From: Parasphingorhabdus cellanae
Lineage (GTDB): Bacteria > Pseudomonadota > Alphaproteobacteria > Sphingomonadales > Sphingomonadaceae
NCBI RefSeq assembly: GCF_017498565.1
Contig: NZ_CP071794.1
Coordinates: 2,780,001 to 2,844,000 of the forward strand
Length of the DNA stretch: 64,000 bases
Direction of reading: 5' to 3'
The notes under the pieces were generated by a model, which ran no database searches, was not told where the DNA came from, and was given only the letters and a program-made list of their open reading frames with translations. Of the stretch, positions 1 to 64,000 are shown in pieces. Numbering within the stretch: position 1 is the first letter of the stretch; each line of letters begins with the position of its first letter. A program made the translations under genes and the position numbers.

Positions 1-1229
1 CCGCTAATATCGCTCAGTTTCTAGAGCGGCTGTTCTATCAGCCACTTGATGCGTCCAAGACCGAAGGCTTTGCGGATCTGGCCGAAAAGCTTGGCGACAT
101 TTCATCGGGAATGTCGATCTTTCTGTCTACCGCGCCGTTCTTGTTTGAGCCGACGATCAAGGGGCTGCAATCGGCCGGATTGGCCGGCGACAATGTCCGC
201 ATCGGGCTGGAAAAACCGCTGGGCAATGATTTTGCATCATCGACTGAGATTAACGATGCGGTGGCCGCTGCATTTCCCGAAGATCGAATTTTCCGGATCG
301 ACCATTATCTCGGCAAGGAAACCGTGCAGAATATATTGGCGCTGCGTTTCGCCAATATGATGTTTGAACCGCTGTGGAATGCCGGCGGTATTGATCATGT
401 CCAGATTACCGTGTCGGAAGTCGTCGGTCTGGAAGGGCGCCACGGCTTTTACGATGATACCGGTGCTTTGCGCGATATGGTGCAGAACCACATGCTGCAA
501 CTTTTGGCGATTACCGCGATGGAGCCGCCAGCCAATTATGACGCGACTGCCATTCGCGATGAAAAAGTCAAAGTGCTGCGCTCGCTACGTGCGCTCGATC
601 CGGCGGAAGTCGTCACCGGTCAATATGAAGCCGGTGCGGTAAATGGCGCAGCTGTCGAGGGATATCTGACCGATTTGGGCGACCAATCGAACACGGAAAC
701 CTTTGTCGCGCTGAAAGCTCATGTCGACAATTGGCGCTGGCAGGGCGTGCCCTTTTACTTGCGTACCGGGAAACGTCTGGCCGAACGGCGGAGCGAAGTC
801 GTTATCCAGTTTAAGGATGTACCGCACAGCATTTTTGGTGACCGCTCGGGCAAACCGATTGCCAACCGACTCGTCATTCGGTTGCAGCCGGAAGAATATG
901 TCCGCCTGCAAGTCATGGCGAAAGAGCCAGGTCTCGACCGCGATGGCATTGTCCTACGCGAAGTGCCGCTCGATCTGTCTCTGACGCAGGCCTTTGCTAG
1001 CGCCCGTCGCCGCATTGCTTATGAACGATTGCTGCTCGACCTGATTGAGGGCGATCAGACCCTATTCGTCCGCCGCGACGAGGTCGAAGCGCAATGGTCC
1101 TGGGTCGATGCCATCCGGAAGATCTGGACCGATCATGCGGTCGCACCGAAAAGCTATGGCGCCGGCAGCTGGGGGCCATCGGCCGCGATCGCCCTAACCG
1201 AACGGGATGGAGTGAGCTGGCATGAGTGA
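1..1229 (+). CDS. zwf: Glucose-6-phosphate 1-dehydrogenase, 5' truncated by window edge
   Basis: Oxidises glucose 6-phosphate to 6-phosphogluconolactone with NAD(P)+, the first committed step toward the Entner-Doudoroff pathway, in the cytoplasm. The frame is open from base 3, so the gene begins outside the window; about 409 codons are visible of a family length near 490, and the missing part contains the N-terminal dinucleotide-binding motif. Visible family signatures are EKPLGND and the active-site segment RIDHYLGKE (bases about 295-325), followed by the C-terminal substrate domain with VPFYLRTGKRL. The stop overlaps the start of pgl by 8 bp (ATGAGTGA), which implies translational coupling in the zwf-pgl-edd-glk-eda order. 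Promoter and any regulator lie outside the window. Confidence 0.97.
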   Translation, partial: ANIAQFLERLFYQPLDASKTEGFADLAEKLGDISSGMSIFLSTAPFLFEPTIKGLQSAGLAGDNVRIGLEKPLGNDFASSTEINDAVAAAFPEDRIFRIDHYLGKETVQNILALRFANMMFEPLWNAGGIDHVQITVSEVVGLEGRHGFYDDTGALRDMVQNHMLQLLAITAMEPPANYDATAIRDEKVKVLRSLRALDPAEVVTGQYEAGAVNGAAVEGYLTDLGDQSNTETFVALKAHVDNWRWQGVPFYLRTGKRLAERRSEVVIQFKDVPHSIFGDRSGKPIANRLVIRLQPEEYVRLQVMAKEPGLDRDGIVLREVPLDLSLTQAFASARRRIAYERLLLDLIEGDQTLFVRRDEVEAQWSWVDAIRKIWTDHAVAPKSYGAGSWGPSAAIALTERDGVSWHE

Positions 1230-1863
1230 CGCCGCTACATCTGCAAATATCACTTGGGCGGATCATGCCGATGCTGCAGCGGTCGCTGCGCATCTCGCAA
1301 CAGCGATTGAGCAACACGGCGCACGCCTATTGGCTGTTCCCGGTGGCAGCACACCCGTGGCGATATTCGATAAATTGTCGACCATAGATCTGCCGTGGAA
1401 TGACCTTTCCTTGATGCTCACCGACGACCGGATTGTCGCGGAAGATCATGAAGCCAGCAATTTTGGCAAGCTCACGAGAGCCTTTGCGGACAGTGACGCC
1501 AAACTGATCGATTTGACGGAGGGCATGACCCCGCCGCGTGCCGATCTTGTCTGGGTCGGCATGGGGGCGGACGGGCATATTGCTTCGCTGTTCCCGACCA
1601 TGAAAGCACCTGTGCAGGGTGATGAAACCAGTCCTCTGGTTGTTCGAACCGTACCTGACCCGCTTCCGTCAGAGGCGCCTTTTGAGCGGTTGAGCCTTAA
1701 CATGGCCGCGCTCATCGACACCAATGCCATAATTATTGTCGTGCGCGGAGCCGACAAGAAAACTATATTGGAACAAGCAATCAAGGAAGAGCATGATTTG
1801 CCGATTGCAAAGCTGATCAAGGCGGCTTCCTGCCCGATAACAATTTTTTGGAGCGAGTCATAA
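1222..1863 (+). CDS. pgl: 6-phosphogluconolactonase (DevB type)
   Basis: Hydrolyses 6-phosphogluconolactone to 6-phosphogluconate, linking zwf to edd. The 213-residue product is slightly short but normal for DevB-type enzymes. It shows the sugar-isomerase-like fold signatures [10 protein letters not shown] (about residues 36-45), MLTDDR and the conserved [13 protein letters not shown] block (about 112-124). The ATG start lies in the zwf stop overlap, and the 3' end overlaps the likely edd start by up to 16 bp. No regulation is visible beyond operon membership. Confidence 0.96.
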
Positions 1864-3680
1864 GCCTGCACCCCACTCTGGACGCGGTAACCAGCCGCAT
1901 TATCGAGCGCAGCAAAGCGTCGCGCGCAGCCTATCTCGATCTGATCGATCGTGAAGGTGACAAGGGCGTACATCGGCCCAACCTGTCCTGCGGCAATCTC
2001 GCCCATGGTTTCGCAGCCAGCGGCGATGACAAGCCTGCCATTCGTTCTGGCGCGGCGATGAATATCGGTATCGTCACCGCCTATAATGATATGCTGTCGG
2101 CGCATCAGCCCTATGGCCGCTATCCCGAACAGATCAAAATTTTTGCGCGCGAAGCAGGCGCTACGGCTCAGGTTGCAGGCGGCGTTCCGGCGATGTGCGA
2201 TGGCGTGACGCAGGGGCAATTGGGCATGGAGCTTAGCCTGTTCAGCCGCGACAATATCGCGATGGGCACCGCCATCGGCCTCAGCCATGGCATGTTTGAA
2301 GGCACGTTGCTGCTCGGCATTTGCGATAAAATCGTGCCGGGTCTGCTGATCGGCGCGCTGCGCTTCGGCCATTTGCCGACGATATTGGTTCCTGCCGGAC
2401 CCATGCCATCGGGCCTAGCGAACAAGGAAAAGCAGCGCGTGCGTCAGCTTTATGCAGAGGGCAAGGCGACCAAAGACGAACTGCTCGAAGCGGAAGCGGC
2501 GAGCTATCACGGCGCGGGCACCTGCACCTTCTATGGAACCGCCAATTCCAATCAGATGATGATGGAAATGATGGGGCTGCATGTTCCCGGCGCAGCCTTT
2601 GTCAATCCGGGTACCAAGCTACGGCAGGAGCTGACCCGCGCGGCGGTGCACCAGATTTCCGCCATTGGAAAAGCAGGCAATGACTATCGTCCACTCGGGC
2701 GCTGTATCGATGAAAAGGCGATTGTGAATGCGGCGGTGGGGCTTTTGGCCACGGGCGGTTCGACCAATCACCTGATCCATTTGCCCGCCATTGCAAGGGC
2801 GGCCGGTATAATCATCGACTGGGAAGATTTTGATGCGCTGTCGGCTGTCGTTCCGCTGGTGACCCGCATCTATCCCAATGGCTCTGCCGATGTGAATCAT
2901 TTTCATGCGGCGGGCGGGATGGCGTTTGTGATCCGCGAACTGCTGGATGCGGGCTTATTGCATCGTGATATCATGACCGTCGCGGGGAATGATATGGATG
3001 CTTATGCAAAAGAGGCGGTGCTGGAAGGCGACAAGCCGGGCTGGAGCGCTGCGCCATCGGAAAGCCGCAATGACGAGATCCTCCGTCCGGTGTCCGATCC
3101 GTTTTCGCCCGATGGCGGGATGCGATTGTTGACCGGTAATTTGGGCCGCGCGGCGATAAAAACCAGCGCCGTTGATCCTAGCCGATTGACTGTCGAGGCG
3201 CCGGTCCGGGTTTTTGCAGATCAAAATGATATTAAAACCGCCTTTGATTCTGGCGAACTGGACCGCGATGTGATCATCGTCGTCCGCTTTCAGGGACCGC
3301 GCGCCAATGGCATGCCGGAGCTGCACAAGCTCACTCCGCCAATGGGCGTCTTACAAGATCGCGGTCATGAGGTCGCATTGCTGACCGATGGACGCATGTC
3401 GGGGGCCAGCGGCAAGGTTCCCGCGGCAATCCACTGCTGGCCAGAGGCGAAAGACGGCGGACCTTTGGCAAAATTGGAGGATGGCGATATCGTTCGTATC
3501 TGCGCCAAAACCGGCGAGCTGACCGCCTTGGTTGACGAAGCAGAATGGCAAGCGCGGCCGCTTGCCGAAACGCCGATTGAGAGCGCAGGCACCGGCCGGG
3601 AACTATTCGCGCTAATGCGCAATCTATCTGACAATGCAGAAGCAGGGGCGTCAGCCATGCTCAACCAGGCGGGATTGTAG
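1848..3680 (+). CDS. edd: 6-phosphogluconate dehydratase (Entner-Doudoroff)
   Basis: Dehydrates 6-phosphogluconate to KDPG; an IlvD/Edd family iron-sulfur enzyme of the cytoplasm. The 610-residue length matches the family (about 600-610). Signatures in order are CGNLAHGF, the cysteine motif [24 protein letters not shown] and the C-terminal [15 protein letters not shown]. There is no in-frame ATG near the N terminus. The annotated start is TTG at 1848, inside pgl; a GGAG at 1850-1853 sits 6 bases ahead of an in-frame ATA (1860), so a non-canonical start just after it cannot be excluded. The conserved LHPT segment follows directly in either case. Confidence 0.95.
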
Positions 3681-3682
3681 AT

Positions 3683-4657
3683 TTGACCCAGGAAATTGTG
3701 ACAGCCGATATAGGCGGCACCCATGCGCGTTTTGCGATTGCCCAAGTGGATGGTCATCATGTCGAAGCACTGACCGATCAAGTGGTCATGAAAAGCGCCG
3801 AACATGCTAGCCTGCAAACCGCCTGGGAAGCCTATGCGGATCAGATCGGCCGCGCGCTGCCTAAGGATGGCGCGATTGCTGTTGCCGGCCCGGTTGGCGG
3901 ATCGCTGTTGCGCTTGCCCAACAACCCCTGGATTGTTCGGCCCCATGCCATTCCGGTCAAACTGGGGCTTGATCGCTTTTCACTGATCAATGACTTTGGT
4001 GCTGTCGCGCATGCCGTCGCCCATCTGAATGGCGATCATTTGATGCATTGCTGTGGTCCTGATGTGTCGCTGCCCGCGACCGGCCCGATATCGATATTTG
4101 GTCCCGGCACCGGCTTGGGTACGGTGCAGCTTCTGCGCACCAAAGATGATTATCATGTGATTGAAGCCGAAGGCGGTCATATCGATTTTGCACCGCTGGA
4201 CAGTATTGAAGACAAGATATTGCAGACACTGCGCAAACGCCATCGGCGGGTGTCGGTCGAGCGGATTGTATCCGGCCCCGGGTTGGTCGCAATCCATGCG
4301 GTATTGGCTGATCTGGAGGGCCGGTCAGCCGCACCCATGAGCGATCGCGAACTATGGGAGCTGGCGTTAGCGGGCGAAGACAGTCTGGCGGCTGCTGCAT
4401 TGGACCGGTTTTGTCTCAGCCTCGGCTCGGTCACGGGCGATCTGGCTTTGGCGCAGGGGGCGAAAGCCGTGGTCATTGGCGGCGGCGTCGGCGCAAGAAT
4501 TGCCGACATATTGCCGCAATCGGGATTTTGTGAACGCTTTGTCGCCAAGGGACGTTTCGAATCGGTTATGCAAAATATTCCGGTCAAATTATTGAACTAT
4601 CCACAGCCGGGTCTCTTTGGCGCGGCATCAGCCTTTCTGCAGGAGCATGAACTTTGA
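3683..4657 (+). CDS. glk: Glucokinase
   Basis: Phosphorylates glucose with ATP to feed the Entner-Doudoroff genes around it. The 324-residue protein begins with the phosphate-binding signature ADIGGTHARF (residues 8-17) and has AVAGPV, the GPGTGLG loop (near residue 140) and EGGHIDFAP, typical of bacterial Glk of the ROK-distant glucokinase family. It starts with TTG 2 bp after the edd stop. Its 3' end overlaps eda by 4 bp. Finding glk inside the pathway operon suggests entry of free glucose, consistent with the alpha-glucosidase locus further along the window. Confidence 0.95.
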   Translation: MTQEIVTADIGGTHARFAIAQVDGHHVEALTDQVVMKSAEHASLQTAWEAYADQIGRALPKDGAIAVAGPVGGSLLRLPNNPWIVRPHAIPVKLGLDRFSLINDFGAVAHAVAHLNGDHLMHCCGPDVSLPATGPISIFGPGTGLGTVQLLRTKDDYHVIEAEGGHIDFAPLDSIEDKILQTLRKRHRRVSVERIVSGPGLVAIHAVLADLEGRSAAPMSDRELWELALAGEDSLAAAALDRFCLSLGSVTGDLALAQGAKAVVIGGGVGARIADILPQSGFCERFVAKGRFESVMQNIPVKLLNYPQPGLFGAASAFLQEHEL

Positions 4658-5271
4658 AACCGATCGAGAAACTCATGCGCGCTGCGCCGGTTATCCCTGT
4701 GCTGGTTATCGATGATGTCGCGACAGCGCGGCCGATTGCCGAGGCTTTGGTTGCAGGCGGACTACCGATTTTGGAAGTCACATTGCGGACCGATTGCGCA
4801 CTGGAAGTCATTGCCGAGATGAAAAAGGTCGACGGTGCGATTGTCGGTGCCGGAACGGTTCTAAACGATGCCCATCTGACATCTGCGACCGATGCCGGTT
4901 CTGAATTTATTGTGTCACCAGGCCTTACTGAAGCACTGGTCGAGTCCGCGCTAAAACATGACATACCTTTGCTACCCGGCATTTCGAATGCCAGCGATAT
5001 CATGCGCGGCATGGATATGGGACTTCACCATTTCAAATTTTTCCCTGCCGAAGCCTCTGGCGGAATTACGGCTTTAAAGGCAATTTCCGGACCGTTTAAG
5101 GATTGCCGTTTTTGTCCCACTGGCGGCATTAACCCGAGGACTGCTGGCGATTGGTTGGCCTTGGATGCGGTGCTTTGTGTGGGTGGCAGCTGGATTGTAC
5201 CGAAAGGGACGCGTGATTTTGATAAGGTCAAGCAATTGGCGCGAACGGCCTCTGCTGTCAAACTCAACTAA
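4654..5271 (+). CDS. eda: KDPG/KHG aldolase
   Basis: Cleaves 2-keto-3-deoxy-6-phosphogluconate to pyruvate and glyceraldehyde 3-phosphate, completing the pathway. The 205-residue length is standard. Family features are PVIPVLVIDD near the N terminus, LEVTLRT, GAGTVL, and the Schiff-base lysine in FKFFPAE (about residue 127). The TTG start overlaps the glk stop; AGGAG at 4641-4645 is 8 bases upstream, which supports that start. The gene ends 8 bp inside the convergent epimerase gene, so there is no free intergenic space for a terminator. Confidence 0.96.
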   Translation: MKPIEKLMRAAPVIPVLVIDDVATARPIAEALVAGGLPILEVTLRTDCALEVIAEMKKVDGAIVGAGTVLNDAHLTSATDAGSEFIVSPGLTEALVESALKHDIPLLPGISNASDIMRGMDMGLHHFKFFPAEASGGITALKAISGPFKDCRFCPTGGINPRTAGDWLALDAVLCVGGSWIVPKGTRDFDKVKQLARTASAVKLN

Positions 5272-6097
5272 TTTGCGGTGCGACTGAAAATTCGACCTGC
5301 GTGGACCAGCATTCACCGGGCGCTAGAATTTTCAATCCATCACGATTGATCGCATCGGTCATATGGCTGACCGGTTCGACACAGAAATAATCCTCATCAG
5401 ACGGCGCAAAAATGTGAGTTTCGGGCAAGTCCGGATTGGGTGTCATGGTCAGCCGGTGTGTGGGCCATTCGATTTCGAGTGCGCCTCTGCGACCGGTAAA
5501 AACGGTATCTACCGGATCATCTGTTGAGAGATCGTAAATGCCCGCCTTGCCCACCCATTCGGTCGGCAGCCCTTGTTCTGTAACGTGCCAGCGGCCTTCG
5601 AATTTTGTTGATAAATGGACGTTGGCACTCGGAAAATACGGATGAAAGCCCAGGCCTGCTGGCATATTGGCGGCACTTTGGTTGGTGACTGATAGTTTAT
5701 GAATATAGCCTTGGGCGGTTAAGATCATCTCTTGATCGCAGCTATAATCCCACGGCCAACTATCGGCAGTATGCTGATAGCGGAGATGTAGCACTTCTTC
5801 TGATTTTGCAACCACTTCCCAAGGCGCCATCCATCCATGGCCGTGGATTGCATGGCCTGTTGACGCAGGCGGATGGTTGGGCGGAATGTTTACCGATTCA
5901 CCCTCGAACGAAAAGTGACCTTTCGCGATACGATTGGAAAAAGGGACAAGTACAAAATTGGCGAGTCCCAAAGGGCTGCAGTCTGTGTCTCTGGCCGGTT
6001 GAAAAATGGCTGTGTCGCGCCAGTCAAATCGCAATATTCCGCCGCCACGCGAGGGGTCAATAATAAGGGCTATGTCATTGTTCTGGAGCGAAATCAT
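5264..6097 (-). CDS. Aldose 1-epimerase family protein (mutarotase-like)
   Basis: Probably interconverts anomers of a hexose, which fits its place beside glucokinase. The 277-residue protein has the galactose-mutarotase-like pattern: an early Arg-rich strand followed by NFVLVPFSNRI, GHAIHGHGW (His near residue 90), GLGFHPYFP, and the C-terminal FCVEPVSHMTDA carrying the conserved Glu-Pro-Val segment. The stop codon overlaps the 3' end of eda on the other strand by 8 bp. The exact sugar cannot be told from sequence. Confidence 0.88.
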   Translation of the reverse strand: MISLQNNDIALIIDPSRGGGILRFDWRDTAIFQPARDTDCSPLGLANFVLVPFSNRIAKGHFSFEGESVNIPPNHPPASTGHAIHGHGWMAPWEVVAKSEEVLHLRYQHTADSWPWDYSCDQEMILTAQGYIHKLSVTNQSAANMPAGLGFHPYFPSANVHLSTKFEGRWHVTEQGLPTEWVGKAGIYDLSTDDPVDTVFTGRRGALEIEWPTHRLTMTPNPDLPETHIFAPSDEDYFCVEPVSHMTDAINRDGLKILAPGECWSTQVEFSVAPQIS

Positions 6098-6117
6098 AAT
6101 CGCGCCAAGATAGTCGG

Positions 6118-6510
6118 TTATTGGACTTCGGAATAGCTAATAAATTGTCCAAGCGCGAGGGAACCGCGATATCCGATTGACGTCCGGTCAATGACCCGGA
6201 TGATATCACCTGAGCAAAGCCTGTCCCCACCGGCTTGCGCTACCATCACCAGATCATCGTTAAGAGTGGAAGCACCCCATTTGGGACGGTTTAACCAGAT
6301 TTTACGGTCGGGCATTTCATAAGCAATACCAATGCGATCGATCACTTTGGTCGAACGGACTTGGTTGAGAGAAATACAATTGGTCGTTTCGTAAATATCG
6401 ACTGGCGGAACAAAAATCATCTCGCGCTTTTCGGCAAAATTTCCCGTAGAAGTCGAGGATGCACAGCCAGCTAGCATGAGTGGCAGCATTAATAATCCCA
6501 AATGCTTCAA
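6118..6510 (-). CDS. Small lipoprotein of unknown function
   Basis: A 130-residue predicted lipoprotein. I place the start at TTG (complement of 6508-6510) because GGAG at 6519-6522 lies 8 bases upstream and the product then opens with a compact signal MKHLGLLMLPLMLAGC, whose LAGC lipobox puts the lipidated Cys at residue 16. A longer in-frame version from 6567 would put 19 extra residues ahead of the signal and is unlikely. The mature part has two cysteines and no motif I recognise. It is preceded on the same strand by a stack of hairpins (6538-6640) that may be a leader or attenuator, and it ends 20 bp before the epimerase gene. Confidence 0.75.
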   Translation of the reverse strand: MKHLGLLMLPLMLAGCASSTSTGNFAEKREMIFVPPVDIYETTNCISLNQVRSTKVIDRIGIAYEMPDRKIWLNRPKWGASTLNDDLVMVAQAGGDRLCSGDIIRVIDRTSIGYRGSLALGQFISYSEVQ

Positions 6511-6537
6511 TGTGTGCGCTCCTGAAGATTGAATGTC

Positions 6538-6640
6538 CGAAAAGACCCGAGGGAAGGTGGATTTCAACCTTCCCTCGGGATTCCGATCTTCGGGGAAAGA
6601 ATCGGAAGAATTTGGACCCGCAGGGTTCGGGATGGGTCCG
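6538..6640 (-). ncRNA. Candidate small RNA or structured leader ending in a terminator-like hairpin
   Basis: Three consecutive stems are visible. Read on the minus strand they are GGACCC/GGGTCC (6634-6639 with 6614-6619), TTCCGAT/ATCGGAA (6601-6607 with 6581-6587, loop containing TTTCCCC), and a perfect 13-bp stem (6567-6579 with 6546-6558, 8-nt loop) followed by TCTTTT. That layout matches a bacterial small RNA with an intrinsic terminator. It could equally be a transcription attenuator in the 5' leader of the lipoprotein gene starting at 6510. No Rfam family is claimed. Confidence 0.45.
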
Positions 6641-6857
6641 ATATTTGAGACGTCGTGGCTTTCCGAAACCCGTAAAAAAAACTCAAATTTTTTTCGGCAG
6701 GGTGAAACTATATGTATCTATGTGTAAAATTAGATCGTGACACAGTTGCAAAAACCGCTATGCTTACATCGAAATTCGCATCTAGCAGGGCTTGCAGAAT
6801 GATTTCCCTCCGTTCATTAAAGTCCGCCGTCCCCCGGATATAGAGATTCTTCAGCTT

Positions 6858-7370
6858 ATGGAGCATCAGAAACTTCAGGCCGTTTTCCTTGCGCATCGCG
6901 ATGCTCTGCTGCGTTTCTTGAATGCGCGCGGTGCTGGCGATAACGCAGAAGATGTATTGCAAGATTTATGGCTGAAGCTGTCCGATGTGGACGATAGCAA
7001 TATTGTCAGTCCGCTCCCTTATCTTTACCGGGCCGCGAACAATGCCATGCATGACCGCTATCGGAAGGATGAGCGTGCGCGCCAGCGAGACAATGAATGG
7101 AGCGATGTTAATCGAGGAACAGGTGAGGCTTCCGACTTGCCGCCTCCTGATCGTGCACTGATCGCTAACCAGCAACTGGCTTCTGTGGAAGCGCGGATCA
7201 GCAAAGAGGGACCGCGTGTGTTCACAATTTTTCGCCGATTTCGCGTCGACGGTATCGGTCAGCGCAAGATAGCAGAAGAAATGGGCATCAGCCTGAGCGC
7301 GGTCGAGAAAGACTTGCAAAAAGCCTATCGCGCGCTGGTCGATTGGCAAGATAGGGAAGGTGCAGAATGA
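6858..7370 (+). CDS. ECF RNA polymerase sigma factor (FecI-like)
   Basis: Directs transcription in response to an outer-membrane signal, judging by the FecR and STN-receptor genes that follow. The product is about 170 residues from ATG 6858. Region 2 is seen in LLRFLNARGAGDNAEDVLQD (about residues 18-37) and region 4 in the C-terminal helix-turn-helix GQRKIAEEMGISLSAVEKDL. An upstream in-frame TTG at 6792 would add 22 residues that do not look like sigma region 2; neither start has a strong SD. It is first in the sigma-FecR-receptor trio, 57 bp before fecR. Confidence 0.9.
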   Translation: MEHQKLQAVFLAHRDALLRFLNARGAGDNAEDVLQDLWLKLSDVDDSNIVSPLPYLYRAANNAMHDRYRKDERARQRDNEWSDVNRGTGEASDLPPPDRALIANQQLASVEARISKEGPRVFTIFRRFRVDGIGQRKIAEEMGISLSAVEKDLQKAYRALVDWQDREGAE

Positions 7371-7427
7371 TAGACGGATTGCAATGCGGGATTCAAGCAT
7401 TGGCTACGTCTATGTTTCAGGACATAT

Positions 7428-8408
7428 ATGATGGCTGAAAAAGACAACGATATCCGGGATCAGGCCGTTGCCTGGGTAATCCGAACGCAGGCTGCTGATT
7501 TCGCAAAATGGGAGGAATTTACCCTTTGGCTTGAAGCTGACCATAGACACAATTTGGCCTATGAGAAAGTGTTGAGTGCGGTAGACAATCTTTCTGATTT
7601 AACAGTAAGTATTACGCAAGCTAAAAGCGAAAAAACCGTTTTTCCCAAACCTGCAAACGATGAATATATCACGCCGGAACGCCTGCCAAATCGCCGCCGC
7701 GTTATGTTCGGCGCGATTGCGGCATCGCTAGTGGTTGCAGTTAGCGCTGGCGTCTGGACCCAGATGCCACAGCCCTATGATGTGATGACGGGACCCGGGG
7801 AGCGGGAAATAGTTGCTCTTCCTGATGGCAGTAAAATCACCTTGAATGGCAACACGAAAATTGCTCTCGACCATAAAAGGCCGCGCTATGCACGGCTAGT
7901 CGGTGGGGAGGCATTGTTCACCGTCGTTCATCAGCAAAATGACCCTTTTGTTGTCGATACAGCCGATGTTCGCCTCGTCGATGCCGGCACGGAATTTAAT
8001 GTTATCCGCACCGCCGATGCCCTTGATGTCACGGTTTCCGAGGGTTTGGTCATCTATAACCCGGACCGCGAAAATGTTAGCCTACCAGCGGGCAAACGCC
8101 TTTACCGACCAGCAGCGAAAAACCGGGTGACCGTTTCCACTATTGCGATTGAACAGGTTGGTTCGTGGCGTACTGGGCGACTTAGTTTTGCTGGCGAGAC
8201 ACTGGGCGAAGTTGCTGCTGCGCTAGACCGAAATCTACCGGTCAGCATTGCCGTATCTCCAGATATTGCAGGCCGGCCTTTCAGCGGTGTGATCCAGTTG
8301 GATGGCGATGGCCAACAAAATATTGAGCCAATTGCAGCCGTTCTTGGTGTGCAAGCGAAAAAAACAGGAAAGGGTTGGATTTTGATCGGGGATGATGCGG
8401 TACCTTAG
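7428..8408 (+). CDS. FecR-family anti-sigma regulator
   Basis: Inner-membrane regulator that passes a signal from the TonB receptor to the ECF sigma factor. The 326 residues show an N-terminal cytoplasmic sigma-binding domain (QAVAWVIRTQ, residues 13-22; then FTLWLEADHRHNLAYEKV), one membrane segment (about 88-108, FGAIAASLVVAVSAGVW), the periplasmic FecR domain with REIVALPDGSKITLNGNT, and a C-terminal STN-like domain (SFAGETLGEVAAALDRN). Its last 17 bp overlap the receptor gene, so the two are likely translated together. Confidence 0.93.
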   Translation: MMAEKDNDIRDQAVAWVIRTQAADFAKWEEFTLWLEADHRHNLAYEKVLSAVDNLSDLTVSITQAKSEKTVFPKPANDEYITPERLPNRRRVMFGAIAASLVVAVSAGVWTQMPQPYDVMTGPGEREIVALPDGSKITLNGNTKIALDHKRPRYARLVGGEALFTVVHQQNDPFVVDTADVRLVDAGTEFNVIRTADALDVTVSEGLVIYNPDRENVSLPAGKRLYRPAAKNRVTVSTIAIEQVGSWRTGRLSFAGETLGEVAAALDRNLPVSIAVSPDIAGRPFSGVIQLDGDGQQNIEPIAAVLGVQAKKTGKGWILIGDDAVP

Positions 8409-10827
8409 TATAGCGGCCGCTGTTCTGGGTGTTGTTATCGCTGCTCCTGCTCATGCCGAAAGTCAGGTTGAAGTAGATATTGCCGCAGGTCGACTAGACT
8501 CTGCGATTTTTGTACTTGGGAAACAGGCCGGTATTAGTATCGGATTGTCTGATCCGCATATTGGGGCAAGCCGGGTCCCGCGGATTAAGGGGCGGATGAC
8601 CTCGCACCAAGCTTTGACCCGCCTATTGGCCGGTACCGAAGCAAAACCACAGCGTGTACATGCCCGTCATTGGCGGATAGTGCGGATACCGAAGCGGCTC
8701 ACGTCCGAACGAGTCGCAAGAAAATTCAATCCTGTCAAATCGCCTCCACAACCCGTTATCAATCCGGATATCGTGGTCACCGGTCTGTTGATGCGCCACA
8801 CCATTCAAAGTGATGCTGCCGGTAATCGATTGACATTGTCGCTGGACGACGTCGGGCCATCGGCAGAGGTGCGCGGAACCGATGCACTGTTAGAAACGCT
8901 GCCTAGTCTAAGCTCCACGCAATTGGGTCCGGGTCGTAATCGGTTGTTTATCCGCGGGATCGCTGATTCCAGCTTTAATGGCCCTAACCAAGCCGTGTCT
9001 GGCCAATATCTGGGTGAGGCGCGGCTCAACTATAATGCGCCAGATCCGGATTTGCGGCTCATCGACTTGAGTACCATTGAGGTTTATCAAGGGCCACAAG
9101 GCACGCGTTTTGGCGCTGGTACACTGGGCGGCGTTGTTCGTCTTGTTCCCAATGCAGTGCAGCTGGACGAGCTGAGCGGTAAAACCTCAATCGCTTTGGC
9201 TGCAACGCAAGATGGTGATCCTTCGGCAGATGCTAATGCAACCGTGAACATACCCGTAATAGAAGGGGTCATGGGGGTCAGGGCTTCGGTTTATACCGGC
9301 CGTCAGGGCGGCTATGTTGACGATCGCCGCCGCGAGTTGAGAGATGTCAACCGGATGGACACAATGGGCGGTCGGTTCATTTTGCGTGTGGATCCCGGTG
9401 CTGGCTGGTCGATCGATACGATGGCGGCTGTCCAGGTAATTGAAGCGCGTGATGCGCAATATGTTGATGGTACAGGAGATCGGCTGGAACGCTCCACACT
9501 CTTTGCGCAGCCTTATAATAACGAATTTGCCTTGGGGCAGTTGGTTGTTCGTAAAACATGGGATGATACGGAATTGACTGCGGCGATTAATCTTGTTGAT
9601 CAGGAGATATCGGAGACATTCGACTTGACCCTGCCAGCCTCTGAGCCCTTTTATCCCGAATTGCCTGGTTTATTCCATCAGCGTGGTGACATGCGTCTGT
9701 TCACATCTGAAATACGTTTGTCGCGATCATTGGATAATGGCGGCAACTGGTTCTTCGGGACGAGCCTAGTCAACAACCGCTATCGCATCAGGCGCGCCAT
9801 TGAGAGTGATTTTTTTAATGCCAGTGTCGTGGGTATTGAAAATGAGACCAGTGAGGCCACCGCCTTTGGTGAGATCACATGGCCCCTCTCCAATCGTCTG
9901 ATGGTGAATGCCGGAGGGCGGATTAGTCACGTATGGACAAAGGGGACGACATTGGAAACGCCTTCGTTGGTCTTGTCCGCCCAAGAGGCAACTGTAAAAA
10001 GAAATCAGACCGCCTTTTTGCCTGCGGTCGGTGTGCAATATCGGTTTGCTGAAAGTCTGACCGGGCATGTCCGTTACCAAGAAGGGTTTCGCGCTGCCGG
10101 AATTGATATAAGCGATGATCAAGTGGAGCGGTTTCGCAATGACGAAGTTGCGGCTATCGAAGCCGGGCTGGTTTTTAGCATTGGCGGCGAAACCGGCTTT
10201 GATGCCGGTATCTCGGCGGCCTACACCAAATGGGATGATATGCAGGCTGACCTGATTCGTGGTGATATTGGCCTGCCAGGCACCCTGAACATCGGCAACG
10301 GTCGGATATGGACAGTCGATGCGTCCATGAACTGGCGGCCGCTACCTGGCTTGTCGATTGAGGCAAGCGCTATCTGGTCTGACAGCAAACTGACTGAACC
10401 GGCTGAGACCATTTTTGTCGGTAATTCTGAGTCCGATTTTGCCGATGAACTACCGGAAGGGGCGGTGATTGTCGAAAGTGATAATCTACCCAATGTCGCT
10501 GATTTTTCTGGGCGATTAGGGGTAAGCTACACAAATGCATTATCGGACGAATCAGATTTTTCGCTATCTGCCTGGGTTCGGTATACTGGTGAATCCCGGC
10601 TGGGTATCGGTCCGATACTCGGCGTGAAGCAGGGCGACTATGTGGATACAGGTCTGTCGGCAAATCTCGATTTCGGCGCACACTCGTTCTGGTTGGAAGG
10701 ATCCAATATTTTCAATGCCAGAGGCAATCGCTTTGCTTTGGGGTCACCATTCATCTTGGCTTTTGGAAAACAGATCACTCCATTGCGTCCGCGTACTATC
10801 AGAATTGGTTTCGATACCAGATTTTAA
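8392..10827 (+). CDS. TonB-dependent receptor with N-terminal STN signalling domain
   Basis: Outer-membrane receptor that imports an unidentified ligand and also signals through FecR. The 811-residue protein has a signal peptide ending APAHA (about residue 22), an STN domain (about 26-100, VEVDIAAGRLDSAIFVLG), a linker with a DIVVTG TonB box-like stretch, a plug with NRLFIRGI and VYQGPQGTRFGAGTLGG, and a long beta-barrel ending in RIGFDTRF, a terminal Phe typical of barrels. The presence of STN plus adjacent FecI/FecR-like genes defines a transducer-type receptor. The ligand is not evident; a siderophore or a glycan are both possible. Confidence 0.92.
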   Translation: MMRYLSIAAAVLGVVIAAPAHAESQVEVDIAAGRLDSAIFVLGKQAGISIGLSDPHIGASRVPRIKGRMTSHQALTRLLAGTEAKPQRVHARHWRIVRIPKRLTSERVARKFNPVKSPPQPVINPDIVVTGLLMRHTIQSDAAGNRLTLSLDDVGPSAEVRGTDALLETLPSLSSTQLGPGRNRLFIRGIADSSFNGPNQAVSGQYLGEARLNYNAPDPDLRLIDLSTIEVYQGPQGTRFGAGTLGGVVRLVPNAVQLDELSGKTSIALAATQDGDPSADANATVNIPVIEGVMGVRASVYTGRQGGYVDDRRRELRDVNRMDTMGGRFILRVDPGAGWSIDTMAAVQVIEARDAQYVDGTGDRLERSTLFAQPYNNEFALGQLVVRKTWDDTELTAAINLVDQEISETFDLTLPASEPFYPELPGLFHQRGDMRLFTSEIRLSRSLDNGGNWFFGTSLVNNRYRIRRAIESDFFNASVVGIENETSEATAFGEITWPLSNRLMVNAGGRISHVWTKGTTLETPSLVLSAQEATVKRNQTAFLPAVGVQYRFAESLTGHVRYQEGFRAAGIDISDDQVERFRNDEVAAIEAGLVFSIGGETGFDAGISAAYTKWDDMQADLIRGDIGLPGTLNIGNGRIWTVDASMNWRPLPGLSIEASAIWSDSKLTEPAETIFVGNSESDFADELPEGAVIVESDNLPNVADFSGRLGVSYTNALSDESDFSLSAWVRYTGESRLGIGPILGVKQGDYVDTGLSANLDFGAHSFWLEGSNIFNARGNRFALGSPFILAFGKQITPLRPRTIRIGFDTRF

Positions 10828-10978
10828 TTAATCGAAATAAATCTATAAAAATCCTGATATTACAAATAATTAGCTTTAAATTACTTATAAATATAAGGTT
10901 GTCATTGCGGGTTAACTCCGGTGGTACCGTCTTGTCGAATATCCAACACAAGATTTTCAGGACAAGGACCAAACCCCC

Positions 10979-13900
10979 ATGCATAAACTTCTCGCCTGCA
11001 CCAGTCTTACCCCGATATTGTTAGTTGCCGCTGGCCCCGTTCATGCCGAAACCGTGATCGACAGCGCGCGCACCACGCCGATTGCGACGAGCGATAACAA
11101 TGATGATATCCGGATCACCAACAAAGGTTCGATCAAGCCAACCGGCGGCACCGCCGTGATCATCGACAGCAATCATGATGTTACAAACGAGGGCACCATC
11201 CAGATTACCGGAGCGGATAGCGCCGTCGGGATTTCTGCCGAAACCGGTACCTCTGGAACCATTACCAATAGCGGTTCCATCATCATCGATGAAGATTATA
11301 CCCCGAAGGATTCCGACGATGATGGTGATCTGGATGGTCGGTTTGCTAACGGTAAGTTCCGTTTTGGTATTGGAACAGAAGGAGGGTATTCCGGTGCAAT
11401 CGTAAATAGCGGCACGATAACGATTGAAGGCAATGATAGCGCTGGAATTTATCTCGGAGACCGGCTCGATGGCTCGCTAAATCACAGCGGCCAGATCACA
11501 GTGACCGGGGATGACAGTGTTGGGATAAAAACAAGTGATGTGGCTGGCGACGTAACAGTGCGCGGTTCTGTCGCTGTGCGCGGTGAAAACGCAGTCGGCG
11601 TGGCGATTTGGGGTCAAGTTGAGGGTGGGTTGCTAATCCAAAATACGGTCACTGCATCGGGCTATCGTAGCACAACGCGACCAGGCGATGTGTCAAAACT
11701 GGATGCTGATGATTTGCTGCAAGGCGGTCCGGCGATCGCCATTTATAATGATGTTGCGGACGGAATATTTTTTGATGTTCGACCAGAAAATACCGACCCG
11801 AAAAACAAGGATGAAGATGGCGACGGCATTGATGATGATAAAGAAGGCAATGCGTCCGTCACCTCCTATGGCGAAGCTGCGGCTGTTCAAATCGGTTCGG
11901 CGACTAATACGGTAACTATCGGCGAAGTAAAAAACGATGAATCTGAGGGCAATGGCATCTTCAATAACGGCAGTATCCGCGGTCTCGGGGTTTATGAGGG
12001 CGTGGCTGCGAATGCTCTTGTTATTGGTGGTCTTGGTGGCGCGACAGAAATTGTCGGTGGTATCCTAAACAGAGGCTCGATCAGCGCTGTGTCTCTTGAC
12101 GATGATGCTACGGCGATCCGTATTGGTGACCGCGCCACTATGGTACAGATTAATAACGATGGCGAAATCGTCGCTAGTGGCGGTAGTGCCGCCGACACGG
12201 CTGTTTATGCCATTCTGGTAGAGGAGCGTGGCGCGCTTGAAGGGATCTACACTACGAAAAAGATTAGCGCCACAGCAGCGAAAGACGGGCAAGCGGGGGC
12301 GATTATTGACCGCTCGGGTACGCTGGAATTTGTCTTTAATAGCGGCACGATTGAAGCGATAAGCGAAAATGGTGGTGAAGGGAAAGCCGTTGCAATTGAC
12401 CTTTCCAACAATAATAACGGCACAGAAATCGCTCAATTTAGAAACTCCTCGCAATCCCCGGCGCCCGTAATTATTGGCGATATCCTGCTCGGTTCGGGGG
12501 ACGATTTTGTCGGTAGTGCAGCGGGTCGGATAGAGGGGCGGCTGGATTTTGGTGGCGGCTTCGACGAATTTGAATTGGAAAAAGGCGCGCAATTTACCGG
12601 TTGGCTCAGTCAGGCAGCAGGGACGGATATCACCATAAACGATAGTTCGATGCTGCTGACCGACACGGGGACAATTGACATCAATTCCATCGTTACCGAG
12701 AATGACAGCACCATCGGCGTCACTATTGATGGCAAGTCTGGCAAGTTCACACAATTGAACGTTGCGGATACGGCTGAATTTGGCGAGGGAACCAATCTCG
12801 AAATCCAGTTAGTCAGCGTCAGCGAGTCTGAAGGCCGTTATCAGATTGTCGATGCGAATAATCTGGTCGGCAGTGAAAATCTCGCACAAGACGGCGTGGT
12901 TACGGCCTATATGTTCAAGAGCAGCGTGACTGGCGATGATGACGAGGGTGCTGTCTGGGTTGATATCAAACGCAAGACAGCAGAGGAACTGAAGCTCACC
13001 CGATCGCAAACCAGCGCATATGACGCGATCTTCAAGGTGCTCGACAATGATGCGGCGGTGTCCTCCAGCTTTCTCGGTGCGACAACGGCAGAGACTTTTG
13101 ACGAAACAATTCAGCAAATGCTGCCGGACCATGCGGGCGGCGTGTTTGCGACGGTCAGTCAGGGTTCGCGCTCTACCGCGCGCTTCCTGACCGATCCGGT
13201 TGCGCCCTATAGCGATCAGGGCGGCTGGGGTTTCTGGCTGCAACAGACCGTTTGGGGTGTTTCCAAGGATCGCGGTCAGACGGATAGCTACGATATTACC
13301 GGTCTCGGTACGACTGCGGGTATAGAAGTCGAAACCGGCAGCATCGGCAATTTCGGTGTTTCGTTCGGTTATCTGAACAGCAATGACAGCGATGATGACG
13401 CGGCCAATGAAGTGGATAGCGATCAATATGAATTCGCGGCCTATTGGCGTGCGCGTTGGGGTGGCCTCCGCGCTTTTGCCAGAGGCTCCTACGCCAAGGT
13501 CGAATTTGATTCGCAGCGCCGGTTTGAGTCTAAAATTGACGGAGATGATAAGACAGAACGCCGCTTTGCCGTCGCTGATTGGTCTGGTGATCTTTACAGT
13601 TTTGCTGGCGGGCTGGCCTATGAAATGGATATTGGTCGGGTTTCCCTGCGTCCTTCTGTATCGGTCGACTATTATAACCTGTCCGAAGAAGGTTATACCG
13701 AAACCGAGGGCGGCGATGCGTTTAACTTGATCGTGGAAGATCGCGACAGCGACGAGTTGGCACTCAATACCACATTGGCGGCGGCGCTGAACTTCGGTGA
13801 TACAGACCCCGATGGTGTCTGGTTCCGGGCCGAGGTCGAAGGCGGCTATCGTCAGATTATTGGTGGCGATATCGGTAATACGACAGCGAAATTCAAAGAT

Positions 13901-14071
13901 GGTGATGCGTTTACACTGTCCCCTGATACCCGAACCGATGGCTGGCTCGCCGGCGTTCGGCTGGTCAGCGGGACGGGCAATCTGCTCATCGCAGGCGAAT
14001 TCAGTGCTGAAGAGCAGTTACGAGATCATGTTTCATATGGTGCACGGCTGTCGTTGCGGATCGGTTTTTAG
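10979..14071 (+). CDS. Autotransporter with calcium-binding-like passenger repeats
   Basis: A 1030-residue type V secretion protein: signal peptide to about residue 23 (GPVHAE), a long Gly/Asn/Thr-rich passenger of beta-helix type with repeated NxGxI/T elements (SNHDVTNEGTIQITG and similar), and a C-terminal autotransporter barrel from about residue 746 (GGWGFWLQQTVWG) ending in LSLRIGF. Two Asp-rich loops (about residues 104-121 with DSDDDGDLDG, and 272-290 with DEDGDGIDDD) resemble thrombospondin type-3 calcium sites. SD-like AGGACAAGGACC precedes the ATG. It lies 151 bp after the receptor gene and may be a target of the sigma factor, which is inference only. A strong terminator follows. 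Confidence 0.9.
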   Translation: MHKLLACTSLTPILLVAAGPVHAETVIDSARTTPIATSDNNDDIRITNKGSIKPTGGTAVIIDSNHDVTNEGTIQITGADSAVGISAETGTSGTITNSGSIIIDEDYTPKDSDDDGDLDGRFANGKFRFGIGTEGGYSGAIVNSGTITIEGNDSAGIYLGDRLDGSLNHSGQITVTGDDSVGIKTSDVAGDVTVRGSVAVRGENAVGVAIWGQVEGGLLIQNTVTASGYRSTTRPGDVSKLDADDLLQGGPAIAIYNDVADGIFFDVRPENTDPKNKDEDGDGIDDDKEGNASVTSYGEAAAVQIGSATNTVTIGEVKNDESEGNGIFNNGSIRGLGVYEGVAANALVIGGLGGATEIVGGILNRGSISAVSLDDDATAIRIGDRATMVQINNDGEIVASGGSAADTAVYAILVEERGALEGIYTTKKISATAAKDGQAGAIIDRSGTLEFVFNSGTIEAISENGGEGKAVAIDLSNNNNGTEIAQFRNSSQSPAPVIIGDILLGSGDDFVGSAAGRIEGRLDFGGGFDEFELEKGAQFTGWLSQAAGTDITINDSSMLLTDTGTIDINSIVTENDSTIGVTIDGKSGKFTQLNVADTAEFGEGTNLEIQLVSVSESEGRYQIVDANNLVGSENLAQDGVVTAYMFKSSVTGDDDEGAVWVDIKRKTAEELKLTRSQTSAYDAIFKVLDNDAAVSSSFLGATTAETFDETIQQMLPDHAGGVFATVSQGSRSTARFLTDPVAPYSDQGGWGFWLQQTVWGVSKDRGQTDSYDITGLGTTAGIEVETGSIGNFGVSFGYLNSNDSDDDAANEVDSDQYEFAAYWRARWGGLRAFARGSYAKVEFDSQRRFESKIDGDDKTERRFAVADWSGDLYSFAGGLAYEMDIGRVSLRPSVSVDYYNLSEEGYTETEGGDAFNLIVEDRDSDELALNTTLAAALNFGDTDPDGVWFRAEVEGGYRQIIGGDIGNTTAKFKDGDAFTLSPDTRTDGWLAGVRLVSGTGNLLIAGEFSAEEQLRDHVSYGARLSLRIGF

Positions 14072-14119
14072 GCGCATCTGCATGGACTAGTCGCTAGCGA
14101 CAAAAATACTCCTCCTATG

Positions 14120-14169
14120 CGGGCGGGGAACTGTGGAGCAAATATTCCACAGTTCGCCGCCCGTTTTTT
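14120..14169 (+). terminator. Intrinsic terminator after the autotransporter gene
   Basis: A long stem (14120-14137 with 14146-14163, one mismatch, 8-nt loop) is followed by TTTTTT (14164-14169). It separates the autotransporter from the C39 peptidase cluster. Confidence 0.9.
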
Positions 14170-14396
14170 CTGTCACTACTGCTCGCCAAGGTTAGCAGAT
14201 CAGAATTTGACAAAAAAGGCTGAGCCTCCCGCCAAAATCCAAAATTTTTAACCAATTGCCAAATCGCAACAAGCGAAAAAGCGAATCGGTCTAACAGAGG
14301 GATGTCGCATGAAGCGGCATATAACAGGGCCTCTTTACCCCCTTCCTTGTTTGCGCAGGGAAAGATGAGATGCCTTAGACCCTAAGGAGAATACCG
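14170..14396 (+). promoter_or_regulatory. Leader and promoter region of the secreted-protein/C39 peptidase cluster
   Basis: About 230 bp with no gene, between a terminator and the first gene of the cluster. It must contain that cluster's promoter, although I cannot fix -35/-10 boxes with confidence. The SD AAGGAG (14384-14389) is 7 bases before the ATG. The small inverted repeat CCTTAG (14373-14378) / CTAAGG (14382-14387) overlaps the SD and could partly hide it. Confidence 0.45.
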
Positions 14397-14897
14397 ATGA
14401 AAATGACTAAACTATTGGCAGCATCTGCTGCAGTAGCTGCTTTGGCCGTTGGCGCCCCTGCCATGGCTCAGCAAAATCAAGGCAATGACGTTTATGACAA
14501 TGCAGACTCGCTCGTCATTAACGATCTGCTTGATATCTATCTTGCACAAGATGCCAGCACCACAACTACAGTTGATGACGTTGCCAGCAACAACAATAAT
14601 AACAACGACCTTGTTATTGCTACGCAGACGTTGACTGCCTACAACACCAACTCTCTGATGGACGAACTCGTCGATCTGGATGGTGAAGACGGTACACCAG
14701 CTCCAGTTGGCTACAACAGCGGCGACAACTATGTTCGCGGCAATGCCTTTGCAGCTTTTGCGGGTATCCTGAACCAGTCATGGAACACCGGCATCAACTC
14801 CAACGCTCAGTCTGCAACGAATATTGCAGCACAAGGCACCATCAACTTTGGTGATGGCGCTGCAGCAGCTGAAGGTGGGGCTGGCGGCGGCGATTAA
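14397..14897 (+). CDS. Secreted Asn/Gln/Ala-rich protein, candidate fibre (amyloid-like) subunit
   Basis: A 166-residue protein with a clear Sec signal (cleavage after APAMA, about residue 24) and a low-complexity mature part: a polar start (QQNQGNDVYDN), an Asn run near residue 65, and a C-terminal NTGINSNAQSATNIAAQGTI segment followed by a Gly/Ala tail. The C-terminal segment aligns by eye with one in the next protein (INTGAQSALQAGLAVTINI), so the two are probably related. It has no double-glycine leader motif, unlike its neighbours. Composition and the neighbouring C39 peptidase recall FapB/FapC-type functional amyloid subunits, but I cannot show homology. Strong SD (AAGGAG). Confidence 0.7.
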   Translation: MKMTKLLAASAAVAALAVGAPAMAQQNQGNDVYDNADSLVINDLLDIYLAQDASTTTTVDDVASNNNNNNDLVIATQTLTAYNTNSLMDELVDLDGEDGTPAPVGYNSGDNYVRGNAFAAFAGILNQSWNTGINSNAQSATNIAAQGTINFGDGAAAAEGGAGGGD

Positions 14898-14924
14898 TCG
14901 CTATTCGCTGACGTGATGAAGGTT

Positions 14925-14953
14925 GGGCCGGTTTCCGCCGATGGAACCGGCCC
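14925..14953 (+). other. Intercistronic hairpin between the first two secreted-protein genes
   Basis: GGGCCGGTTTCC (14925-14936) pairs with GGAACCGGCCC (14943-14953) with one bulge and a 6-nt loop. No T run follows, so it is more likely an mRNA-stabilising or partial-termination element that could raise expression of the first gene over the rest. Confidence 0.55.
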
Positions 14954-14997
14954 CTCCATTCCCCAAACATCTGCATCCCCAAACGGGAGTAAAGACG

Positions 14998-15366
14998 ATG
15001 AAAAAGCATTTTTGGCTTCTTATGATAGCCCCCGCCATGACCGCCTCCCATGCGAGCGCGCAGGTCACGGATCAGGACGCTGCGCCCCAGGCACCCGCGA
15101 CTACCGCGCAGCCGTCTGAATCCCCGCTAATGTCGCTCGACGAACTCGATGAGCTGCGTGGCGGCACCCAAGTAGCGATTAACCAACAAACCTTTAACTC
15201 TGAGAATACCGGCAACACGATAGGCGGCGACTTTACCGCCGGCGATGTCAATCTGTCGGACAACTCGCTGTCCGGTTTTAACGGTCTTGGTAATGTAGTG
15301 ATCAACACCGGCGCCCAGTCCGCACTCCAGGCGGGCCTGGCGGTGACGATCAATATTACCGATTAG
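14998..15366 (+). CDS. Secreted protein with double-glycine leader motif, candidate C39 peptidase substrate
   Basis: A 122-residue protein starting at ATG 14998, chosen because GGGAG (14985-14989) is 8 bases upstream and a Sec signal (MKKHFWLLMIAPAMTASHASA) follows at once. After a Pro/Ala-rich linker comes MSLDELDELRGG with the Gly pair at residues 55-56, which looks like the acidic-amphipathic double-glycine leader recognised by C39 peptidases. The 66 residues beyond it are Asn/Thr/Gly-rich and end in INTGAQSALQAGLAVTINI, similar to the end of the protein encoded upstream. Adjacent to the C39 peptidase gene. A structural fibre component or a secreted peptide precursor are both possible. Confidence 0.72.
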   Translation: MKKHFWLLMIAPAMTASHASAQVTDQDAAPQAPATTAQPSESPLMSLDELDELRGGTQVAINQQTFNSENTGNTIGGDFTAGDVNLSDNSLSGFNGLGNVVINTGAQSALQAGLAVTINITD

Positions 15367-15370
15367 GTAA

Positions 15371-15466
15371 GGTATAGGCCATGACCCTCACTTCCCCCAT
15401 CAAAAATGGCCTATACCCAGCCTTTCCGCCCTTCAAGAGCGGCTTGAAATCTTTCTTGAAGGGCGG
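15371..15466 (+). promoter_or_regulatory. Two tandem large hairpins over the peptidase start codon and early coding region
   Basis: First, a perfect 12-bp inverted repeat GGTATAGGCCAT (15371-15382) / ATGGCCTATACC (15406-15417) places the ATG at 15381 in the stem. Second, a perfect 13-bp inverted repeat CCGCCCTTCAAGA (15426-15438) / TCTTGAAGGGCGG (15454-15466) lies just after. No T run follows either. They may reduce peptidase translation, or the real start may be the TTG at 15456, leaving both hairpins intergenic. Confidence 0.6.
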
Positions 15467-16187
15467 ACTGCTGGCCCTGACCGGTGCCAGCCTGTTTTGC
15501 AGTTCCGTCGCGCAATCCGAAGTCCGTTTGGCACGGGAATCGAGTGGCGGAGACTATTATGTCGGCGTCATGACCTGGTGGGATATCCCATTCCGTTCCG
15601 TCATCCGCCAGCGCTATGATTTTAGCTGCGGTTCCGCCGCTGTCGCGACCTTGCTCACCTATCATTACGACCGGCCCACGAGCGAACGGACACCGTTCAA
15701 GGCGATGTGGGATCTGGGCAATAAAGAAGCGATCAAGAAAGTCGGCTTTTCGATGCTCGACATGCGTAACTATCTACAATCCATCGGTTATCGTGCCGAG
15801 GGTTTCAAACTGAAACCCGGGCAGCTTATCCAGGTGAAACGCCCGGTCATAGTGCTGCTCGACATTGATGGGTTCAAACATTTTGTTGTGGTCAAAGGTC
15901 AGACCAGAGATCAGGTGCTGGTCGGCGATTCCGTGCTTGGCATCAACAAATATTCCTATGAGGAATTCCATAAATATTGGAACGGCATTGCTTTGGCCAT
16001 CGTCGATGGTCCGATAACCAAGCGGCCCACCTATAATCTTGCCGGTGACTGGAATCCTTGGTCCACCGCGCCGACCGATCAGGTATCGGCCATGGCTGAC
16101 ATCGGCAATCTAACCAATCACCTTCCCCCCCTGTACCAAATCTCGCCGGAATTTCTTCTCGATGTGCGAGTGGGTACCGTCAGATGA
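15381..16187 (+). CDS. Periplasmic C39-family (double-glycine) cysteine peptidase, FapD-like in context
   Basis: A stand-alone C39 peptidase, not fused to an ABC transporter. Of 268 residues, the catalytic set is visible: Gln77 and Cys83 in RQRYDFSCGSAA, His167 in FKHFVVVKG and Asp183 in LVGDS. A hydrophobic export segment (LLALTGASLFCSSVAQS, about 30-46) suggests action in the periplasm. It is flanked by genes for two secreted proteins with LRGG motifs, its likely substrates. FapD of the Pseudomonas functional-amyloid operon is likewise a lone C39 peptidase. From ATG 15381 the n-region is unusually long; TTG 15456 would give a more typical signal peptide but lacks an SD. Confidence 0.85.
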   Translation: MTLTSPIKNGLYPAFPPFKSGLKSFLKGGLLALTGASLFCSSVAQSEVRLARESSGGDYYVGVMTWWDIPFRSVIRQRYDFSCGSAAVATLLTYHYDRPTSERTPFKAMWDLGNKEAIKKVGFSMLDMRNYLQSIGYRAEGFKLKPGQLIQVKRPVIVLLDIDGFKHFVVVKGQTRDQVLVGDSVLGINKYSYEEFHKYWNGIALAIVDGPITKRPTYNLAGDWNPWSTAPTDQVSAMADIGNLTNHLPPLYQISPEFLLDVRVGTVR

Positions 16188-16197
16188 GAGATAAGCC

Positions 16198-16791
16198 ATG
16201 AGCTACAGACATAGATATTTCGCCACGGTCGCCTGCATCGCGTCCTTCACCGCGATGCTAGTACCCCAGACCGCCAATGCCGACCCCGCGGCGGCGGTCG
16301 GTCTGCCCGCACTTGTTCCGGACGAAGATCTGGACAAGTTGCGCGGCGGGTTCATAGTCAACGGACTGGGCGTCAATTTTGGCGCCGATATCCGCACTTA
16401 TGTGAATGGCGAGTTGCTGCTGCAGACGGTGCTGAACCTCAATGATGATGGCGCACACACCACCCAGACGGCCGCTGCCGGACTGAGCCCGGTCGATGTT
16501 TCTTCGTTGCAAAACGGTGTATTATCCAGTGGCAATATCCGCATGAAGGTCGGCGACACCCCCGTCTATCTATTGAATAACGGGCAAACCGCGATCGTTC
16601 ATGAGACCACCAATGGTGTCCAGAACATGCTGATCAATACGGCCAATGGATTTGAAGCGGTGCAGGAAGTGGACGCGACACTCAATCTTTCCGGATATGA
16701 AAGTTTCAACAACGATCTGATGATGGACCGTATCGGCAGCGCGCTGCAAGATATTGCCGGTCAAGCAGGGATCGGGGCCCTCGGAAACTGA
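16198..16791 (+). CDS. Secreted protein with double-glycine motif, second candidate C39 substrate
   Basis: A 197-residue protein, ATG 11 bp after the peptidase stop, with a Sec signal (cleavage near NA-DP, about residue 29). The motif PDEDLDKLRGG ends in Gly50-Gly51, the same spacing and same acid-Leu pattern as the small protein two genes earlier. The roughly 146-residue remainder is Asn/Thr/Leu-rich with GLGVNFGADI, NNGQTAIVHETTNG and LNLSGYESFNND, giving an alternating hydrophobic pattern that suggests beta structure. No known domain recognised. A terminator follows, so this is the last gene of the cluster. Confidence 0.72.
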   Translation: MSYRHRYFATVACIASFTAMLVPQTANADPAAAVGLPALVPDEDLDKLRGGFIVNGLGVNFGADIRTYVNGELLLQTVLNLNDDGAHTTQTAAAGLSPVDVSSLQNGVLSSGNIRMKVGDTPVYLLNNGQTAIVHETTNGVQNMLINTANGFEAVQEVDATLNLSGYESFNNDLMMDRIGSALQDIAGQAGIGALGN

Positions 16792-16845
16792 TACGGATCT
16801 GAGGTGGAAGTGACCGGTTGCCAATCCTGCCGGTCCTTAACTGAA

Positions 16846-16885
16846 AGCGCTGTGAACCATCACGCGGGTTCGCGGCGCTTTTTTT
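16846..16885 (+). terminator. Intrinsic terminator of the C39 peptidase cluster
   Basis: A 13-bp stem including two G-T pairs (16846-16858 with 16867-16879) around an 8-nt loop, followed by a run of seven T (16879-16885). Confidence 0.88.
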
Positions 16886-16983
16886 GACAACTCAAAACAT
16901 ACAACATCCCTGTCTTTCTTGGGACAAGCTTGTTTGTAGAAAATGGACGGCGTCCAAGACAAATTTTGTTCGGAGTAATATAC

Positions 16984-18045
16984 GTGAAAAGATTGATTGT
17001 GTGCTGCGACGGTACTTGGGAAGGTCTGGATAATGACTGGCCCACCAACGTTCAGCGAATTGCCCAATTCCTGTTACCTTCAGATCAAAATGGCATCGCC
17101 CAGACGCTCTATTATGACCCGGGCATTGGTATGAAAAACGCAGTCGATCGCATTGCCGGGGGTGCCTTTGGTGCGGGTCTCGATCTGCAGATATTGGAAG
17201 CCTATAGCTTTTTGAGCATGAACTTTGAAGCCGGTGATGAAATCTATCTTTTCGGTTTCAGTCGCGGGGCGTATTCGGTGCGTAGCCTCGCGGGGCTTAT
17301 TCGATGCTGCGGTATTGTGAAACGCCGCAAGATAAGAACCATTTCTCGCGCCATGGAACTTTACCGCGATCGCGAAATCAAACCCGACCATGATGAATGT
17401 GTAACGTTTCGCAATTCCAATTCCATTTTGGAAGACAACGCCCCGCCACAGATTTGCTTTTTGGGATGCTGGGATACTGTTGGCGCATTGGGAATTCCCG
17501 ATGCTATTCCGATGCTTCCTGTGGACAACCGGTTTGATCGCAAATATGAATTTCACGACACCCAACTCGGTTCGCACATTAAAAATGCCCGTCACGCTGT
17601 GGCCATTGATGAACATCGCCGCGTATTTGATGTTACATCGATGCAGCAACCCGATAGTAGTCATGATCAAAAAGTGCTGAAAGAACGCTGGTTTCCCGGC
17701 AATCATGGGGGCGTCGGTGGCGGCGTGCGCGATTTACGGCAATGTTCGGATGGACCATTATTGTGGATGATGGAAGAAGCCAAGCATTTCGATCTGGCGT
17801 TCAATGAAAGCGATGTCGGGAAATATACCGAAAGCGATCCTCTCATTGATCTGCCGGCTAAAGAACGCCGGCTATTTGGACTACTTGGCAAATCTTTCGA
17901 TCGACATGGGCCTGTTCGAACTATGGATGTTTCACCCGAAGCGCATCATCGGTGGAATGAGATTGAGAGCTACAATCCCAAGACCCTCCATCGCGTCTAT
18001 CCGCCCAAGGGACAGAAACAACAGTCGACTGCTTCTGCCCATTGA
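16984..18045 (+). CDS. DUF2235-family alpha/beta hydrolase (phospholipase-like)
   Basis: A 353-residue DUF2235 protein, the family that includes Tle1-type phospholipase effectors but also many stand-alone cytoplasmic proteins. I chose GTG 16984 since GGAG (16972-16975) is 8 bases upstream and the conserved opening KRLIVCCDGTWEG follows. The nucleophile motif is GFSRGA (about residues 92-97), with DTVGALGIP and DEHRRVF downstream as in the family. No signal peptide and no type VI secretion gene nearby, so an intracellular esterase role is more likely than effector. Its transcript and the convergent receptor transcript meet at the hairpin at 18082-18109. Confidence 0.88.
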   Translation: MKRLIVCCDGTWEGLDNDWPTNVQRIAQFLLPSDQNGIAQTLYYDPGIGMKNAVDRIAGGAFGAGLDLQILEAYSFLSMNFEAGDEIYLFGFSRGAYSVRSLAGLIRCCGIVKRRKIRTISRAMELYRDREIKPDHDECVTFRNSNSILEDNAPPQICFLGCWDTVGALGIPDAIPMLPVDNRFDRKYEFHDTQLGSHIKNARHAVAIDEHRRVFDVTSMQQPDSSHDQKVLKERWFPGNHGGVGGGVRDLRQCSDGPLLWMMEEAKHFDLAFNESDVGKYTESDPLIDLPAKERRLFGLLGKSFDRHGPVRTMDVSPEAHHRWNEIESYNPKTLHRVYPPKGQKQQSTASAH

Positions 18046-18075
18046 TGAGGATAGGATCCTACAATCTGTATAGTC

Positions 18076-18109
18076 AAAAAAGACCGGAATGGTTTGAGCC
18101 ATTCCGGTC
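18076..18109 (-). terminator. Terminator between DUF2235 gene and convergent TonB receptor gene
   Basis: A perfect 11-bp stem (18082-18092 with 18099-18109, 6-nt loop). On the minus strand it is followed by TTTTTT (complement of 18076-18081), so it chiefly serves the receptor gene; on the plus strand the T content is weaker. Confidence 0.88.
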
Positions 18110-18133
18110 ATATTTGATCAACGGGAGAGCTGA

Positions 18134-20677
18134 TCAGAACTTGAAAGCAGCTTCGACAAATACTTGACGACCGCGATTTTGTGTCACGACACGATCATCT
18201 CCACCGCCGGTGGGTCGGCCTAGCACATTGCCGGCGTCCAGAAACGGCCGGTCACCCACTGTATTCGCCCAGATTTCGTCGGTGAGGTTGACGCCAATAA
18301 GCGACAATTTCCATTTTGCTTCCGGATCGCCGACCGAGACTGAGGCGTCGAGAGACACATATTCGTCTTGGACGAAATCAGCGAAATTGTTGTTACCGGC
18401 GAAATAGGAACCACTATATGATGCGTTGCCATTAAGGCCAAATTCCAGTGCATCACCCACAGGGATTACCCAATCGAACGCGATATTGCCCGACCATTTC
18501 GGGGCACGAGCGGCCCGGCGACCATCGATGTCAATATCATCCGCGTTTCCGCCAACCCCGTCCGGCCCAGGATCTGCAAGAAATGTATCGGTAAATTTGG
18601 CGTCGGTATATCCAAAGGCTCCGGACAGGTTCAGTCCTTCAAGCGGTGTCCGCCAAGACCAGTCGACATCAAAGCCTTGGGTAGTCAGTTCGCCGGCATT
18701 GACGGTCAGGAAACGGGTATTGGCTCCATCAAAATTCTGAACCTGTAAGTCATCGAATACGTAATAATAAATTGACGTATTCACCCTCAACGCGCCGCCG
18801 CCTAATAATGCTTTCATCCCGACTTCGCCGCCTTTGGCGGTCTCGGAATCGTAAACGATTGAACTAAGTGCCGCTTCCCGCGCTGCTTCCGGATCGGGGA
18901 ATAATGCGGGGAACATCTCAGCAAAGCCGGGAACGACCAATTGAACCGAAGCGGTTGGCAAAATGCTATTGTCTATACCGCCTGATTTAAAGCCGGTTTT
19001 ATAGGAAGCATAGAAATTGAGATCAGGCGTTGCCTGATATTTCAAAGTGACTTCTGGCGAAATATTGCTGTCAGAAAATTTGATCGGGCCGGTGTTAAAA
19101 CCTTCCGGAACAACCAGTCCCAATCCGCCAACGATCGGGTTCAGAAATGACAATGCATTGTGAACAAAAGGAAAGTTTGATCGATGTGTTTTCTGCTCGT
19201 CCGTCCAGCGTACACCGCCGGAAAGTTCCAATTGATCCGTAATATCCAGGGTTCCGCTGGCAAAGAAGGACAACGCCTCACTTTTTGTCGTCCGTTGCGC
19301 TACCCAGTCATAGGTAATTCCTCGTGAATCAGGGAACAGGAAAGTGCCGAGAAAAGCGTTTTGTGACGTTTCCAGAGGCTGTTTCCTGCTTTCCCAGAAG
19401 CCGCCAACCACAAAGTTGAACATGCCATCAAAGTCACTGGCCAGTCTTATTTCCTGCGTAAATTGCTCCAAAGCATCGGAGAAAGGCGCAGGAGCACCAC
19501 CTGGCAAGCCATCGGCACGAACGCCTACATAGCTGAAGTGATCAAGATGCTCATTCTCAAGGTCAAGATAGCCGCTGACCGTTGACAATGTGAGGGTGTC
19601 GGAAATGTCGAGGTCCATCGCCAGTCGAGCGAAGAATGTCGTCGTCTCATTATAAGATTGGCCAACATACCGATCTGCGCCCGTCGTTCCAGGTGCGATT
19701 ACCAGCAGATCAGGATTGCCATCGGGATGTGGGTATAGGCCGTCTTGAATGTCGCAAGTCGAGTTTGATTCAAAGAAAGTACCTGTGAGCGCAAAAAAAA
19801 CAGGGTCAGCTACACCGTTCGCGCCGCAGTCTATGTCGGAATGGCCCAGCAGGCTGTCGCCTTCGTTGCGATTATAATTGACCTTCAGGTTGGCCGAGAA
19901 ATCGTCGGTCGGATCCCATTGCAGCGTCACGCGGCCAACAATATTTTCCAGTCCCTTGCCCGAATTTGCGAACACCGATGGCGTACCTGCCTCCAGTTCC
20001 ACATATTTCTCGATATTCTGATATTGGCCCGCGACCCTGATCCCCAACGTATCGTTGAGTGGTCCCGAAATATAGCCACCGATGGTGGTACCATTTTCCT
20101 CAAATTCCTGAGAAACCTTTACACCGGCTTCCCAATCCGGCGTCGGATTGGCTGATCGAACAGAGAAGACCCCGGCGGTCGCGCTTTTGCCAAAGAACAA
20201 CGATTGCGGGCCTTTCAAAACATCAATCTGTTCGACATCGAAAAACGACGCTTGAACCAAACGCATCGTGCTCACTTGTACACCATCAAAGTCAAATGCT
20301 ACAGCCGAGTCAAAAGCTGCCGAAATATTGGTCGTACCAACACCTCTTAGACTGATCTGACCGCCGGCGCCTGAACCACCTACTTGAACGTTAAGCGCAG
20401 GAACTCGGCTCACGACATCCGCGACTTCGTTGACCTGAAATTTGTCGAGCGTGTCGCCGCCAATAGCAGTGACCGTTACCGGTACTTCCTGTAGAGACTC
20501 AGTCTGTTTCCGCGCCGTCACAGTAATAATGTTATTTTCGTCCAGCTCTTCGGAATCCTGCGCGATGGCCGGTGTTGCGAAGCACGAAATGGCTAAGGTG
20601 GCGGCGGTTCCCAGCAAAATTGCTTTTACGGATTTTACAGAGATCTCGGATTCATCGCGTTTTGCATGTATGTTCAT
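18134..20677 (-). CDS. TonB-dependent receptor
   Basis: Outer-membrane active transporter of about 847 residues. Start at ATG (complement of 20675-20677) because GGGAGAGAGCC directly precedes it; the frame is open 36 codons further upstream but without an SD. Signal peptide to about residue 40 (ATPAIAQ), TonB-box region NIITVTARKQ, plug with GQISLRGVGT and VLKGPQSLFFGKSATAG, barrel ending VFVEAAFKF. This is the common sphingomonad class with no STN domain. No transport or catabolic genes flank it, so the substrate is unknown; the LuxR-type regulator upstream on the same strand could be its regulator. Confidence 0.93.
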   Translation of the reverse strand: MNIHAKRDESEISVKSVKAILLGTAATLAISCFATPAIAQDSEELDENNIITVTARKQTESLQEVPVTVTAIGGDTLDKFQVNEVADVVSRVPALNVQVGGSGAGGQISLRGVGTTNISAAFDSAVAFDFDGVQVSTMRLVQASFFDVEQIDVLKGPQSLFFGKSATAGVFSVRSANPTPDWEAGVKVSQEFEENGTTIGGYISGPLNDTLGIRVAGQYQNIEKYVELEAGTPSVFANSGKGLENIVGRVTLQWDPTDDFSANLKVNYNRNEGDSLLGHSDIDCGANGVADPVFFALTGTFFESNSTCDIQDGLYPHPDGNPDLLVIAPGTTGADRYVGQSYNETTTFFARLAMDLDISDTLTLSTVSGYLDLENEHLDHFSYVGVRADGLPGGAPAPFSDALEQFTQEIRLASDFDGMFNFVVGGFWESRKQPLETSQNAFLGTFLFPDSRGITYDWVAQRTTKSEALSFFASGTLDITDQLELSGGVRWTDEQKTHRSNFPFVHNALSFLNPIVGGLGLVVPEGFNTGPIKFSDSNISPEVTLKYQATPDLNFYASYKTGFKSGGIDNSILPTASVQLVVPGFAEMFPALFPDPEAAREAALSSIVYDSETAKGGEVGMKALLGGGALRVNTSIYYYVFDDLQVQNFDGANTRFLTVNAGELTTQGFDVDWSWRTPLEGLNLSGAFGYTDAKFTDTFLADPGPDGVGGNADDIDIDGRRAARAPKWSGNIAFDWVIPVGDALEFGLNGNASYSGSYFAGNNNFADFVQDEYVSLDASVSVGDPEAKWKLSLIGVNLTDEIWANTVGDRPFLDAGNVLGRPTGGGDDRVVTQNRGRQVFVEAAFKF

Positions 20678-20938
20678 GGCTCTCTCCCAGTCCAGTCCAT
20701 CATTTTTGTGACAAACTTTTGTTATTCGCTGGTTTGCCCAGCATTGTTGTAAGGAGAGATTGACGCGGGTTGCTTGCTTACTCAACTGGCCAAAAGGTCA
20801 AGAAAGCTACACTGAAAGAAATATTATTATATAAAATGATTGCCCTATAACACAATATATCACCGAAAATGCTTTGACGCGATGGGCCTGCGCAAGGCCT
20901 CGGTTTTATGGATACCTGAGTTCCGAAGATCCCTCAGT

Positions 20939-21829
20939 CTAATGGTGACTATTGCCCAAATAACCCAGTTGGGTCGCTTTGAAAACGGTCTGGGTCCGGT
21001 TAACCGATTCCAGTTTTTCGCCAGCTCGGCCAATATGATAGCGCACTGTTGATCGACAAACAGAAATTATCTCACCGATCTCTTCATCCGTTTTGCCGAT
21101 GGAAGCCCATCGGATGCATTCCGCTTCGCGCTTGGACAAACCACAATCTGACGGGATGTGCTTTGATTTCCGGGATAGCGATATGTAGCCTGAGATAATC
21201 CGGCGAGTGAGCGTGCCTAGCAAGTTGCCATATTTGGCAAATTCCGTGGAAAAACTATCGGCAGATGCATATGTGGCCGGAAAACTATTTGCCGACACCT
21301 GACCAAAGGGCAAATGCACCGGTACGACAATTAACGCGTGATATCGGCCTTTCAGCTGAGCGAAATAATTGTGCAAATCAATATCGTCCAAGAAACCATT
21401 GGGCGCGTGACCATGAAAGCCATATTTGTCGCACCAGAACGGTTCGCTTTCATATCGGCAAGCGCGGGGAATTGCACAATGCAAGGCATATTGGGAGTCT
21501 TTCCACCAACGCTCGGTTTTTTTAACCCAGCCAAATATATCTGAGTTCAGACAATTACCGTCGGCATCCGCCATCGGTTTTCCCGACGATATGTCCGCGC
21601 AAAGAGTAACCCTGAAACCCCGTTTTTGCGCTATATTTTGCAGGTTAATAGCCGCTTGTCGGATATCTTCCGGTTTTCGAATGGAAACGCGTTCGAGCAA
21701 CACTTCCAGGTCGCTGTCGCTCTCAAACTGATGTGTTTCCGCTAGCGCATTTGCCACCTGAAATTCCTCTCCCGAAGAAAGAAGACCGCATAAGGGTTTT
21801 GCCCCTTTTTCGATCAATATCTCTATCAA
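20939..21829 (-). CDS. LuxR-family transcriptional regulator (two-domain, solo)
   Basis: A 296-residue regulator with a C-terminal LuxR helix-turn-helix (about residues 220-285: GLSKREAECIRWASIGKTDEEIG then CRSTVRYHIGRAGEKL) and an N-terminal region that by length and pattern (WWKDSQYALHCAIPRACRYES, FGQVSANSFPATY) could be an autoinducer-binding-like sensor domain. No acyl-homoserine-lactone synthase gene lies in the window, so it would be a LuxR solo. It ends 261 bp upstream of the receptor gene on the same strand and starts 24 bp after the small LuxR gene, with which it may be co-transcribed. Confidence 0.85.
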   Translation of the reverse strand: MIEILIEKGAKPLCGLLSSGEEFQVANALAETHQFESDSDLEVLLERVSIRKPEDIRQAAINLQNIAQKRGFRVTLCADISSGKPMADADGNCLNSDIFGWVKKTERWWKDSQYALHCAIPRACRYESEPFWCDKYGFHGHAPNGFLDDIDLHNYFAQLKGRYHALIVVPVHLPFGQVSANSFPATYASADSFSTEFAKYGNLLGTLTRRIISGYISLSRKSKHIPSDCGLSKREAECIRWASIGKTDEEIGEIISVCRSTVRYHIGRAGEKLESVNRTQTVFKATQLGYLGNSHH

Positions 21830-21853
21830 CAGAGCGCTTTTTCAGTCGAAAAA

Positions 21854-22147
21854 TCAACTCTCAATAGTGGCAAGGCCATCGTCAGAACTCATCCTGAATA
21901 TACCGCGATCGTCATTACTGTTGACTGTCAACAGTCCTGCTTTGACCGCACAAGCGACCATGTGGGTCCGATTTCTTGCGCGCAGCTTCAGCCTTGCACT
22001 TTCAACATGCCGATCGACGGTGCGCGGCGATATGTCGATATGGCGAGCGACTTCCTTTGCGGATAGCCCCAGCGTAACATATTCCAGTATCTCTATCTCT
22101 CTGTTGGTGAGCATCGGATCATTTATCAATGTAAGTAACTGTCCCAT
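21854..22147 (-). CDS. Single-domain LuxR-type HTH regulator
   Basis: A 97-residue protein that is almost only a LuxR DNA-binding domain (LTNREIEILEYVTLGLSAKE through RTVDRHVESARLKL, residues about 13-62). There is no receiver or ligand-binding domain, so it may act constitutively or as a dimerisation partner. It is a close paralogue of the protein encoded at 27250-27522, sharing KEVA-HIDI-PRTVDRHVE and ARNRTHMVACAV-like blocks. It is upstream of the larger LuxR gene on the same strand. Confidence 0.82.
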   Translation of the reverse strand: MGQLLTLINDPMLTNREIEILEYVTLGLSAKEVARHIDISPRTVDRHVESARLKLRARNRTHMVACAVKAGLLTVNSNDDRGIFRMSSDDGLATIES

Positions 22148-22210
22148 TATAAGGTTTATCCTTTCGAAAATCTGCGCGGGGGCAATGCAGCAGAATTGAA
22201 TCTACTTTTG

Positions 22211-22240
22211 AAAATGGGGGCTGCACTTTCGCGCAGCCCC
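22211..22240 (-). terminator. Intrinsic terminator of the UrrA-like small gene
   Basis: GGGGCTGC (22217-22224) / GCAGCCCC (22233-22240) with an 8-nt loop; on the minus strand it is followed by CATTTT (A run at 22211-22214). Placed between the UrrA-like gene and the small LuxR gene. Confidence 0.7.
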
Positions 22241-22327
22241 AAGTTGGCAAGAGAAAATATTGAGGATATTTTTCCTTGCGGGAGGTCGTCGGGTCGTGTG
22301 GGTCGTGTAATAAATTGAAACTCAGTG

Positions 22328-22654
22328 TTAAGGCCGTGCATCGGCGTTTAAGGCGAGAATCTTCCGTTCAAGATTTTGCAGCGCATTTGCCTTTGTCTCG
22401 TTGACACCGTCGCTGATCTCGCGTCTCAAAGTTTCGGCAGCGATGCCGGGCAGTGAACATAGATTTTTCGCGAGAGCGAGATCCAAATCATCATGGTGAA
22501 CAAATTGGGTCTTGAATTTAGCGCCTTTTGCATTGGCAACAAACGGCATGACAGCAACCAAAGCTGTCACAATCATTGCTGTCGTCAGAACGGTGCTGCC
22601 GATAAGCGATCCTTGCCTCCTTCGTCGCTTAAACATATAATTCGGGGGAAACAT
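22328..22654 (-). CDS. Small exported protein, UrrA-like
   Basis: A 108-residue protein with a basic N terminus (KRRRRQG), one hydrophobic segment ending VANAKG (about residues 18-43, signal peptide or anchor), and a mature part with the pattern VHHDDLDLALAKNL, reminiscent of the UrrA family of small secreted sphingomonad proteins, whose function is not known to me. ATG is preceded by GGAGTAAATA (SD spacing 6). A terminator follows at 22211-22240. Family assignment is tentative. Confidence 0.6.
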   Translation of the reverse strand: MFPPNYMFKRRRRQGSLIGSTVLTTAMIVTALVAVMPFVANAKGAKFKTQFVHHDDLDLALAKNLCSLPGIAAETLRREISDGVNETKANALQNLERKILALNADARP

Positions 22655-22903
22655 TATTTACTCCTTCTATGTTTTCGATAGCTGAATGGGTGTTCAACAA
22701 GCGCGCCCCCAATGGTACCATTGCGTGTCACTCAGCATGTTAACCAGCATGTCATTTCCGTTGTTTTTTTCATTTTCAGTATTAAACAGTAGCGCTGCAG
22801 ATCGCCGGGCCGTGAATTATTGGCCCACCACTGGAAATGCCGATGGCCGCCGGTTGCAAATATAAGACGAAATAAATCTCGGGGGCGAGTAAGCGGAGCG
22901 ACT

Positions 22904-24295
22904 ATGAAAGACCTGGAAATCGAAGTGCTCGGCGGCTTGTCCGTGCGCTGCGAAGGTCATCCCGTGAAATTGCCCGCTTCACGCAAGGCGCGCGCAATGC
23001 TGGCGTTTCTTCTATTGACGGGAAAACCACAGCATCGCGAAAGGTTGTGTGACCTCTTTTGGGAGGGGCCCGATGACCCCAGAGGTGCGCTCAGATCAGC
23101 TCTTTGGAAATTGCGCAGGTTGCTCAATGAGCCAGAAGCAGAACGGATCGTGGCCGACCGAGAAACCGTTCGCTTCGAGCCGGTTTCCGTTCAGATCGAC
23201 TATAAAAATTTGACGGAACGAGCCGAGCGCCAGCTAGAGCTCGCTGGTCAGGAATTTGCAGATGTTCGTGCAGCTCTAGACCAACCTCTGTTAGCTGGGC
23301 TCGATCTGCCAGATCATGATCATTATCAAGCCTGGCTCACGGCGATGAGAGAGGAAGCAGAAGCGTTGCGCGCTCGTCTCATGCCGGACTTGGGGGCCAG
23401 GACTGGCTCGCGGCTCGACAGAACCGGCCAGCTTCACTTGGCGCGGCAAAAAATCGGTTTTGCTCATACCAAAGGCGGGACTCGTATCGCATGGGCTCGT
23501 ATTGGATCCGGGCCGCCATTGCTAAAAGCGGCCAATTGGCTGAATCATCTCGAGTTGGATTGGGATAGCGAAGTCTGGTCACCATTGTTTCAAGAGCTAG
23601 CACGCGATCATACTCTTATCCGTTACGATGGCCGAGGCAACGGGATGTCCGATTGGGAGGTGGCTAATCTAAAATTCGACTCATTCGTAACCGATCTCGA
23701 AGGCGTTGTGGCACAAAGCGGCATCGATCGTTTTCCTTTGCTGGGTATATCACAAGGCGCTGCGGTCGCGATCGAATATGCCGCACGAAACCCTGACCGT
23801 GTCAGCCATCTGATCTTATGGGGCGGCTATGCGGCGGGTTGGCGGGTTGATGATGAAAGTACTGAGTCGAGAGCCGAACGAGAAGCACTAATCACGCTGG
23901 TAGCAAATGGTTGGGGACGCGATGATGCCAGCTATCGCAACCTGTTTTCCCGGGCGCTCATCCCTGGCGCGACGGAAGCGGAGAGAACAGCGTTTGATGA
24001 ATTTCAAAGGAAAACCGTATCGGCCGCCAATGCTGCCCGTTTCTTGGAAACCTTTGCGGATATTGATGTGCGCCATCGTCTTGACGCGATCCAATGTCGA
24101 ACCTTAGTGATGCACGCCCGAGGGGACCAACGCGTTCCGGTTGCCAAGGGGGCCGAACTTGCCAGCGGGATTAGCGGCGCAGAGTTTGTTACGCTGCCGA
24201 CCGATAATCATCTGCTGCTGGGCCGAGAGCATAGCTCCGAATTGTTTGTTGCCCATGTTCGCCAGTTTTTGTCGGATCAGGCGGGCACGGCGTAA
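22904..24295 (+). CDS. SARP-like DNA-binding domain fused to alpha/beta hydrolase
   Basis: A 463-residue fusion. Residues 1-95 look like the winged-helix part of SARP/OmpR-type activators (EIEVLGGLSVRCEGHPVKLP, then KARAMLAFLLLTG and WEGPDDPRGALRSALWKLRRLL). A helical linker of about 85 residues follows. Residues about 190-460 are an alpha/beta hydrolase with nucleophile GISQGAA, acidic ARGDQRVP and His in TDNHLLLG. ATG 22904 has GGAG 6 bases upstream. The hydrolase may act as a ligand sensor or retain enzyme activity; all three catalytic residues appear present. Flanked by its own terminator, so it is a single-gene unit. Confidence 0.82.
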   Translation: MKDLEIEVLGGLSVRCEGHPVKLPASRKARAMLAFLLLTGKPQHRERLCDLFWEGPDDPRGALRSALWKLRRLLNEPEAERIVADRETVRFEPVSVQIDYKNLTERAERQLELAGQEFADVRAALDQPLLAGLDLPDHDHYQAWLTAMREEAEALRARLMPDLGARTGSRLDRTGQLHLARQKIGFAHTKGGTRIAWARIGSGPPLLKAANWLNHLELDWDSEVWSPLFQELARDHTLIRYDGRGNGMSDWEVANLKFDSFVTDLEGVVAQSGIDRFPLLGISQGAAVAIEYAARNPDRVSHLILWGGYAAGWRVDDESTESRAEREALITLVANGWGRDDASYRNLFSRALIPGATEAERTAFDEFQRKTVSAANAARFLETFADIDVRHRLDAIQCRTLVMHARGDQRVPVAKGAELASGISGAEFVTLPTDNHLLLGREHSSELFVAHVRQFLSDQAGTA

Positions 24296-24303
24296 ACAGA
24301 AAG

Positions 24304-24339
24304 AAGGGGCCAGCTCGCTATGTTAACTTGGCCCCTTTT
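24304..24339. terminator. Bidirectional terminator between convergent genes
   Basis: AAGGGGCCA (24304-24312) / TGGCCCCTT (24329-24337) with TTTT on the plus strand and a T-rich tail on the minus strand. It serves both the SARP-hydrolase gene and the outer-membrane protein gene. Confidence 0.8.
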
Positions 24340-24355
24340 GTACTGATTTTCGCGA

Positions 24356-25969
24356 TTAAAAGCGGAACGGTATGCGCGCGACGATGCTGACATCCGGTGC
24401 ATCCTCGGTCACACCAAATTGGAAACCGAGGTTCAGCGATTGCTTTTGGCTGAGGCGATAAGACATGCCGAAGTTGAGCGATCCGACCTGGATGTCATTG
24501 CTTTCCTGCAACGTGTCGCCGAGCTGGGTTTTGGTCGAGAATATGTAATTATGACGATAGCCTAGCGAAAAGGAAAAGCGCGGATTAAGCGCAAAGCCAA
24601 AGCCGACGCTGGCGTTGATGGCGTCACCAGGATCAACCTTGCCGACCAAGACATCGCCGACGACCTTGTTGATGTTACGCTCGATATTCCACAAATAGCC
24701 AGTGCCGCCATAGATCACGACCGGGTCGGAAGGGAGCAGGAAGCTGAGGCTGGGCTGCACGCCCCAAAAGCCGGAACCGGTGGCCAGACCGGTTGCCACA
24801 CCAAATTCGTCAAACGGAATTTCATAGGGGCTGGTTCCGGTATCGGTCTTGACGCGCAGGCCGGCGACCCAGATCGGGCTTTGTGGTTTGGGCCGGTTCA
24901 ATTGATAGCGCAGCGAGATTTCCGCGTCACCAATGCCGGTTTCTTCGAGACCAACTTCGCGGGTAATCTGTTCGTCGCGCTGCTGGACAACCTGTATCCT
25001 GTCCTTGCGATAGAGCGCGGGTATGCGACCCTCGATTTCAAGCCGGTTGGTCAGGCCATAGCGCATGGCAAAAGTTCCGATAATGGTATCGCGGTCCGCG
25101 TCACTGGCTTCAATCGCGCCAATTTGAATGCCGGGGATCAACTCAATCCCGCGAAAGACGAGCCGGTTGGTGGAGGATCTGGTATATTCGATCGATGGAT
25201 CGAGCACGAACTGCCCGCGCGGTGTCAGCACGCCTTGTCCCTCTGGCACGGCTTCGACCTTTTGTTCGATATTATTCGCCGCTGGTGGTGCCTCGCCAAC
25301 CGGGCCATCCGGCATGGTCAGCTCGTCATCCGGTGATGTGCCGATTTGCACCGATGCGGTTTCGACCTGGCTGGGCTGAATGCCGGCTGCGCGCATTTGC
25401 GACAGGGCAAAAGGGGTTTCGACCGGCACGGCTGCACGCACCAGTTGATTGTGCAATTCCAGTTGCTTGATCTTGTCATTCTGCGACTGGATCAGCGCAT
25501 TCTGGCTGGCGATCAGCGCTTTCTGTTCCGACAACTCCGATTGGATCGCCTGCAAGGCAGCAGTGATATTGGTTGTTTCCTGATCAGTGACTTTTGCCGC
25601 GGGCTTTTGGGCTGACGCTTGCATTGCCGGTTGTTCTATTGGTGGCTTTTCGGCTTGCGCGATTTCGATCGGCGCCTTCGCAGCCAATGGGGGATTGGCC
25701 GGCGGTTGTTCGATCGGCGCGACGGTCAGCGTGGTTGGAAGTTTCTCTGGCTCCCGCTGCTGCTTTACGACGGGCGATTGCAGCGCCTTTAATCGAGCGA
25801 GGATCCGGGCCGATTCTGCTTCGGCTTCGGCAGCGGTTAACGGGGGTGCAGGGCGCACCTGGTCCGTTGCGGTTTCGTCATCCGTGGCCGCCGAGGCTGA
25901 TCCGCCATAAAAGGCGGCGACAGGAAGGGCGATAAAGGCGGTTAGGGGGATTAAACGTTGGCTAGTCAT
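24356..25969 (-). CDS. Outer-membrane beta-barrel with N-terminal coiled coil (FapF-like architecture)
   Basis: A 537-residue exported protein: signal peptide to about residue 27 (SASAATDD), a Pro/Glu/Ala-rich linker (about 40-125), a coiled-coil heptad stretch (ALQAIQSELSEQKALIASQN, about 133-175), another linker, then a beta-barrel from about residue 245 to the end, with DPSIEYTRSSTNRLVFRG and a terminal ARIPFRF. The barrel resembles the transporter family often labelled MetA-pathway/phenol-degradation. Periplasmic coiled coil plus barrel is also the layout of FapF, the amyloid-exporting pore. With the C39 peptidase cluster 8 kb away this is a plausible partner, but the link is inference. 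Confidence 0.75.
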   Translation of the reverse strand: MTSQRLIPLTAFIALPVAAFYGGSASAATDDETATDQVRPAPPLTAAEAEAESARILARLKALQSPVVKQQREPEKLPTTLTVAPIEQPPANPPLAAKAPIEIAQAEKPPIEQPAMQASAQKPAAKVTDQETTNITAALQAIQSELSEQKALIASQNALIQSQNDKIKQLELHNQLVRAAVPVETPFALSQMRAAGIQPSQVETASVQIGTSPDDELTMPDGPVGEAPPAANNIEQKVEAVPEGQGVLTPRGQFVLDPSIEYTRSSTNRLVFRGIELIPGIQIGAIEASDADRDTIIGTFAMRYGLTNRLEIEGRIPALYRKDRIQVVQQRDEQITREVGLEETGIGDAEISLRYQLNRPKPQSPIWVAGLRVKTDTGTSPYEIPFDEFGVATGLATGSGFWGVQPSLSFLLPSDPVVIYGGTGYLWNIERNINKVVGDVLVGKVDPGDAINASVGFGFALNPRFSFSLGYRHNYIFSTKTQLGDTLQESNDIQVGSLNFGMSYRLSQKQSLNLGFQFGVTEDAPDVSIVARIPFRF

Positions 25970-26002
25970 GGGTTTTCTCCGGACATGCTAGGCATGTGCA
26001 TT

Positions 26003-26719
26003 TCAAGCGGCGGATAGCTCGCCGAGGCATAAATCTGCTGCGGGGTGAATGTCGGTGTCGACATCAGGCGTCATGCTGTCCTGATATTCGCCAGCAAGGC
26101 GGCACAGTCCGGCATTATCTGTGATGATCACCGAGTCCCGGCCATTAATTTCGATCAGGCCGCGGCGCGCCAGGTCGGTAAAGGTCCGACTGACCGTGTG
26201 CACCGTAAGGCCGAGGAAATCGGCTATGTCACTGCGCGACATCGGCACAAAAATATTGGGATCATCATTGGCTTGCTGCTTCAGGCACAACAGAAAAGCG
26301 GCCAGTCTTTCAGACGCTGTCCGGTGTCCCATGATGAACAGATAGCGCTGAGCCGTCGACATTGCGCGAAACAATATCGACACCGCTTCGTCCAGTTGCG
26401 GCTTTGGCGTGGAGTCGTCGGTAATGTCGCCGACCCGGTAACAGCGCACGACCACGTCCGTGACCGCCTCTGCTGCGGTGCCATAAGTGCCATGGTCAGC
26501 GCCGAAAACATCGCCGCTGAAAAAGAAACCGGTCAAATGCCGGTGGCCATCCATATGGAATCGGCAGGTGCGAACCGTCCCCTGGATCACTTCGTACCAG
26601 CGGGTGGCTTTCTGACCTTCGTCAAATATCAGTTGTCCTGCGCGAAACCGTAAAGTGGTCGAGCGCAGGTTAGAATGAAGCTCCTGCATCATGGCAGGTG
26701 CGGTGATTAGCGATTGCAT
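26003..26719 (-). CDS. Crp/Fnr-family transcriptional regulator
   Basis: A 238-residue regulator with a cyclic-nucleotide-binding-like sensor domain (RFRAGQLIFDEGQ, TGFFFSGDVFG) and a C-terminal winged helix with MSRSDIADFLGLTVHTVSRTFTDLARRGLI. The N terminus lacks the cysteine cluster of oxygen-sensing Fnr, so it is closer to FixK-type. ATG (complement of 26717-26719) is preceded by GAGGAG; the frame extends 24 codons upstream but without an SD. It sits 34 bp ahead of the outer-membrane barrel gene on the same strand and may be co-transcribed with it. Confidence 0.88.
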   Translation of the reverse strand: MQSLITAPAMMQELHSNLRSTTLRFRAGQLIFDEGQKATRWYEVIQGTVRTCRFHMDGHRHLTGFFFSGDVFGADHGTYGTAAEAVTDVVVRCYRVGDITDDSTPKPQLDEAVSILFRAMSTAQRYLFIMGHRTASERLAAFLLCLKQQANDDPNIFVPMSRSDIADFLGLTVHTVSRTFTDLARRGLIEINGRDSVIITDNAGLCRLAGEYQDSMTPDVDTDIHPAADLCLGELSAA

Positions 26720-27249
26720 CCGTGCTGTCTCCTCTAAGACTTCAGCACGACCCGATTTGTTCAATCCGCGTCGATATTCCCAGAATATCAACCCGGCCTC
26801 AGATGCGACCTTCTTGTTGTTTTGTGGGGATTATGTAGGGCAGCGACCCGGTAATCGTCCATCCAGCGATTCGCCTGTTTCGAACGCCAAGCGATTCTCC
26901 CTGCTGATTTTCACTAAGTAATTTTACCTATGGAATCCTGCGACTTTGTAAACTACCGTAAATTCAAGCAGTTGGCATGGACGTTTTTGTCCTATCCCGA
27001 TTCTGTGGTATGAGAGTAGAAGTAAAACATCGCCGAACCACATAGTCATGGCGATGAGAATTACTGCGACGATTTGTTGGGGAGGGAACAACCAACAATT
27101 TATTCAGTCAGCCTGTTCGGGCTGCGCTATGTTGCGACTGACGTCTGCGTGCAGGAATAGTGCCGCGGGTGTCCAAAAGACTGATCAAATGGGGGCATTT
27201 GTTCGTCGGCAGGGTTCTATTCTGTCCGATACTATAGAAGGTAGGCCTC
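26720..27249. other. 530-bp intergenic region with a 17-bp inverted repeat
   Basis: Divergent promoter region for the Crp/Fnr gene (minus) and the small LuxR gene (plus). The only clear structure is GATATTC-CCA-GAATATC (26774-26790), about 55 bp upstream of the Crp/Fnr start, a possible operator. An 86-codon open frame at 27048-27308 looks non-coding. Otherwise I see nothing. Confidence 0.5.
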
Positions 27250-27522
27250 GTGATGTTACAGCAAGAGAGTTTGACCAATGGTCCCGTACTCACGCTGAGA
27301 GAGCATGAGATATTGGAATTTATTGCTCAGGGATTGTCGACCAAGGAAGTGGCGCAGCATATTGATATCGCGCCGCGCACCGTCGACCGTCATGTCGAGA
27401 ATGTACGACTAAAATTACGAGCAAAGAACCGGACACATATGGTCGCTTGCGCTGTGATGGAGGGATTGCTGCGCGTTGACAACGAAGATCATGGCAAAGT
27501 GCTCAGTGATGATGCGCTGTAG
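27250..27522 (+). CDS. Single-domain LuxR-type HTH regulator (paralogue)
   Basis: A 90-residue protein made up of a LuxR helix-turn-helix (LTLREHEILEFIAQGLSTKE through RTVDRHVENVRLKL). It starts with GTG 27250 or the adjacent ATG 27253; GAAGG just upstream fits GTG better. It is a near copy of the protein at 21854-22147, including the shared KNRTHMVACAV-like tail. The two paralogues bracket the SARP-hydrolase, barrel and Crp/Fnr genes. Confidence 0.82.
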   Translation: MMLQQESLTNGPVLTLREHEILEFIAQGLSTKEVAQHIDIAPRTVDRHVENVRLKLRAKNRTHMVACAVMEGLLRVDNEDHGKVLSDDAL

Positions 27523-27601
27523 GTAATATTGTCTATCGGCGCAGCATTGCCGCATATGTGAATGAATCTGTTGTCAAAATTGACCGGATCAGCCAAGTCT
27601 T

Positions 27602-27617
27602 TCGCTAATATTAGCGA
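27602..27617. promoter_or_regulatory. Perfect 16-bp palindrome upstream of the serine hydrolase gene
   Basis: TCGCTAATATTAGCGA is fully self-complementary and lies 18 bp before the ATG. It is nested within a 7-bp inverted repeat CCGGATC (27584-27590) / GATCCGG (27616-27622). Likely a repressor operator; the repressor is not evident nearby. Confidence 0.5.
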
Positions 27618-27634
27618 TCCGGAGTCTGACCAGC

Positions 27635-28825
27635 ATGACAGCAAATATCGGCGGCACGACAACTGCAAAATTTGAACGTCTAAAAGACGAGTTCGCACGT
27701 AACTTTGCCGAGCGCGGTGAAGTCGGGGCGTCGGTTTGTGTCAGCGTTAATGGTGAAACGGTTGCTGACCTCTGGGGCGGCGTTGCTGATCCGGCGACCA
27801 ATACGCCTTGGGAGCGCGATACAATTTCGATCGTTTTCTCTTGTACAAAGGCGGCGACAGCCTTGTGCGCGCATATATTGATTGATCGCGGCTTATTGAA
27901 GCTACACGCGCCGGTTTCGGACTATTGGCCTGAATTTGCCCAAAATGGCAAAGAGGCAACCACTGTCCAAATGATGCTCAACCACGAAAGCGCGGTTCCT
28001 GCGCTACGCGAACCGGTGAAACCGGGCGGCTATCTTGATTGGGATTATATGATCAAGCGGCTGGAGGATGAAGAGCCGTTTTGGGAACCGGGAACCCGTA
28101 ATGGCTATCATATGGTCAGTTTTGGCTGGACGGTGGGAGAGCTGGTCCGGCGCGTTTCAGGTAAGTCGCTGGGGCAATTTTTTCAGGTTGAGGTCGCTGG
28201 GCCTCTAAATGCTGATTTCTGGATTGGATTGCCCGACGATATCACGCATCCGATCGCGCCGATCATCATGGCGACGCCAGATCCGTCGGCAGAGCTAAGC
28301 CCTTTCACCAAAAAACTGCTCACTGACCCGCAATCGATCCAGGCGCTTTCATTCCTCAATAGCGGCGGCTGGAACCAAAATGATCCTATAGCCCATAAAG
28401 CTGAAATCGGCGGGGCCGGGGGATTGTCCAATGCGCGCGGTCAGGTGGCGATGTATGAACCGCTTGCGCTTGGCGGTTCTCACAAAGGCGTGACATTGGT
28501 TTCACCCGAACGATTGGCGCACATGGGCCAAGTGTCCACAGCGACACAGATTGATGCGACCTTGCTTGCACCCACTCGCTTTGCCTCAGGTTTCATGAAA
28601 TCAATGGACAACCGTGCCTATCCAGGCGGTGACCAAATGTCTGCCGTTATCGGTGATGCAGCCTTCGGTCATGTCGGCGCGGGCGGCTCCATTGGTTTTG
28701 CTGACCCGGATTATGGTTTGGCGTTTAGCTATACAATGAACCAGATGGGCATGGGATTGCTGCTCAATGATCGTGGTCAATCATTGGTCGATGCTACCTA
28801 TGCGATATTAAACGAATCAAGATAG
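27635..28825 (+). CDS. Serine hydrolase, beta-lactamase/EstB family
   Basis: A 396-residue enzyme of the class-C beta-lactamase-like superfamily, most similar in layout to EstB-type carboxylesterases. The catalytic S-x-x-K is SCTK (about residue 70-73, within VFSCTKAATAL), followed by a Tyr-containing NGYHMVSFGW motif and a C-terminal GHVGAGGSIGFAD segment. No signal peptide, so cytoplasmic; true antibiotic resistance is unlikely. SD GGAG at 27621-27624. The 16-bp palindrome upstream suggests dedicated repression. Confidence 0.87.
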   Translation: MTANIGGTTTAKFERLKDEFARNFAERGEVGASVCVSVNGETVADLWGGVADPATNTPWERDTISIVFSCTKAATALCAHILIDRGLLKLHAPVSDYWPEFAQNGKEATTVQMMLNHESAVPALREPVKPGGYLDWDYMIKRLEDEEPFWEPGTRNGYHMVSFGWTVGELVRRVSGKSLGQFFQVEVAGPLNADFWIGLPDDITHPIAPIIMATPDPSAELSPFTKKLLTDPQSIQALSFLNSGGWNQNDPIAHKAEIGGAGGLSNARGQVAMYEPLALGGSHKGVTLVSPERLAHMGQVSTATQIDATLLAPTRFASGFMKSMDNRAYPGGDQMSAVIGDAAFGHVGAGGSIGFADPDYGLAFSYTMNQMGMGLLLNDRGQSLVDATYAILNESR

Positions 28826-28881
28826 CTGATCGGGCCGCTTTATCTGGACTGAAAAACTAACAGTTTCAGAGCCATAGACCC

Positions 28882-28888
28882 GTTAACC
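28882..28888. promoter_or_regulatory. Possible CtrA half-site in the sciP promoter
   Basis: GTTAACC, matching the TTAACC half of the CtrA box, lies about 95 bp upstream of sciP. In Caulobacter sciP is CtrA-activated, so the location is suggestive, but a short motif is weak evidence. Confidence 0.35.
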
Positions 28889-28980
28889 TTATCCATTCGA
28901 GTTTGATTTATCTCCCTCGCGCTAATTTTCTTGCGCGGGGCAAACGCAAAGAAATGCCGTTGGGCATATAAGAGGTAAAT

Positions 28981-29271
28981 ATGATCGAGAACCAACGTCC
29001 AAGACCAGCTATTGTCATTGGTCCCCTAGGCGAAGCCATGACCAAGGATGATTTACCTCATCCGTCGACCACCCGGTGGGTCGTGCGCAGAAAAGCCGAA
29101 GTTGTTGCAGCTGTTAACGGCGGCATGCTGACTACCGATGAAGCGTGTGATCGCTACAATCTCTCGCTAGAGGAATTTATCTCGTGGCAGCAGGCGATTG
29201 AGCGTGCAGGTATGCCAGGATTGCGAGTGACGCACTTGCAGGATAACCGGGAACATTATCAGAGAGCCTGA
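28981..29271 (+). CDS. sciP: CtrA inhibitor SciP (DUF1153)
   Basis: Small DNA-binding cell-cycle regulator that restrains CtrA-dependent transcription in Caulobacter and relatives. The 96-residue length and the conserved blocks match: RPAIVIGPLGEAMTKDDLP at the N terminus, TTRWVVRRKAEVVAAV, then the helix-turn-helix around LTTDEACDRYNLSLEEFISW. AAGAGG lies just before the ATG. Stands alone between a serine hydrolase gene and the convergent Lrp-type regulator. Confidence 0.93.
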   Translation: MIENQRPRPAIVIGPLGEAMTKDDLPHPSTTRWVVRRKAEVVAAVNGGMLTTDEACDRYNLSLEEFISWQQAIERAGMPGLRVTHLQDNREHYQRA

Positions 29272-29336
29272 GATCAAGGCGATTTGAAGCCGCTTGGTCA
29301 GCGGCAATATAGTGATCTCAACGGACGAATAGGGGG

Positions 29337-29789
29337 TCAGGCCCGTTTGTCCGTTGGTGATCCCAGACAGATATGGGACGTAATGCTGCTGACCTGTGAC
29401 AAGGTACCGAGGACATCAGCATGAAAGGCTTTATACGCAGCCAAATCCGCAACCTCCACGCGCAGCAGATATTCCACTGATCCAGTGATATTGTGGCATT
29501 CGCGGACCTCTGGCGCGCGGGCAACGGCTTGCTCAAAGGCTTGGGCATCCTTTTTCAGATGCTCCGACAACCCGACCATGACGAAAATCGTGATAGCAGC
29601 GCCGCGAACGGCTGGATCGAGAATGGCGCGATAGCCTTTGATCAAGCCTTTGCTTTCCAGGTCCTGCACGCGCCGCAGACAGGCTGATGCAGACAGCCCA
29701 ACCTTCGCGGCCAGATCGATATTGCTCAATCGGCCATCTTGTTCGAGTGCATGCAATATATTGCGGCTTATAGCATCAATTTTGGTCAT
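29337..29789 (-). CDS. Lrp/AsnC-family transcriptional regulator
   Basis: A 150-residue regulator with an N-terminal helix-turn-helix (ILHALEQDGRLSNIDLAAKV, SASACLRRVQDLE) and a C-terminal RAM ligand-sensing domain (TGSVEYLLRVEVADLAAYKAF). The start is taken as ATG (complement of 29787-29789), where the family consensus MTKIDAISRNIL begins; the frame runs 32 codons further upstream but that extension crosses the inverted repeat and looks non-coding. Divergent from an indoleamine 2,3-dioxygenase-like gene, as regulators of kynurenine-type tryptophan catabolism often are, so its ligand may be tryptophan or kynurenine. Confidence 0.9.
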   Translation of the reverse strand: MTKIDAISRNILHALEQDGRLSNIDLAAKVGLSASACLRRVQDLESKGLIKGYRAILDPAVRGAAITIFVMVGLSEHLKKDAQAFEQAVARAPEVRECHNITGSVEYLLRVEVADLAAYKAFHADVLGTLSQVSSITSHICLGSPTDKRA

Positions 29790-29847
29790 ATATTGCTTAT
29801 GATGGCGATTTTGACGCCAATAGACAAGCACCTTGCGCCCAATTTGC

Positions 29848-29876
29848 GCTATTATTGTGTACTCAGCAATAATAGC
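29848..29876. promoter_or_regulatory. Inverted-repeat operator between the Lrp-type and IDO-like genes
   Basis: GCTATTATTG (29848-29857) and CAATAATAGC (29867-29876) form a perfect 10-bp inverted repeat with a 9-bp spacer. It abuts the SD (AAGG, 29877-29880) of the IDO-like gene, so a bound regulator would block it. The best candidate binder is the divergent Lrp/AsnC protein. Confidence 0.7.
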
Positions 29877-29888
29877 AAGGATCATGAC

Positions 29889-31058
29889 GTGGCCGCCTTT
29901 AACCTTACTGATTATGACATCTGCAAAGAGCGCGGCTTTCTGTCGTCATTCGACCCCGAAAAGATCGCGTTACCCCAAGACCTGGCAATCATATGCCAAG
30001 CCGCGATGGCATTGCCGAAAACCATCCCTTCGGGATCAGTGCGCCGCCATATAGAAGACCTGCCACGATTGGACCTGGCCGACTTTTGCGCGTCCGCCAG
30101 TTTGGGAGAAAGGCGCGTTGCGATGGTGCATTATTCCTTTCTCGTGCAGGCATATATATGGGGTGAGCCAGAGCCGCCGAGACATCTCCCCCAATGTCTT
30201 GCCGTTCCAATCTGGCAATTGGGCCAGTCCATCGGACAGCCGCCGCTCTTGACCTATTCCAGCTACGTGCTCGACAATTGGGCCCGGCTTGACCCGGAAG
30301 GTCCGATAGATTTATCCAATATTCATATGCTGCAACCTTTTTTGGGAGGGCAGGATGAGGCATGGTTCATACTCATTCATGTCGCCATCGAAGCCCGGGC
30401 CGGCGAAATGCTGGCGGCCATACCGGCGCTGGTACAAGCGTGCCGGAACGAGGATGTAGACACCCTGGAAACGGGCTTGTCGGCCATGTCCGCCGTCTGG
30501 GATGATATGAATGATATTTTTAGCCGTATGCCAGACCGTTGTGACCCCTACATCTATTTTCATCGTGTCAGACCCTGGATTCATGGATGGAAAGACAATC
30601 CAGCTCTTGCAGGTGGTCTAATCTACGAAGGCGTCGAAGAAACCGCCGGACAGCCGCAGATATTCCGCGGACAGACCGGGTCACAATCCTCTATCGTACC
30701 ATCCATGGATGCCTTTCTGGGTGTTGATCATGCCGGCGATCCCTTGCGCACCTATCTCGATGAGCTGCATATCTATCGCCCGCCCGAGCATCGCAAATTT
30801 ATTGATGATATTCGGGCGAACAGTGTTTTGCGACCCTTCATACAGTCAGTTGGTTCGTCGATGCTGGCAGGCCTTTACAATGAATGCGTGGAAAATCTGA
30901 CCCGGTTCCGGACGCGGCATCTCGAATATGCCGCCAGTTACATCAACAAACAGTCAAAGGGCGGGGTTGGCAACACTTCAGATGTCGGCACCGGCGGCAC
31001 ACCGTTTATGAAATATCTCAAAAAGCATCGCGATGAAGCGGCGGCGCATATGCTTTAA
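29889..31058 (+). CDS. Indoleamine 2,3-dioxygenase-like haem protein
   Basis: Probably opens the indole ring of tryptophan or a related indoleamine to the N-formylkynurenine type product. 389 residues from GTG 29889, chosen because AAGG sits 8 bases upstream and the upstream in-frame stretch overlaps the divergent regulator. IDO-family features include SYVLDNWARLD, FRGQTGSQSS, and HRKFIDDIRAN with the likely proximal haem-ligand His near residue 300, then RTRHLEYAASYI. It uses the IDO fold rather than the more usual bacterial tryptophan 2,3-dioxygenase. No kynureninase or formamidase gene is adjacent. The 3' end overlaps the convergent NRDE gene by 4 bp. Confidence 0.82.
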   Translation: MAAFNLTDYDICKERGFLSSFDPEKIALPQDLAIICQAAMALPKTIPSGSVRRHIEDLPRLDLADFCASASLGERRVAMVHYSFLVQAYIWGEPEPPRHLPQCLAVPIWQLGQSIGQPPLLTYSSYVLDNWARLDPEGPIDLSNIHMLQPFLGGQDEAWFILIHVAIEARAGEMLAAIPALVQACRNEDVDTLETGLSAMSAVWDDMNDIFSRMPDRCDPYIYFHRVRPWIHGWKDNPALAGGLIYEGVEETAGQPQIFRGQTGSQSSIVPSMDAFLGVDHAGDPLRTYLDELHIYRPPEHRKFIDDIRANSVLRPFIQSVGSSMLAGLYNECVENLTRFRTRHLEYAASYINKQSKGGVGNTSDVGTGGTPFMKYLKKHRDEAAAHML

Positions 31059-31822
31059 ACCGGCCAAGAGAAGGTAAGGGCGGTTTGCCCCGTGATCTCG
31101 GCAGACGACGCAAAGCGCCGTTCGATTATTAACCCATCGCCTTCATGGTCTATCACCACCACCGTGCTGCAACGCGTTCCATAAACCGGATTACGAATGA
31201 ATATCGGCGAATATTGCGGGTGGCGGGCCAAGTCGTCTTTTGCGTAATTCTCGGCTTCGCCCTGCGGGAAATATGGCGTCTCATCCTGCAAGGCATTTAG
31301 AAGATGTTCGGGATTTTCCGCGCTGCCGTTCATCCATGTTTTCAGAGACATTTTGAGAGTGCCTGATTTTGGCCAGGGCCTTTCCAGTGGTCCATTGGAA
31401 AGATCATATATGTCTGCTGTCAAAGCTCCGCTAACCGGCTCGGGCTGGTTGGAGTGGATCAGCGCTTGGTCGCCTGAAATAGTAATCAGATTGAATGGAT
31501 TGAAATCCTCAAACTCGGACACAGAAAAATCCGAATAGGAACCCTCGCCAGACAGAAAGTCTTTCAAAAGATCGCCGCGTGAGCTTTTCCCGCTATCGGG
31601 CGCACCATAACCGCTTAAATTTGTGACCACTGCAAAACGGCCCTCTTCAGAAACACCCAGCCATGTGCCGCCCGCTTTCGTATCCCGTCCGGCTAGCAAA
31701 TGGGCTGGATTGTCCCAGCGGCTAAGCGGCGCTGCAGGTCGTGCGTGCATTTCATCGCGGTTACCGATCGCAATCAGTTTCCAGCGCGGATGGGATTGCC
31801 ATGCAAAAGTAACGATACACAT
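31055..31822 (-). CDS. NRDE/TANGO2-family protein
   Basis: A 255-residue member of the NRDE (TANGO2) family, with the defining N-terminal Cys2 (MCIVTFAW) and the GNRDEMHARP motif at about residues 20-29, followed by WLGVSEEGRFAVVTNL. The N-terminal Cys suggests an Ntn-hydrolase-like fold; biochemical function is unsettled, with links to haem and lipid handling in eukaryotes. Convergent with the haem-dependent IDO-like gene. Confidence 0.9.
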   Translation of the reverse strand: MCIVTFAWQSHPRWKLIAIGNRDEMHARPAAPLSRWDNPAHLLAGRDTKAGGTWLGVSEEGRFAVVTNLSGYGAPDSGKSSRGDLLKDFLSGEGSYSDFSVSEFEDFNPFNLITISGDQALIHSNQPEPVSGALTADIYDLSNGPLERPWPKSGTLKMSLKTWMNGSAENPEHLLNALQDETPYFPQGEAENYAKDDLARHPQYSPIFIRNPVYGTRCSTVVVIDHEGDGLIIERRFASSAEITGQTALTFSWPV

Positions 31823-31890
31823 TGCGCTTCTATTGCGGACCAGGATGCATTTGGCGAGCGATATTCGGCCTTATTGGCTGGCAATAGCGC

Positions 31891-32568
31891 TTATAATCGT
31901 CGTCCTTTCCAAACGACACGCCCGATAATATTAACCTCTTGCGGCTCGACATCATCCCAGTCGGGATAGCGTATATTATCACTGCGGATCGACAATTTGC
32001 CGGACGGGCGCAGCGCCAGCCTTTTGACCAGCAGCACATCGTCCATGCGCAGAACATATATGCCATCGCGCAACGGCCGCTCGGCGGCACTGTGATCGAC
32101 CATGATGTCGTCGCCATCGCATAAAGTTGGATCCATTGAGTCGCCGTCCACCACGATCAGAGATAATTTATCGGGATCGGTGCCAATTTGTTTCAGCCAT
32201 TTGGCACCGAACGCCATGCTGTCTTGCGGGGCTTCATCGTCCGCCAGCGACCCGGGCCCAGCCGATGCACCGAGCTGGAGCTGTTTGATCCGCACCATAT
32301 CCTGTGTGCCAACCGCCGACATTGGCGCGGACACCGAAGCAACGCCTCCGCCCAGAAGTTGTTCATCGACCGCATAAAATTCCGCGAGCTTCCGGCGGTC
32401 TTCCTCGTCCAGCTTTCGCGGTGTGCCGCGCTTTATATATTGCTGGATATAGGCAGGATTCTTGCCGAGAAAACGCGACAATGATGAAAAATCATCACCA
32501 TTTTCCCGGATCAGCCGTTCCAGATTGGCGCGCGGAAGGTCGCCGGGGGCAAGAATATTCTGAGCCAT
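31891..32568 (-). CDS. S24-family phage-type repressor (HTH plus self-cleaving peptidase domain)
   Basis: A 225-residue LexA/CI-like regulator: N-terminal helix-turn-helix-like region (FSSLSRFLGKNPAYIQQYI), a linker, then an S24 peptidase domain with nucleophile Ser in VDGDSMDP and Lys in LLVKRLAL. An Ala-Gly pair in GASAGPG marks a possible self-cleavage site. It could therefore respond to DNA damage through RecA. It is divergent from a small HTH gene, with three operator-like repeats in the 152-bp gap. No phage genes surround it, so this may be a domesticated switch or a sphingomonad core regulator. Confidence 0.88.
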   Translation of the reverse strand: MAQNILAPGDLPRANLERLIRENGDDFSSLSRFLGKNPAYIQQYIKRGTPRKLDEEDRRKLAEFYAVDEQLLGGGVASVSAPMSAVGTQDMVRIKQLQLGASAGPGSLADDEAPQDSMAFGAKWLKQIGTDPDKLSLIVVDGDSMDPTLCDGDDIMVDHSAAERPLRDGIYVLRMDDVLLVKRLALRPSGKLSIRSDNIRYPDWDDVEPQEVNIIGRVVWKGRRL

Positions 32569-32603
32569 GCCCTTATCCTATCGCCGCTGGCCGGAAATGG
32601 CAA

Positions 32604-32656
32604 TAGGAAAAATCCTAGACATGTAGGAAATTACATTTCAGATAGGAAATTGCCTA
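32604..32656. promoter_or_regulatory. Three regularly spaced operator-like repeats between divergent repressor and small HTH genes
   Basis: TAGGAAAAATCCTA (32604-32617), TAGGAAATTACATT (32624-32637, imperfect) and TAGGAAATTGCCTA (32643-32656) share TAGG-N6-CCTA dyad symmetry and start 20 and 19 bp apart, about two helical turns. The layout resembles the three-site operators of lambdoid switches. Confidence 0.75.
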
Positions 32657-32720
32657 TCATAATCGAGTCGGCTGCGTCGCATCGGCGCAGAGATAGGCGC
32701 ACTCGAAAGGAGAACAGCCC

Positions 32721-32909
32721 ATGTATTTATTACGTGAAATAGAGAAGTTCATGGCGGAAACAGAGATGCCCTGGACCAAATTTGGTCGGCTTTCCGTGCA
32801 TGATCCGCGCTTTGTCGAAGATCTGCGCAACGGACGCCAACCGGGTAAAAAAATTTCCCAACGTGCGGAACATTTCATGAACAAATGGCGGAATGATCAT
32901 GCCTCTTAA
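32721..32909 (+). CDS. Small HTH-like protein opposite the S24 repressor
   Basis: A 62-residue basic protein, ATG with AAGGAG 8 bases upstream. The stretch TKFGRLSVHDPRFVEDLRNG followed by RQPGKKISQRAEHF looks like a compact helix-turn-helix of phage or toxin-antitoxin type, so it may play a Cro-like role across from the repressor. Its 3' end overlaps the next small gene by 17 bp. Function not known. Confidence 0.7.
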   Translation: MYLLREIEKFMAETEMPWTKFGRLSVHDPRFVEDLRNGRQPGKKISQRAEHFMNKWRNDHAS

Positions 32910-33249
32910 ATCAGATGTTCCCACGCTATGGGTAAAAAAGCCGAAGAACGTTACGGACCAGTTGGCCGAACAAATGCAGGCGCTGGTGGGACTGGATTAT
33001 CAGGTCCGCCTGCTGCGGGAGCGGCCATGGGCAAGCATCACATTTTCCGGCGTACGCTGCCGCTTTGCTATTGCGCCGTTATGGAGGGGGAGCCCCGCCA
33101 TCTCGCAATCTTGTTGCGCCCGGTTGCTCGGCCACTCCTACGATCTGCACGGTCATTTTGTTGCGGATCTGGTGAGCGAGCGACCCGATGATGACGCGGA
33201 TCAGACGGTCACTATAGAAATATTGGCGATCGATGATCCGGTGGCATAA
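32893..33249 (+). CDS. Hypothetical protein coupled to the small HTH gene
   Basis: A 118-residue protein (or 116 from the second ATG at 32899) with GGCGGA just upstream of the start. It has no motif I recognise; a central FSGVRCRFAIAP strand-like segment and an acidic end (SERPDDDADQTVTIEIL) suggest a small globular alpha/beta protein. Overlap with the preceding gene implies co-translation, so it belongs to the same switch-controlled unit. Confidence 0.6.
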   Translation: MIMPLKSDVPTLWVKKPKNVTDQLAEQMQALVGLDYQVRLLRERPWASITFSGVRCRFAIAPLWRGSPAISQSCCARLLGHSYDLHGHFVADLVSERPDDDADQTVTIEILAIDDPVA

Positions 33250-33280
33250 TAGTATATTATTCCTGCCTACCGCTTTGCGT

Positions 33281-34324
33281 TTAGCGTTGCGCCGTCATTT
33301 TCTCCAAAGTTCCCAACGCCGCCTTCAGGGCCACGTCCATATCCGCCTGGCGCTCGTCTAACGCCGAAGCTGCTGGTTGTCCCACTTCTCTGAGCGGGGT
33401 GGGTGCAAATGCCGGTGCTTCGCGAACCTGATCGTTCGCAGGTGCTTCGCTGTGCTGCGAAGCGGCCGTTGCCGGTTTCGAAGCGATGTCCGTCGTTCCG
33501 GTGCCGATACCTTCCAACTGTTTCAAACGGCTCAGACCTGCTTCCAGGCGCTCGGCCAATTGTGCGATGTTTAGATCGGACAAATCTTCGGCGGGTACTG
33601 TAATTTTTGGCGCTGGAATATCGGGGGCTGGCACCGAAACTGTTTCAGGTTCCATCGGTGCCGGTTCGGCAGGCTGCTCATCATCTGCAACGCTCTCAGC
33701 TGGCTCTGGGGTGATATCTTGCGCCGCTTCTTCCACGGCCATTGGTTCCCCGGCAGCCTCTTCCTCAAACGGTTGAATGGTTTCGGGCATAGTGCTGTTT
33801 GCTTCTGCGACGCTAAAAATCGATGGCCGTGCGGCCTCTTCTTCGTCGTCCAGTTTCCGCAACTGCGGCAGATCGGCAAGGTCCATGACTCTGGCCTTGT
33901 CCTTTTTCGGCTTCTTGAGAAATTTGGTCAGCGATTTGGCATCAAATTTGGGTAATGCAAACCGGCTTTTCTTGGCACTGGCCGTTTCTTCTGACTCCAG
34001 TTCAACCGGATTAGCGGCGTTAATTTGTTCTCGAAGTGCGACGCCCATGTCAGAGCTCCCTTTGCGATTTAGAAAAAAATATATGGCGGATGCCGATACC
34101 AACCCGGCCATGATGGCGATCAGGCCGCGTGCAGTATTGCCAAGCGGCGGTGCGGCAGCGGGAAGAATTTCTGATAATCCGCTCGCGCCAATGACGGACT
34201 CCAGATAGACGTGCGGCATCGTGACGATCACCAGCGCGGCGCCGACGCCCGCGGCGACCGCCATCACCGATATCTTATGAGCCGTCAGATTCTGCTGTGT
34301 CAATTCCACTTCATTCTCCACCAT
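33281..34324 (-). CDS. Membrane-anchored acidic/Pro-rich protein of unknown function
   Basis: A 347-residue protein with two N-terminal membrane segments (about residues 18-40 and 60-87, VAAGVGAALVIVTMPHVYL and ARGLIAIMAGLVSASAIYFFL). After these comes a long, mostly disordered, acidic and Pro/Ala-rich tail with one basic Lys-rich patch (FLKKPKKDKARV) and a final coiled stretch (ERLEAGLSRLKQLEG, then MDVALKAALGTLEKM). No enzyme motif. It starts at ATG 34324, two bases before the glycosyltransferase stop on the same strand, so it probably shares that transcript. Confidence 0.7.
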   Translation of the reverse strand: MVENEVELTQQNLTAHKISVMAVAAGVGAALVIVTMPHVYLESVIGASGLSEILPAAAPPLGNTARGLIAIMAGLVSASAIYFFLNRKGSSDMGVALREQINAANPVELESEETASAKKSRFALPKFDAKSLTKFLKKPKKDKARVMDLADLPQLRKLDDEEEAARPSIFSVAEANSTMPETIQPFEEEAAGEPMAVEEAAQDITPEPAESVADDEQPAEPAPMEPETVSVPAPDIPAPKITVPAEDLSDLNIAQLAERLEAGLSRLKQLEGIGTGTTDIASKPATAASQHSEAPANDQVREAPAFAPTPLREVGQPAASALDERQADMDVALKAALGTLEKMTAQR

Positions 34325-34325
34325 C

Positions 34326-35558
34326 TCAGGCTGCTCGGCGATAGGATTTATGTGCGATCAACCTTTGGTAAACAGGTTTGTAACGCAAAATGTTTGACGA
34401 CCAGTTACGATCCGCCTCCACAAAATTCCTCGCTGTTTCAATTGTTTGCGGCCATTGGTCGCGATTTTTCAGTAATTCGCCCAGTTTTTGAGCGATTTTT
34501 TCCGGTGATCCAGCCGGAAACAAGGTGCCGGTGACACCGTCTTCGATCAGCTCGCGATGGCCGCCAATATCGGATGCCGCCACCATCCGGCCCTGCGCCA
34601 TGGCTTCAAGCGGTTTGAGGGGCGTGACCAATTCGGTCAGCCGCATTGATTTGCGCGGATAGACCATCACATCCATCAAACCATAATAACGCTCAACGTC
34701 CTCATGCGCCACGCGGCCGGTAAAGGTGATTGCGGGCGATGCAGGCGAGGCGGCGACTTGCTGTTTCAACGTCTTTTCCATGGGTCCACCGCCGACCAGC
34801 AACAAATGCGTGTCAGGGCCCAGGTCCCGCAATAACGGCATCGCCGCAATCAGATCATCAAGCCCCTCATAGTCGTAGAAGCTGCCAATAAAGCCGAGCA
34901 CCGACTTGTTCGTCAGGCCCAATTGGGTTCGCAGAGCCTCATCCGGCGCAGGCGGTTTGCCAAACAGGCGCATGTCGACCCCATTAGGCGATACGGTTAT
35001 TTTCTCTTTCGCCACGCCGCGCGCCACCAGATCGGACTTCAGACCTTCGCAAATGACAGCGACGGCGTCCGCTCCGTTGACCACATGGTTTTCAAGCTGC
35101 CGGGTCAACCAATAGCGTGGGCTGCCCTCGCGTCCGGTTCCGTTGCCGACCGCTGCATCTTCCCAGAAAGCGCGAATCTCATAGAGCAGCGGTAGTCCTG
35201 TTTTTTGTGCAACCCGCAAAGCCGCCAGCCCATTAAGGGCCGGCGAATGGGCATGCAAAATATCGGGCCGCCATTCCTCCACAACTTCGCCGATTCGGTC
35301 AGCAAAGACCGATATCTCGCGCCATTCCCGCACAGGTGATGGCCCGCCAACGTCGCTTAGCGTTCTATAAAAATCCAACCCATCGGCCTGTTCCAGCGGC
35401 GCAGTGGCTTCAAATCCATGCTGATTCTGACGGACGCCGGTTACGCCCGCGACATGTAGACCACTGGCGATTTGCGCCTTCATGATCGCCCGTGTGCGAA
35501 AGCAATAGCCGCTGTGTAGCGGCAGGCTGTGATCCAATATGTGCAAAATCCGCGTCAT
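34326..35558 (-). CDS. Exosortase-A-associated glycosyltransferase (GT4 type)
   Basis: A 410-residue cytoplasmic glycosyltransferase of the GT-B fold. The N terminus ILHILDHSLPLHSGY followed by CFRTRAI is the signature of the exosortase/PEP-CTERM-associated family; the C-terminal half has the GT4 pattern SPNGVDMRLF, LGFIGSFYDYEGLDDLI and LVTPLKPLEAMAQGR. Likely adds a sugar to an exopolysaccharide linked to protein sorting. Divergent from the O-ligase gene, which belongs to the same system; the exosortase itself is not in this window. Confidence 0.88.
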   Translation of the reverse strand: MTRILHILDHSLPLHSGYCFRTRAIMKAQIASGLHVAGVTGVRQNQHGFEATAPLEQADGLDFYRTLSDVGGPSPVREWREISVFADRIGEVVEEWRPDILHAHSPALNGLAALRVAQKTGLPLLYEIRAFWEDAAVGNGTGREGSPRYWLTRQLENHVVNGADAVAVICEGLKSDLVARGVAKEKITVSPNGVDMRLFGKPPAPDEALRTQLGLTNKSVLGFIGSFYDYEGLDDLIAAMPLLRDLGPDTHLLLVGGGPMEKTLKQQVAASPASPAITFTGRVAHEDVERYYGLMDVMVYPRKSMRLTELVTPLKPLEAMAQGRMVAASDIGGHRELIEDGVTGTLFPAGSPEKIAQKLGELLKNRDQWPQTIETARNFVEADRNWSSNILRYKPVYQRLIAHKSYRRAA

Positions 35559-35667
35559 CGCACCTGTTTCTGCATGAAAAGGATTAACGTCCCGTCAACC
35601 CAAATCCGGTATCGCGCATCCATATTGCCATGAATCTGGAGCGAGAGCTAAGGCCGCGAAAACCCGA

Positions 35668-35823
35668 ATGATCGACAATTTTTCCATCGCTTTGACTCAT
35701 GGTCTGCTGTTGATTGCGGTCTGGCGGCTGATTCACCGTCCTGATCTTGACATCGAAGATCCGCCCGAACCGGATGCTGAGCCGCGAGGCTTTTTTGCTC
35801 CCGAGAGCAAACCTGATGCGTGA
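35668..35823 (+). CDS. Small membrane protein coupled to the O-ligase gene
   Basis: A 51-codon ORF starting at ATG 35668, with one hydrophobic helix near the N terminus (FSIALTHGLLLIAVWRLI) and an acidic Pro-rich tail (LDIEDPPEPDAEPRG). Its TGA overlaps the O-ligase start by 8 bp (ATGCGTGA at 35816-35823), a classic translational-coupling arrangement. Codon use resembles the neighbours. AAGG at about 35650 is further than ideal. Function unknown; possibly a scaffold or regulator of the ligase. Confidence 0.62.
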   Translation: MIDNFSIALTHGLLLIAVWRLIHRPDLDIEDPPEPDAEPRGFFAPESKPDA

Positions 35824-37216
35824 TCTGGTCTTTGTCGCGTATCTTTTGGCGCTCCTCTTTCTGGCGTTTAAACGCCCTTTTAGCTTCACCCTGATCTACA
35901 CTTATATCGACATTGTCGCGCCGCAGCGGCTGAGCTATTTTCTGCTCAACTCGGTGCCGCTTTCGCTTATAGTGTTCGGCATGGCGTTTCTTGGGTATCT
36001 GGTTGCAGATGACAAGAAAGACAGCCGCTTTTCGGTGCGGCAGGGGGCGATGGCCCTGCTCCTGCTTTATTGCGGTTTGACCACCTTTACCGGCGCCCTG
36101 CCAGAGGACGCGATGGAGAAATGGGACTGGGTGTGGAAGGCGCTGGTGTTCGCGATTTTCCTGCCGCTGACCTTGCGCACCAAATTACGGATTGAGGCGC
36201 TGACCCTGTTCATGGTGCTGTGCGCCGCGACGCTGATTATCACTGGCGGGATCAAGACGCTGGGTTCCGGTGGCGGTTATGGCGCGCTGGTCCTTCTGAT
36301 CGATGATAATGCCGGATTATATGAAGGCTCGATTATCTCGATGGTGGCGATTGCGATCATCCCCTTGATGCTGTGGCTGTCGAAACATGGCACGATTTTT
36401 CCTCCTGACTGGCGGGTGAAATATTTCACAATGGCGCTGATCTTCGCCGCGCTGCTGATCCCCATCGGAACGCAGGCGCGGACTGGTTTGGTATGTATCG
36501 CCGTGCTGGCCGTGCTGCAGCTGCGCTTTGTCAAATATCGCTTCCTCTATGCCGGTCTTGCGGTCACGGTCGGCCTGATGGCGATCCCGTTCCTGCCGCA
36601 GAGCTTCTCGGAACGCATGGGTACGATCCAGAATTACAAGGCCGATGAGTCCGCCTCGACCCGTATCGCGGTGTGGGAATGGACGATCGCCTATGCCAAT
36701 GCCAATCCGATGGGCGGCGGGTTTAACGTCTACCGGCTCAACAAGCTGCGTTATGAACTGGCCCCGGACAGGAATGATGACCAGCTAGAGCAAGATTATG
36801 ATTACGCGCTGGAGGATGATGGCCCGATCGAAGTGGTTGACGAAGGCCGCGCCTTCCACAGCAGCTATTTCGAGATGCTTGGCGAGCAGGGCTATCCGGG
36901 CCTGTCTCTGTGGTTGTTCATTCATCTCGGCGGTATCTGGCGCATGGAGGTGCTGCGGCGGCGTTATCGCAAGAGCGAGAAGGACAGCGAGCTGTGGATT
37001 GCACCGCTGGCCACCGCGCTGTCCAATGCCCATATCATCTATATGGCCGGCTCGCTGTTCGTCGGGGTCGCGTTCCAGCCCTTTGTCTATATGCTGGTTG
37101 CCCTGCAAATCGGTCTTGATACCTATTTGAGCCGCCGGGCGCAGGAAGCAAAAGCGCGCCCGATTGGCAAGCCGCTGCCGAGCGGTAGCGGTGGATGGTC
37201 GCAGGCGGCTTCCTGA
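35816..37216 (+). CDS. Putative O-glycosylation ligase, exosortase-A-associated (Wzy-like)
   Basis: A 466-residue polytopic inner-membrane protein of the O-antigen ligase/polymerase class, matching the exosortase-A-associated O-ligase family by its opening MRDLVFVAYLLALLFLAFKR and YTYIDIVAPQRLSYFLLN. About ten to twelve membrane segments are seen; the large periplasmic loop holds RIAVWEWTIAYANANPMGGG and an acidic stretch before AFHSSYFEMLGEQGYPG, with the conserved His-Ser. The ATG at 35816 follows GAGAG and overlaps the small upstream ORF. Confidence 0.9.
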   Translation: MRDLVFVAYLLALLFLAFKRPFSFTLIYTYIDIVAPQRLSYFLLNSVPLSLIVFGMAFLGYLVADDKKDSRFSVRQGAMALLLLYCGLTTFTGALPEDAMEKWDWVWKALVFAIFLPLTLRTKLRIEALTLFMVLCAATLIITGGIKTLGSGGGYGALVLLIDDNAGLYEGSIISMVAIAIIPLMLWLSKHGTIFPPDWRVKYFTMALIFAALLIPIGTQARTGLVCIAVLAVLQLRFVKYRFLYAGLAVTVGLMAIPFLPQSFSERMGTIQNYKADESASTRIAVWEWTIAYANANPMGGGFNVYRLNKLRYELAPDRNDDQLEQDYDYALEDDGPIEVVDEGRAFHSSYFEMLGEQGYPGLSLWLFIHLGGIWRMEVLRRRYRKSEKDSELWIAPLATALSNAHIIYMAGSLFVGVAFQPFVYMLVALQIGLDTYLSRRAQEAKARPIGKPLPSGSGGWSQAAS

Positions 37217-37288
37217 TGCGCCGTCTTCTATAAAGCAGAGGGCTTATAAAGCATGTGACAGGCGCGCGCCGTCCGCTACGGTTACCAC

Positions 37289-38281
37289 ATGACATTGTCC
37301 GCCGAGCCTCTTTCCGTCACCACCACCACCGAACGCTGGCCGGTCAACGGGTCTTTCATCATCAGCCGCGGTGCCAAGACGCATGTCGATGTCGTCTTGT
37401 GTACGGTCAGCGATGGCACCCATATCGGCAGGGGGGAGGCCACACCGATCTATTATGAAGGAGAAAGCGCTGAAAGCTGCGCTGCCGCGATCACCGCCTT
37501 TGCGGACAGCCATGACGGTTTCGACCGCCTGACTCTGCTGGACCAGATGCCGCGCGGCGCGGCGCGCAATGCACTGGATTGTGCGCTATGGGATCTTGAA
37601 TGTCGGCAGCATGGTCAGGCTTTGTGGCAGCATGCCTTTTTACCCGAGCCAAAGCCGCTGACCACCGCCTTCACCATCTCCCTGGGCGATCCCGCCAAGA
37701 TGGAAGCCGATGCCCGTGCCGCATCAGGTGCCCATAGTCTGCTCAAGCTCAAACTGTCTGGCGACGATGACCGGGGCCGCGTCGCCGCTGTCCATCGCGG
37801 AGCGCCCGATGCCCGCCTGATCGTTGATGCCAATGAGAGCTGGAACAACCTTGATATAGCCGCCGAAGCCGCTGCGCTGTTTCCGCTGGGTGTCGAGCTG
37901 ATCGAGCAACCGGTGAGCGCGGGCCGCGATGACCTGCTTACCGGTGTCCGCTCGCCGATTCCGCTTTGCGCCGATGAAAGCTGTCACACCAGCGCCGATG
38001 TCCCCGGCCTTGCGCGCTACTATCAGGCCGTGAATATCAAGCTCGACAAAGCCGGCGGCCTGACCGAAGCGATCCGTATTGCCGATGCCGCAGAGCAAGT
38101 CGGGCTGAAACTGATGGTGGGCTGTATGCTTTCCACGTCGCTCGCCATCCGTCCCGCCTTTGCGCTGGCCCAGCGGGCCACTTGGGTCGATCTCGACGGC
38201 CCCCTGTTACTCGCGCAGGACCGCCGGTCCGCCGTGCAATTTGCGGGCGGTGCGGTGATGCTGGGTGATGAAAACGGGTGA
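37289..38281 (+). CDS. Enolase-superfamily epimerase (dipeptide epimerase-like)
   Basis: A 330-residue enzyme of the mandelate-racemase/muconate-lactonizing branch, most like L-Ala-D/L-Glu epimerases that recycle cell-wall peptides; an N-acyl amino acid racemase role is also possible. Catalytic elements are the lysine motif LLKLKLSG, metal ligands VDANESW, EQPV and ADESCH, and NIKLDKAGGL carrying the second lysine. It follows the O-ligase gene by 72 bp on the same strand, with no apparent functional tie. Confidence 0.85.
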   Translation: MTLSAEPLSVTTTTERWPVNGSFIISRGAKTHVDVVLCTVSDGTHIGRGEATPIYYEGESAESCAAAITAFADSHDGFDRLTLLDQMPRGAARNALDCALWDLECRQHGQALWQHAFLPEPKPLTTAFTISLGDPAKMEADARAASGAHSLLKLKLSGDDDRGRVAAVHRGAPDARLIVDANESWNNLDIAAEAAALFPLGVELIEQPVSAGRDDLLTGVRSPIPLCADESCHTSADVPGLARYYQAVNIKLDKAGGLTEAIRIADAAEQVGLKLMVGCMLSTSLAIRPAFALAQRATWVDLDGPLLLAQDRRSAVQFAGGAVMLGDENG

Positions 38282-38426
38282 AGCAGCGATCTGGCGGGGT
38301 GATATTACCGCCCCAATCACGTTATCGGGCCGATCGATCCGACAGGATGGCGCCGGGATTATACGCTTTATACGCGAGAGGCGGTAAAAGCGATGCGCAT
38401 GCCATCGGACAGGGATCAGCCCGCAA

Positions 38427-39023
38427 TCAGCCGGTTTTGCGGGGTTTGTCCTCAGAAAGCTCCCACATCCAGCCGGCGGCATATTCGCTATGCTGTTTGA
38501 TATAGTCGCGCGCTATCTTAGCACCTTCCGGGTCCTCCTCGCGTTCCTTTTCGTTCCAGTCCAGCGGACCATGTTCCACCCGGTCGAGAATGCTGTCCCA
38601 TTTGGTCAGCGCAAATTCCCGCGCCATCGGATTGCGCCCAATGCGTGAGGGATTGGCGATCAGGAACTTGGTCAGGTTCTCGTTAAACACCCGCTTCTCG
38701 CCAATCTGCTCGCCTTTCCAGAATATCGGCTGGGCGACACCGTTAATGGCGCGGTCCACCGCTTCATGGGTAATTTGCCGCAACGCATTTTCCAGCGCCG
38801 CCTCCCAGGCGAGATCAAACGGCGTCCCCGCGAGCCGCGCGCGCAGCTTATACGCGCTGTCGCGGGTCATATAGACCGACTTGGCTGCGGTGGTCACCGA
38901 ACCAGACGCTGCCAGCGCTTCGAGAAAGCTGCGCATCTTGGGCTTGCTCCAGCCATTATGCTGCGGCCGCAACGTGGGTTCGGGCAGATCCTGTTCGCTG
39001 GGGATGTGAGGGGATGAGGTCAT
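38427..39023 (-). CDS. Hypothetical protein with terminase-small-subunit-like HTH
   Basis: A 198-residue cytoplasmic protein. Start at ATG (complement of 39021-39023) because AAAGGAAAG precedes it; an 11-codon upstream extension lacks an SD. Residues about 25-75 (KMRSFLEALAASGSVTTAAK, SVYMTRDSAYKLRAR) look like a helix-turn-helix of the type found in phage terminase small subunits. A second block (FNENLTKFLIANPSR) is unassigned. No phage genes lie alongside; likely a conserved sphingomonad protein of unknown function. Confidence 0.7.
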   Translation of the reverse strand: MTSSPHIPSEQDLPEPTLRPQHNGWSKPKMRSFLEALAASGSVTTAAKSVYMTRDSAYKLRARLAGTPFDLAWEAALENALRQITHEAVDRAINGVAQPIFWKGEQIGEKRVFNENLTKFLIANPSRIGRNPMAREFALTKWDSILDRVEHGPLDWNEKEREEDPEGAKIARDYIKQHSEYAAGWMWELSEDKPRKTG

Positions 39024-39441
39024 GGCGCTTTCCTTTATGGTAATAGATGACACCACATATAACCCATATGGTACATTGTAGGAAAGCCGGAAATGGCCCG
39101 AAGACCTGTTTGCGACTAACCGCTCTGAAGAGATGCAAGATCGTTTTTATGCCGCCAACCATGCGATTCGTCTAAAACTCTATGCTGCAATATGCAGCGC
39201 CCCTCAGGATTATCTTGAAATCTTGCCCGAGGACCGCGACGCAAGCTATCACTTTCATAATGGCTTCCCGATCGGTCCAAACGTGATTGAAACCAAGCGG
39301 GAAACATATATTGTCTGGTTTACGCCAAATCGGACATCGCTTTTCTTGGGTTTGAATTGTGATCGCCGGGCGTTATGGCTGCGGGATGTTGGCATAATCA
39401 TATGTCGCGATTCCATTATCCCGAAGCAAAGAACCTATGAC
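39024..39441. other. 418-bp region between divergent genes with an unexplained open frame
   Basis: Contains the promoter of the HTH-like gene and of the aldo/keto reductase gene. On the plus strand the reductase frame is open from 39133, giving 103 extra codons with fairly normal codon use but no resemblance to reductase N termini. No tRNA or repeat seen. Confidence 0.5.
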
Positions 39442-40350
39442 ATGAGTGATCTTCCAAACATTTCTCCTACGCGCCAGCTTGGGCAATCCGGTATTGAAGT
39501 AACATCCATGGCGTGGGGCATGTGGCGCTTTGCGGGGCGGGATGTTGCAGAGGCGGCGCGCTTGGTTCATGCGGTGCTGGATTGCGGGATTACGCTTTTT
39601 GATACCGCCGATATTTATGGATTTAACGGGACTGACGGTTTTGGCGATGCCGAGTCGTTATTTGGCGAAGTCCTGTCCAAGGACAAGGGCCTGCGCGACC
39701 GGATGATCGTGGCGAGTAAGGGCGGTATCATGTTGCCGCTACCCTATGACAGCAGCGCCGCCTATCTGGAGACAGCGATTGATGCGACATTATCACGGCT
39801 GGCTCTCGACACGATTGCGCTTTGGCAAATTCACCGGCCCGATATTTTGGCGCATCCACAGGAAACGGCGCGCGCACTGGAGAAAGCGGTCCAGTCCGGG
39901 AAGATCCAATGCGTTGGCGTATCCAATTTTACCCAAAGCCAGATTGCCGCACTGAACCATTTTCTCGATCAGCCCATTGTCAGCACACAGCCGGAAATTT
40001 CGGCTCTGCGCATCGACCCGATGGAAAATGGCGAGCTGGATCAGGCGATGGTGATGGATATGACCCCGCTGGCTTGGTCACCGCTTGCGGGCGGGCGGAT
40101 TGCGTCACCGGATGATGACCGCGCCCAAGCTGTCGCCAAGGAACTGGACCGGATTGCCGAAACATTTGGCATCAGCCGGGCAGCAACGGCTTATAGTTGG
40201 ATCATGGCGCATCCATCGCGCCCGATTCCGATTATCGGATCGCAGCGGGCTGACCGGGTCGCCGACGCCATGGATGCGATGACGGTGCAGTGGAACAGGC
40301 AGGACTGGTATGCAGTGCTGGTCGCCGCAAGAGGCGTGCCGCTGCCTTGA
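39442..40350 (+). CDS. Aldo/keto reductase
   Basis: A 302-residue NADPH-dependent TIM-barrel oxidoreductase. Start at ATG 39442 (MSDLPNISPTRQLG), where the family N-terminal strand begins. Active-site pieces are the Asp/Tyr motif DTADIYG (residues about 55-61), MIVASKGG, and the substrate-side IALWQIHRPD; the cofactor motif is near the C terminus, IIGSQRADRV. Catalytic His is represented by the QIHRPD segment. Convergent with the maltose-type transporter gene, leaving 14 bp between stops. Substrate unknown. Confidence 0.88.
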   Translation: MSDLPNISPTRQLGQSGIEVTSMAWGMWRFAGRDVAEAARLVHAVLDCGITLFDTADIYGFNGTDGFGDAESLFGEVLSKDKGLRDRMIVASKGGIMLPLPYDSSAAYLETAIDATLSRLALDTIALWQIHRPDILAHPQETARALEKAVQSGKIQCVGVSNFTQSQIAALNHFLDQPIVSTQPEISALRIDPMENGELDQAMVMDMTPLAWSPLAGGRIASPDDDRAQAVAKELDRIAETFGISRAATAYSWIMAHPSRPIPIIGSQRADRVADAMDAMTVQWNRQDWYAVLVAARGVPLP

Positions 40351-40364
40351 TTAAGCCGCGTTCG

Positions 40365-41894
40365 TTAACTTGCGGTCTTCGCCTTGAGCGCGGACTCTTT
40401 CGGCAGGACAGCATCGACGCGGAGCATTGCCAGCGCGGCTATCACCAACACTGATGCGGCAAAAGCCATGGTCCAGATCGGCTCGGTCGGGAAAAACGCT
40501 TTCATGATCGAGCCCATGACCGTGGCCACCAATAATTGCGGCACAACGATGAAAATATTGAACAGTCCCATATAGATACCAAGCTTTCGTTGCGGCAGGC
40601 TAGAGGCCAATATCGCATAAGGCATGGCCAATATCGATGCCCAGGCGATGCCGATGCCAATTTCGCTGATCAGCAACAAGCTTTTGTCGCGCAAGATGAA
40701 AAAGCTTGCATAGCCCGCGGCCCCGCAAAGCAGGCAGATGATATGGGTTTTGGCCTTGCCAAACTTGCCGGCAAGCCAGGGGAGCAGGGACAGCGCTGCC
40801 AAGGCCGCAACGCCGTTATAGACCGTGAAGAGCACGCCCACCCAATTGCCCGCTTCCTGATAGCCGGCGCTTTGCGGGTCTGCCGAATTGAACACATATT
40901 GGGCGACCACCGGCGTGGTGTTGATCCACATGATGAACAGCGCAGACCAGCTGAAGAACTGAACGACTGCCAGTCGCTTCATCAAATCCGGCATGCCAGA
41001 GAAATCACCGACGATGCTGCTGAGCATATTGTTGGAACTGCCGCCACGGGCGAGCATGATCCCCCCGATGCTGGCGGCGCCATAGCCCGCGAGCAGGGCG
41101 CCGAGCAGATAGACTTCTTTTTCGAGACTGAATTGCGCCACTGCGAGCATCACGGCAATGCCCGCCCCGATCCAGACAAAGCTGGAAGTGAAGCTTTTTG
41201 CGGCTAGCGCGCGGATGGTGTGGCCTGCCTCTTCTTCGCTGGCGACGCCATCAAAGGCAGCCATTTCCTCTGGACTATATTCTTCGGTCAGGAACACCGT
41301 CCACAATACCGATAGCAGGAACATGATCCCCCCGAACCAGAAGGCATAGCGTACGGTATCAGGGATCCCGCCATCCGGGGCCACGTTGGAAACACTGAGT
41401 TGTTCCAGCACCCATGGGAAGATCGACCCGACAACCGCACCCGCGCCGATAAAAGCGGTTTGCACGGCATAGCCCGCGCTATGCTGGTCCTTTCGGAGCA
41501 TATCCCCGACAAAGGCGCGAAACGGTTCCATCGAAATGTTGATTGAGGCGTCGAGAATCCAGAGCATCGCGACCGAGAACCACAAGACAGTCGATTGCGG
41601 CATGACGAGTAGGGCGATAGTGGCCAATATTGCGCCCGCCAGAAAATAGGGACGCCGCCTGCCAAGCTTGCCGAGCCAGGTCTTGTCGCTAAAATAGCCG
41701 ACAATCGGTTGCACCAGCAATCCGGTTAGCGGAGCGGCGATCCACAGGACCGATAGATTATCGAGCTCTGCGCCCAGTGATTGGAAAATCCGGCTCATAT
41801 TCGCATTTTGCAATGCAAAGCCGATTTGAATGCCGAAAAAGCCGAAGCTGATATTCCATAGGCCCCAAAAGCCCTGCCGTGGTTTCTCCGCCAT
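40365..41894 (-). CDS. SLC45-like MFS sugar transporter (maltose/sucrose type)
   Basis: Imports a disaccharide across the inner membrane, probably maltose given the adjacent alpha-glucan genes. 509 residues with about twelve membrane helices, including GLWNISFGFFGIQIGFALQN at the N terminus, the loop motif GYFSDKTWLGKLGRRRPY typical of the GPH/SLC45 group, and ISMEPFRAFVGDML. It belongs with the LacI gene upstream on the same strand, but an operator-like ATACGTAT in the 98-bp gap suggests its own regulated promoter. Confidence 0.9.
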   Translation of the reverse strand: MAEKPRQGFWGLWNISFGFFGIQIGFALQNANMSRIFQSLGAELDNLSVLWIAAPLTGLLVQPIVGYFSDKTWLGKLGRRRPYFLAGAILATIALLVMPQSTVLWFSVAMLWILDASINISMEPFRAFVGDMLRKDQHSAGYAVQTAFIGAGAVVGSIFPWVLEQLSVSNVAPDGGIPDTVRYAFWFGGIMFLLSVLWTVFLTEEYSPEEMAAFDGVASEEEAGHTIRALAAKSFTSSFVWIGAGIAVMLAVAQFSLEKEVYLLGALLAGYGAASIGGIMLARGGSSNNMLSSIVGDFSGMPDLMKRLAVVQFFSWSALFIMWINTTPVVAQYVFNSADPQSAGYQEAGNWVGVLFTVYNGVAALAALSLLPWLAGKFGKAKTHIICLLCGAAGYASFFILRDKSLLLISEIGIGIAWASILAMPYAILASSLPQRKLGIYMGLFNIFIVVPQLLVATVMGSIMKAFFPTEPIWTMAFAASVLVIAALAMLRVDAVLPKESALKAKTAS

Positions 41895-41981
41895 AATCCT
41901 CTCCCCTAGCGCGGTTATAAGGCCGCGTCGTCAAGCGTTGGTGGCAAATTGTAGGCGGCCATACAATGCGGCAGCTGTTGT

Positions 41982-41989
41982 ATACGTAT
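41982..41989. promoter_or_regulatory. LacI-type operator core upstream of the MFS transporter gene
   Basis: ATACGTAT palindrome, extended match ATACGTATG shared with the site at 43187-43194. Located 88 bp upstream of the transporter start, between it and the lacI-type stop. Likely bound by the adjacent LacI-family regulator. Confidence 0.55.
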
Positions 41990-41992
41990 GCT

Positions 41993-43036
41993 TTATGCTT
42001 TCGAAGCGGCCGAGGAATCGCGGATCATGAGATTAACCGGAAGCGCGAAAGATTCCACCTTTTCCCCGCTAATTTGTTGCAATAGCGCGGTCACGAGCGC
42101 TTCGCCCGCCGCCTTCAAATCCTGGGTCACGGTGGTTAGCGGCGGCGCGGTCATGCTGGATGCGGGAATATCGTCAAAGCCGACCACCGCGACATCATCC
42201 GGGATTTTCAGGCCCGCATCCTGCACCGCGCGCATCGCGCCTATGGCGATGAGGTCGGATGCCGCAAAGATCGCGTCAAATTTCTGGCCGCTGGCGAGCA
42301 TGGATTGCACAGCTTCGGTGCCGCTTTCCTCGCTGCTAATCCCGTCTCGCTGCAAGGCCGGATCAACGGCAATTCCCGCTTCGGTCAATGCGTCACAATA
42401 TCCCAGCCAGCGGGCTTCAAATTCGGGCGCATGGCTGGATGCGGTGCCGATAAATGCGATATTCCGGCAGCCATTTTCCAACAAATGCTGGACTGCCTTT
42501 TTACCGCCGCCGCGATTGTCGGACCCCAGTGTCAATCCCGGCTCGTCGGTTCCGGCAAGGCCCCAGCGCACGAAATGTGTCCCTTGTTCCACCAGATGGG
42601 TGAGCCGGTCGCGATAATCTTCATAGTCGCCATAGCCGAGCAAGATGATACCGTCTGCGCGGTGGCTATCCTGATAATCCGTGTGCCAATCGCCGGAAAG
42701 CTGTTGGAACGAAATCAAAAGATCATAACCCTTCCGGGCACATTGCCGGGTGATTGATCCCAGCATCGAGAGGAAAAAGGGGTTGATATGGCTGTCATCG
42801 GGCGTAGGATCTTCAAAGAATAGCAGCGCCAGCGTATTGCTTTGCTGGGACCGCAGGGAAGACGCGTTTTTGTCAACCTTGTAGTTAAGCTCTTTTGCAA
42901 TTTGCTGAATTTTTTCGCGTGTCGCGGGGCTGACCGACGGACTGTTGCGGAGCGCGCGCGAGACAGTTGGCTGCGACACGCCGGCCAGATAGGCTATGTC
43001 GAACGATGTCGGTTTGCGTGATGGCACGCTACCCAT
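41993..43036 (-). CDS. LacI-family transcriptional regulator of the alpha-glucan locus
   Basis: A 347-residue repressor: N-terminal HTH (TSFDIAYLAGVSQPTVSRALRN, the VSQPTVSRAL core being diagnostic) and a periplasmic-binding-protein-like sensor domain (NTLALLFFEDP, VVGFDDIPAS). ATG 43036 (complement) has GGGAG 9 bases upstream; the frame is open 70 codons further without a good start. Divergent from the TonB receptor gene with an operator-like palindrome near 43190, so it probably controls both directions, relieved by a maltose-type inducer. Confidence 0.9.
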   Translation of the reverse strand: MGSVPSRKPTSFDIAYLAGVSQPTVSRALRNSPSVSPATREKIQQIAKELNYKVDKNASSLRSQQSNTLALLFFEDPTPDDSHINPFFLSMLGSITRQCARKGYDLLISFQQLSGDWHTDYQDSHRADGIILLGYGDYEDYRDRLTHLVEQGTHFVRWGLAGTDEPGLTLGSDNRGGGKKAVQHLLENGCRNIAFIGTASSHAPEFEARWLGYCDALTEAGIAVDPALQRDGISSEESGTEAVQSMLASGQKFDAIFAASDLIAIGAMRAVQDAGLKIPDDVAVVGFDDIPASSMTAPPLTTVTQDLKAAGEALVTALLQQISGEKVESFALPVNLMIRDSSAASKA

Positions 43037-43186
43037 GCGCTGTCTCTCCCGACATGCCGAGGCGGTTGCCGGCATGGTCTTTTTTGTCCTGAAATAGCTT
43101 AGGACATTCTCTCTATATTGCAAATATCGGCGCGAAAAAGCTTTGTCGCCAAATTGTAACAACCCACCCCACCTCCTGATGTGTGC

Positions 43187-43194
43187 ATACGTAT
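43187..43194. promoter_or_regulatory. LacI-type operator core upstream of the TonB receptor gene
   Basis: ATACGTAT within the 10-bp palindrome CATACGTATG (43186-43195), 137 bp before the receptor ATG. It repeats the ATACGTATG element at 41982, which supports a shared regulator. Confidence 0.6.
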
Positions 43195-43330
43195 GTGAAC
43201 TATGCAGCGCGCAATTTCCGATCATAAGGAAGCGAGTTTGACGCACGATATTTGCGGAAATCGTGACGATATCAAATTGAATTTATGGGTGTTTCCGGCA
43301 CGAATCGGGCACCCGATTAGGGGAGTGAAT

Positions 43331-46081
43331 ATGAAGAGATCACCAATCAACAAGCAGCGCTGTCTGGTTCAGGCGAGCCGTATGGCTTTGGGTTTGACGC
43401 TGGCAATCGCGGCAGGCAGCACATCGGCATTTGCCCAGGATGCCGATCAGGAAAACCAATCCACGGCTGAGATTGACGAGGATAAAGGCGTTATCGTCGT
43501 CACCGGTTTTCGCGCCAGTCTGGAAAGTGCAGTTAACGAGAAAAAGCAGAGCGACCAGATTTTGGAATCGGTCACGGCTGAAGATATCGGCAAGCTGCCT
43601 GACGCATCTATCGGTGAGTCCATTGCCCGCTTACCTGGCCTGACATCGCAGCGGCTTAATGGCCGCGCCAATGTGATCGCCGTTCGCGGTCTGGGCCCGG
43701 ATTTCTCGCAAACATTGCTTAATGGCCGCGAGCAAACTTCCACCGGTGACAATCGCGCGGTTGAATTTGACCAATATCCCTCCGAAGTGGTCAGCCAGGT
43801 CGTTGTTTATAAATCCCCCAATGCATCTTTGGTCGGACAAGGCCTGGCTGGCACGATTGATGTTCGCACGATCCGCCCGCTGGAATATCGCGAGCGGGTC
43901 ATCGCGGTTGGTGCGCGCGGGACATATGCTGATCTTGGCGCCCTGAACGCCGGATCGTCAAAATATGGCTACCGCGTCAACGGCACTTATGTCGACCAGT
44001 TTGCCGATGATACCATCGGTATCGCGATCGCCGCGGCCTATGTTGACGAGCCTTATCAGCTTCAGGAATTTAACGCCTGGGGCTATGCAGGCGATGGATC
44101 AGCAGCGGAGCCATTCGTTATCGGCGGTTCGAAATCATTTGTGACCTCTACGGAATTGAAGCGTTTCGGTATCAACGGTACGTTGCAGTATAAACCATCC
44201 GATACCGTCATGATGACGTTCGATGGTTTCTATTCGAACTTTAACGACGACCAGTCGAAGCGCGGTATTGAATTGCCTCTCGCCTTTGGTGCCGGATTTG
44301 GCACGACGGGCGATCCCAGTACGGCGACGGTTTCGGACGGATTTGCCACGGCAGGTACATTTGAAAACGTCCGCGGGGTCATTCGCAATGATATTTTTCA
44401 GCGCAAAGCTGATCTCTATTCCTTCGGCTATAATGCCACCTATGAAGGCGATGATGGATGGAAAGCCTTTATTGATATCGGCTATTCCAAAACCGATCGC
44501 AACGAACTGAGCATTGAGAGCTATTCGGGAACCGGTTTTAACGGCGATGATACCGGCAACGGTGCTTCGGCGACCATCGGGTTCCAGTCCGGCTCCAGCG
44601 GCACAGTCTTTGATCCGTCGCTGGATTACAGCGACTCCAGCGCGATTTTCCTGACCGATCCGTTGGGTTGGGGCGGCGGTGTGGTGCCGCAGGCCGGCTA
44701 TTATAACAACCGGATCGTTGAAGACGAACTCAAGCAATATCGCGTTGGTGTTGAAAAAGAATTTGATGGCGGGTTTATCAAGGCCGTTAAATTTGGTCTT
44801 AACTATACAGATCGCGACAAAAGCCTGACGCCGGACGAGTCCCTAGTGCGTCTTGCTGGTGGCGCTTTACAGACAGCCATTCCCCAGGACGCGCTGCTGC
44901 GCCCGACCAATCTGGACTATCTCGGCCTTGGTCCGGTTGTCAGCTATGACGCGCGCCAGTTAATTGACGATGGCGTCTTGATACTCGAGCCCAATAATGT
45001 GCCGGATGTTTTCGCCAAAGCTTTTACTGTCAGCGAAGATATCATGACCATGTATCTGCAAGCGGATATCGAGCAGGAATTCAGTAACGCAACCCTGACC
45101 GGCAATTTCGGGGTGCAAGCAATCAATACCGATCAGTCTTCCAGTGGCCCCACTTTTGCTGACGGTGTGCGTTCTGACCGTACGCTGGGTGACAGCTACT
45201 GGGATGTCCTTCCTAGCCTCAATTTATCGTTGCGTTTCGACAGTGATTTCATCATCCGCTTTGCTGCCGCACGCGAGATTCAGCGGCCACAGATTGATGA
45301 TATGAAAGTATCACTGGAATATGGCCGCAATGAAACCGATCCCAGTGGCGTTTTCCTCGACGGTAAAGGTGGCAACCCGTTTCTACGGCCCTATCGTGCG
45401 AATGCGATTGACCTGAACTTTGAAAAATATTTTGGCCAGTCGGCGGTTATTTCTTTGCAGCTGTTCTACAAGGATATCGTCAGCTATATTGATCCGGCAA
45501 AACAGCCCTTTGATTTTACTGGCCTGCCGCTTCCGCAAGGCCTGCCAATTGATACGCCTATTGGCTTGCTGGAGCGAGCGGTTAACACGGGCGGCGGTGA
45601 TTTTTACGGCGGCGAACTCGCAATCACACTGCCCTTCAACAATATTACCGAGGCTCTGGACGGCTTTGGTGTGACCGGCGGTGTTGGCTATACCGAAAGC
45701 AAGGTAGTAGATGCCAATGGTGATATTGATCCTATTCCCGGCTATTCCAAATGGACGGCCAACGGCACATTATTCTTTGAAAAATGGGGCTTTAACTCCC
45801 GTGTCAGCGCCCGTTATCGGTCACGGTTCCTCGCAGATTTCAGTGGTTTCGGTGGCAATTTGATCCGGCGACTCGCCTTGCCGGAAACTATTGTCGATGC
45901 GCAAATCGGCTATGACTTTCAGGAGGGCAGCGCCTTGGAAGGTCTGTCCCTTTATCTGCAGGGTCAAAACCTGACCGACGAGCGCTTTGCATCCATTGAT
46001 GGTGACGGCACCCGTTTGAAAGTGATCGATTATCAGATTTATGGCCGCCGATTCCTGATCGGAGCGTCATTTAAATTCTGA
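43331..46081 (+). CDS. TonB-dependent receptor, Xanthomonas/Caulobacter sugar-type
   Basis: Imports maltodextrins or a similar glycan across the outer membrane, by context. About 916 residues from ATG 43331 with GGGAG upstream; the track-like extension from 43202 lacks a signal. Signal peptide to about residue 36 (GSTSAFAQ), TonB-box region VIVVTGFRASLESAVNEK and a plug with ESIARLPGLTSQRLNGR, IAVRGLGPDFSQTLLNG and GLAGTIDVRTIRPL are hallmarks of the TIGR01782-type family that includes Caulobacter MalA. Barrel ends LIGASFKF. Followed by the frameshifted halogenase and the glycosidase genes on the same strand. Confidence 0.93.
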   Translation: MKRSPINKQRCLVQASRMALGLTLAIAAGSTSAFAQDADQENQSTAEIDEDKGVIVVTGFRASLESAVNEKKQSDQILESVTAEDIGKLPDASIGESIARLPGLTSQRLNGRANVIAVRGLGPDFSQTLLNGREQTSTGDNRAVEFDQYPSEVVSQVVVYKSPNASLVGQGLAGTIDVRTIRPLEYRERVIAVGARGTYADLGALNAGSSKYGYRVNGTYVDQFADDTIGIAIAAAYVDEPYQLQEFNAWGYAGDGSAAEPFVIGGSKSFVTSTELKRFGINGTLQYKPSDTVMMTFDGFYSNFNDDQSKRGIELPLAFGAGFGTTGDPSTATVSDGFATAGTFENVRGVIRNDIFQRKADLYSFGYNATYEGDDGWKAFIDIGYSKTDRNELSIESYSGTGFNGDDTGNGASATIGFQSGSSGTVFDPSLDYSDSSAIFLTDPLGWGGGVVPQAGYYNNRIVEDELKQYRVGVEKEFDGGFIKAVKFGLNYTDRDKSLTPDESLVRLAGGALQTAIPQDALLRPTNLDYLGLGPVVSYDARQLIDDGVLILEPNNVPDVFAKAFTVSEDIMTMYLQADIEQEFSNATLTGNFGVQAINTDQSSSGPTFADGVRSDRTLGDSYWDVLPSLNLSLRFDSDFIIRFAAAREIQRPQIDDMKVSLEYGRNETDPSGVFLDGKGGNPFLRPYRANAIDLNFEKYFGQSAVISLQLFYKDIVSYIDPAKQPFDFTGLPLPQGLPIDTPIGLLERAVNTGGGDFYGGELAITLPFNNITEALDGFGVTGGVGYTESKVVDANGDIDPIPGYSKWTANGTLFFEKWGFNSRVSARYRSRFLADFSGFGGNLIRRLALPETIVDAQIGYDFQEGSALEGLSLYLQGQNLTDERFASIDGDGTRLKVIDYQIYGRRFLIGASFKF

Positions 46082-46188
46082 TAGTGTCGAAAGCCGGATC
46101 TGTTGACGATGTCCTAAGCTTGAAGGGGCGTTGTGAATGGATCCGGCAGTTGGCATAGCGGTGTAACAACTGGATGAGGGAGGCGGCA

Positions 46189-47705
46189 ATGCAGAATTTT
46201 GTCATTGCCGGCGGGGGACCGCTGGCTGGATGGCAGCGGCAGCGCTCAGCCGCTTCCTTGGAAAACAGGCCAATATCACATTGATCGAATCCGATGCGAT
46301 TGGGACAGTCGGTGTCGGCGAAGCGACCATTCCCCAGATCCGCCTGTTCAATCACGGTCTTGGCATTGACGAAAATGCCTTTGTTGCCGCGACCCAGGGC
46401 AGTTTCAAACTCGGCATCCAGTTTGATGGATGGAATGGAGACGATCAGCACTATATTCATGCCTTTGGCAATATCGGCCGGCAGCTCGGACTTGTTGGTT
46501 ATCACCACTATTGGCTGCGCGCGCTGAAAGGCAGTCAAAACAATGACTTATGGTCCGCCAGTCCTTGCGCTGTGGCTGCTAACGAGAACCGCTTTGCGCG
46601 TGTCGAAGAACGGCCCGGCCAGCTTCCGAGCGGTGTTGCTTATGCCTATCATTTTGACGCGGGACTCTATGCCAAGTTCCTTCGGCAATATGCTGAAACG
46701 AACGGTGTTAAGCGTATCGAGGGAACCATCGCGGAGGTTGCGCAACATCCCGAAAGTGGAGTGATCCAATCGCTGCATCTGGAATCCGGGCAGGCGATCG
46801 CAGGCGATTTTTTTATCGATTGTTCCGGTTTTCGCGGTCTGCTGATCGAAGGGGCGTTGAACGCTGGCTATGATGACTGGCGCCATTGGTTGCCATGCGA
46901 CCGTGCGGTAGCTGTGCCCTGCGAAGCAAGCCAGCCGCTGACGCCCTACACCAAGGCATCCGCACGCAAGGCTGGGTGGCAATGGCGTATTCCGCTGCAG
47001 CACCGCACCGGCAACGGACATGTCTATAGCAGCGCCCATATTTCGGATGACGAGGCCGCATCAATCCTGCTCGATAATCTGGACGGAGCCGCGTTGGATG
47101 ATCCCCGCCAGCTGCAATTCACGACTGGCAAACGCAAGCGCGCATGGGTGAAAAACTGTGTGGCGCTTGGCCTGTCCGCAGGCTTTATGGAGCCGCTGGA
47201 ATCGACCAGCATCCACCTCATCCAATCCGCTATCGCGCGGCTGCTGCAACTGCTTCCCGGTGCGCATATCGCTGAGGCGGATATCGCCGAATATAACTGT
47301 CAGACAGACTTTGAATGGGAACGCATTCGCGATTTCCTTATCCTGCATTACCACGCCAATGGCCGGAACGAACCGTTCTGGCAGGCCGTCCGCGACGCCG
47401 AAATCCCCGATAGCCTGGCCCATAAAATCGCCCTTTTCGAAGCCAACGGCCGGATCGTGCGTGAACATGAAGAATTGTTCACCGAAGCGGGCTGGCTGCA
47501 GGTTTTGATCGGGCAGGGGATCATGCCCGATGGCTATCATCCGCTTGCCGATCAACTTAGCGAGAAGGATTTGAGTGAGTTTCTGAAGCTCGCCGGGCAG
47601 CATGCCACGGCCGTCGCGTCGCGTATGCCGGATCACGGCGACTATATTGCGCAGCACTGCGCCGCCGCACAAATATCCTCCCCAACCAACAGGATCTTAG
47701 CATGA
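46189..47705 (+). CDS. Tryptophan-halogenase-like flavoprotein, frameshifted in the FAD-binding motif
   Basis: A flavin-dependent halogenase family protein, 491 residues from ATG 46230. But the true start is probably ATG 46189, with GGGAGG (46178-46183) 5 bases upstream, encoding MQNFVIAGGG. The expected GGGTAGWMAAAAL is broken because GGCGGGGGACC has five G at 46213-46217 where six would keep frame; translation from 46189 stops at 46284. Without the fix the FAD-binding N terminus is lost. The rest is intact: VGVGEATIPQ, GWQWRIPL halogenase motif, and GFMEPLESTSIH. Sequencing error, real mutation, or slippage are all possible. The 3' end overlaps the amylase gene by 4 bp. Confidence 0.8.
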
Positions 47706-49576
47706 TAAAGAAAATTTCTTTGCTCTCTAGTCTGGTATTGTCGGCTTCGCTTCTAAGCGGCTGCGGCCAAGCGCAAGCGCAAGATGCGCCGGTCTATGGC
47801 ACGGGTAAGGCAGCTGTTGCGTTAAACGATGTCAGAACGCGGCTGCCTGAAGATGAAATCATCTATTTCGTGCTGCCAGACCGGTTTGAAAATGGTGATC
47901 CACAGAATGACACCGCCAGCATAGCAGGCGGGCGCCTGAAATCCGGCTATGATCCAACCCATAAGGGCTTTTATCATGGCGGCGATCTGAAAGGGCTGAC
48001 CGAGAAACTCGATTATATTCAAGGGCTTGGTATCACCGCCATCTGGTTTGCACCGATTTTTAAAAACAAGCCGGTGCAAGGTCCATCCGGAAACCAGAGC
48101 GCTGGCTATCATGGCTATTGGGTCACCGACTTTACCCAGGTGGACCCGCATTTCGGGTCCAATGACGAATTTCGCGCTTTTGTTGACGCCGCCCATGCAC
48201 GCGGCATGAAAGTCTATATGGACATTATTGCCAATCACACGGCGGATGTCCTGTATCCCAAGGAATGTGAAGGCCAGAAGGAATGCGTTTATCGCAGCAA
48301 GGCCGATTATCCCTATCACCGAAAAGGCGGCGTCGATGGCACGGCTATTAATGAGGGCTTTGCCGGTGACACGGTGATGACAGCGGAAAATTTCGCGAAG
48401 CTGACTGATCCGACCTATGCTTACACACCGGTAACGCCTGCAGGCGAAGAAAATATCAAGGTTCCCGCGTGGCTCAATGATCCGATCTGGTATCACAATC
48501 GCGGTGATACGACCTTTGAAGGGGAATCATCGCGCTATGGTGATTTTGTCGGCCTCGATGACCTGATGACGGAAAACCCGCGCGTGGTGGAAGGGATTAT
48601 CGCAATATTCGGCGACTGGATCGACAAATATGGCATTGATGGCTTTCGCATCGATACCGCCAAACATGTGAACCCGGAATTCTGGACACGCTTCACCCCT
48701 GCCATGCTCGAACGCGCGAAAGCCAAAGGCATAGACAATTTTCATATCTTTGGCGAAGTCTATGCGCATGAAGTCGATCCCGGTTTTCTCGCGCAATTCA
48801 CAAAGCGCGATGAGTTGCCAACTGTTCTCGATTTCGCGTTTCAGGTCGCGGCGCACGATATGTTGACGGGCAAGGCGGGAACCCATCTTTTTGGCAAGCT
48901 GATTGACGGCGATGTGCTTTACGCAGGCGGCGAGGCCACCGCGCGCCAATTGCCAACTTTCCTCGGCAATCATGACATGGGCCGGATGGCGCATATGCTG
49001 GATAAGGCTTATCCCGATGCGAGCGAAGAAGAACGGCTGGCGCGCATATCGCTGGCGCATGTCTTGCTGATGGCGACGCGCGGGGTTCCAACCATCTATT
49101 CGGGCGACGAACAAGGTTTTGTCGGCGATGGCGGCGATCAGGCTGCGCGTGAGGATATGTTCTCCAGCCAAGTCGCCAGCTATAACGACAACCGCTTGGT
49201 CGGCACCGATGCCACCACCGCCGAGGCGAATTTTGATAATCGGCATCCGCTTTACCGGCTCATCGCCCAGCTGAGCGCGATACGGAAACAGACGCCGCAA
49301 TTGCGCTATGGCCGGACGGTGCTGCGGGCCAGCAACGAGAAGCCTGGGCTGCTCGCCTTCACCCGCGGAGACGACGATGGGACCGAGGTATTTGTGGCGC
49401 TCAATATGACCAACGAAGCGATCAAACACAATGTCGAAGTGGGTATGAATTCAGAGGTTTTTTCCACTCTGGCCGGCCAATGCCCCGCCACCATTTCGGC
49501 CCCCGGATCGGTTGCCGTCAACCTGCCTCCGCTTGGCTATGCCATCTGCCAAGCCGCTCCCCAGGATAAGAAGTAA
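47702..49576 (+). CDS. GH13 alpha-amylase-type lipoprotein
   Basis: Hydrolyses alpha-1,4-glucans at the cell envelope. 624 residues, starting ATG that overlaps the halogenase stop (ATGATAA style). The signal ends in LLSGC (lipobox, Cys about residue 21), so it is lipid-anchored. GH13 regions are all visible: DIIANHTADV (region I), GFRIDTAKH with the nucleophile Asp (about residue 318), FGEVYA with the acid Glu (about 350) and FLGNHDMGR (about 424). Resembles cyclomaltodextrinase/neopullulanase-like enzymes of maltodextrin loci. Followed 25 bp later by the alpha-glucosidase gene. Confidence 0.92.
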   Translation: MIKKISLLSSLVLSASLLSGCGQAQAQDAPVYGTGKAAVALNDVRTRLPEDEIIYFVLPDRFENGDPQNDTASIAGGRLKSGYDPTHKGFYHGGDLKGLTEKLDYIQGLGITAIWFAPIFKNKPVQGPSGNQSAGYHGYWVTDFTQVDPHFGSNDEFRAFVDAAHARGMKVYMDIIANHTADVLYPKECEGQKECVYRSKADYPYHRKGGVDGTAINEGFAGDTVMTAENFAKLTDPTYAYTPVTPAGEENIKVPAWLNDPIWYHNRGDTTFEGESSRYGDFVGLDDLMTENPRVVEGIIAIFGDWIDKYGIDGFRIDTAKHVNPEFWTRFTPAMLERAKAKGIDNFHIFGEVYAHEVDPGFLAQFTKRDELPTVLDFAFQVAAHDMLTGKAGTHLFGKLIDGDVLYAGGEATARQLPTFLGNHDMGRMAHMLDKAYPDASEEERLARISLAHVLLMATRGVPTIYSGDEQGFVGDGGDQAAREDMFSSQVASYNDNRLVGTDATTAEANFDNRHPLYRLIAQLSAIRKQTPQLRYGRTVLRASNEKPGLLAFTRGDDDGTEVFVALNMTNEAIKHNVEVGMNSEVFSTLAGQCPATISAPGSVAVNLPPLGYAICQAAPQDKK

Positions 49577-49601
49577 ACCCGTGCTCCAGAAACTTAAGAA
49601 C

Positions 49602-51212
49602 ATGACTGATACCGATCCCGACACGACCACGCCTTGGTGGAAGGGTGCGACCATTTATCAAATCTATCCGCGCAGCTTTGCCGACAGCAATGGCGATGGC
49701 ATTGGTGATCTCGCCGGTATTACGGCGCATCTGGATTATGTCGCCGAGCTGGGTGTCGATGCGATCTGGCTGTCGCCATTCTTCAAATCGCCGATGAAGG
49801 ATTTCGGCTATGATGTTGCCGATTACCGCGATGTTGACCCGATCTTTGGCACATTGGCGGATTTTGACGCCCTGATAAAGCGGGCGCATGAACTGAACCT
49901 GCGTGTGACGATTGATCAAGTCTATTCGCACACGTCCGACCAACATGCATGGTTTGCCGAAAGCCGCAGCAGCAAAGACAATCCCAAAGCCGACTGGTAT
50001 GTCTGGGCCGATGCGAAGCCCGATGGCTCGCCGCCGTCCAACTGGCAGTCCGTCTTTGGCGGGCCAGCATGGACCTGGGATGCGCGGCGCGGGCAATATT
50101 ATCTGCACAATTTTCTGTCCAGCCAGCCGCAGCTCAATGGGCATAATCTAGAATTGCAGGAGGCGTTACTCGATGTCGGCCGCTTCTGGCTGGACCGCGG
50201 CGTCGATGGTTTTCGCATCGATGCGCTTAATTTTGCGATGCACGATCCCGCATTGCGCGACAATCCACCGGCACGGCCGTCTAACAAGAAACGCACGCGC
50301 TCGTTCGATTTTCAGCAGCGGCTCTATAATCAATCACATCCCGATATCCCGGTGTTTATCGAGCGCATTCGCGCGCTCACGGATGAATATGACGGCTGTT
50401 TTACCGTTGCCGAAGTTGGCGGTGATGATGCCGAGCGCGAGATGAAATTGTTCACTGCGGGAGACACCCATCTCAACAGCGCTTATGGATTTAACTTTCT
50501 TTACGCCGATGTTTTGACGCCGCGCCTGGTGCGAGAGGCGGTCGAGCAGTGGCCAGATATTCCGGGCGTGGGGTGGCCAAGCTGGGCCTTTGAAAACCAC
50601 GATGCCCCGCGCGCCGTTTCACGTTGGGTCGCTCCGGAATATGCTGATGCTTTTGCCCGGATGAAGATGTTGCTGTTGGTCGCGTTGCGCGGCACGATCA
50701 TCATCTATCAGGGCGAAGAACTGGGTCTGACGCAGGTGGATATCGCCTTTGAAGACTTGCAGGATCCTGAGGCAATCGCCAATTGGCCCTTGACGCTGAG
50801 CCGTGATGGTGCCCGGACCCCAATGCCATGGCAGTCGGGCGTGCTCAATGGCGGTTTTTCGGAGGTCCAGCCTTGGCTGCCGGTAGCTGATGAGCATCAT
50901 GCGCTGGCCGTGGACAAGCAGAATGATGATCCATTATCGCTGCTCAACCTGACCCGGGCGCTGATCCAGTTGCGCAAGGACCATGAAGCGCTGCGGTCTG
51001 GCCGATTGACCATCCTGCAGGCCGATGGCGACCTATTGATCTTTGAACGCGAGGCTGGCGGTGAAAAGCTGGTCTGTGCGTTTAACATGGGCGCCTCTGA
51101 TCTGACATGGAGCGCCGAAGAACGCGCGCAAATCCATGCCGTCAATGAAGCCACATCCATCAATCTGCCCGCCTATTCCGGTATCGTGCTGTCCACAAAT
51201 CAAGGAGAATGA
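49602..51212 (+). CDS. GH13 alpha-glucosidase (oligo-1,6-/alpha-1,4-glucosidase type)
   Basis: Releases glucose from maltose or short maltodextrins in the cytoplasm; no signal peptide. 536 residues from ATG 49602 (a GTG at 49581 is an alternative). Family motifs are WWKGATIYQIYPRSFADSNG, TIDQVYSHTSDQH, GFRIDALNFA (nucleophile Asp, about residue 205), TVAEVGG (acid Glu, about 270) and FENHDAPR (about 332). Its last bases overlap the upstream ATG of the GH97 gene. The glucose made would feed glk and the Entner-Doudoroff operon at the start of the window. Confidence 0.93.
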   Translation: MTDTDPDTTTPWWKGATIYQIYPRSFADSNGDGIGDLAGITAHLDYVAELGVDAIWLSPFFKSPMKDFGYDVADYRDVDPIFGTLADFDALIKRAHELNLRVTIDQVYSHTSDQHAWFAESRSSKDNPKADWYVWADAKPDGSPPSNWQSVFGGPAWTWDARRGQYYLHNFLSSQPQLNGHNLELQEALLDVGRFWLDRGVDGFRIDALNFAMHDPALRDNPPARPSNKKRTRSFDFQQRLYNQSHPDIPVFIERIRALTDEYDGCFTVAEVGGDDAEREMKLFTAGDTHLNSAYGFNFLYADVLTPRLVREAVEQWPDIPGVGWPSWAFENHDAPRAVSRWVAPEYADAFARMKMLLLVALRGTIIIYQGEELGLTQVDIAFEDLQDPEAIANWPLTLSRDGARTPMPWQSGVLNGGFSEVQPWLPVADEHHALAVDKQNDDPLSLLNLTRALIQLRKDHEALRSGRLTILQADGDLLIFEREAGGEKLVCAFNMGASDLTWSAEERAQIHAVNEATSINLPAYSGIVLSTNQGE

Positions 51213-51214
51213 CT

Positions 51215-53269
51215 ATGGCCAAAGCCCCCGTCCGCCATATGTTGCTGCTGATAGTAGCGTTTTTGTCCACGCCGGCCTTGGCGGAAGATATTGCCTCGAT
51301 TGCCTCTCCGAACGGCCAAATCACTGTATCTGTGATGATCAATGGCGAAGGCCGCGTACAATATGCCGTGGCAAAGGATGGTGCGGCGATTATTGCGCCA
51401 TCCCAAATGGGTTTTCAGTTTACCGATGCCATCCCGATGGCGCGGGGCTTGGTATTTGATAGTGCCGAAACCAATACCGTTGATACGCAATGGGACTTGC
51501 CTTGGGGCGAGCGCACGACCGTCGTGGATCGCCACAATGAACTGGCCGTCAAAGTCCATGACATGGGCGGCGACAAAGCCACGACAAAACGGCCCATGAC
51601 CATCCGCTTTCGGGTGTTCGATGACGGCGTCGGGTTTCGCTATGAGTTTCCTGCACGGGCCGATGGCAAGGCGTGGAATATCGCCGATGAAAATACCGAA
51701 TTTGTAATCGCGCAAGAGGGCACGTCCTGGTGGACGCCGGCGGGCGATTGGAACCGCTATGAATATCTCTACCACGAAACCTCGATAGACAGTGTTTCAT
51801 CGGCCCACACGCCAATCACAATGAAGCTTGCCGACGGCACCCATTTGTCTTTTCACGAAGCCGCGCTGGTCGATTATTCGGGCATGTGGTTGAAGCGGAT
51901 AGAAGGGCGGCGTTTTCGTTCGACGTTGGCACCGTCCAGCCGTGATGCACGGGTCACGCGGACCGGCGCATTTAACACGCCTTGGCGCACCATCCGCATC
52001 GCAGACGATGCAGCGAAACTATATGACAGTGATCTGGAACTGAACCTCAACGAGCCCAATAAGCTCGGCGATGTCAGCTGGGTGGAGCCGTTCAAATATA
52101 TCGGCATCTGGTGGGAAATGCACCTCGATACCGCGAGTTGGGCTTCCGGCGAAAAACACGGCGCGACCACGGCCAATACCAAACGCTATATCGACTTTGC
52201 CGCCAAACATGGTTTTCGCGGTGTGCTGGTGGAAGGCTGGAACAAGGGTTGGGATGGCGATTGGTTTGGCAACGGCCGCGATTATTCCTTCACCGAGACC
52301 TATCCTGATTTCGATATTGAATGGCTTGCTGACTATGCTCGCAAAAAAGGCGTGCGCTTGATCGGCCATCACGAAACCGGCGGCAATATCAAAGTCTATG
52401 AGGCGCAACTGGACGATGCGATGGCGCTTTATGAAAGGCTTGGTATTGATGCGGTAAAGACGGGCTATGTGGCCGATGCCGGCGGGATTATCGCGCCGGG
52501 CGATAGCGCAGACGAAGAACGCTTTGAATGGCATGACGGACAGACCATGGTCCGCCATCATCTGAAGGTTGTTGAGACGGCCGCCAAGCATAAAGTCGCC
52601 GTCAATCCCCATGAACCGATCAAGGATACCGGTCTGCGTCGGACCTATCCCAATTGGGTCAGCCGCGAAGGCGCGCGGGGCATGGAATATCAGGCATGGG
52701 GAGAACCCGGCAATGGACCAGATCATGTGCCGACCATGATATTCACTCGCATGCTGTCGGGTCCGATGGATTATACGCCGGGTGTATTCTCCCTAAAAGG
52801 GCGGGGCGGCCGGGATCTGGAATCGACACTGGCACGGCAACTGGCGCTTTATGTGGTGGTCTATTCGCCTATTCAAATGGCGGCTGACCTGCCCGAAAAT
52901 CTTGCCAAATATCCGAAAGAGCTGGCGTTTCTCGAACAAGTCCCGGTCGACTGGTCTGAAACGAGAACACTGGCCGGTGAAGTCGGTGACTATGCGGTGA
53001 TCGCTCGCAAGGATAAGGCAAGCGCAGACTGGTATATCGGCGGCGTGACGGACGAAGAGGCGCGGGACATATCCGTCGACATGTCCTTCCTGCCAGAAGG
53101 CGCGGACTATGTTGCGACAATCTGGCGCGATGGCGACAAGGCCGACTATCGCACCGCCGCGCGTCACGATATCGAAATGGAAAACCGCAATGTTACGACC
53201 AAGGATAAACTACCCTTGCGTATCGCACCGGGCGGTGGCTTTGCCATTCGTTTGACACCAGCACGATAA
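51215..53269 (+). CDS. GH97 alpha-glucosidase (SusB-like)
   Basis: A 684-residue exported glycosidase. AAGGAG (51202-51207) is 7 bases before ATG 51215, making it a better start than ATG 51209. Signal peptide ends near LSTPALAED. The three GH97 parts are present: N-terminal beta-sandwich (ISIASPNGQITVSVMI-like), a TIM barrel with YIGIWWEMHLDT, VEGWNKGWDGDW and VNPHEPIKDTGLRRTYPN, and a C-terminal beta region. In Bacteroides SusB the family hydrolyses alpha-glucans by inversion. Likely periplasmic, completing saccharification between the outer-membrane receptor and the MFS importer. Confidence 0.92.
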   Translation: MAKAPVRHMLLLIVAFLSTPALAEDIASIASPNGQITVSVMINGEGRVQYAVAKDGAAIIAPSQMGFQFTDAIPMARGLVFDSAETNTVDTQWDLPWGERTTVVDRHNELAVKVHDMGGDKATTKRPMTIRFRVFDDGVGFRYEFPARADGKAWNIADENTEFVIAQEGTSWWTPAGDWNRYEYLYHETSIDSVSSAHTPITMKLADGTHLSFHEAALVDYSGMWLKRIEGRRFRSTLAPSSRDARVTRTGAFNTPWRTIRIADDAAKLYDSDLELNLNEPNKLGDVSWVEPFKYIGIWWEMHLDTASWASGEKHGATTANTKRYIDFAAKHGFRGVLVEGWNKGWDGDWFGNGRDYSFTETYPDFDIEWLADYARKKGVRLIGHHETGGNIKVYEAQLDDAMALYERLGIDAVKTGYVADAGGIIAPGDSADEERFEWHDGQTMVRHHLKVVETAAKHKVAVNPHEPIKDTGLRRTYPNWVSREGARGMEYQAWGEPGNGPDHVPTMIFTRMLSGPMDYTPGVFSLKGRGGRDLESTLARQLALYVVVYSPIQMAADLPENLAKYPKELAFLEQVPVDWSETRTLAGEVGDYAVIARKDKASADWYIGGVTDEEARDISVDMSFLPEGADYVATIWRDGDKADYRTAARHDIEMENRNVTTKDKLPLRIAPGGGFAIRLTPAR

Positions 53270-53287
53270 GCCGCGCAATAGAATGAC

Positions 53288-54811
53288 ATGACCGATCCCG
53301 CCGCCAAAGATTTCGTCATATTGGGCGGCGGGACGGCCGGATGGATGGCGGCCTGTTTACTCGCAAACCAATGGCGTGGTCGCGGCGCAACAGTCACGCT
53401 GATCGAAAGCAAGGAAATCGGTATTATCGGTGTTGGCGAAGGCTCCACACCACAATTGAAAGCCTTTTTTGACAGGCTGGGCATAGCGGAACGCGAGTGG
53501 ATGCCCGCCTGCGATGCCACTTATAAGAACGGCATCAGCTTTCATGGCTGGTCCAACCGGCCCGGCTATGAAAGCTATTTTCATCCTTTTCCGGCCCCGA
53601 TCGACAATCATACAGCGGCCAAATTTTTCTATAACACCCGGGCCCGGCGGACCGGTCGGGATGTTGACGCGCACCCTGATCGCTTCTTCCTGCCAGCGCT
53701 TCTAGCCGCGACCGAAAAAGCGCCAATAGCACCCGAGCATTTCCCTTTTGAACCAACTTATGGTTATCATTTTGATGCCCATAAAGTCGGCGCTTTTCTG
53801 GCAGACCATGCAACAGAAAATCTGGGCGTCAGACATATTGAGGGTAGGGTCGAGAATGTCGAGCGGGCAGATAACGGCGATATAGCTGCGCTCATCACGG
53901 AAGACAGATCGCGCATTGCAGGGAATTTCTTCCTCGATTGCAGCGGTTTTCGCGCCATATTATTCAATGGCGCCTTGGACGAACCGTTTCTGCCTTTTTC
54001 GGATAATCTGTTTAATGACAGCGCGGTGGTCATGCCAACCACTCGTGCCGATCAGACACGCTTGCCCAGCCAGACCAAGGCGACGGCGCTATCAGCGGGT
54101 TGGGTTTGGGACATTCCTCTGACCACGCGCAGCGGCAACGGTTATGTCTATTCCTCTTCCCATATCGACGCGGAGGCGGCGGAATGCGAGCTGCGCCAGC
54201 ATTTGGGCGTCGGCGATACTGGTGAAGCAAGGCATCTAAAAATGCGGGTCGGCCGGGTGCGCAACAGCTGGTCCCATAACGCGCTTGCCATCGGCCTTTC
54301 CCAAGGCTTTCTCGAACCGCTGGAAGCAACCGCGCTGCATATCGTGATCGCCACGGTCGAACAATTTATCGGATCGTTTGAAGCTGGCGACTTCACACCG
54401 GAACATCGCGATAGTTTCAACGCCGACATCGCGGCCCGATATGAAGGCATCCGCGACTATATTGTCTGTCACTATAAGGTAAACCGGCGCGAAGATGCCG
54501 CTGGGATCGATTATTGGGCCGCCAATCGGGCCAATCAAAACCTGTCAGATGATCTGAAATCCGTGCTCACCAGCTGGTATACCGGGGGCGACCTGACTGC
54601 CGAAATATCCCGGCTCGGCATCGGCAAATATTATAGCGCCATCAGCTGGCACAGTCTTTTAGCTGGCTATGGCACTTTTCCGGATGACGCAAAGATTACA
54701 CCGCCCGGCGATGATATTGTGATCCATGATGTGTCAGAGATTCAGCGTTTTTTGGATCGGTGCGCGTTAAATTTCGACGACCATGCGCAAGCTTTGTCGG
54801 TTTTCGATTAA
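53288..54811 (+). CDS. Tryptophan-halogenase-like flavoprotein (second copy, intact)
   Basis: A 507-residue FAD-dependent halogenase family protein with an intact N-terminal FILGGGTAGWMAACLL-like Rossmann motif, IGVGEGSTPQ, and GWVWDIPL, the family's characteristic W-x-W-x-I-P motif, plus GFLEPLEATALHI. It lies 18 bp after the GH97 gene, closing the alpha-glucan locus. Related halogenases in xanthomonads and caulobacters are also linked to TonB receptor genes, and their natural substrates are not established. It could act on an indole or an unidentified phenolic rather than free tryptophan. Confidence 0.9.
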   Translation: MTDPAAKDFVILGGGTAGWMAACLLANQWRGRGATVTLIESKEIGIIGVGEGSTPQLKAFFDRLGIAEREWMPACDATYKNGISFHGWSNRPGYESYFHPFPAPIDNHTAAKFFYNTRARRTGRDVDAHPDRFFLPALLAATEKAPIAPEHFPFEPTYGYHFDAHKVGAFLADHATENLGVRHIEGRVENVERADNGDIAALITEDRSRIAGNFFLDCSGFRAILFNGALDEPFLPFSDNLFNDSAVVMPTTRADQTRLPSQTKATALSAGWVWDIPLTTRSGNGYVYSSSHIDAEAAECELRQHLGVGDTGEARHLKMRVGRVRNSWSHNALAIGLSQGFLEPLEATALHIVIATVEQFIGSFEAGDFTPEHRDSFNADIAARYEGIRDYIVCHYKVNRREDAAGIDYWAANRANQNLSDDLKSVLTSWYTGGDLTAEISRLGIGKYYSAISWHSLLAGYGTFPDDAKITPPGDDIVIHDVSEIQRFLDRCALNFDDHAQALSVFD

Positions 54812-54914
54812 CCCGAAACAGTGACTATCTTCTGTCGCGAAGTGTCCCTCACGGCCCGTTTTCTTTACAAGACTGTGATATTATGCAAGCCTTGGCATAG
54901 AAAAGGAGTTTGCA

Positions 54915-55859
54915 ATGGGATTGAAGCGGAAAATTTATATAGCCTTGGGCTTGGCTTCGGGACTGGCGCTTCTCCCCTTGCCAGCGGCGGCAACATTCAC
55001 CGATCCGCGTTCAGCGGAAGACGATATCGTTGTTACCGGCAATAAAACGACCAAAGAGGCGATTGCGGACTTTATCCAGACAACCATCGCCACGCCAAAA
55101 GGCGGAAAGCATGAGGGACAATATGCCCGCTTTCCTCAAGCGATTTGTCCCAAAGTTGTCGGTTTGTCGGAAGAGAATGTCGAACAGGTGGAACGCCGCA
55201 TGCGCGGCGTTGCGCTTGCCGCGGATATGAGGGTCGCGGCAGAGGAGTGTACCCCTAATGTCTATGTGATGGTCGTGTCCAACGGCAATGAAGCTGTATC
55301 TTTGCTGCGCAAAAAAAGGTCGCGGCTATTTGGCGGCTTGTCGCATTATGAGAAAGCACGGATTGCCGAAAGCAGCGGCCCGGCCTTTGGTTGGAAGCGT
55401 ATTCAAACCGGGTCCGCCGAAACTGGTGCTCTGCAAAATTCGGATGACACGGATATTGTTCCTTCAGATGGGCCGGCAAAAACCGAGGTGCCGATCATGT
55501 ATTCCAACGTCAAATCGAAGATTAAGCGGACCACAGCGAAAGCGATAACCCATAGCTTTCTATTGCTGGAAAAAGATGCGCTGGTTGATCTGACAACGGT
55601 CCAGATTGCAGATTATGCTGCGATGCGGTCCTATATCGATACCAGAAACAGTCCGGCCAGTAAGCCGCCGGCTTATTCGATATTGGCGCTGTTCGATGAC
55701 GCTGATCCGGATGCCAAGCAACCGGCTTCGGTTAGCGAAATGGATCTGGTGTTGCTGAGTTCGCTCTATAATAGCCCGGCTGATGTTTCTGCTTCGATGC
55801 AGAGCGCGGCCATGTTGCATCGGTTTGAAAAAGAGCTGACCGCCAATAAAGACGACTAG
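54915..55859 (+). CDS. Exported protein of unknown function
   Basis: A 314-residue protein with a Sec signal (cleavage near LPAAA-TF, about residue 26), a short DDIVVTG stretch reminiscent of TonB-linked or VTG-tagged sphingomonad proteins, and a soluble body with three cysteines. Blocks such as ICPKVVGLSEENVEQVERRM, YVMVVSNGNEAVSLLR and FDDADPDAKQPASVSEMDLVL suggest a conserved family, but I do not recognise it. SD AAAAGGAG lies just upstream of the ATG. Single gene between the halogenase and the convergent diguanylate cyclase. Confidence 0.78.
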   Translation: MGLKRKIYIALGLASGLALLPLPAAATFTDPRSAEDDIVVTGNKTTKEAIADFIQTTIATPKGGKHEGQYARFPQAICPKVVGLSEENVEQVERRMRGVALAADMRVAAEECTPNVYVMVVSNGNEAVSLLRKKRSRLFGGLSHYEKARIAESSGPAFGWKRIQTGSAETGALQNSDDTDIVPSDGPAKTEVPIMYSNVKSKIKRTTAKAITHSFLLLEKDALVDLTTVQIADYAAMRSYIDTRNSPASKPPAYSILALFDDADPDAKQPASVSEMDLVLLSSLYNSPADVSASMQSAAMLHRFEKELTANKDD

Positions 55860-55907
55860 CCGCTCAGGGCATCGGCCGGGCTTGCTTTCGTATAAACCGC
55901 ATAGCGC

Positions 55908-57089
55908 CTATTGCGCTATTTTCAGATGCGGCTCACGCCGATCTTCTGGCGCAACGACCAGCAGGTTCCGGCCCCGGGTTTTGGCTTGATATAGCGCTTG
56001 ATCGGCGCGGCGTAATGCCATTGCGAAGCTTTCCTGGGGGAACATAGAGGCCATACCGATGCTGGCAGTCACGGTGCCGCGCTTGCCAAGCTCGGGATGC
56101 ATGATCATGCCAATTGATAGTCGGAGATGTTCCGCGACCAACCGGGCATCCTTTGCTTCCATCTTATTGAGCAGAATGACGAACTCCTCCCCGCCAATTC
56201 GGGCGATGGTGGCAAGCCCGTGGGTTAGCGTTCTTAACATGTCAGCGGTTCGCACCAGCACCTGATCGCCGGCCTCATGCCCATATTCGTCATTCACGCT
56301 TTTGAAATGATCAAGGTCAAGAATCAGTAGCGTCCGCTTTTTGTTTTTCTTGCTGCTCCAATGCGTGCTGACGTAATTGTCCAGTCCGCGACGGTTGAGT
56401 AAACCAGTCAGCGGGTCTTTGATCGACGCCAACAGATGTTTTTCGATGATCTTGTTACCCATCACCAGCATCATAACCAGACCGCAGGCGAGCCCCCAGA
56501 GGGCGCTGCTGGAATGCAACAGGGCGGCATAGGAAGAGGCATTATAGGATGTTTCGGTATAGCGCTCCCCAAGCAATCCGTAGATGATAACCGGGCGCAC
56601 GAAATAGGTCGCGCTCAACCCGGCAAATGCCCAAAACCAGGCGGTTTCGAGCATATTCTTGCGATATCGCCATAATATTGGCAACGCACAAGCCAGCAAC
56701 AACCCGCCGGTGCTGCTGGAAAATATCGACCGCTGGATGATATCTGGTTGTTTCAGGCTGAACCAGAGTAACAAGCTCAAGCCGACGCCGAATATGGAAA
56801 GCAAAACTGCTCGCGGAGGCCTCACTTTGTGATATTCAAAAACGCTCAACACCCAGAACGCGCTCACCATCCAAAGCGCTATTTTCGCGAGAATATCGGA
56901 AATGACGGGATCAAAGACAGACCGCCCCAAATCAAACAGAAACGAGGTGAGGCCAATAAAATACGCCAGCGCGATCCAGGCCGGTGCCTTTTGGTCGCGA
57001 TCATAAGCGTAGAGCGCTGCAAAAACGATCGTAAAAACCAACAGGATTACGACCATCAAGATTCGAAAGACTAGACTTGCTTCGGCCAT
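55908..57089 (-). CDS. Membrane-bound diguanylate cyclase (GGDEF)
   Basis: Makes the second messenger cyclic di-GMP. 393 residues: five to six membrane helices in the first 215 residues (VFRILMVVILLVFTIVFAAL and others) act as a sensor region, followed by the GGDEF domain (KDPLTGLLNRRGLDNYV, LILDLDHFKSVND, ARIGGEEFVILL). The catalytic signature is GGEEF at about residues 299-303. The RxxD inhibitory site usually found just ahead of it is absent (THGL in its place), so product feedback inhibition is probably lacking. The ligand of the membrane sensor is unknown. Confidence 0.92.
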   Translation of the reverse strand: MAEASLVFRILMVVILLVFTIVFAALYAYDRDQKAPAWIALAYFIGLTSFLFDLGRSVFDPVISDILAKIALWMVSAFWVLSVFEYHKVRPPRAVLLSIFGVGLSLLLWFSLKQPDIIQRSIFSSSTGGLLLACALPILWRYRKNMLETAWFWAFAGLSATYFVRPVIIYGLLGERYTETSYNASSYAALLHSSSALWGLACGLVMMLVMGNKIIEKHLLASIKDPLTGLLNRRGLDNYVSTHWSSKKNKKRTLLILDLDHFKSVNDEYGHEAGDQVLVRTADMLRTLTHGLATIARIGGEEFVILLNKMEAKDARLVAEHLRLSIGMIMHPELGKRGTVTASIGMASMFPQESFAMALRRADQALYQAKTRGRNLLVVAPEDRREPHLKIAQ

Positions 57090-57192
57090 GCATAGAGTAA
57101 CGGTCGCAGCGCCTGTCGATTAACCGGTCAGAACTATTTGTATTTTCGCGATATTTTTGGTTGAGCCGTTTGGCCTGCCATCGCCAAATCCA

Positions 57193-57486
57193 CTAGATTC
57201 CGTCGAGATATTCAATAACAGGAGCGGCGGCCATGCAAGGCGCGAGCTTGGGCCCGCTAGCACGGAAATGATCGGATTTCCCGTGGGCGTCCAGCGCCGC
57301 CTGATCGGCATAGCGTTCCAGCACTTTATATTGCTGGGGATTATCCTTGCATTGAAAAACAGAGTAAAATTCATTCCCGGGCTCATTTTCCCGAACGGCA
57401 GCCGTCAATTCAGAAAAGGCCGCTTCAAAATCGGCATTCTTTCCTTCCGCTACGGTTAAAGTTGCCACTACGCCTACTGCTGCCAT
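57193..57486 (-). CDS. ABM-fold monooxygenase (putative quinol monooxygenase)
   Basis: A 97-residue dimeric ferredoxin-like-fold protein of the antibiotic biosynthesis monooxygenase type. VGVVATLTVAEGKNADFEAA and the ENEPGNEFYSVFQ, YKVLERYADQAALDAHG and HFRASGPKL blocks match YgiN-like family members. Acts on quinols or small aromatics if active. Downstream of the thiolase gene on the same strand with a 72-bp gap, possibly one transcript. Confidence 0.86.
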   Translation of the reverse strand: MAAVGVVATLTVAEGKNADFEAAFSELTAAVRENEPGNEFYSVFQCKDNPQQYKVLERYADQAALDAHGKSDHFRASGPKLAPCMAAAPVIEYLDGI

Positions 57487-57558
57487 GATCCGTCCTCTTT
57501 TGTTTTGATTGGGCCAGGGCCGACATCGCTGTGCCGGCCCCGGATTGTCTCGTGTGGT

Positions 57559-58737
57559 TTAGAGTATTTCGAACAGTCCGGCTGCGCCTTGTCCGCCGCC
57601 AATGCACATGGTGACCACGGCATATTTCGCGCCGCGCCGCTTGCCTTCAATCAGGGCGTGACCCGTACACCGTGCGCCGGTCATACCATAGGGGTGACCG
57701 ATGGAGATGGAGCCGCCATTGACGTTCAACAGCTCATCGGGAATGCCGAGTTTCTGCTGGCAATAGAGCACCTGCACCGCAAAGGCTTCATTCAGTTCCC
57801 ACAGGCCGATATCATCCATTTTCAGGTCGAATTTCTCAAGCAATGTGGGGATCGCGAAAACGGGACCAATGCCCATTTCATCCGGCTTGGTGCCAGCGAC
57901 CGCCATGCCGACATAACGGCCAAGCGGGTTAAGTCCTGCTTTCTCTGCGGCGCTGGCTTCCATCACAACACTGGCGGAACTGCCGTCGGAAAGCTGTGAT
58001 GCGTTGCCGGCAGTGATGATCTTGTCTTCGCCAAGCACGGGTTTCAGCGACTGCAGGCCTTCCAGCGTGGTTGATGGGCGATTGCCTTCATCTTTGCTGA
58101 GTGTGATTTCGTGCATGGAAATCTCTTTGGTTTCCTTGTCCTGCACGCCCATGGTTGCGGTAACTTCGACAATCTCATCGTCAAACTTGCCCGCTTCCTG
58201 AGCAGCGGCCGTGCGCTGCTGCGATTTCAACGCATATTCGTCACATGCTTCACGGGAAATACCATAACGCTCACCAACCACTTCGGCAGTTTGCAGCATG
58301 GGCATGTAGATATCATCATGCATCGCGACCAATGCTTTGTCCGGCGCCATCCGCATTTCTGGTGTCTGCACGGTCGAGATGGAATCCTGCCCGCCACCGA
58401 CGACGACGTCCATCCGGTCAATCGTGACCTGCTTGGAGGCTGTCGCAATCGCCATCAGGCCGGATGAACATTGACGGTCAAGCGTCATGCCCGGCACTTC
58501 AATCGGGAAACCGGCGCGCAGCGCTACGTTACGACCAAGATTGCCGCCCTGAGAGCCTTGTTGCAGCGCGCTGCCCCAAACCACGTCTTCCACCGTAGCG
58601 GGATCAATGCCGGCGCGTTCCACAGCTGCTTTGGCTGAATAGCTGCCAAGGGTTGGACCGGCGGTTGCGTTAAACGCCCCCTTGTAGGCGCGTCCGATGG
58701 GGGTCCGGGCGGTAGAAACGATGACTGCGTCACGCAT
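57559..58737 (-). CDS. Acetyl-CoA C-acyltransferase (thiolase)
   Basis: Cleaves or condenses 3-ketoacyl-CoA; degradative thiolase in fatty-acid breakdown or acetoacetyl-CoA metabolism. 392 residues, the usual length. Active-site Cys in [12 protein letters not shown] (about residue 90), His in [10 protein letters not shown] and the second Cys in the C-terminal [13 protein letters not shown]. Which acyl chain it prefers is not evident; no other beta-oxidation gene is adjacent. Confidence 0.94.
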
Positions 58738-58847
58738 GATATGATCCTTTATGATGAGGTTTTGAGTCGAATTTGGCGCGTATAGTCTCTTTTAATCGGC
58801 CAATTAACAAGGTTTTTCTTTGCCACTGGTCCTGACGTTACGGCAAG

Positions 58848-60014
58848 CTAGCTCTCTTCGATATGGACCGGAAAGCCGCCTTCGGGATAGGGCATGATCA
58901 TCTTGCCATCGGGCGCTGAGGTAAAGGTTGTTTGCGTTGGATAAGCAAATTCAAGACCTTCTTCGTTGAACTTTTGCAAGATCGCGAGGCCGATGGCGTG
59001 GCGGCCCTCATAGACCGGCTCATATTCGCTGCTCATGATGTCAAAATCGACTTCGAAATTGATCGAGCTGTCCCCAAAACCGACAAAGCCGGAGCGGATA
59101 AACACAGCATCATGCTGTTCGACAATGTCCTTTAACAGCCCCGGTATTCGGCGCGCTTCATCTGGCTTCGTCTGATAGATCACGCCAATGCCAAAGCGAG
59201 TCCGGCGGCGTGCCAGGCGGGTCAGGTTGATGATTTCCTTATCGAGCAAATTGGTGTTTGAAATGATGATTTCTTCGCCGGTTATGGCGCGCAGCCTGGT
59301 GCTTTTCAGGCCGATTTTCTCGATCGTTCCAGTGGTGCTGTCATAAGTTATCGTCTCCCCGCGCTTGAACGGTTTGTCAAAGATGATCGACAGCGCCGCA
59401 AACAGATCAGAGAAAATACCCTGCGCCGCCAAACCAATGGCGATACCGCCGACGCCAAGACCGGCAATCAGTCCGGTGACATCGACGCCGAGATTGTCGA
59501 GAATCATAATCGCGGCGATGGCGAAGAGCACAAACGTCACCAACAGCCGGATGAGCGTCATCGCATTGGCCAGCGTCTCGTTTTCTTCCGGATCAGTCGA
59601 TAATTTGTGTTTAAAAAAGCCGAGAATGATTTCCCGCAACCAGATCGCGACCTGAACAACCACAGCGATGGTGAACAGCACACCAACGAAATTGACGATC
59701 TTTGCCGGGGCGTTGGAGGCCACGATCACGATTTCGATCGATACCATCAGCATGAAAAGCTTGGTCGTTTTGGAGATTGCTTTGGTGAGGATAGCGCGAT
59801 AGCCGATCAGACTGTCCTGATTGCGGATATAGCGCGCGGCCAGCCGCTTAATCGCGCCGAGGATGAAAAATATGCTGGTGCCGATCACGACTGCAATGAT
59901 CAGTTCGACATAATGCAGCGTGACCCAATCGGTGCTCGCGTCAATGAAGCGGTCAATTGTGCCTGCGAAATCAGGAATTTCTGGGACGATGGTTGGATCT
60001 GTGGACTGGGTCAT
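58848..60014 (-). CDS. Mechanosensitive ion channel, MscS family
   Basis: Inner-membrane channel that opens on hypo-osmotic shock. 388 residues with four to five membrane segments; the pore-lining helix region is GLIAGLGVGGIAIGLAAQGIFSDLFAAL (Gly/Ala-rich packing, split here across about residues 190-220), followed by the cytoplasmic beta domain with FDKPFKRGETITYDSTTGTIEKIGLKSTR-like strands. Longer than the 286-residue E. coli MscS because of extra N-terminal helices. Independent gene with its start 62 bp from the TlyA gene stop. Confidence 0.93.
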   Translation of the reverse strand: MTQSTDPTIVPEIPDFAGTIDRFIDASTDWVTLHYVELIIAVVIGTSIFFILGAIKRLAARYIRNQDSLIGYRAILTKAISKTTKLFMLMVSIEIVIVASNAPAKIVNFVGVLFTIAVVVQVAIWLREIILGFFKHKLSTDPEENETLANAMTLIRLLVTFVLFAIAAIMILDNLGVDVTGLIAGLGVGGIAIGLAAQGIFSDLFAALSIIFDKPFKRGETITYDSTTGTIEKIGLKSTRLRAITGEEIIISNTNLLDKEIINLTRLARRRTRFGIGVIYQTKPDEARRIPGLLKDIVEQHDAVFIRSGFVGFGDSSINFEVDFDIMSSEYEPVYEGRHAIGLAILQKFNEEGLEFAYPTQTTFTSAPDGKMIMPYPEGGFPVHIEES

Positions 60015-60076
60015 ATGCTGATGCTGCTAATAAGGATGGAGCGGAAAAACAACCCGTGTGATTTGTCGCTTACGCG

Positions 60077-60844
60077 TCATGAAGTTTTTCGAGCGGCGAT
60101 CAGAAATTCCACATTGCCTTTTGGTCCGGTGATCGGACTTTGCGAAATGCCTTCCACTATCCAGTTCTTTTCGGTCAACCAGTCTCTTACTTTTTGGCAA
60201 ACCTGTTCATGGACCATCGTATCGCGCACTACGCCGCCCTTACCGACATCTTCGCGCTCGGCTTCAAATTGCGGTTTGATGAGCGCAACCATCCGCGCTT
60301 TATCCGCCGCAAATTCCATCGGTCTTTCGATCACTTTGGTTAGCGATATAAAGCTGGCGTCACACACAATCAGGTCTATCGGATCGGTTATATGTGCATC
60401 GGTCAATATGCGCGCGCTGGTCTGCTCGTGCACGATAACCCGGTCATCTTGCCGCAATTTCCAGGCGAGTTGATTGGTGCCGCTGTCCACCGCATAGACT
60501 TTGGCTGCGCCGCGGGTCAGCATGACATCGGTGAAGCCGCCGGTGCTGCTGCCCACGTCCATGGCGGTCAGGCCGGTCACGTCGATTTTAAAATGGTCCA
60601 GTGCATGGTCCAGCTTGATCCCGCCGCGTGAAACCCATGGGTGGTCCTTGCCCCTTAGATCAACCGCAGCATCGCTGGCGACCTTGTGACCCGGCTTGTC
60701 GATTTTCTGATCCGCCACCATGACGAGCCCGGCCATGACATAGGCCTGCGCCTTGGCACGGCTCTCGGCCAGTCCGCGTTCGACCAGCAATTGATCGATC
60801 CGCAACTTGACCGGTTTGACGGACTTGGTTTCTTCTTGGGGCAT
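60077..60844 (-). CDS. tlyA: TlyA-family RNA 2'-O-methyltransferase
   Basis: Predicted ribosomal RNA methyltransferase (23S and/or 16S by analogy with mycobacterial TlyA). 255 residues: an N-terminal S4 RNA-binding domain (RIDQLLVERGLAESRAKAQ, about residues 15-75), then an FtsJ-like methyltransferase with the SAM site DVGSSTGGFTDVML and CDASFISLTKV. Formerly annotated as hemolysin A. No regulation seen. Confidence 0.92.
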   Translation of the reverse strand: MPQEETKSVKPVKLRIDQLLVERGLAESRAKAQAYVMAGLVMVADQKIDKPGHKVASDAAVDLRGKDHPWVSRGGIKLDHALDHFKIDVTGLTAMDVGSSTGGFTDVMLTRGAAKVYAVDSGTNQLAWKLRQDDRVIVHEQTSARILTDAHITDPIDLIVCDASFISLTKVIERPMEFAADKARMVALIKPQFEAEREDVGKGGVVRDTMVHEQVCQKVRDWLTEKNWIVEGISQSPITGPKGNVEFLIAARKTS

Positions 60845-60894
60845 AGTAAAATGGGACTAGCCTAGCGCGATGCTTTTGACCATATTCATGCGCT

Positions 60895-61470
60895 ATGAGA
60901 ATCACTTTACCCTTTTTCGCCATATTGTTAGCCGCCGGTTGCTCGGCCGTGGTGCCATCACCCACGGCAGCCCCCGCACAAACTCCGGCGCCGTCTCCTG
61001 CACCGGCACCGGCATCGGCGCCTGTTTCGGCACCAACAGCCACTCCGGCACCCGCGCCTGCGCCGGTTAGCGGCGACTGGACCGATTGGCCGATCGCACA
61101 AGGCGACTGGGTTTATCGCAGGGATGAGCGCGGCTCCATCGCTCTGTTTGGCCCGCCCAATGCAGAGGCAACGTTCATGATCCGCTGTGATCAGGGGCGC
61201 AATCAGCTGTTCCTGTCGCGCGAGGGCATAGTCGCCAATAGCGGCGCGCAAATGACGCTCCGGGCCAGCTCCGGCCTGCAAAGCTACCCCGCACGCAATA
61301 GCGGTGGAGCGTTGAATTATGCCGCAGCTGTGTTGCCGGTGAACGATTACATGATGGACAGGATTGCTTTTAGTCGTGGCCGGTTTGCGGTGGAAACAAC
61401 CGGATTGGCCCCGCTGGCCATTCCGATCTGGCCGGAATTCACCCGCATCGTCGAGGATTGCCGCAATTAG
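60895..61470 (+). CDS. Lipoprotein with Pro/Ala-rich linker
   Basis: A 191-residue predicted lipoprotein: signal MRITLPFFAILLAAGC with LAAGC lipobox (Cys about residue 16), a Pro-Ala low-complexity linker (about 20-58), and a C-terminal domain with GDWTDWPIAQGDWVYRR, MIRCDQGRNQLFLSR and FTRIVEDCRN, whose two cysteines may pair. The domain pattern is common in sphingomonad proteins of unknown function. Divergent from tlyA with a 50-bp gap. Confidence 0.82.
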   Translation: MRITLPFFAILLAAGCSAVVPSPTAAPAQTPAPSPAPAPASAPVSAPTATPAPAPAPVSGDWTDWPIAQGDWVYRRDERGSIALFGPPNAEATFMIRCDQGRNQLFLSREGIVANSGAQMTLRASSGLQSYPARNSGGALNYAAAVLPVNDYMMDRIAFSRGRFAVETTGLAPLAIPIWPEFTRIVEDCRN

Positions 61471-61654
61471 CCGACCGCCTGGTCACCCAATTAGGCGCAG
61501 GTAGCGCACATTTAAAAGCTGGAAGGTGAGTGGAGAGCGATCAACCGGTTCGCGGCCGAGCGAGAGATTGTGACAGCAAATAATAATAATTCAAGTCTTG
61601 ATCACAGCTAGTGAATGATTCACATTCGAATCGTCGAACAAGCGGAGATTTTCA

Positions 61655-61759
61655 ATGCAACAGTTCGTATCTTATCAACAAGCGAAAGGAGGTGGTCCGA
61701 TGTCTCATGGTTCAGCACAGGGGTCGGAAAAATCCGTTCGGGGGACGTATTTGATCTAA
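61655..61759 (+). CDS. Candidate small ORF with strong ribosome-binding sites
   Basis: A 34-codon ORF (ATG 61655, GGAG at 61644-61647, spacing 7). Inside it is a perfect anti-SD match AAAGGAGGT (61685-61693) in front of a second in-frame ATG at 61700, so a 19-residue form (MSHGSAQGSEKS...) may be made as well. It is followed at 61807-61843 by an intrinsic terminator. The peptide is polar with KGGGP and SEKSVRGTYLI, no membrane segment. It may be a regulatory leader, a secreted peptide or an unannotated small protein; function unknown. Confidence 0.45.
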   Translation: MQQFVSYQQAKGGGPMSHGSAQGSEKSVRGTYLI

Positions 61760-61806
61760 CGATCAAGTTTCCCGGCAGCGGCACTTCCAACCGCTGACCC
61801 ATGTTC

Positions 61807-61843
61807 AGAGGCTGTTGATCCATAGCGATCGACAGCCTCTTTT
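61807..61843 (+). terminator. Intrinsic terminator after the small ORF
   Basis: AGAGGCTGT (61807-61815) / ACAGCCTCT (61832-61840), 16-nt loop, followed by TTTT. The region 61471-61654 upstream of the ORF shows nothing else except the short palindrome GTGAATGATTCAC near 61610. Confidence 0.75.
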
Positions 61844-61859
61844 CACTTTTTGGCTCTTT

Positions 61860-62042
61860 TCACTTTTGCGGTTCTGATGGCTCGTTTGGATCGGCCTCGG
61901 GAGGTTCAAGACCGCGTTCGGGATCAAATCCTTCTGGCTCATATCGGTCCGATGATGAATCGATATCTTCATCACCAGCAACGCAGGCTCCCAGGATAAG
62001 AGTTAAAGATGCTGCGGTTGCGAGGGCTGTTAGCTTGTGCAT
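61860..62042 (-). CDS. Small lipoprotein
   Basis: A 60-residue lipoprotein with a good SD (AAGGAACTATC before ATG), signal peptide and LGAC lipobox (Cys about residue 20), then a very acidic, Pro-rich 40-residue tail (DSSSDRYEPEGFDPERG). No domain. Probably an envelope structural or linker protein. Confidence 0.72.
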   Translation of the reverse strand: MHKLTALATAASLTLILGACVAGDEDIDSSSDRYEPEGFDPERGLEPPEADPNEPSEPQK

Positions 62043-62209
62043 GATAGTTCCTTCAGCTGGTCCCGCCTGCTTTGACGGCGCTCATTCTACAGGATGCGCA
62101 ACCACTGACGAACAGATTGCGGTATGTTGACCATTTCCTGGGTTTTGCTTGAGAGTTTTCAGGCAAAAATGGCCAGCCGCTGCTGACTAAGCCTGCCGAC
62201 GTCGTGTGA

Positions 62210-62683
62210 TTAGCCCACGTTGTTCTCGGACTTTTCCAAATATTCCTCACGGATCATGAAGTCCTGCACGCCAATCCGTACTTCCCGCAAAAACTGGATG
62301 AGGGCGACCGACAACAGACTCATCGCGATTATGAACGCGCCAGCGACCACGGCGGACAGGTTCAGACCCGTCAGTCCCATTACAAAGAGCAATCCGATAA
62401 GAATGCACGCGACAATTGCGCTGACGACGCTGAGATAGATTGCACTGTTTACGATTTTGATCCGTAGCTGAAGATCATGGAGTTCATCGACAATGCATTG
62501 GTGCTCATAGCCTTCGGTTTGGTTGAACAAATCCTGCAATATGCGTGATCGGTCAATAATCCGGGCCAGGCGTCCGGCAAAAAGGCTCAGCATCCCGCCG
62601 ACGGCAACCAATAAAAAGGCCGGTGCCAATGCGGTTTGCAGCACTGTTATGATATCGCCCTGCGCCAAGTTCCCCAATGTCAT
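62210..62683 (-). CDS. DUF2721 membrane protein
   Basis: A 157-residue inner-membrane protein with an N-terminal helix (ALAPAFLLVAVGGMLSLFAG), a cytoplasmic stretch with RLARIIDRSRILQDL, the DUF2721 pattern, and two further helices (YLSVVSAIVACILIGLLFVM and the next). Function is not known. Lies 18 bp after the siroheme-synthase-like gene on the same strand, so may be co-transcribed. Confidence 0.83.
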   Translation of the reverse strand: MTLGNLAQGDIITVLQTALAPAFLLVAVGGMLSLFAGRLARIIDRSRILQDLFNQTEGYEHQCIVDELHDLQLRIKIVNSAIYLSVVSAIVACILIGLLFVMGLTGLNLSAVVAGAFIIAMSLLSVALIQFLREVRIGVQDFMIREEYLEKSENNVG

Positions 62684-62701
62684 ATCGATCCCCTGTATTG
62701 G

Positions 62702-63472
62702 CTAGCTATACCGTATTACCAAGGTCAGCCCTGTGACCTGCGTCGCATCAAATGCTTCCAGATCAAAGCGTTCTGCATCAGCACGCGCCCGGATCAAAAC
62801 CGCGTCCGGTGTGTTCTTTTCGGCATAAATAGCATCGGCTTGCCCCAACAGCCGGGCCTGTTTTATAGTCAGATCATCAGGGTCGGCGCTGTGCAGCGTG
62901 ACTTCTACAACGCCCGTCTGATTGCCTGCTTCCGGATCGTTCAGCCATGCGTCGATGGCGTCAGCATCTTGATCGGCAAACGGATCCAAGGTTCCGCCTG
63001 GATTGAGCGCTGCGTCAATCGCTCGGCGGCGATCGGAACCGTCGGGCCACCGCTGTTTGATTTGGCCTCGCGCAGTAAAAAGGCCCTTGGCGAGCTGCCC
63101 CAGTCTCGCGGGCAGCATTTGTTCCAGCCGTTGTCGTATGGCTTTGGCGAGGCCAGCAGACGCACCGCCGGTTCCAATAGCGATGAGCACCGGATCGCGG
63201 TCAATAATTGCTGGCGTTGTATAATCACATAGTGCCGACCGGTCGACGGCGTTGACCAGCAGGCCGCGTGCTTTCAGCCGCTTAACTGCCGCCGCCGCTT
63301 CGTCATCATCTTCGATTGCGACGACTGCCAGCGCTGCTTGGGCCTGTTCGTCATCTGTCAGAACCGCACCCGCGCGTTCATAGAGCCGCCGTTTAGCATC
63401 CGCCATTTCGCCGCTGCCGAGTAAGATGACCTTACGGTTTTTGAGCGTCACGAAGATCGGTAGCTGGTCCAT
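62702..63472 (-). CDS. Precorrin-2 dehydrogenase/sirohydrochlorin ferrochelatase-like protein (CysG N-terminal type)
   Basis: Converts precorrin-2 toward sirohaem, needed for sulfite and nitrite reductases. 256 residues from ATG (complement of 63470-63472), with AAGGAG 10 bases upstream. The dehydrogenase part has the NAD-binding opening LPIFVTLKNRKVILLGSGE, NAVDRSALCDYTTPAIIDR and VLIAIGTGGASAGLA. The C-terminal third keeps PDDLTIKQARLLGQADAIYAE, which looks like the start of a uroporphyrinogen methyltransferase domain that is otherwise missing. Normal for this sphingomonad family, so not a broken gene. Confidence 0.85.
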   Translation of the reverse strand: MDQLPIFVTLKNRKVILLGSGEMADAKRRLYERAGAVLTDDEQAQAALAVVAIEDDDEAAAAVKRLKARGLLVNAVDRSALCDYTTPAIIDRDPVLIAIGTGGASAGLAKAIRQRLEQMLPARLGQLAKGLFTARGQIKQRWPDGSDRRRAIDAALNPGGTLDPFADQDADAIDAWLNDPEAGNQTGVVEVTLHSADPDDLTIKQARLLGQADAIYAEKNTPDAVLIRARADAERFDLEAFDATQVTGLTLVIRYS

Positions 63473-63522
63473 TTCTTGTGATCTCCTTTTCGCCAACGCT
63501 GTTCAGCACAAACAGAACGCGG

Positions 63523-64000
63523 TTATTTCAACCAGTCCGGCACATGTTCGGCGGCCATGATCGTCGCTGGTTCAATCCGCTCGGCCACCACCGCAAATTT
63601 ATTACCATCAACCAGCACTTCGGGGACCAATGGCCGGCTGTTATAGGTGTTGGCCATGGTCGCGCCATAGGCACCAGCGGTCCGGAATATGCCGAAATCA
63701 TCGGTTTGCACCCGGTCAACGTCGCGTTCTTTGGCAAATATATCGCTGCTCTCGCAAATTGGGCCGACAATCGATGCGGTCATGGTTTCACCGGTCGGTC
63801 GCACGGCCTCGAAATGGTGCCAAGCATCATAGATGGCAGGTCGCATCAGATCGTTCATCGCCGCGTCGACAATCACAAAATCGCTGTTCACGCCGGGTTT
63901 GATGCGGATGACCTGCGTCATCATGACGCCGCTATTGCCGGCAATGACCCGGCCGGGTTCAAACATCAGCGTGACGTCCCAGCCCTGGGTCACGCGCGCA
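63523..64000 (-). CDS. lysA: Diaminopimelate decarboxylase, C-terminal part, truncated by window edge
   Basis: Last step of lysine biosynthesis, PLP-dependent. Only about 158 C-terminal codons are in the window; the gene begins beyond base 64000. Conserved pieces are FEPGRVIAGNSG, DAAMNDLMRPAIYDAWH, GPICESSD with the conserved Cys, and GAYGATMANTYNSRPL carrying the PLP-contact Tyr. The stop is 50 bp upstream of the siroheme-synthase-like gene on the same strand. Confidence 0.96.
   Translation of the reverse strand, partial: ARVTQGWDVTLMFEPGRVIAGNSGVMMTQVIRIKPGVNSDFVIVDAAMNDLMRPAIYDAWHHFEAVRPTGETMTASIVGPICESSDIFAKERDVDRVQTDDFGIFRTAGAYGATMANTYNSRPLVPEVLVDGNKFAVVAERIEPATIMAAEHVPDWLK

Follow-up and report, generated by a model that had tools for sequence, protein, structure and literature searches.

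The window, a stretch of 64,000 nucleotides from Parasphingorhabdus cellanae, contains the gene for a FapD-like stand-alone C39 cysteine peptidase (15381-16187, forward strand; 268 aa with an N-terminal signal segment). This gene lies between those of two Sec-type secreted proteins, P2 and P3, which both carry an L-D-x-L-R-G-G tag. P2 has 122 aa (14998-15366, forward strand); the start at 14998 was used here, and the mechanical ORF list opens the frame upstream at TTG 14923. Its leader, MSLDELDELRGG, comprises residues 45-56 (15130-15165, forward strand), and the predicted cut after Gly56 would release a mature part of 66 aa from T57. P3 has 197 aa (16198-16791, forward strand); its leader, VPDEDLDKLRGG, comprises residues 40-51 (16315-16350, forward strand), and the predicted cut after Gly51 would leave 146 residues from F52. 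The R-G-G of the two proteins, as described in the initial annotation, ends at residues 56 and 51, behind the Sec-type signals. Signal peptides were called by eye and with a crude hydrophobicity rule.

P1, a Sec-type Asn-rich secreted protein of 166 aa, is encoded by an ORF at 14397-14897 (forward strand), with a tblastn match in 40/40 loci. A FapF-type outer-membrane channel of 537 aa, recognized by profile and PDB FapF matches, is located on the reverse strand (24356-25969). The initial annotation is silent on P1, on this channel and on the related tag in FapE. An autotransporter (10979-14071) was left out of the system because it has a match near the cluster in only 3 of 30 relatives (L003, L004, L016). 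A scan for promoters and terminators gave counts similar to those in shuffled sequence.

The C39 peptidase and the FapF-type channel

The peptidase scored 69.2 bits against the PF03412 profile, which is over the cut-off of 22. Its best Foldseek matches are the peptidase domains of PCAT1, ComA and 6mpz (E 2e-9 to 9e-8), and the catalytic residues Cys83, His167 and Asp183 are those named previously. Together with Gln77, which we take to be the C39 oxyanion position, these residues are invariant in 39/39 aligned peptidases. The enzyme resembles the C39 domains of ABC exporters in fold, catalytic residues and the shape of the leader. It differs from them in that there is no ABC transporter, fused or adjacent, among the eight ORFs scanned, as the initial annotation had claimed, and in that the substrate would reach the enzyme via Sec, behind a signal peptide. 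The suggested FapD-type relation is borne out by 154.8 bits against NF058616, though this value is under the cut-off of 330, so that the protein does not qualify as a FapD equivalog. With the FilB model it scored 103.6 bits (cut-off 475).

The channel shows the same pattern: 136.3 bits against NF058560 FapF (cut-off 700), 66.5 bits against the FilC model (cut-off 630), and matches to the PDB FapF entries 5o67, 5o65 and 5o68 with E values of 1.1e-29 to 8.4e-29. In relatives, for example L002, the channel gene adjoins that of P3; in the window other genes intervene. FapF was matched in 35 of the 40 locus stretches, one match (L009) being a 45-residue piece at the end of the locus; the window's own FapF lies beyond its stretch (L167) and hence outside this count.

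In a tree of the peptidases, rooted at the midpoint only, 27 enzymes from FapE loci fall on one side of a branch (support 97/98), and the window's enzyme belongs to a different group of 47 rows (support 97/91). Judged by their sequences, the window-type peptidases are separate from the enzymes of canonical Fap loci. The RGG-type label requires five changes on this tree, not one. Four of the loci labelled 'other' (L010, L012, L014, L018) carry this label because their neighbours were unclustered; all four have P2 and P3. In addition, L163 is flanked by a K-R-G-G protein of its own, and L115 is without P2 and P3.

A double-glycine-type leader in P2 and P3

We compared 40 loci, namely the window and 39 relatives; since L023 and L125 give the same tblastn values they apparently represent one genome, which leaves 39 distinct loci. 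P2 and P3 were both found in 40/40, so that the neighbours on whose conservation with the peptidase the initial annotation had staked its reading accompany it throughout. P3 keeps RGG|F in 40/40 loci (frame-checked) and P2 keeps RGG in 37/40, the window being included in both counts, so that the tag recurs beyond chance; the remaining three P2 proteins read SSG, RGR or RGS. In an alignment of 29 P3-type sequences (29 of 32 references; L020, L103 and L143 left out) R49-G50-G51 are the only invariant columns. This statement is limited to those 29 rows, because L144 (T-G-K) and L146 (RGG) are outside the reference list.

The leader is also more conserved than the linker that precedes it. Mean pairwise identity is 0.58 versus 0.24 in P2, 0.54 versus 0.21 in P3 (a set with seven out-of-frame rows and five loci missing) and 0.52 versus 0.13 in 27 FapE proteins. 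An AlphaFold2 model of P3 (mean pLDDT 71.2) places a helix at 42-48, an unstructured segment at 49-51 and strands from 52, the leader being of low confidence; the model has no match in the PDB at E<=0.001. P1, P2 and P3 had no hit above cut-off in NCBIfam/Pfam.

Double-glycine leaders have hydrophobic residues at -12, -7 and -4 and Gly at -2 and -1. The leaders of P2 and P3 fit this consensus with the pattern hydrophobic, S/P, x, x, E/D, L, x, x, hydrophobic or Q, R, G, G.

A matrix trained on the P3-family leaders was applied to 890 stop-to-stop frames from the window. P3, itself a training row, came first (35.6) and P2 second (23.2), with the next best frame at 12.3. Clusters of neighbours were then counted at p<0.01, with P values from 400 shuffles and with the two copies in each of L104 and L096 counted separately. 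The leader was detected in 26/41 proteins of the P2 cluster; among the 15/41 that miss p<0.01 several read G-R, G-K, G-Q or G-M. The matrix missed 2/26 rows of the P3 cluster (L144, L146). In the FapE cluster the leader was present in 27/27, as RG[KR]|[FY]. Other secreted parts were rejected as substrates: the P1 cluster gave 0/15 and the FapB/FapC cluster 0/53 (a few rows are possibly wrong frames), and in FapA the segment LSDGDFASVASG is leader-like by eye but the cluster gave 0/5 at p<0.01.

Neighbours were also surveyed with a held-out matrix, built from window-clade leaders only and with nothing beyond the cut site. At a threshold of 16 it detected 44/293 peptidase-adjacent ORFs versus 1/4320 other ORFs (50 versus 5 at 14; 59 versus 10 at 12), and an adjacent match occurred in 41/67 loci. 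This is a cleaner test than the Fisher comparison with the P3 matrix, in which 137/449 adjacent and 14/6778 other ORFs matched, training rows and near-copies included. In 12/107 loci, the Fil-like ones among them, there was no adjacent P3-matrix match at 14 bits.

A degenerate copy of the leader may also occur in the linker of FapF. A hydrophobic residue followed by R-G-[TAS]-G was found in 26 of 35 FapF-type frames of relatives, two of which (L015, L016) were wrongly cut; examples are FALSQMRGTGIQ and PLDMFRGTGMG. The peptidase might then act on P3 and on this linker and so open or close the channel, with P2 as a secondary substrate. Processing of the FapF linker has already been proposed (PMC5557850), and such an activity is compatible with the explanation that we favor below. 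We nonetheless consider it rather unlikely: only 5/100 FapF proteins reach p<0.01 (23/100 at p<0.05), the window's FapF has RAAG at this position, and the motif is absent from five canonical FapF rows (L091-L095).

Relation to Fap, Nap and Fil systems

The Fap system of Pseudomonas (FapABCDEF) shares with the locus a periplasmic FapD-type C39 peptidase, a FapF-type channel, the Sec export of its parts and, in FapE, a leader of the same shape, with an R-G-x-[F/Y] site. With signal peptides removed, the P3 family from the leader to +60 matched FapE in hhalign with 95.6% (E 1.1e-8). The alignment covers the leader plus some 17 residues that follow, and it vanishes when the leader is removed (2.1%); between the mature parts of P3 and FapE there is no homology (0.3%). 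FapE misses the classical Gly-Gly rule because K/R, not G, is at its -1 position.

The target of FapD was regarded as unclear in 2017, and FapE was suspected. FapD acts in the periplasm and its Cys is required; FapE is the only protein with peptides absent from the first ~70 residues, FapA-D being without sign of processing (PMC5557850). The matching site in canonical Fap systems is R-G-[K/R] before F/Y in FapE, which is therefore a predicted substrate of FapD.

The K/R at -1 in FapE could also mean that the leader is a docking tag, which a C39 domain binds uncut while it chaperones P2 and P3 to FapF. In HlyB an inactive C39-like domain is said to bind without cutting. The excerpted text of PMC6173800 discusses, for FapD, a chaperone function of C39-like domains. 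However, the invariance of all four active-site residues argues against mere docking, and so does the FapD C38A mutant, in which FapC secretion is abolished (PMC5557850). Docking without cleavage is therefore improbable.

The locus differs from Fap in several respects. Both partners that flank the peptidase carry a true R-G-G leader, peptidase and channel score below the curated cut-offs, the window peptidases are in a separate tree group, and there is no FapB/FapC match. The mature P1, P2 and P3 families have no detectable homology to FapB/FapC (hhalign 0.0-3.3%). The full-length profile of P1 matched FapC with 92.4%, but this match covers 46 N-terminal columns in which the signal peptide lies; full-length P2 matched FapB with 39.1%; once signal peptides were removed the values were 0.2-3.3%, and both candidates were dropped. 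P1 is instead related to P2: it has no RGG leader, and the C-terminal part of the P1 family aligned with the mature P2 family at 94.9% (E 4.2e-8). Mature P2 and mature P3 gave 61.7% over 28 C-terminal columns, a sequence match that is suggestive only of a relation.

Similar components occur in the Nap island of Neisseria gonorrhoeae (NapP, NapF, NapABC), which in the excerpted report combines a stand-alone C39 peptidase, a FapF homologue and double-glycine peptides, with cleavage proposed in the periplasm (PMC11798529). P2 and P3 might likewise be freed as bioactive peptides, in the manner of bacteriocins or Nap, and not as fibre parts; mature P2 has just 66 residues. However, the Nap substrates in that excerpt are cationic lytic peptides <10 kDa. 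Mature P2 is small but devoid of Lys and Arg, and the mature part of P3 is 146 residues long, so that they do not qualify as small cationic peptides. Furthermore, an Asn-rich (at least 8% Asn) Sec-type protein is present upstream in 33/39 RGG-type loci, a count in which the most Asn-rich candidate was taken, without control. Together, these results make a release of bioactive peptides very unlikely. The composition of mature P2 (15.2% Asn, 12.1% Thr) agrees with the earlier description of the released parts as Asn/Thr-rich.

The Fil pilus system of Acinetobacter (FilA, FilB, FilC) is also similar, in that NCBIfam models class FilB with the C39 peptidases and FilC with the FapF-like channels; the window proteins differ by scoring below both cut-offs. 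The excerpt of PMC11784438 lists FilA with the fibre proteins on the cell surface of Acinetobacter sp. Tol 5. In the FilB-like loci L118-L121, DUF6160-type proteins have T-G-Q where R-G-G is expected (by eye; one was scanned).

Proposed processing and its implications

On the basis of the gene set, its conservation, the leader match, the C39 fold and the FapF relation, we propose that P1, P2, the FapD-like peptidase, P3 and the FapF-like channel constitute a Fap-like secretion/assembly system with removal of the leader by the C39 peptidase in the periplasm after Sec export; we give this explanation a probability of roughly three in four. P1, P2 and P3 would cross the inner membrane via Sec and lose their signal peptides, and P2 and P3 would then still have the second, double-glycine-type leader attached. 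The peptidase would read it in the periplasm, in the way that C39 domains of bacteriocin systems work in the cytosol, and cut after R-G-G. Loss of the leader may then allow P3, the FapE-like partner, and P2 to engage the FapF-like channel and exit the cell. P1, a candidate major subunit, would be the unprocessed main component, and P2 and P3 could serve as minor nucleating or anchoring subunits. Fibre assembly is suggested here by analogy only. The initial annotation had likewise placed processing in the periplasm after Sec, which is the best reading. It does not represent a new logic as was claimed there, since the periplasm is where FapD acts (PMC5557850) and the excerpt of PMC11798529 proposes cleavage in that compartment for Nap.

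A broader view, which we offer tentatively and at slightly less than even odds, is that the two-step combination of Sec signal and double-glycine leader is a general entry code for FapD/FapF-type secretion across Pseudomonadota. One lineage of periplasmic C39 peptidases would read an R-G-x leader on one or two partners, and cutting would license the export of fibre subunits via a FapF-type barrel. Variants of this code would be the leader of FapE (R-G-K/R before F/Y), those of P2 and P3, and those that read T-G-Q and T-A-G in Fil-like and other loci; degenerate copies in the FapF linker would let the enzyme gate the channel.

Because the window variant keeps its double-glycine leader undisguised, the matching site can be recognized in each of the 27 FapE-cluster proteins examined. 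With this site named, the question of the FapD target gains a precise site to test and is reduced to one N-terminal sequencing or point-mutation experiment. The window variant itself marks out a little-annotated secretion system of sphingomonads and of families outside their class.

The secreted-protein cluster and its peptidase

The cluster consists of four genes, which share the plus strand and are separated by small gaps. The first encodes the Sec-type secreted protein P1 (14397-14897); it is followed by the genes for a second secreted protein, P2 (14998-15366), a stand-alone C39 peptidase (15381-16187) and a third secreted protein, P3 (16198-16791). The initial annotation had described P2, the peptidase and P3; P1, where its interval starts, was left undescribed. 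Between P1 and P2 we noticed by eye a GC-rich inverted repeat without a T-run (14925-14953), which could give P1 and the P2-peptidase-P3 unit different levels. An autotransporter gene (10979-14071, PF03797) is located 5' of P1; 3 of 30 named relatives have a match at this position.

The peptidase scores 69.2 bits against the Pfam C39 model (cut-off 22). Its best NCBIfam model is FapD of the Pseudomonas functional amyloid system (154.8 bits, curated cut-off 330), followed by FilB of the Acinetobacter Fil pilus system (103.6 bits, cut-off 475). Since the FapD score is below the curated cut-off, the protein is FapD-like, yet not a FapD by the NCBIfam standard. A structure search with its AlphaFold2 model, which has block means of pLDDT of 93-98 in the core, finds PCAT1, ComA and the leader-bound structure 6mpz, in each case through the peptidase domain. 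The residues Cys83, His167 and Asp183, which had been assigned from the sequence, are all in place together with Gln77, and all four are unchanged in 39 of 39 aligned relatives. The claim that no ABC transporter accompanies the peptidase agrees with our scan of the eight surrounding ORFs, where none was found. At E≤0.001 the peptidase has a single match in the host genome.

The FapF-type channel, common plan and spread

A gene for a FapF-type channel is present on the minus strand (24356-25969). The protein scores 136.3 bits against the NCBIfam FapF model (cut-off 700) and matches the solved FapF structures in the PDB with E values from 1.1e-29 to 8.4e-29. Of the 40 fetched stretches, 35 contain a FapF-type match. 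In relatives such as L002 the gene comes right after P3, in opposite orientation and facing it. In the window a Tle1-like gene lies between the two, along with regulators and a TonB-receptor gene that were identified by eye. The Tle1-like gene is of the phospholipase type (16984-18045; PF09994, 270.8 bits), and partial matches to it follow P3 in some close relatives (L003, L004, L005, L007, L008, L009). Directly 5' of the FapF-type gene is a CRP/FNR-like regulator gene (26003-26791, minus strand), recognized by eye from its translation.

In 33 of 39 loci of the RGG type, an often repetitive Sec-type protein containing 8% Asn or more is encoded upstream, counting the most Asn-rich candidate per locus and with no control set. 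This points to a common plan of a leaderless Asn-rich protein, P2, peptidase, P3 and a FapF-type channel. In a midpoint-rooted tree of 85 peptidases, the window peptidase and those of other RGG-type loci fall in a group of 47 (support 97/91), all 27 peptidases of FapE loci are on one side of a branch (97/98), and the Fil-like peptidases are outside both groups. The system is real and well conserved, and it is of the FapD/FapF kind in a new form. The nearest precedent in the accessible text of the literature is the gonococcal Nap island, which combines a stand-alone C39 peptidase, a FapF homologue and double-glycine peptides (PMC11798529).

The host resembles a sphingomonad near Parasphingorhabdus; among named records, the best relatives come from Sphingorhabdus, Parasphingorhabdus and uncultured Sphingomonadaceae. 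Peptidase matches (E≤1e-6) were found in 47 of 296 genomes drawn from the order, in five of them only in long, ABC exporter-like frames of 509-766 aa. The FapD model has matches at E≤1e-15 in 39 of 398 genomes of the phylum, 8 of them above the cut-off. The annotation 'hypothetical protein' prevails among the genes next to related peptidases on two plasmids and among the named P3 homologues. In the accessible parts of two papers, Fap was confined to Beta-, Gamma- and Deltaproteobacteria as of 2013 (PMC3792158), and additional genera as well as fapD-fapF pairs from five more phyla are described (PMC6173800).

Leaders of P2 and P3

Bacteriocin double-glycine leaders have the consensus LSxxELxxIxGG. 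The P2 leader (MSLDELDELRGG) and the P3 leader (VPDEDLDKLRGG, both from -12 to -1) have this shape, but are set behind a Sec-type signal. The last residue of R-G-G is 56 in P2 and 51 in P3, just as first reported. In the predicted P3 structure a helix (42-48) is followed by an unstructured stretch (49-51) and by strands from 52; this modelled anatomy, of low confidence at the leader, is as expected of a leader.

We compared 40 loci (30 named records, 9 further genomes and the window), 39 of them distinct because L023 and L125 are apparently the same genome. All 40 contain P1, P2 and P3. R-G-G followed by F is present in P3 in 40/40 loci; P2 has R-G-G in 37/40, the remaining three having RGR, RGS and SSG. 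A broader alignment covers 29 P3-type proteins, with L144 and L146 left out; for some of them identity to P3 is only 17-28%, and R49, G50 and G51 are the sole invariant columns. Mean pairwise identity rises from 0.24 in the linker before the leader to 0.58 in the leader for P2, and from 0.21 to 0.54 for P3, whose set includes seven out-of-frame rows. Locus L104 carries two tandem copies of the P2-peptidase-P3 unit, whose peptidases are identical and lie about 2.9 kb from each other.

P1 is related to P2 (94.9%, E 4.2e-8); no relationship of either to FapB/FapC was detectable after removal of the signal peptides. Mature P2 contains 15.2% Asn, 12.1% Thr and no Lys or Arg, a composition which hints that it might be better suited to a fibre subunit than to a cationic bacteriocin. 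We infer that cleavage, predicted directly after R-G-G, would take place in the periplasm, with export through FapF and formation of fibres.

A related leader in FapE

Other gene clusters were scanned at p<0.01 with a matrix derived from P3-family leaders. This matrix matches 27/27 FapE-cluster and 26/41 P2-cluster proteins, and none of the FapB/FapC-cluster (0/53), FapA-cluster (0/5) or P1-cluster (0/15) proteins. FapE identity was checked in NCBIfam for one protein (336.5 bits, cut-off 250) and assigned to the rest by clustering and position. The 27 FapE leaders have G at -2 (27), R at -3 (23), L/M at -7 (27), D at -10 (26), K/R at -1 (27) and F/Y at +1 (27).

A second matrix, built from 54 leader words of the window clade alone and ending at the cut, was applied to 67 loci that do not belong to this clade, with 293 peptidase-adjacent and 4320 other ORFs. 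It matches 59 adjacent versus 10 other ORFs at threshold 12, 50 versus 5 at 14 and 44 versus 1 at 16; at 16 an adjacent match occurs in 41/67 loci, and FapE provides 20 of the matches. With signal peptides removed, the region of P3-type proteins from the leader to +60 aligns with FapE (95.6%, E 1.1e-8, 29 columns); once the leader is removed the match is gone (2.1%). The match needs the leader, so the processing region is common to both proteins and the remainder not clearly so.

The FapF linkers contain a degenerate copy of the leader, R-G-[TAS]-G, in 26 of 35 FapF-type frames (L002-L031, L125-L133); the window's own linker has RAAG at this place. Only 5 of 100 FapF proteins reach p<0.01 with the leader matrix, and a role of the copy in FapF gating is a guess. 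Other loci with C39 and FapF/FilC-like genes (L118-L121, L164-L166) encode adjacent Sec-type proteins in which, by eye, T-G-Q or T-A-G replaces R-G-G. The single T-G-Q-type protein scanned is a DUF6160 protein, and the four T-G-Q rows fall short of p<0.01 when scored with the P3 matrix.

The accessible text of PMC5557850 places FapD action in the periplasm, reports that its Cys is required for FapC secretion, describes its target as unclear and the Fap proteins as without canonical C39 sequences, and notes that FapE and FapF contain GG and GA motifs. No processing was seen there for FapA-D; FapE alone was without detected peptides over its first ~70 residues. The FapE site proposed here is at residues 40-50 in four of five Pseudomonas-type FapE rows, within this N-terminal stretch, and at 78 in the fifth, where the mechanical start is longer. 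FapE processing by FapD is still worded as 'is thought to' in the accessible part of PMC12822426, and the literature matches listed, mostly non-subscription and seen as accessible text, contain no statement of the leader proposed here. The window system is of value chiefly because its double-glycine leaders, being undisguised, indicate where canonical FapE would be processed.
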